A stretch of DNA of 22,036 bases from a virus (IMGVR_UViG_3300025070_000268:1-22036); one strand, 5' to 3'. Counted from the stretch's first letter, positions 1 to 22,036 are shown. Numbers and translations are program-made. The notes: generated from the letters alone by a model not told the origin.

Positions 1-7012: not shown

Positions 7013-7738
7013 ATGATACACAACTGTCATAAGATGGCCAAGGCGGCTGGATTAGCCTACTTAGACCAAGAAGAAGCATATTCTGAATATCAAAAATTAG
7101 GATATGATAATCATATATTCATGGAAGACGATGGCGCACAATGCCATGCAGTCTGGAATGATGAAGAGTTTGTCTTGTGCTTTAGAGGTACAGAACCAGG
7201 CGAATTCTCAGATATCAAAGCTGACTTGAATGCTCTACCTGACAAAGCCCAAGAAGGTGGTTGGGTTCACAACGGGTTTCAAGTAGAAATAGATAAACTA
7301 TGGGATGAACTACAGTTCGTTCTAAAGTATGCAGACGATAAAACATTTTTAATTTGTGGTCATTCTCTAGGTGGAGCAATGGCAACTATCGCTGCTAGTA
7401 GACTTAACGAACTTGTAGATGCACTCTACACTTATGGTTCACCAAGAGTTGGTACACGTAAGTTTTGTAAGTCTCTTAATAATATTCCACATTATCGTCA
7501 TGTAAATAACAATGATCTTGTTACAAGTGTACCACCCGCATTTCTCGGGTATAGACATACTTGTAAGCCAAGATATATCAATTACTTTGGTCAAATAAGA
7601 AACATGTCAAAGTGGCAAAGAGTAAAAGATAAATTTCGTGGACGTTGGAGAGCCTTGAAAAAGGGTATGCCATTTGATGGTGCATATGATCACGGCATGA
7701 ACCATTATATCAAATACACAGAAAATAAGGAGAATTAA
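7013..7738 (+). CDS. Class 3 lipase (alpha/beta-hydrolase)
   Basis: 241 residues. The nucleophile elbow CGHSLGGAMA puts the catalytic Ser at residue 118; NNNDLVTSVPP gives the Asp at 168; and DHGMNHY gives the His (227 or 231). The oxyanion-side motif FRGTEPGEF and GSPRVGTRKF also fit Lipase_3 enzymes, which hydrolyse acylglycerols or phospholipids. There is no signal peptide, so the enzyme acts in the cytoplasm unless released, for example on the inner membrane during lysis or as part of a virion. AAGGAAAGG precedes the ATG. Its place among membrane proteins suggests a lipid target in the envelope. Confidence 0.9.
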   Translation: MIHNCHKMAKAAGLAYLDQEEAYSEYQKLGYDNHIFMEDDGAQCHAVWNDEEFVLCFRGTEPGEFSDIKADLNALPDKAQEGGWVHNGFQVEIDKLWDELQFVLKYADDKTFLICGHSLGGAMATIAASRLNELVDALYTYGSPRVGTRKFCKSLNNIPHYRHVNNNDLVTSVPPAFLGYRHTCKPRYINYFGQIRNMSKWQRVKDKFRGRWRALKKGMPFDGAYDHGMNHYIKYTENKEN

Positions 7739-7739
7739 A

Positions 7740-7946
7740 TTGAGTACTTCATTAAAAGACGAAGATACGCCAGAAGGAACTTTCGATTTAAGCATTCGCA
7801 TAATGAATACAGAATTGATTGGTATGACTATGAAAGTAGATGACTTCAAAATGAAATGGGTTATAGTCGGTCTTGCCGCAGTTGGTGTACTAGCATGGGT
7901 AGCAACTTCGTTTGGCCCTAGCATAGTAAGCACGTTTGGAGGTTAA
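7740..7946 (+). CDS. Small single-pass membrane protein
   Basis: 68 residues from a TTG at 7740, with AAGGAG about eight bases upstream; the next in-frame ATG would cut off the conserved-looking start. The soluble part TPEGTFDLSIRIMNTELIGM precedes one membrane helix (about 40-57). The orientation would be N-terminus in. No function recognised; one of several tiny membrane proteins here that could include a holin. Confidence 0.72.
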   Translation: MSTSLKDEDTPEGTFDLSIRIMNTELIGMTMKVDDFKMKWVIVGLAAVGVLAWVATSFGPSIVSTFGG

Positions 7947-7947
7947 C

Positions 7948-8226
7948 ATGGAAATGCTAACAAGAATGTTTGGCGATACTCTGTGGATTTACACAGCAAT
8001 TGCTGGCTCTATATTTGGTGCCGCATTTTTAGCATGGTTCAGAAACACTAACATGGCTTTATGGCTCATGGCTAAATTCGATAGAAGTTTAAATTATTTA
8101 GTTGACAAATTTGGTTGGGAGTGGTTGCAAGATGACCCAGAAGCATGGCGAAAGAGATATCCTCGAGTTACGAATAAAATTGATGAATTGGAAAAGAGAA
8201 TACAGCAATTGGAATCTAATAAATGA
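7948..8226 (+). CDS. Small membrane protein with C-terminal helix
   Basis: 92 residues from the ATG at 7948, which has GGAGG at good spacing. A hydrophobic segment follows MLTRMFGDTLWIYTAIAGS, then a Trp-rich amphipathic stretch (FGWEWLQDDPEAWRKRYP) and a short coiled coil (IDELEKRIQQLESNK). Probably anchored by its N-terminal segment with the rest in the cytoplasm. Function unknown. Confidence 0.75.
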   Translation: MEMLTRMFGDTLWIYTAIAGSIFGAAFLAWFRNTNMALWLMAKFDRSLNYLVDKFGWEWLQDDPEAWRKRYPRVTNKIDELEKRIQQLESNK

Positions 8227-8405
8227 TGCAGACCAGTTTAGTAGATTACGTAATGTCAAGACCAAACTCGCCTCTATACAAAGCCGCTTTAGAAGGAATT
8301 CAAAACCCAATAAAGCATCACAAATTGATTGACACAGAATATACAACCAAACCATTTACAAAGGAAGAGTTGAACGACTTAGTAGTTGTATATCCAAAAA
8401 TATAA
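8223..8405 (+). CDS. Hypothetical small soluble protein
   Basis: 60 residues; the ATGATG start overlaps the stop of the preceding gene. No membrane segment. Readable parts are SLVDYVMSRPNSPLYKAALE and TKPFTKEELNDLVVVYP. It lies between two membrane-protein genes on the same transcript. Function unknown. Confidence 0.65.
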   Translation: MMQTSLVDYVMSRPNSPLYKAALEGIQNPIKHHKLIDTEYTTKPFTKEELNDLVVVYPKI

Positions 8406-8415
8406 GGAGAAAGAA

Positions 8416-8574
8416 ATGAAATGGATTAAGAAAAGATTGGTAGAAAGAACAACATGGGATGGAGGAATGTTAATTGCTCTTGGTCTTATGATTCTTTTTA
8501 TGGCACCACTAGCTAAGATTGCCGCAGGTATTGCTATTGCTTGGGGTGCATGGACTATGATTAAAAAAGGATAA
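8416..8574 (+). CDS. Tiny two-helix membrane protein (holin-like size)
   Basis: 52 residues from the ATG at 8416 behind AAGGAGAAAGAA. After a basic start (MKWIKKRLVERTTWDG) come two short hydrophobic segments joined by a turn (GMLILALG-type stretch, then AAGIAIAWGAWTMI), ending in KKG. Size, basic ends and two close helices resemble small phage holins, but nothing proves that role. Confidence 0.7.
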   Translation: MKWIKKRLVERTTWDGGMLIALGLMILFMAPLAKIAAGIAIAWGAWTMIKKG

Positions 8575-8576
8575 TT

Positions 8577-9017
8577 ATGTCTAACGATGATTTTTTAAAA
8601 GACGCAGACTTGGAGGAGACTAAACCAATGGCGGAAAAGAAAGTTAATGAAACACCTAAAACAATGGAAGCTGATTCCATTTACGCATATCTAGATACAG
8701 ATGGCGATGGTGTTATTACAGACGAAGAAATGTCCCGAGCAAAAGAGATTGCAGAATGGGAACATAAGAAAAAAATGCGTGAGAATGAAGACGCTAAAGA
8801 AGACCAAATTCGTGCGATGGCATGGTTTGCTCTTTGGGGTATGCTACTATATCCTGTTCTTATTCTTGCTACATCACTCTTTGGTGTAGAAGATGCGGCA
8901 CAACTAATTGGTGATATTGCGCCTACATATTTTGTAGCGATTGCTGGCTTAGTAGCAGCGTTCTTTGGTGCTAATGCTTATAGCAAAAAAGCATCTAAAA
9001 AAGATGATGACTACTAG
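8577..9017 (+). CDS. EF-hand membrane protein
   Basis: 146 residues. An acidic N-terminus leads to one canonical EF-hand loop, DTDGDGVITDEE, with Asp at loop positions 1, 3 and 5, Gly at 6, Ile at 8 and Glu at 12, at about residues 40-51. A charged helix follows, then two membrane segments (about 79-101 and 115-135) and a lysine-rich tail. A single calcium-binding loop next to the membrane suggests calcium sensing or calcium-stabilised assembly, relevant in sea water; this is inference. Last gene of the plus-strand cassette, directly before a terminator. Confidence 0.8.
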   Translation: MSNDDFLKDADLEETKPMAEKKVNETPKTMEADSIYAYLDTDGDGVITDEEMSRAKEIAEWEHKKKMRENEDAKEDQIRAMAWFALWGMLLYPVLILATSLFGVEDAAQLIGDIAPTYFVAIAGLVAAFFGANAYSKKASKKDDDY

Positions 9018-9029
9018 TAAACAAAAATA

Positions 9030-9052
9030 GTGAAGGGCTAAATGCTCTTCAC
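9030..9052. terminator. Hairpin terminator between converging genes
   Basis: A 9-bp stem (one G-U pair) with a 5-base loop, GTGAAGGGC / GCTCTTCAC. Read on the minus strand it is followed by TATTTTTGTTT, a good intrinsic terminator; on the plus strand only TTT follows. The stop codon of the minus-strand gene lies inside the hairpin. Confidence 0.75.
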
Positions 9053-9262
9053 TTTCCACGGCACACAATAAAAACTTGCTGGTGCCCATGATAGACCTTG
9101 TGCCGGATCTTCAAAACTAAATACATTATTTTTTAGTCCAGCCATCACTGCTGACTTACACTGGGCTTCGTTAGTCCAGAGAATTTCATTTGTATAGGTA
9201 AAGCAGTTTTCTTTTACTATATCTTGTCCACTTAAACATACTAAAACGATTGCGGTAAACAT
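9038..9262 (-). CDS. Small exported or membrane-associated Cys protein
   Basis: 74 residues. The start MFTAIVLVCLSGQ is hydrophobic but short, perhaps an uncleaved signal. The rest has three further cysteines (ENCF, AQCK, FYCV) and many aromatic residues, ending FYCVPWKVKSI. The layout is similar to the 60-residue protein at 15118-15300. Preceded by AAAGGAT and a late-type promoter at 9308-9315. I recall similar short Cys proteins in marine phages; no function is known to me. Confidence 0.7.
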   Translation of the reverse strand: MFTAIVLVCLSGQDIVKENCFTYTNEILWTNEAQCKSAVMAGLKNNVFSFEDPAQGLSWAPASFYCVPWKVKSI

Positions 9263-9307
9263 TGTTTTATCCTTTTGTTTTTGCGTTCTCTTTCTCTTAG
9301 TATTAAG

Positions 9308-9315
9308 TATTTATG
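9308..9315 (-). promoter_or_regulatory. Late-type promoter (CATAAATA)
   Basis: CATAAATA on the minus strand, matching the NATAAATA form of the T4-type late element, 46 bases ahead of the ATG at 9262 with only non-coding sequence between. Confidence 0.6.
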
Positions 9316-9323
9316 TGTAGTGA

Positions 9324-9439
9324 AAAACTATTTACTAATGCCGCTTAAGGGACTCGAACCCTAACTCCCTGCTGCAACAGGTTATGGAATTATTGCAGTA
9401 ATTCCAAGCGCACCCAGAACGACACAAGTAAATAGTTTT
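9324..9439 (-). repeat. 13-bp perfect inverted repeat around a tRNA-like RNA
   Basis: AAAACTATTTACT (9324-9336) and AGTAAATAGTTTT (9427-9439) are exact reverse complements enclosing 90 bases. The right arm starts at the last base of the tRNA-Leu CCA end. In RNA the arms would pair as a closing stem, with a U run after it on the minus strand. Confidence 0.8.
9337..9426 (-). ncRNA. tRNA-like structured RNA of unclear identity
   Basis: Read on the minus strand, this stretch has a textbook T arm (GGGTTCGAGTCCC) followed by AAGCGGCA, like the 3' side of an acceptor stem. The body does not fold as a normal tRNA. Instead there are two hairpins with six-base loops: GGAATTA-CTGCAA-TAATTCC (9386-9405) and CCTG-TTGCAG-CAGG (9368-9381). 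Their loops are exact complements of each other. Possible 5' acceptor partners are TGCGCTT (with one bulge) or GTCGTTC (with wobbles and a mismatch). No CCA is encoded. It may be a degenerate tRNA, a tRNA with an unusual fold, or a different RNA. Confidence 0.55.
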
Positions 9440-9523
9440 GGTGCGGATAGAGGGACTTGAACCCCCACGCTGTAAAGCACAGGTACCTAAAACCTGCGTG
9501 TCTACCAATTTCACCATATCCGC
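9439..9523 (-). tRNA. tRNA-Leu (anticodon UAG)
   Basis: Complete cloverleaf: acceptor GCGGATA/TATCCGC, D arm GTG...CAC, anticodon arm CAGGT-TTTAGGT-ACCTG with anticodon TAG, a short class II variable arm, and T arm GGGGG-TTCAAGT-CCCTC. Discriminator A and CCA are encoded. It would read CUA and other CUN leucine codons. Confidence 0.95.
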
Positions 9524-9529
9524 TGTTAG

Positions 9530-9721
9530 TCATGCAAAGAGGTTGGGGTACCTCTCGTATAGTTCAGTACCATCTATGAGGGTGATTTCACCTGACGTAT
9601 CTTCACATGTAACCTGAATATCAGTTCCATACTTAGCACGTGTGCTAGTGATTTCACCAAGTTTGGGAACAAAGACACCTTTGCAACCCCAGAGGTTATT
9701 CATAAATGTATTCAACGTCAT
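9530..9721 (-). CDS. Hypothetical small protein
   Basis: 63 residues from the ATG at 9721, with AGGAG seven bases upstream; an earlier ATG at 9736 would place this site inside the gene. Begins MTLNTFMNNLWGCKGVF and then looks beta-rich, with STRAKYGTDIQVTCEDT and GEITLIDGTELYERYP. First gene behind the early promoter at 9750-9778. The tRNA-Leu follows seven bases after its stop, so both may share a transcript. Confidence 0.72.
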   Translation of the reverse strand: MTLNTFMNNLWGCKGVFVPKLGEITSTRAKYGTDIQVTCEDTSGEITLIDGTELYERYPNLFA

Positions 9722-9749
9722 CGAATCACTCCTCATATCTGATATACTT

Positions 9750-9778
9750 AATATACTATATTATGATGTATATGTCAA
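9750..9778 (-). promoter_or_regulatory. Sigma70-like early promoter
   Basis: Minus strand TTGACA (9773-9778), 17-bp spacer, TATATT (9750-9755). The -35 box overlaps the stop codon of the 41-codon gene upstream. It would serve the gene starting at 9721 and the tRNA genes beyond. Confidence 0.82.
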
Positions 9779-9900
9779 CCCCATTTTGATCCTTTGCCAA
9801 AAAACATATCCCACCACATCCACATCACACCCATTAACATTGACAACATTGCGGCACAACCTAGTCCGAAGAAAAAAGCAAGCACTACATTGATTAACAT
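9775..9900 (-). CDS. 41-residue membrane protein
   Basis: ATG at 9900 with AAAGGAG about seven bases upstream; an in-frame ATG six bases earlier is too close to that site. The product starts MLINVVLAFFFGLGC and continues as a methionine/tryptophan-rich hydrophobic helix ending in GKGSKWG. One membrane helix fills nearly the whole protein. Function unknown. Confidence 0.68.
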   Translation of the reverse strand: MLINVVLAFFFGLGCAAMLSMLMGVMWMWWDMFFGKGSKWG

Positions 9901-9962
9901 TTCCATTCTCCTTTAACTAACTATACACTCTTTATACAATGATTCGTTACTGATGTACAGTA

Positions 9963-10157
9963 CTATTCTAAATTTAATTTGGATAAAACTCTTTCTTTTG
10001 CTTCTTTGTCAATTTTGTTTTGACGAATAACTTTAAGCTGTTTAACTTTTCTTCTCCTAATTCTAGCGGCTATAGATCGTTTAAGTCTAGTCGCACGACT
10101 TGGTCTAATAACAATTGGATCAGGATCAGTTACAATATTAGTTTCTTCTTCTAGCAT
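9963..10157 (-). CDS. Hypothetical basic protein
   Basis: 64 residues: an acidic start (MLEEETNIVTDPDP), then a strongly basic helix (RATRLKRSIAARIRRRKVKQ) and a charged end. GAGGAG precedes the ATG, two bases after the acyl carrier protein stop. The basic patch would suit binding to nucleic acid or to acidic ACP; neither is shown. Function unknown. Confidence 0.65.
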   Translation of the reverse strand: MLEEETNIVTDPDPIVIRPSRATRLKRSIAARIRRRKVKQLKVIRQNKIDKEAKERVLSKLNLE

Positions 10158-10159
10158 AG

Positions 10160-10378
10160 TTACTCCTCTTTCGTTTTTAATGCGTACTCTAGGACATCGT
10201 TAATTGTCACAAGACCCATCATATCTTCATCTTCAACTTCAATACCAAACTCATCTTCGAGGTGAAATGCTAATTCAAGCAAATCAAGACTATCCAGATC
10301 CAGGTCTTCAATCCTAGTATCCGCCGAAACGTCTTGTCCAAATTTTTCTTTAAAGATTTTTTGTACTTTTTCAATCAT
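10160..10378 (-). CDS. Acyl carrier protein
   Basis: 72 residues from the ATG at 10378 (MIEKVQKIFKEKFGQ), chosen over an earlier in-frame ATG because GGGTGAT lies before it and the length then fits ACP. The motif LDLDSLDLLELAFHLEDEFG contains the DSL serine that receives 4'-phosphopantetheine, and the helices on both sides are acidic, as usual. ACPs carry growing acyl chains for host lipid synthesis. A phage copy might redirect acyl groups to membrane remodelling or lipoprotein acylation, or take part in another acyl transfer; this is inference. Downstream of the dual promoter at 10517-10547. Confidence 0.93.
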   Translation of the reverse strand: MIEKVQKIFKEKFGQDVSADTRIEDLDLDSLDLLELAFHLEDEFGIEVEDEDMMGLVTINDVLEYALKTKEE

Positions 10379-10404
10379 ATAATTATCACCCAAAAACTGT
10401 TTTA

Positions 10405-10488
10405 TTAAAACCATAAGTGGAGATTTGGTCCACTTATATCATCACACGGGTCGTCAACAAAATGGTCAAACCATTTGTCTAAGTCCAT
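10405..10488 (-). CDS. 27-codon small open reading frame before ACP
   Basis: ATG at 10488 behind AAAGGGA reads MDLDKWFDHFVDDPCDDIS and ends GPNLHLWF. Strongly acidic and aromatic. It is the first frame after the dual promoter and stops 27 bases before the ACP start, so it is either a small protein or a leader peptide. Its 3' part forms the hairpin at 10413-10437, which ribosomes on this frame would have to melt. Confidence 0.45.
   Translation of the reverse strand: MDLDKWFDHFVDDPCDDISGPNLHLWF
10413..10437 (-). promoter_or_regulatory. Hairpin just upstream of the ACP start
   Basis: Perfect 9-bp inverted repeat, ATAAGTGGA and TCCACTTAT, around a 7-base loop. It lies 35-59 bases before the ACP ATG, inside the 27-codon frame. 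There is no long U run, so it is less likely a terminator than an RNA control or processing element. Confidence 0.5.
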
Positions 10489-10516
10489 ACGATTCCCTTT
10501 AGTAGTTAACGCTTAG

Positions 10517-10547
10517 TATTTATAACATTTATCTTACAAAAAGTCAA
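10517..10547 (-). promoter_or_regulatory. Overlapping early and late promoter
   Basis: Minus strand TTGACT (10542-10547), 17-bp spacer, TATAAA (10519-10524); the same bases continue as TATAAATA (10517-10524), the T4 late element. One site could therefore serve the ACP gene group both early and late. Confidence 0.72.
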
Positions 10548-10551
10548 GGGA

Positions 10552-10559
10552 TATAAATA
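10552..10559 (+). promoter_or_regulatory. Late promoter of the peptidase-like lipoprotein gene
   Basis: TATAAATA, exact late element, 32 bases before the proposed start at 10584. It stands back to back with the minus-strand promoter, five bases from its -35 box. Confidence 0.75.
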
Positions 10560-10583
10560 AAAAGCTTAAGCCTTATTATCATA

Positions 10584-11126
10584 TTGGAATATTATATCAA
10601 AAAGTTTAGTATCGTCTTATCACTTGTGCTACTATCTGCATGTGAACCAAGCATCAATCACATTCAATCCCAATCTCCTCAGTTCCCAGACCATCTAAGA
10701 GTGGCTGACAGTTTAGTTGATAAACATGAACGAACAGATAGAGAAGAGTTAAGAGAGTTTATTGGCATTGACCCAGTACTTTATGAGTGGTGCGCCGCAT
10801 TTGTTAATGCTGTCTTACGCACAAATGGTATTAGTGGTAGTGAAAGTGTTAGTAATAATCCACTAATGGCAAGAAGCTTTTTAGATTACGGAACTCCTGT
10901 AGATGAGCCAAAGATAGGAGATATCGTAATCTTTAGTAGAGGTGAACCATGGCAAGGCCACGTAGCGTTCTACATGGCCACAAGGGTCATAGGGGGTGAA
11001 GAAGTTGTTATTGTTCTTGGTGGTAATCAGAATGATATCGTAAGCTACGATTCATACCCATCTTCTAGGGTTGTAGATATACGTAGGCTGAATACCCAAC
11101 CACTAACAACCAAATACACCCCTTAA
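10584..11126 (+). CDS. Lipoprotein with CHAP/NlpC-P60-type peptidase domain
   Basis: 180 residues from a TTG at 10584; no strong ribosome binding site is visible, so the start is uncertain. The N-terminus (YYIKKFSIVLSLVLLSAC) is a lipoprotein signal with lipobox LSAC, so Cys20 would be lipidated. The domain carries EWCAAFVNAVLRTNG with the catalytic-type Cys, GDIVIFSRG, GHVAFYMA with the His, and VLGGNQND with an Asn, as in the TIGR02594-like cysteine peptidases/amidases of phages and bacteria. Likely to cut peptidoglycan from a membrane-anchored position, for lysis or to open the wall. Alone on its strand with its own late promoter. Confidence 0.85.
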   Translation: MEYYIKKFSIVLSLVLLSACEPSINHIQSQSPQFPDHLRVADSLVDKHERTDREELREFIGIDPVLYEWCAAFVNAVLRTNGISGSESVSNNPLMARSFLDYGTPVDEPKIGDIVIFSRGEPWQGHVAFYMATRVIGGEEVVIVLGGNQNDIVSYDSYPSSRVVDIRRLNTQPLTTKYTP

Positions 11127-11162
11127 TAAAGAAGAAGCAAAAAGTCGCTACTGCTGACTGCT

Positions 11163-11597
11163 TTAAAAGCTTTTTAACATCCATGCGTGTTTCTCATGTA
11201 CACTAATACGATCCTCTAGGTAATTTACAGTACCGAAACACCCACACTCATCAGCGGCTATACGTGCTTCGTATAGAAGCCTAATAACAATATCGTTATC
11301 ATTTGATAGTCGAGTAAACATCATCTGTGTTTCAGGTATCATAGTCTCATCTTCGATTTGCGACAACTCCATATATCGACTCATAGCACCTGGTGCAAAC
11401 GAACCTAACTTACGGATTTCCTCTGCTGTGTCATCTAAAGATCCCCAGACTTCTGTATAGAAATCGCTAAAGAACTCATGATATTGAGCAAAGTTAGGGC
11501 CTGTCACATTCCAGTGATAGTTGTGTGCCTTTAAGTATAGCGAGAAGCTAGAAGCTAGTACTGTCTTAAGTCTTTCGACCACTTGTTCTTTATCCAT
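11163..11597 (-). CDS. dps: Dps-like ferritin-family protein
   Basis: 144 residues, a full-length Dps. The signature HNYHWNVTGPNFAQYHEFF, followed by DDTAEEIRKLG, supplies the His, Asp and Glu ligands of the inter-subunit ferroxidase site. Dps proteins form 12-mers that oxidise Fe(II) with hydrogen peroxide, store iron and often coat DNA. The N-terminal tail is short and has few lysines, so DNA binding may be weak. GGGAG precedes the ATG and a late-type promoter lies at 11616-11623. In a phage it could protect DNA from oxidation or manage iron late in infection; it lies beside the copper-protein/oxidase-like chain. Confidence 0.93.
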   Translation of the reverse strand: MDKEQVVERLKTVLASSFSLYLKAHNYHWNVTGPNFAQYHEFFSDFYTEVWGSLDDTAEEIRKLGSFAPGAMSRYMELSQIEDETMIPETQMMFTRLSNDNDIVIRLLYEARIAADECGCFGTVNYLEDRISVHEKHAWMLKSF

Positions 11598-11615
11598 CGA
11601 ATTCTCCCTTTTTAA

Positions 11616-11623
11616 TATTTATC
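11616..11623 (-). promoter_or_regulatory. Late-type promoter of dps (GATAAATA)
   Basis: GATAAATA on the minus strand, 18 bases upstream of the Dps ATG and overlapping the stop codon of the 32-codon gene before it. Close to the NATAAATA late pattern seen elsewhere in the window. The distance leaves only a very short leader. Confidence 0.5.
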
Positions 11624-11720
11624 ATAGTCCTAAGTTCCACATCCATATTGGTATTACAATAAAGTGTAATAGCACACAGACAAATAGCATTAGATAGACT
11701 GTGCGCCATTGTGGGTTCAT
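11622..11720 (-). CDS. 32-residue membrane protein
   Basis: The ATG at 11720 overlaps the upstream stop as ATGA. The product begins MNPQWRTVYLMLFVCVLLH and continues as a hydrophobic helix to IPIWMWNLGL, a single membrane span. It is the last gene of the coupled chain that includes the pseudoazurin and DoxX-like genes. The coupling supports its being translated. Function unknown. Confidence 0.62.
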   Translation of the reverse strand: MNPQWRTVYLMLFVCVLLHFIVIPIWMWNLGL

Positions 11721-11917
11721 TTACTATGTCTTTCATCTAATATTTTTTGCATTGTACGACTTGCAGTGTCGGTAAAGAAGCGTGGTGCAAAAGCATGAAT
11801 GACTAATGCAGGAACTAACAACTGTAGTGTACCTGCTATCTTCAATGCTTTTACTGCATGTTCCAATCCATTTTCACCAACTTCTTCTAAATGTGCTTTG
11901 CACTCTTTACTTAACAT
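11717..11917 (-). CDS. Small membrane protein, unknown function
   Basis: 66 residues: an amphipathic start (SKECKAHLEEVGENGLEHAV), one hydrophobic segment at about 26-44 (IAGTLQLLVPALVIHAFAP), then a basic helix ending LDERHSK. Its ATG overlaps the stop of the DoxX-like gene (TAATG) and its stop overlaps the next small gene (ATGA). I have seen similar short proteins in proteobacteria and phages without a known function. Confidence 0.72.
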   Translation of the reverse strand: MLSKECKAHLEEVGENGLEHAVKALKIAGTLQLLVPALVIHAFAPRFFTDTASRTMQKILDERHSK

Positions 11918-12318
11918 TACGTTCTATTTCCCCTTAGAGCAAAATACATGCCCCCTACCCAAAGTAGGACATGAAAGTTATCATACAATATAACATCCAT
12001 AAAGCTTTCAGGTTCACCAATCCAGATAACACCAGTCATGATACTACAGATTGTGATACCACTAAAGCGTGTAATCAAATCACCAAATTCTTTAAACCAA
12101 TTGGCAAGTATTCCGCCAACAAGTAATCCTACACCTGAACCAAGTTCACCATAAACAACAAAGACCCAAACAATCAATGGGAGTGCAAACGACTCTGCTG
12201 TACCTGCATCAACGGGCCATTTATCAAGGCCCTGTTGAAGGAATATGATGGCCAATGGAATACGAAGTAACCAATGGCTAAAACAAAATTCTGGTATTTT
12301 ATCAACTAAACTTTTCAT
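11917..12318 (-). CDS. DoxX-like four-helix membrane protein
   Basis: 133 residues with four hydrophobic segments. The start, HWLLRIPLAIIFLQQGLDKWP, resembles the first helix of DoxX/DoxD-type proteins (R-x-x-x-x-x-I/F-x-x-x-G-x-x-K), followed by FVVYGELGSGVGLLVGG in the second and third helices. DoxX-family proteins are linked to quinone or thiol redox chemistry and, in some bacteria, to oxidative-stress complexes, but many are uncharacterised. The ATG overlaps the pseudoazurin stop (TAATG), which makes joint expression very likely. Confidence 0.75.
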   Translation of the reverse strand: MKSLVDKIPEFCFSHWLLRIPLAIIFLQQGLDKWPVDAGTAESFALPLIVWVFVVYGELGSGVGLLVGGILANWFKEFGDLITRFSGITICSIMTGVIWIGEPESFMDVILYDNFHVLLWVGGMYFALRGNRT

Positions 12319-12734
12319 TACAGATCAGCCAATAATGCCTTTAGTTTTTTCTTTGACTTGCCTTTTACTTTGGCTTTTGAAATATCGTTGTCTCCGTCAC
12401 CAACTACGACAATAGCAATCATGCCCATTGTTTTGTGTGGTGAACACTGATATAGATATACACCTGGCGTATCAAATGTAATCGCAACTTCTTTATTGAG
12501 TTTTGATTTCTTTGGTGCTTTCCAACCATCTGGTCCAGCAATAAATTCTACATTGTGACCTTTTGATGTTGGTACCCACGTAATTGTATCGCCAACGTCA
12601 ATACGAGCAATGTCTTCGCTGTATACCATCTTGGCACCATCGTCACGTTTATTCAACATTTCAATAGTCATATCTTCAGCGTATGCGGTTGTTGCGAAAA
12701 TAGCCATTAGACTAGCGGTAATTAAATTCTTCAT
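12318..12734 (-). CDS. Pseudoazurin (type 1 copper protein)
   Basis: 138 residues. A signal peptide ends in TTAYA before EDMTIEMLNK. The cupredoxin fold shows DTITWVPTSKGHNVEF with the first His ligand and the loop YQCSPHKTMGM with Cys, His and Met, so all four type 1 copper ligands are present. After the barrel comes a lysine-rich helical tail, as in pseudoazurins. These periplasmic proteins carry single electrons between cytochromes and terminal reductases or oxidases, for instance to nitrite or nitrous oxide reductase. Preceded by AGGAAAA and coupled by TAATG to the DoxX-like gene. A phage copy is a candidate auxiliary metabolic gene. Confidence 0.94.
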   Translation of the reverse strand: MKNLITASLMAIFATTAYAEDMTIEMLNKRDDGAKMVYSEDIARIDVGDTITWVPTSKGHNVEFIAGPDGWKAPKKSKLNKEVAITFDTPGVYLYQCSPHKTMGMIAIVVVGDGDNDISKAKVKGKSKKKLKALLADL

Positions 12735-12750
12735 TTTTATTTTCCTATCT

Positions 12751-12957
12751 TTATTTCTTTACATTAAGACCGGACGGATTGTATTGTTCGCCATTATAGG
12801 CAGGATAGGTGTCGTCCTCTACCCCAAAGTTACATGATGCTACAACTAATAACGTTGCAATTGAAGCATATGTAGTTCGTTTAGTCCAAAGCATAAAGCC
12901 TTCGAATGTCTTCTCAGCTTCTTTTTGAGCGGCTGCACGTACTTCATCATCAGTCAT
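12751..12957 (-). CDS. Membrane protein resembling aa3 oxidase subunit IV
   Basis: 68 residues. After an acidic, alanine-rich start comes EKTFEGFMLWTKRTTYASIA leading into a single membrane helix (about 28-44), then a soluble tail rich in Tyr and Asn. The TF-x-GF motif just before one helix resembles the short subunit IV of alphaproteobacterial aa3 cytochrome c oxidase, which usually lacks such a tail. The match is by eye and could be chance. It is sixteen bases upstream of the pseudoazurin gene, and its ATG overlaps the preceding stop (ATGA). Confidence 0.6.
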   Translation of the reverse strand: MTDDEVRAAAQKEAEKTFEGFMLWTKRTTYASIATLLVVASCNFGVEDDTYPAYNGEQYNPSGLNVKK

Positions 12958-13133
12958 AGTGATCTTGTTCCATAATATGCACGATAAACTTCAGCGAGTT
13001 CTTGTTGGTCATTTGACTCCTGAACAACATAGTCTTCTTTATCAATTTGTGTTCCATCAGCAATTGCAATAGCATCTTCTTTGCGTGATGCTATAGCAAT
13101 AATTTCACCGTCTTTTCTTCTAACAATATGCAT
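12954..13133 (-). CDS. Hypothetical small protein
   Basis: 59 residues from the ATG at 13133, which overlaps the stop of the 56-codon gene (TAATG). It begins MHIVRRKDGEIIAIASRKED and is soluble, with a beta hairpin followed by a charged helix. A TTG at 13151 is a less likely start. Function unknown; in the coupled chain feeding the oxidase-like gene. Confidence 0.68.
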   Translation of the reverse strand: MHIVRRKDGEIIAIASRKEDAIAIADGTQIDKEDYVVQESNDQQELAEVYRAYYGTRSL

Positions 13134-13303
13134 TAGTTCAGACCAAAACAAGGTAAGATATTGACATTACAATACCGACCATATTCTTCAAGGCCTACCA
13201 TTGCCATTAGCATCAATACTGGTACTACAGCAATCATAAAGACGATAATCAAAAACATAAGGCCTAAACCTTTTGTAGTGCAATAGTTTGTTTGTTCACT
13301 CAT
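13133..13303 (-). CDS. 56-residue membrane protein
   Basis: ATG at 13303 with AGGA eight bases upstream; its TAA overlaps the next start (TAATG). A polar start (MSEQTNYCTTKG) is followed by one long hydrophobic helix rich in methionine (about 13-37) and a tail with two cysteines (RYCNVNILPCFG). With the first Cys there are three cysteines, which could form disulfides or bind metal outside the membrane. Function unknown. Confidence 0.68.
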   Translation of the reverse strand: MSEQTNYCTTKGLGLMFLIIVFMIAVVPVLMLMAMVGLEEYGRYCNVNILPCFGLN

Positions 13304-13304
13304 T

Positions 13305-13445
13305 TTATAATCCTAATATTCCAAACAGGTTAAACCAACCCATAGATGTTCCGATGATAACTGGTAGTGCTACCATACTAAAAGCGATAACTAAAAATGC
13401 TAGTATCGCACCGTTATTGTGATACGGTTCATTTGGATCACTCAT
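13305..13445 (-). CDS. 46-residue membrane protein
   Basis: ATG at 13445 with GGAGAG before it. Reads MSDPNEPYHNNGAILAFLVI and on through one or two short hydrophobic stretches to GWFNLFGILGL. The next gene starts one base after its stop codon. It resembles a minor membrane subunit, but no family is recognised. Confidence 0.66.
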   Translation of the reverse strand: MSDPNEPYHNNGAILAFLVIAFSMVALPVIIGTSMGWFNLFGILGL

Positions 13446-13446
13446 A

Positions 13447-13692
13447 CTATCTCTCCACTATTGGCATTATGCTTTGAGAGTCGTGATAGTCGCCTGACTT
13501 ATAATAATCACGGGTTGCAGATTCTTTAATCATAACACCCTTTCTCACACGATATGTATTTATCTCTCTGCGAATAACACCTTCAACATCACTCTCAAAT
13601 GCATTTTTAAAAGGACCATCATCTTCACGTTCTTGCGCTTTAAGAAAGTCGCCTGCACTTGTGAACTTTAAATCCTGCATATCATTATTCAT
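13447..13692 (-). CDS. Hypothetical soluble protein
   Basis: 81 residues from the ATG at 13692, preceded by GAGGTGG; this start lies within the 3' end of the upstream gene. It reads MNNDMQDLKFTSAGDFLKA, then a charged middle (GVIRREINTYRVRKGVMIKE) and an end rich in Asp, Tyr and Ser. No membrane segment. Function unknown. A GATAAATA at 13557-13564 inside it might be an internal late promoter for the small membrane genes downstream. Confidence 0.65.
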   Translation of the reverse strand: MNNDMQDLKFTSAGDFLKAQEREDDGPFKNAFESDVEGVIRREINTYRVRKGVMIKESATRDYYKSGDYHDSQSIMPIVER

Positions 13693-14116
13693 GTTCGCCA
13701 CCTCGTCCACGACCATTGTATGGACCAAAAACATTTGGCTTACGCTTTGCCGTTTCGAATGTTGCTACTGTGATTGCAACTGCGGCTAATAGTAGTGCGT
13801 GTAACACCATACTAAAAATACCTGCCCACATGCTACCCACAATAATAGCAAATACAATACACCACATCCATGCTAATACTTGCATAATCATATGTCGTGT
13901 ACTAAAGTCTGGAATTGCACTTAATGGATTTTGTTCGTGATCCATCACTACATTCCAACAATTATATACCCATTCTCTCATAGATATTACCTTTCTAAAA
14001 GTTACTTTTAAAGGATAGTGTGCATCAACATCATCACGATATTCGATTGCATCATTAACGTCATGAAAGTTTTCAGACACTTTATAATTCTTAAACCATG
14101 CTGTCACTTTATACAT
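13685..14116 (-). CDS. Two-helix membrane protein
   Basis: 143 residues. A soluble N-terminal domain (about 1-70, with YKVSENFHDVNDAIEYRDDV) precedes two hydrophobic helices at about 77-95 and 97-119, then a basic, glycine-rich tail (GPYNGRGRGGEHE). The tail and the N-terminal domain would both face the cytoplasm. AAGGATAGG precedes the ATG. I do not recognise the family. It heads the run of membrane genes that reaches to 11622. Confidence 0.72.
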   Translation of the reverse strand: MYKVTAWFKNYKVSENFHDVNDAIEYRDDVDAHYPLKVTFRKVISMREWVYNCWNVVMDHEQNPLSAIPDFSTRHMIMQVLAWMWCIVFAIIVGSMWAGIFSMVLHALLLAAVAITVATFETAKRKPNVFGPYNGRGRGGEHE

Positions 14117-14132
14117 TAGTTACCTATCCTTA

Positions 14133-14399
14133 TTACATGATGTACTCATCATTTTCATTTTCCCAATAGCGAACAACATTGTACATACCCATAGACAACA
14201 TATCACCATACTGCTCATCAAGGTCTTCTGCAACAGCAATCACTTCTTCGATTTGCTCTTTCGTCAAATCAGAGATTTCTTCACAACCAAAATGTTCTTC
14301 GACATGATTTTCTGCCCATTGTGTTGCTTCTTGCTCTAACCAATCAAGCATCTTGTGGGCACGATACACTTTAAATGTACCATCATCTTCTTCACTCAT
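14133..14399 (-). CDS. Acidic helical phage protein
   Basis: 88 residues from the ATG at 14399, which has AAGGAG before it; an upstream in-frame start at 14426 would lie in the previous gene. Strongly acidic: KMLDWLEQEATQWAENHVEE, then TKEQIEEVIAVAEDLDEQYG. No metal or membrane motif. I believe similar proteins occur in marine T4-like phages. The acidity could indicate binding to a basic host protein, but that is guesswork. Confidence 0.72.
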   Translation of the reverse strand: MSEEDDGTFKVYRAHKMLDWLEQEATQWAENHVEEHFGCEEISDLTKEQIEEVIAVAEDLDEQYGDMLSMGMYNVVRYWENENDEYIM

Positions 14400-14409
14400 T
14401 ATATTCTCC

Positions 14410-14613
14410 TTATACAGATATGTCAATAGTTTGTTTTTCGGGTTTAACTAATTCACCATCTCTGTTATAGCGAATGTAGTCAACGGAATCAATTCTAATC
14501 GAACCGTTTGTACTTAAATGCTCTACAGCAGTTTTAGTTTCTTTATATGGGTCTACTGTTGTTGACACATAAGAACTTAACACAATTGGCATAACCGGAC
14601 CTATATCACTCAT
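14410..14613 (-). CDS. Hypothetical small protein
   Basis: 67 residues, soluble and probably beta-rich (MPIVLSSYVSTTVDPYKE, then GSIRIDSVDYIRYNRDGE). AGGAG lies eight bases before the ATG, which is inside the last codons of the 51-codon gene upstream. Function unknown. Confidence 0.68.
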   Translation of the reverse strand: MSDIGPVMPIVLSSYVSTTVDPYKETKTAVEHLSTNGSIRIDSVDYIRYNRDGELVKPEKQTIDISV

Positions 14614-14761
14614 TCATATCTCTCCTATAATTGCAGTAGTAATTCCAACCATATTCATACATAGCATATGCCGCAACAAAGCCTATATATGGCATAAATG
14701 CAACATTAAGCAACACCCATGAAAAAACTATTGCTACTACTATGTCATACCATTGTATCAA
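14606..14761 (-). CDS. 51-residue membrane protein
   Basis: The start is TTG at 14761, immediately after the upstream stop, with CGGAAG about eight bases before it. Reads IQWYDIVVAIVFSWVLLN and on through hydrophobic, Tyr-rich sequence to NYRRDMNE. Two short membrane segments are likely. The 3' end overlaps the next gene by eight bases. Function unknown; the non-ATG start lowers confidence. Confidence 0.55.
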   Translation of the reverse strand: MIQWYDIVVAIVFSWVLLNVAFMPYIGFVAAYAMYEYGWNYYCNYRRDMNE

Positions 14762-14911
14762 TTAATCTTCCGTCCAAGGCTTCTTCAAATTGATTTCGAT
14801 ACCCATCTCATAGAACAAGTCTTCGATTTTTTCATCAGGCACATCGTCCATGATATATTTTGCATACTCTTCAAACGCTTTATCTTCACGTTCTGTAAAA
14901 CGATTATTCAT
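14762..14911 (-). CDS. 49-residue acidic protein
   Basis: ATG at 14911 behind AGGAGAATATA, the same strong ribosome binding sequence as the gene at 14399. Reads MNNRFTEREDKAFEEYAKYI, then DDVPDEKIEDLFYEMG and KKPWTED. Soluble and helical. Function unknown. Confidence 0.68.
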   Translation of the reverse strand: MNNRFTEREDKAFEEYAKYIMDDVPDEKIEDLFYEMGIEINLKKPWTED

Positions 14912-14925
14912 TATATTCTCCTAGC

Positions 14926-15021
14926 CTATACTGCTATCATTAACATTAAAAATACGAATAGCCAATACAGAAAGTATACTATAATAAGAAACCTTAACAC
15001 TCTAAATATTGATCTAAACAT
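14926..15021 (-). CDS. 31-residue membrane peptide
   Basis: ATG at 15021 with GAGG five to six bases upstream, eighteen bases after the tRNA-Arg. The product is a basic start (MFRSIFRVLRF) followed by a single hydrophobic helix to the end. Such peptides are easy to find by chance; the good ribosome binding site and the tight fit with the next gene favour it. Confidence 0.55.
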   Translation of the reverse strand: MFRSIFRVLRFLIIVYFLYWLFVFLMLMIAV

Positions 15022-15038
15022 TTTTTCCTCACTTATTC

Positions 15039-15116
15039 TGGCGATCACGGGAGGACTCGAACCCCCGACCTAGGCATTAGAAGTGCCTTGCTCTAATCCA
15101 GCTGAGCTACGTGACC
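15039..15116 (-). tRNA. tRNA-Arg (anticodon UCU)
   Basis: Complete cloverleaf: acceptor GGTCACG/CGTGATC (one G-T pair), D arm GCTC...GAGC, anticodon arm AGGCA-CTTCTAA-TGCCT with anticodon TCT, T arm with GGTTCGAGTCC, discriminator G and encoded CCA. It reads AGA, frequent in AT-rich phage genes. One base separates it from the stop codon of the gene before it. Confidence 0.96.
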
Positions 15117-15117
15117 T

Positions 15118-15300
15118 TTAACTCTCGTTCATATTAATACAAAGGGCTTGCTGTTCAGGATTAAAATACCCACCACCTTTGCCATGAAATTCACTTAGTG
15201 CCTCTCTTGATTGAAAACACTCTATCATATTATCATGAGTACTAATCAATTCTACATAAGGTGTTGCATCATAGAAGTATATAAAAACTAATGTCCACAT
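15118..15300 (-). CDS. Small Cys-containing protein with hydrophobic start
   Basis: 60 residues. Begins MWTLVFIYFYDATPYVELIS, with cysteines in IECFQS and ALCINM and a glycine-rich turn GKGGGYFNP. The start could act as a weak membrane or signal segment. Its ATG overlaps the stop of the glycine-zipper gene (TAATG). I recall similar short proteins in marine T4-like phages; function unknown. Layout resembles the 9038-9262 protein. Confidence 0.72.
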   Translation of the reverse strand: MWTLVFIYFYDATPYVELISTHDNMIECFQSREALSEFHGKGGGYFNPEQQALCINMNES

Positions 15301-15770
15301 TATCTTACAAAGTCCAACACATATCTTTCACCATTTAGAAAGAAGCGAATGGTTGAATGTGAATAAACTTCTACTCTTTGTTCTTGATTTCTGACAACAT
15401 CTTTACACTGTTCAACGATTTCGTATCCAATGATTTCTTTTGATGTTCTATTCTGCGAACCTTTATCAGCGCCGATAAGACCACCCATGACAGCACCAGC
15501 GGCTGCGCCACCATCATCACCTGTAACACCCTTGCCGATAACACCACCAAGGATCATGCCTAGTAATGCACCACCGGCTGCATCGCCTTGCTTTTGCACA
15601 TTAGCATACACAGGTTTTTTAACTTCGTTACATACATAAGTTGTTGTAGGAACATATTTTGTAACTACCTTAGTATGGTCAAAAACTTTTACATCTCTGA
15701 CACTCTCATTAGAGAGTGCTGGTGTCGATACAGCGATTAAAGCTGCAGTAATTAAGTGGACTGATTTCAT
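15300..15770 (-). CDS. Glycine-zipper envelope protein
   Basis: 156 residues. The signal peptide ends in TPALS or TPALSN before ESVRDVK. The core GGALLGMILGGVIGKGVTG, then a second GxxxG-rich segment ending GLIGADKG, is a glycine-zipper 2TM domain as in the rickettsial 17-kDa surface antigen family. Flanking parts carry a Cys on each side (YVCNEV, EQCKDV) and a beta-rich end. Such proteins insert in or span the outer membrane region, and phage versions may alter the envelope. GGAG precedes the ATG, and a late-type promoter lies at 15796-15803. Confidence 0.85.
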   Translation of the reverse strand: MKSVHLITAALIAVSTPALSNESVRDVKVFDHTKVVTKYVPTTTYVCNEVKKPVYANVQKQGDAAGGALLGMILGGVIGKGVTGDDGGAAAGAVMGGLIGADKGSQNRTSKEIIGYEIVEQCKDVVRNQEQRVEVYSHSTIRFFLNGERYVLDFVR

Positions 15771-15795
15771 CTGCTTTTCTCCGATTAAGTACGTT

Positions 15796-15803
15796 TATTT
15801 ATC
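15796..15803 (-). promoter_or_regulatory. Late-type promoter (GATAAATA)
   Basis: GATAAATA on the minus strand, 25 bases before the ATG of the glycine-zipper gene and just after the stop codon of the gene upstream. Confidence 0.55.
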
Positions 15804-15804
15804 T

Positions 15805-15996
15805 TTAAAAATTTTCTACCTCACCAGTTTCGAGGTTTTTCATTTCAAGAATGACAAACGGAACACGGATAGATTCGGTTACGGTTGCTGCCCAGTTACA
15901 GGCATCATTCCAATTTACGAACTTCATATTCTCTTTGATGGTAAGCCCCTCGGCTATACCATCTAGAACATATTTTTGAAACTCAACTTTACACAT
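15805..15996 (-). CDS. Hypothetical small protein
   Basis: 63 residues from the ATG at 15996 (MCKVEFQKYVLDGIAEGL), eight bases after AAGGAG. Then FVNWNDACNWAATVTES and a beta strand VPFVILEMKNLETGE. Soluble. Function unknown. It follows the gene at 16009-16341 closely and should share its early promoter. Confidence 0.7.
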   Translation of the reverse strand: MCKVEFQKYVLDGIAEGLTIKENMKFVNWNDACNWAATVTESIRVPFVILEMKNLETGEVENF

Positions 15997-16008
15997 AAGC
16001 AATTCTCC

Positions 16009-16341
16009 TTATAGGTAGTGAGGACCGGTCCAAGCAACGCTATAACCGCCATCAATGATATTACCACGTGCTTTGTTACGAGCAGGAGAGTTGTAACCAG
16101 CGGCTTTCAAAATATCGCCAGCTTTGAACAACTTATCATTGCCCTTCACAATAAAACCCCATACAGAGCCTCTTGACAATATCTTAATGTATTTACGACC
16201 TTCTTGGTAGGTTAGACCTTCATTGAACTCATCGACCATTTTGATATTGGTCTCACTCAACTCTCTAGTGAAATCACGACTAGTCCAACGCAAGTAATCT
16301 TGCTTGATGTTTTCGATAAGATTTTCAATTTGGTTATTCAT
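16009..16341 (-). CDS. Conserved-looking phage protein, unknown function
   Basis: 110 residues from the ATG at 16341; an earlier ATG at 16359 is also possible. N-terminal half helical (IENLIENIKQDYLRW, then ETNIKMVDEFNEGL), C-terminal half compact and beta-rich: SVWGFIVKGNDKLFKAGDIL, then NKARGNIIDGGYSVAWTGPHYL. I recall this C-terminal pattern in proteins of marine T4-like phages, unnamed. First gene behind the early promoter at 16374-16402. Confidence 0.75.
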   Translation of the reverse strand: MNNQIENLIENIKQDYLRWTSRDFTRELSETNIKMVDEFNEGLTYQEGRKYIKILSRGSVWGFIVKGNDKLFKAGDILKAAGYNSPARNKARGNIIDGGYSVAWTGPHYL

Positions 16342-16373
16342 AATATATCTCTCTTTCATCTCGTTACATATAT

Positions 16374-16402
16374 AATATAGTACATGATTCGGGTAATGTC
16401 AA
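16374..16402 (-). promoter_or_regulatory. Sigma70-like early promoter
   Basis: Minus strand TTGACA (16397-16402), 17-bp spacer, TATATT (16374-16379). It starts four bases after the stop codon of the metallopeptidase-like gene, with CCC directly before the -35 box as at 16842. Confidence 0.85.
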
Positions 16403-16405
16403 GGG

Positions 16406-16801
16406 TTAAGCCAAAGTTTTTTTGAACTTTTCCAACATTTTTTCTTGCAAAGCGTAAGCCTCTTGTTCGTAAGGACGATCAAAGTAAGGCGTATCATCAA
16501 TATCAAATATATCGAATTCTTTACGTATAGATTGTTTGATATGTACAAACTCATGAAAAATTGCAGTCAATAGGTCTTCACGCTCCATACCCTTACGTAC
16601 ACGAATTACAAAGTGACGATCATAGTCACCTTCAAATACGTCAGCATCAGCTTTAAGATTTTTATTAACTTCTACTTCAATTTCGATATTACGATGCCTA
16701 GGCAAAAGATAGTCTTTTGCAAAGCAAAGTGCTTCTGAAATTGTCTGGCGATACTTATTATTGCCGCCCTTCACGTAGTAAAACATATTAAACTTTCTCA
16801 T
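16406..16801 (-). CDS. Predicted zinc metallopeptidase (HExxH)
   Basis: 131 residues from the ATG at 16801, or 143 from an ATG at 16837. The region between them holds a perfect early promoter, which favours the shorter form. The motif AIFHEFVHIKQS provides HExxH, with a likely third ligand in the downstream YEQEAYALQEKM. Before it lies a beta-rich part with IEIEVEVN and HFVIRVRKGM. The layout fits small SprT- or M78-like peptidases. Target unknown; phage members could cleave a host regulator or a phage precursor. Confidence 0.78.
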   Translation of the reverse strand: MRKFNMFYYVKGGNNKYRQTISEALCFAKDYLLPRHRNIEIEVEVNKNLKADADVFEGDYDRHFVIRVRKGMEREDLLTAIFHEFVHIKQSIRKEFDIFDIDDTPYFDRPYEQEAYALQEKMLEKFKKTLA

Positions 16802-16813
16802 TGCTACATCTTT

Positions 16814-16842
16814 ACTATAGATGATTCGATTGGTCATGTCAA
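16814..16842 (-). promoter_or_regulatory. Sigma70-like early promoter with very short leader
   Basis: Minus strand TTGACA (16837-16842), 17-bp spacer, TATAGT (16814-16819). Transcription would begin about six bases before the ATG at 16801, leaving almost no leader and no ribosome binding site. Confidence 0.78.
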
Positions 16843-16846
16843 GGGT

Positions 16847-17092
16847 TTAATCATAATGACCGCCAAGAATAGCAATAGTTTTTATCTCTTCATTGTATAT
16901 CTGGGCTTCACGTTCTTTATAAGCGGCCTCAAAGCCAACTTCACGTCTACCAGCATCATGATCTCCCCATAATCGTCGAAAGTAGGACTCATAGATAGCG
17001 TTAACATCTTTTTCGCTCCAGGAGGTAGGTATCAAATGACCCTTTACCATCCAGAAAAGTCTGTTAGCTTCCTTGATCTCCCACTTCGTCAT
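16847..17092 (-). CDS. Hypothetical protein
   Basis: 81 residues, charged and helical: MTKWEIKEANRLFWMVKG, then WSEKDVNAIYESYFRRLWGD and FEAAYKEREAQIYNEE. AGGAG lies ahead of the ATG, which is inside the last 29 bases of the GIY-YIG gene. No recognised family. Confidence 0.72.
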   Translation of the reverse strand: MTKWEIKEANRLFWMVKGHLIPTSWSEKDVNAIYESYFRRLWGDHDAGRREVGFEAAYKEREAQIYNEEIKTIAILGGHYD

Positions 17093-17501
17093 GGCTCAAT
17101 CTCCTTACGTGGTTTCTATGAATCTTACAATTTATTATGCCATTATAATATTCATCCGATAGAAGAACGTTTCTATCGAATTGCTCTTTCGCCTCTAGGT
17201 ACGACAGCTCACCCTTTGACATGCAAAGGTGTAATATTTCTCTATGAAAGCTTGAGTAGCCTTGTTCTTCGACAAGTGCTTTGACCTCATCAGAAGACCC
17301 GAAGTAGTCCTGCCAGTCGCTTTCTTTGACGACAGTTCTCTTTCGGGTCTTACCTTTGAGTGGTGGAAGTTTGCGTTTAGACACGAACAACTTCTTTCCT
17401 ACATATTTTTTGTTATTTGACAAGTGTGTGATTACATATACAAAGCCTATATGGTCATTGATATCATCACTAGTAAACTCTTTGTCATTATAGTACCACA
17501 T
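17064..17501 (-). CDS. GIY-YIG nuclease-domain protein
   Basis: 145 residues. The GIY half appears as GFVYVITHLSNNKKYVGKKL (V-Y and Y-V-G cores, residues about 18-37). An Arg/Lys-rich stretch follows, then SDWQDYFGSSDEVKALVEEQ and REILHLCMSKGELSYLEAKEQ with the Glu expected at the metal site. GIY-YIG enzymes cut DNA; T4 homing endonucleases of the Seg type belong here. This one lacks an obvious separate DNA-binding domain and I have seen similar short versions in many T4-like phages, so it may be a resident nuclease rather than a mobile one. A late promoter lies 25 bases upstream. Confidence 0.82.
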   Translation of the reverse strand: MWYYNDKEFTSDDINDHIGFVYVITHLSNNKKYVGKKLFVSKRKLPPLKGKTRKRTVVKESDWQDYFGSSDEVKALVEEQGYSSFHREILHLCMSKGELSYLEAKEQFDRNVLLSDEYYNGIINCKIHRNHVRRLSHDEVGDQGS

Positions 17502-17525
17502 GAAACATCCTATATTCGTTTCATA

Positions 17526-17533
17526 TATTTATA
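17526..17533 (-). promoter_or_regulatory. T4-type late promoter of the GIY-YIG gene
   Basis: TATAAATA on the minus strand, starting right after the stop codon of the zinc-ribbon gene and 25 bases ahead of the ATG at 17501. Confidence 0.72.
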
Positions 17534-17695
17534 CTAATCCCATTCATCCTCATCGTTTAAGTCTAGTTCATTTTCAAATTCTGGTAGTTGCTCACCGCAA
17601 GATGGACAATAGACCAACTCATCATCTTCGTTTTCAAACTCTACTGCAAACTGTGTGTCACAGTAAGGACACCTGTCTTCTAATTTTACGCTCAT
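17534..17695 (-). CDS. Small zinc-ribbon protein
   Basis: 53 residues from the ATG at 17695, which overlaps the dCMP deaminase stop (ATGA) and has GAGGTAGAG upstream. Two CxxC knuckles, RCPYCDTQF and YCPSCGEQL, form a classic zinc ribbon, followed by a very acidic tail (EFENELDLNDEDEWD). The tail may mimic nucleic acid or contact a basic partner. Coupled to the nucleotide genes, so it could regulate or bind one of them. Function not known. Confidence 0.82.
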   Translation of the reverse strand: MSVKLEDRCPYCDTQFAVEFENEDDELVYCPSCGEQLPEFENELDLNDEDEWD

Positions 17696-18126
17696 AATTG
17701 CTCTACCTCTATTCCGCACTTTTGTAAAAAATTGATACCTGTATCTAGGCGGTACTTACTACCATAATAGACTTTAGATATGCCTGCACTATATATAAGT
17801 TTAGCACACTCTACACATGGCGCATGAGTAACATACATTTCTGCGCCTTTACCATTCTCATGCGAGCCTGCTAGTTTTGCGATACAATTCGCTTCTGCAT
17901 GAATTACTTCTGGTCTTGTAACCTTGTACGGTTCATCATTTTCATTAAACCAAATCTCTTCACACTCATTACTCCAGCCAGAGGGCATACCATTATAACC
18001 AATAGAAATGATACGATTGTCTTTGACTGCAATTGCTCCGACTTTAAGTCTCTCTGCTGTTGACAGAGACCCGAAGGTCTCTGCCGTTTTCATATAAGCT
18101 ACGTCCCACTTAGAAGGTGATTTCAC
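17692..18126 (-). CDS. cd: dCMP deaminase
   Basis: Converts dCMP to dUMP, the substrate of thymidylate synthase. The zinc site is complete: VIHAEANCIAKLAG supplies His and the catalytic Glu, and HAPCVECAKLIYSAG supplies the two cysteines. KVGAIAVKDNRIISIGYNGMPSG is the usual strand and loop before them. The likely start is GTG at 18126 (KSPSKWDVAYMKTAETFG), overlapping the reductase stop; a longer frame from 18156 would lie entirely in the reductase gene, and ATG at 18093 is an alternative. The symbol follows T4 usage. Confidence 0.92.
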   Translation of the reverse strand: MKSPSKWDVAYMKTAETFGSLSTAERLKVGAIAVKDNRIISIGYNGMPSGWSNECEEIWFNENDEPYKVTRPEVIHAEANCIAKLAGSHENGKGAEMYVTHAPCVECAKLIYSAGISKVYYGSKYRLDTGINFLQKCGIEVEQL

Positions 18127-20335
18127 AAGCACCACCAACGCAAGCCGCTGAACCAATAGTGTCTACATCTGTAAACTTCTTAGTTTCTAATTCAGATGTA
18201 AAGTCAATTGGCTTGATGTTCTGTTGAATCTTAGTCCACTTATGTAGCAAGAACACGTCTTTCAAGCAATACTCTGCTTCTTTCATATCACCCATGAAGT
18301 AGTTGTCTGAGAACTTTTTGAAACGACGAATCCACTCTGCACGTAGATCAGATACTTCTCCACGATACTCTTTATCCATTTGTGCAACAGAAGAAGCTTC
18401 CCATAGATCATTGAACCCCTTACGAGTATCTACAATAAGACCTGCGGCAAACAATGATGCTTTACCATACTTGTTAACAATCTCTGCTTCTGTAAGAACT
18501 TCTGTCATTGGTGCTTGATTAAAGTCTTTATCACCTGATCCACCTAAGAAAGAGATACCTGCAAATGCACCACGGTTTGCGTATACATAATCTTCTACTT
18601 CTTTCCACTGGTGTGGCATAACAGTCACAGTGTTTGAAACGTTGTGACGTAGGTTTGGATGGGCGCATCTCTCAACATTAGTACCAGCTTCAACCCAGTT
18701 GTTTTGAACTAGCTTCACTTTTTCCAATAGATTTGTACCATATAGTTCTTGACGATACAATGAATCTTCAGGTGAGATAATTGGGAACGCAACAACATAA
18801 TCAGTTTTACCTGCTGACCATACAGACTCTTCAACCATATATGGATTTGTTTCAGCAATCAATTGAGCAACTTCACTTTCTTTGTTCAATTGAACGTGAC
18901 GTAGATAACGAGGTGAATGCTCACTATGAATACCGGATGCTGTCTGCAACAACACTGAAGCATTGCCTGATGGCTTCACACAAGTTGTTCTAGCTGCAGC
19001 GTTGATACCAATCAATTCAGCAACACTTGCGTTAACACTTTTAACAATCTCTGCGCCAGTTGTTTGAACTTCTGCATCTAATAGAACATCTGGGTTATTC
19101 ATCCAACCAGTAACAGATACTCCTAGTAGTGCTTCACGCTCAAAGATACGCTTTGATGCTTCGCTAATGTAGTTGAAGTTTGTGTAGCCTGCTTGTAGAG
19201 TACCTAGAATAGCTGCCGCACGACATGCTTTAAAGAACTCTTCTTTAGTTGTACACTTACCACCATTGATTTCTGTTAGATTACAACCCTGCCAGCCGGA
19301 CTCACCATCGATCTGAGGATACATGCCAATCTCAACACAAGGGTTAGTTGTGAAGTCTTTATCTTCTACAAAGTAGAAACCAGGCTCACCAAACTCTTTG
19401 ATTGAAGCCATGAAGTTTGAGAATTGCTCTTTAGTAATCTCATCACGTACAATCACTGCTGAGTTGTTTGAACGACCACGCTGTGGATTATCAATAAACC
19501 AGTTACCTGTCTTTGCTTTCATCATTTCTTCATCATCTGGCGAGAACAAGCAAATGGTAGCTGAACGGCGCACACCGCCCGATAGAACGGCGTCAGCGGC
19601 GTGCATAGCGATATCATACACTTCGATAGACTTTAGTTTATTACGACCAGAAAGAACGATACCTTGTAGCATATACTCAATCTTATCTAGTGTACGACGA
19701 AGAGGCTCTGGACCAGGTGCTTTGAACCCACCAGAAATCATTGCACCCTTTGGACGAATGTTAGACAAGTCGAAGTATACTTTACGACCTTCAAACTCTG
19801 GATGCACACCGCCGCCAACAAAGTATGAAGACATTAGAACAGCAAGAGAGTCTGCCCATCCTTCAATACTATCTTCTACTACATAACCCTTTGCTTGCTT
19901 CTTACGTTCTTGAATAGGCGCAAGACGATCAATGTGATGGGTTTGTACAGAGAACCCTGCACCAGCACCACATAGTAGAATGTAAAACAACTCACCAAAG
20001 AAACCTTCACGATCAGCGTAAGTTGAAGTACAGTTATACATTTTCATTTGTTGCTTAAGTAATTGCTCACCACCAAATTGTAAAGCACGTTGAGCGCCTA
20101 GAGCATATTTAAGTTTATATGAAGCTTCTGCCTCATCGATTAGCAAAGCTAATTCAGGTGTCATTACTTTATCATAGTAATCACGATGCATATTCATAAC
20201 ACGTGATACAGCTTCTTCCCACGACTCATATCGCTCTTTAGTGTCATCCCAACGTGAATAGCCTTCGTAGAACTTAGTGTCTGACATAAGGGCTCTTGTG
20301 TTTCTGTCGGGATTATTGGAAATTACTTTTAACAT
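18110..20335 (-). CDS. nrdJ: Adenosylcobalamin-dependent ribonucleotide reductase (class II)
   Basis: 741 residues, close to the 739 of the monomeric Lactobacillus enzyme (RTPR). NPCVEIGMYP places the thiyl-radical Cys at 333 with its Glu at 335, GCNLTEINGG holds the partner Cys, and the C-terminus CVGGACEITF gives the redox pair Cys732/Cys737 with the same spacing as in RTPR. The enzyme reduces ribonucleotides using B12, so it needs no oxygen and no iron cofactor, but depends on cobalamin from the host. AAGAGGA precedes the ATG. The C-terminal pair would be reduced by thioredoxin or glutaredoxin. It lies 29 bases after thyA. Confidence 0.96.
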   Translation of the reverse strand: MLKVISNNPDRNTRALMSDTKFYEGYSRWDDTKERYESWEEAVSRVMNMHRDYYDKVMTPELALLIDEAEASYKLKYALGAQRALQFGGEQLLKQQMKMYNCTSTYADREGFFGELFYILLCGAGAGFSVQTHHIDRLAPIQERKKQAKGYVVEDSIEGWADSLAVLMSSYFVGGGVHPEFEGRKVYFDLSNIRPKGAMISGGFKAPGPEPLRRTLDKIEYMLQGIVLSGRNKLKSIEVYDIAMHAADAVLSGGVRRSATICLFSPDDEEMMKAKTGNWFIDNPQRGRSNNSAVIVRDEITKEQFSNFMASIKEFGEPGFYFVEDKDFTTNPCVEIGMYPQIDGESGWQGCNLTEINGGKCTTKEEFFKACRAAAILGTLQAGYTNFNYISEASKRIFEREALLGVSVTGWMNNPDVLLDAEVQTTGAEIVKSVNASVAELIGINAAARTTCVKPSGNASVLLQTASGIHSEHSPRYLRHVQLNKESEVAQLIAETNPYMVEESVWSAGKTDYVVAFPIISPEDSLYRQELYGTNLLEKVKLVQNNWVEAGTNVERCAHPNLRHNVSNTVTVMPHQWKEVEDYVYANRGAFAGISFLGGSGDKDFNQAPMTEVLTEAEIVNKYGKASLFAAGLIVDTRKGFNDLWEASSVAQMDKEYRGEVSDLRAEWIRRFKKFSDNYFMGDMKEAEYCLKDVFLLHKWTKIQQNIKPIDFTSELETKKFTDVDTIGSAACVGGACEITF

Positions 20336-20363
20336 TCTCGTCCTCTTTCTCTTGTATAATTAG

Positions 20364-21200
20364 TTAAACAGCCATAGGGGCCTTGATTGACTCCATTGGT
20401 GTGTAGTCATTCAAAACGAAATCATCAACACTTAAGTCCAAAAGTTCATTAAGTGATGTGAATTTATTCATTTCTAATGTAGGAAGACCAGTAGGCTGTC
20501 TTTGTATTTGCTGGCGCACCTGGTCCATGTGTGTAGTATATATATGAACGTCTCCCCCTACCCACACAAAATCTGCTACATTTAAGTCACATATCTGTGC
20601 TAAAATGTGGGTAAAAAGGCTATAGCTTGCAATATTAAATGGTACCCCCAAAAACATATCTGCACTTCTTTGATACATCTGACAAGATAATGCACCATTG
20701 ATTACACGAAACTGTGCCATTGTATGACAAGGTGGTAATGCCATTTCATCAATTTGGTTAGGATTCCAAGCACTTAAAATAAGTCTACGACTATTAGGGT
20801 TAGTCTTAATCTCATTGATTAGCCAACTAATCTGATCTCTACGCCCATCAAATTGTCGCCATTGATATCCATAGATTGGTCCTAGTTCTCCTTCTACATA
20901 GCCTAACTCTTGACCTTGTACTTCTGCGTTTGCAGTCCAGATGGTACGTTTGTTTGGGTTAGTAGTACCGTGCATAATAGTCTTAAGCCTACGCTCATCT
21001 GTACTACCCTCTAGAAACCATAGAAGTTCTCCTACAACAGACTTCCATTGTAACTTCTTAGTAGTAACAGCAGGAAAGCCCTTCGTTAAGTCAAAACGCA
21101 TTTGATGACCAAACACAGAGCGAGTACCGACTCCAGTTCTATCATCTACATCTTCACCATTCTCCAATACGTATTTTAACGCATCTAAGTATTGTATCAT
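20364..21200 (-). CDS. thyA: Thymidylate synthase (ThyA type)
   Basis: 278 residues from the ATG at 21200, which overlaps the DHFR stop (ATGA). It methylates dUMP to dTMP using methylene-tetrahydrofolate. DDRTGVGTRSVFGHQMRFDL is the phosphate-binding start, LPPCHTMAQF holds the catalytic Cys158, and the folate site region SADMFLGVPFNIASY is intact. T4 calls its version td, often interrupted by a group I intron; here the frame is continuous. Followed by the reductase gene. Confidence 0.97.
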   Translation of the reverse strand: MIQYLDALKYVLENGEDVDDRTGVGTRSVFGHQMRFDLTKGFPAVTTKKLQWKSVVGELLWFLEGSTDERRLKTIMHGTTNPNKRTIWTANAEVQGQELGYVEGELGPIYGYQWRQFDGRRDQISWLINEIKTNPNSRRLILSAWNPNQIDEMALPPCHTMAQFRVINGALSCQMYQRSADMFLGVPFNIASYSLFTHILAQICDLNVADFVWVGGDVHIYTTHMDQVRQQIQRQPTGLPTLEMNKFTSLNELLDLSVDDFVLNDYTPMESIKAPMAV

Positions 21201-21673
21201 ACACGACTCCATATGTCAACATAAACATCATTTTGCAAACCACTAGAAGTTAGACTTAACGTCTCTTCGATTAGAGTTGCGGGTAAGAAAGTATCACAAT
21301 TATATGAGCCTTGTATACGACTCAACCAAACTTCTTCGATAATTGGCAATAGACCTTCAACTAACTTAGCACCACCAATCACCCACACATCTTGTATTTG
21401 GCTCATGCTTACAAGATAAGACTTTGCTTTATTGAACGTCAAGAAATGATATGGTCCATCTTTATCTTTTTCACTAGTTGTAATAACAATGTTATTGCGG
21501 TCAGGCAAAGGCTTCTTGGGTAGACTATCCCACGTTGCTTTACCCATAGCAACCACACCACCCGTTGTATTCTCTTTGAACCAACGTAGATCCGCAGGAT
21601 TATGAGGCCATGGCAAATCACCATCTTTACCTATACCCCAATCATCGTCACAAGCTAAAATAGCTCTGATCAT
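21197..21673 (-). CDS. frd: Dihydrofolate reductase
   Basis: 158 residues from the ATG at 21673, overlapping the primase stop (ATGA) and preceded by GGAGAA. It regenerates tetrahydrofolate consumed by thymidylate synthase. MIRAILACDDDWGIGKDGDLPWP is split here as IRAILACDDDWGIG and DLPWP, the usual start with the WGIG and LPW motifs; then VAMGKATWDSLP for the cofactor site and VWVIGGAKLVEG for the GG motif. The symbol follows T4 usage; folA is the bacterial name. Confidence 0.95.
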   Translation of the reverse strand: MIRAILACDDDWGIGKDGDLPWPHNPADLRWFKENTTGGVVAMGKATWDSLPKKPLPDRNNIVITTSEKDKDGPYHFLTFNKAKSYLVSMSQIQDVWVIGGAKLVEGLLPIIEEVWLSRIQGSYNCDTFLPATLIEETLSLTSSGLQNDVYVDIWSRV

Positions 21674-22036
21674 ACTTTTCTCCATTCGCTAAGTTGCAAC
21701 TTACCCTGTAGACCAGAGTAAGAATTTTGATCGATAATTAATTGAAGATTTTCACTCTTTACTCCGGCCATTATAACATCATTTATATCTTTTTGCAATA
21801 TGTTTTTAGGCCAAATGCAAACTTTATATCCTTTATCTAAACACTTCTCCATACGTGCAACAATCTCTTTATTGCGTGGCTCATTATCAAATACAAAGAT
21901 TGCATTCTCTACGTTGTCTAAGCCTCTAGCATTACCATCAGCACCTGCCATAGCTACCGCATTACTTAAGAACAAGCTATCAATAGGACCCTCAACAACA
22001 TAGTATCGCTTTGAGTAATCAACTGTATTTAGACCA
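21670..22036 (-). CDS. DNA primase, T4 gp61-type, C-terminal part
   Basis: 122 codons are visible; the gene continues beyond the right edge. The visible part is the TOPRIM domain: YYVVEGPIDSLFLSNAVAM with the catalytic Glu, then FVFDNEPRNKEIVARMEKCL with the metal-binding Asp, and KDINDVIMAG. This matches T4 primase gp61, which makes RNA primers with the gp41 helicase. Its stop overlaps the DHFR start, so replication and nucleotide genes are joined in one run. Confidence 0.92.
   Translation of the reverse strand, partial: GLNTVDYSKRYYVVEGPIDSLFLSNAVAMAGADGNARGLDNVENAIFVFDNEPRNKEIVARMEKCLDKGYKVCIWPKNILQKDINDVIMAGVKSENLQLIIDQNSYSGLQGKLQLSEWRKV

Follow-up and report, generated by a model that had tools for sequence, protein, structure and literature searches.

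Which step of host metabolism could a marine virus act upon when it encodes a copper-containing electron carrier next to a relative of an oxidase subunit? This question is raised by the window, as the whole stretch of DNA that was analysed is termed here: a linear record of 22,036 bases representing part of a marine T4-like virus. T4-like genes of nucleotide metabolism, for class II ribonucleotide reductase, thymidylate synthase and dCMP deaminase, lie on its minus strand. The same strand carries a dense run of genes, the cassette, from 11.6 to 14.1 kb. The order in this run is tm143, a 95-aa protein, 46-aa, 56-aa and 59-aa proteins, a COX4-like protein, pseudoazurin, DoxX, DUF6356, a 32-aa protein and then Dps. 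The cassette is likely a mobile auxiliary module of marine T4-like viruses targeting the terminal part of aerobic respiration, a function which is inferred and not shown.

The existence of the genes is established. All cassette features described below are located on the minus strand. Stop and start codons overlap by 4 bp between a 65-aa gene and the COX4-like gene as well as between the DUF6356 and 32-aa genes, and by 1 bp at the pseudoazurin/DoxX and DoxX/DUF6356 junctions. The COX4-like and pseudoazurin genes are separated by a gap of 16 bp. The 65-aa frame most likely starts at ATG 13133 and not at TTG 13151, because its homologues begin with MHIV; it is listed here as a 59-aa soluble protein (12954..13133) that overlaps the COX4-like start. 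An initial annotation had proposed a respiratory electron-flow module at 11622-13445, read as a chain of stop-start overlapped genes. Its genes and coordinates held, on the minus strand and with families confirmed by profile, and so did the overlaps for four junctions, with a gap of 16 bp between COX4-like and pseudoazurin. Its complete pseudoazurin with all four copper ligands was upheld by alignment with 1bqk, and its subunit-IV-like 68-residue protein by a significant PF07835 search, albeit as a divergent relative with lipobox and tail. Its DoxX-like four-helix protein was upheld by PF07681 and by four helical segments in a low-confidence model. The interval omits tm143 (13685..14116), which is part of the conserved neighbourhood.

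The pseudoazurin gene (12318..12734) encodes 138 aa with a Lys-rich C-terminus. The protein matches PF00127 (Pfam, E 9.4e-16). TIGR02375, the pseudoazurin model, is by far the best model with 106.6 bits (6.1e-31), about 3 bits short of the cut-off of 109.85. Plastocyanin was rejected as an identity for the copper protein, since TIGR02656 yields 35.3 bits against a cut-off of 87.85. The best solved relatives are pseudoazurins, with 1bqk at 9.6e-25. The top 22 solved matches (E 1e-24 to 1e-19) are all pseudoazurins, one of them deposited as 'blue copper protein', whereas amicyanin and plastocyanin match far more weakly. The four type I copper ligands His-Cys-His-Met are present in the correct order and spacing, and H60, C97, H100 and M105 are invariant in the alignment with 1bqk. 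The N-terminus carries a Sec-type signal peptide, MKNLITASLMAIFATTAYA, as judged by eye. In viral contigs, 329 relatives were confirmed, far above chance, and the median dN/dS of 0.13 indicates purifying selection. By family, the viral copper protein is a pseudoazurin; copper binding, electron transfer and periplasmic location are inferred from sequence alone.

The COX4-like protein (68 aa, 12751..12957) is the second pillar of the respiratory reading. It scores 25.1 bits against PF07835 (COX4_pro_2; cut-off 22, E 2.1e-5), and 18 of 20 viral homologues match this family at an E of 1 or less. The PF07835 cut-off is reached in only 9/28 records. Because the single Pfam score is modest, several further homology tests were applied. 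A bacterial-only profile built from 34 Rhodobacteraceae subunit IV proteins matches 129 of 133 viral COX4-like frames and, up to E = 10, no other frame among 26,421 six-frame reading frames from 149 viral loci. This means that the N-terminal half of the COX4-like protein is truly homologous to subunit IV. In the opposite direction, a viral COX4-like profile has Paracoccus subunit IV (1qle chain D) as its top match among 177,635 solved sequences. This match is in register over the TFxGF motif and the helix, and its E of 0.42 is non-significant alone. In addition, a host-like protein of Rhodobacteraceae MED-G08, EKTFAGFINWTTKT, is the counterpart of EKTFEGFMLWTKRT in the window.

The window protein has a TFEGF motif followed by a single membrane helix. 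In the predicted structure, one helix spans residues 3-43 (block pLDDT 89-96) and the tail is disordered. The helix ends in the lipobox VAS|C42, after which come 27 residues predicted to lie on the periplasmic side. This helix end, V-[AVTI]-[SGA]-C-N, is a perfect lipobox in all 51 distinct viral COX4-like sequences, and the tails (21-35 residues) are conserved, with YNGEQYxP. By eye, the lipobox is absent from the 34 bacterial members. Conversely, the N-terminal HxHG.MDI segment present in most bacterial subunit IV proteins is absent from all viral members, and the COX4-like protein is therefore a divergent relative and not subunit IV itself. Confirmed relatives in viral contigs number 352, far above chance, with a median dN/dS of 0.18, again indicating purifying selection. 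Lipidation, binding to the host oxidase and membership in its complex are inferred. Even in bacteria the role of subunit IV is unclear, as its deletion in Paracoccus reportedly had little effect.

The remaining members are small and mostly membrane-bound. The DoxX-family protein (133 aa, 11917..12318) matches PF07681 with 29 bits (cut-off 23.6). Confirmed stretches were found 188 times in viral contigs, mean column identity among eight viral members is 78% and the median dN/dS of 0.11 indicates purifying selection. AlphaFold predicts four long helical segments; with a mean pLDDT of only 57, the model is of low confidence and unusable for a fold search. The DUF6356 protein (66 aa, 11717..11917; PF19883, 3.9e-12) is found in a few related loci only (L080, L121-L124). 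Homologues of the 32-aa one-helix protein (11622..11720, C-terminal end IPIWMWNLGL, dN/dS 0.15) occur in 12 of 45 cassette clusters (defined below), every one with pseudoazurin. The 59-aa protein has homologues in 17 of these clusters. The one-helix proteins of 56 aa (SEQTNYCTTKGLG..., 13133..13303) and 46 aa (SDPNEPYHNNGA..., 13305..13445) are recovered by the same iterated profile, the latter possibly being a paralogue of the former, and their family is present in 31/45 clusters. Two membrane helices are predicted for the tm143 protein (143 aa), whose C-terminus has a conserved GGEHE. It occurs in 26/45 clusters and is under purifying selection (median dN/dS 0.12). Of 289 alphaproteobacterial genomes, 19 encode a homologue, as does the isolated phage Melnitz.

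Hundreds of sequences from uncultured marine viruses carry the cassette, and those whose type could be checked are mostly T4-like. The virus records all come from metagenomes, and most of them are fragments. For the pseudoazurin, COX4-like and DoxX searches, the best 80 stretches each were retained of 329, 352 and 188, respectively, which biases the locus set toward sequences closely related to the window. Forty-five non-redundant clusters remain from the pseudoazurin and COX4 loci, with pseudoazurin in 40, the COX4-like gene in 36 and DoxX in 27. The COX4-like gene is present in 32 of the 40 pseudoazurin clusters. It never lies on the opposite strand or more than 1.42 kb away, can be upstream or downstream, and several gene orders occur. 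If pseudoazurin-selected loci are restricted to those with 1.6 kb or more of flank on either side (24 non-redundant clusters), COX4-like and DoxX genes are found in 19 each and one or both in 22. Viewed from DoxX, 25/36 clusters contain pseudoazurin and 19/36 the COX4-like gene, in many orders. The outer neighbours vary: they include the genes for a major head protein (L002), a tail sheath (L039), a primase (L053), NrdB (L026) and, in a 177-kb T4-like genome, a DNA polymerase (L050). Grouping of contexts by common distant genes fused nearly all T4-like contigs and was uninformative, so contexts were judged by eye. Linkage, family membership and purifying selection of the cassette genes are shown. 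They qualify as auxiliary metabolic genes inside true viral genomes of up to 177 kb, with a host origin that rests on a weakly supported grouping with Rhodobacteraceae; their expression and benefit to the virus are inferred.

In other viruses, the linkage that the initial annotation noted in the window is mostly kept, with COX4-like or DoxX in 22/24 clusters and a varying order. Neither of the two outcomes that the annotation had named as refuting was therefore observed. Its suggestion that Dps serves as iron and peroxide partner failed at the level of module membership. Dps adjoins the cassette in the window (PF00210, 6.9e-22, Pfam) and is found at 1/81 pseudoazurin loci, on which ground it was rejected as a cassette member. 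No COX1 or other catalytic oxidase subunit was found in 28 viral records; no complete viral oxidase is therefore encoded, and any effect rests on the host enzyme.

The electron-flow reading is backed more by a replacement seen in sister viruses than by anything within the window. Two large viral contigs, of 300 and 137 kb, have the gene for a class I cytochrome c in place of pseudoazurin before DoxX. This cytochrome (PF00034) has a CxxCH haem site, a signal peptide and a Met in GTKM. It is of the mitochondrial type and also matches a Rhodobacter cytochrome cy fused to CcoP. Relatives are encoded in 51 viral contigs, and three loci (L389, L391, L392) display the order DoxX, cytochrome c, tm143, 56-aa family, COX4-like. 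Across 273 viral loci, pseudoazurin is present in 189, cytochrome c in 53 and both in none; 193 DoxX loci comprise 155 with pseudoazurin and 25 with cytochrome c. Both counts include near-copies. No cupredoxin was detected in 11 whole cytochrome-bearing records and no cytochrome c in 10 long pseudoazurin-bearing records. Six COX4-like records without pseudoazurin, all fragments, contain neither a cupredoxin nor a cytochrome c, which counts against the respiratory reading. The swap itself is shown. Pseudoazurin and cytochrome c have no common ancestry. What they share is soluble periplasmic electron transfer, as do plastocyanin and cytochrome c6 in cyanobacteria. Because unrelated carriers replace one another, periplasmic electron transfer to the host oxidase is the best account. 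The periplasmic electron flow claimed at the outset is supported by this swap; that it operates during infection remains an inference, as there are no expression or biochemical data.

The same observations bear on two alternatives, both of which appear very unlikely. According to the first, the cassette is a cofactor or assembly module: pseudoazurin would carry copper instead of electrons and, together with the COX4-like protein, assemble or repair the oxidase. In its favour, pseudoazurin is a copper binder by family, and HemF is encoded about 1 kb from the COX4-like gene in one group without pseudoazurin (L131, L134). However, cytochrome c substitutes for pseudoazurin yet cannot deliver copper, HemF occurs in only 2/28 records and no known copper chaperone was recognised beside the cassette. 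According to the second, the genes form a chance cluster for superinfection exclusion or lysis in which the copper protein is a hitch-hiker. The many tiny one-helix proteins would fit, and the lipobox of the COX4-like protein resembles that of spanins. Against this, the homology to subunit IV is specific, linkage is kept while the order shifts, and unrelated carriers interchange. A spanin identity for the COX4-like protein was rejected, given the specific subunit IV match and since no i-spanin-like partner was seen.

Another alternative concerns the electron acceptor. In Paracoccus, pseudoazurin is best known for donating electrons to the nitrite, NO and N2O reductases under anaerobic conditions (PMC12848317), and this speaks against the oxidase reading. 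Under the nitrogen-oxide hypothesis, the carrier would supply such reductases when oxygen is low, as pseudoazurin classically does. This role is established in Paracoccus (PMC12848317), and nirK and norB can be present in viruses from oxygen-depleted waters (PMC8115048). Nevertheless, the cassette neighbours are an oxidase-subunit relative and DoxX, and no nitrogen-oxide reductase was recognised nearby. In addition, bacterial relatives of the pseudoazurin gene adjoin Sox genes (L182) or a gene for an MsrPQ-type molybdopterin oxidoreductase (L202), i.e. other periplasmic redox enzymes of other pathways. We regard this hypothesis as highly improbable, too.

The main rival is a redox-stress module. 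Here, the cassette would protect the infected cell's membrane against reactive oxygen, and respiration would not be the target. The carrier would drain electrons or feed a peroxidase, with DoxX and tm143 taking part in a stress response. In Alphaproteobacteria, tm143 homologues adjoin the genes for an ECF sigma factor accompanied by the cupin protein ChrR (L298), for GTP cyclohydrolase I (L299, L302) and for fasciclin proteins (recognised by Pfam in L302, by eye in L291 and L293). A neighbourhood of ECF/ChrR, GTP cyclohydrolase I and fasciclin is typical of the RpoE-ChrR singlet-oxygen regulon, and DoxX proteins have been tied to oxidative stress in mycobacteria. DoxX and the homologues of tm143 suggest oxidative stress no less than respiration, which counts against the oxidase reading. 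Dps, which adjoins the cassette in the window, would fit as well. On the other hand, the proximity of Dps is not conserved, both the two-carrier swap and the subunit IV relative indicate the oxidase end of the chain, and reading of the neighbourhoods by eye alone revealed no gene for a catalase, peroxidase or superoxide dismutase. Redox stress as the sole target is considered unlikely. The respiratory and redox-stress readings are compatible, because a blocked oxidase end of the chain generates reactive oxygen.

The origin of the genes points to a host. The best bacterial matches are from marine Alphaproteobacteria. Viral and Rhodobacteraceae pseudoazurins group together in the tree; support is weak and many forks are poorly resolved. 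The grouping with alphaproteobacterial proteins is itself shown by sequence. The MED-G08 pseudoazurin falls among the viral ones, so gene transfer possibly occurred in both directions. PF07835 is found in 59/61 Rhodobacteraceae genomes and in 1/14 control genomes, that one being the alphaproteobacterium Caulobacter. On the basis of these counts together with the best matches and the tree, a Rhodobacterales-like host is likely; it is inferred and has not been shown.

Taken together, the preferred respiratory reading can be outlined as follows. The hosts would be Alphaproteobacteria, probably Rhodobacterales and relatives. A soluble electron carrier for the periplasm would be brought along by the virus: pseudoazurin in the window, a class I cytochrome c in other viruses. 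This carrier would move electrons from the bc1 complex or from periplasmic dehydrogenases to the CuA site of the host aa3-type oxidase, a donation that is inferred. The virus-made subunit IV relative would reside in or beside the aa3 oxidase, its tail reaching into the periplasm, the carrier's site of action. At the membrane, DoxX and the remaining small membrane proteins might assist, possibly by acting on the quinone redox state or on reactive oxygen. The net result would be that oxygen reduction and membrane potential are maintained while host gene expression is shut down. Against an oxidase function, it must be noted that the 28 records encode no catalytic subunit and that the COX4-like protein lacks the bacterial N-terminal motif and has a lipobox and a tail. 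A bolder reading turns lipobox and tail into a mechanism and is, as one joint claim with its steps, doubtful: the COX4-like protein would be a subunit IV mimic and a lipoprotein precursor at once. Signal peptidase II would cut before the invariant Cys42, so that a 41-residue subunit-IV-like peptide stays in the oxidase, and the 27-residue lipid-anchored periplasmic tail would recruit the encoded viral carrier, be it pseudoazurin or cytochrome c. If true, the virus would control electron input to the host terminal oxidase.

In 50,697 isolated-phage records, no match to pseudoazurin, DoxX, COX4-like or cytochrome c was found. Melnitz phages carry tm143 only, the other cassette genes being missing from the 12.3-kb stretch examined. 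No paper on a phage pseudoazurin or a phage subunit IV was found in the literature searched (open-access text only). In this literature, there appears to be no description of a respiratory cassette whose copper and haem carriers are exchangeable and whose subunit IV relative bears a lipobox. Phage electron-transport genes in general are already known (cyanophage PetE, PHROG 515), and virome-derived respiratory-chain enzymes have been reported (PMC4053976).

Phage control of energy metabolism is well documented for photosynthesis and hardly for oxygen respiration, which powers most marine bacteria. The cassette suggests that phages tune host oxygen respiration as cyanophages tune photosynthesis. 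If this is true, the electron transport chain is a target for viruses of heterotrophs as well, with interchangeable copper and haem carriers. The reading bears on oxygen uptake by infected cells, on the viral demand for copper and iron and on the unexplained small oxidase subunit IV.

Several known systems can be compared. Cyanophage plastocyanin (PetE, PHROG 515) is likewise a soluble type I copper carrier in T4-like marine phages, and the viral pseudoazurin matches phrog_515 at 1.3e-7. In contrast to PetE, pseudoazurin is accompanied by oxidase and DoxX relatives instead of photosystem genes and is of alphaproteobacterial origin. With bacterial pseudoazurins (1bqk, 3tu6), the viral protein has the fold family, the four ligands, the signal peptide and the length in common; it differs by a score slightly below the TIGR02375 cut-off, its Lys-rich C-terminus and by being virus-encoded. 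The class I cytochrome c of sister viruses is also virus-encoded and occupies the pseudoazurin slot of the cassette. Subunit IV of the aa3 oxidase (Paracoccus 1qle chain D) shares TFxGF and one long helix with the viral COX4-like protein, which lacks HxHG.MDI and has instead an invariant lipobox Cys and a conserved tail. Finally, phage haem genes (AlaS, PMC11480375; pelagimyophage coproporphyrinogen oxidase, PMC7029224) indicate that marine phages possibly support respiration, and for AlaS it was suggested that cytochrome c oxidase is kept working (PMC11480375). Whereas the products of those genes make cofactors, the cassette provides an electron carrier and a relative of an oxidase subunit.

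A recurrent feature of many viruses, seen in 18 of the 45 non-redundant clusters of viral pseudoazurin/COX4-like loci, is the presence of DUF1127 and related small genes immediately upstream of the cassette (for example at 2972-3548 of L337, 5257-5514 of L131 and 4569-4993 of L026). The COX4-like gene is also present in a virus group without pseudoazurin (loci L131 and L134, records G020 and G021). Here, a gene for HemF, coproporphyrinogen III oxidase, is located about 1 kb downstream of it (PF01218, 9e-81; 7130-7945 in L131).

Pseudoazurin was also found in bacterial records. That of Rhodobacteraceae MED-G08 (L151, 635-1054) was placed within the viral group in the tree, albeit with weak support. 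This position hints at a transfer from virus to host, which at present is no more than a possibility. L161, a 335-kb contig binned as Neomarinimicrobiota, encodes pseudoazurin together with two copies of the 2-TM protein and an acyl-carrier-like protein. Judged by its gene content, L161 appears to be a large phage contig that was mis-binned into a bacterial genome.

Several other genes of the window deserve mention. An acyl-carrier-protein-like gene with a DSLDLLE motif (10160-10414, minus strand) was identified by eye only. Small secreted and membrane proteins are encoded in a block on the plus strand, in which a class 3 lipase (7013-7738; PF01764, 1e-19) is located, as is a protein (8577-9017) that has predicted membrane helices and a segment resembling an EF hand. 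Just past the Dps gene, the opposite strand encodes a protein that resembles lipoproteins and carries a CHAP domain (10584-11126, plus strand; PF05257, 3.8e-7; TIGR02594 above its cut-off); this protein could be a lysis enzyme. The class II ribonucleotide reductase (18110-20335, minus strand) shares 66% identity with that of Rhizobium phage RHph_I1_18, the next phage being at 57%.

The 2-TM protein of the cassette (tm143; 13685-14116, minus strand) is not confined to viral cassettes. Homologues were detected in 19 of 289 alphaproteobacterial genomes (L287-L302; 7776-8045 in L195), and several of them adjoin ECF sigma/ChrR, GTP cyclohydrolase I or fasciclin genes. Among cultured phages, no cassette member was found in any except Melnitz, an isolated OM43 phage (MZ577097). 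Melnitz encodes a 2-TM protein with 82% identity (L303, 6025-6318). The adjacent gene encodes a relative of the 88-aa protein of the window, and the two Melnitz proteins are annotated as hypothetical.
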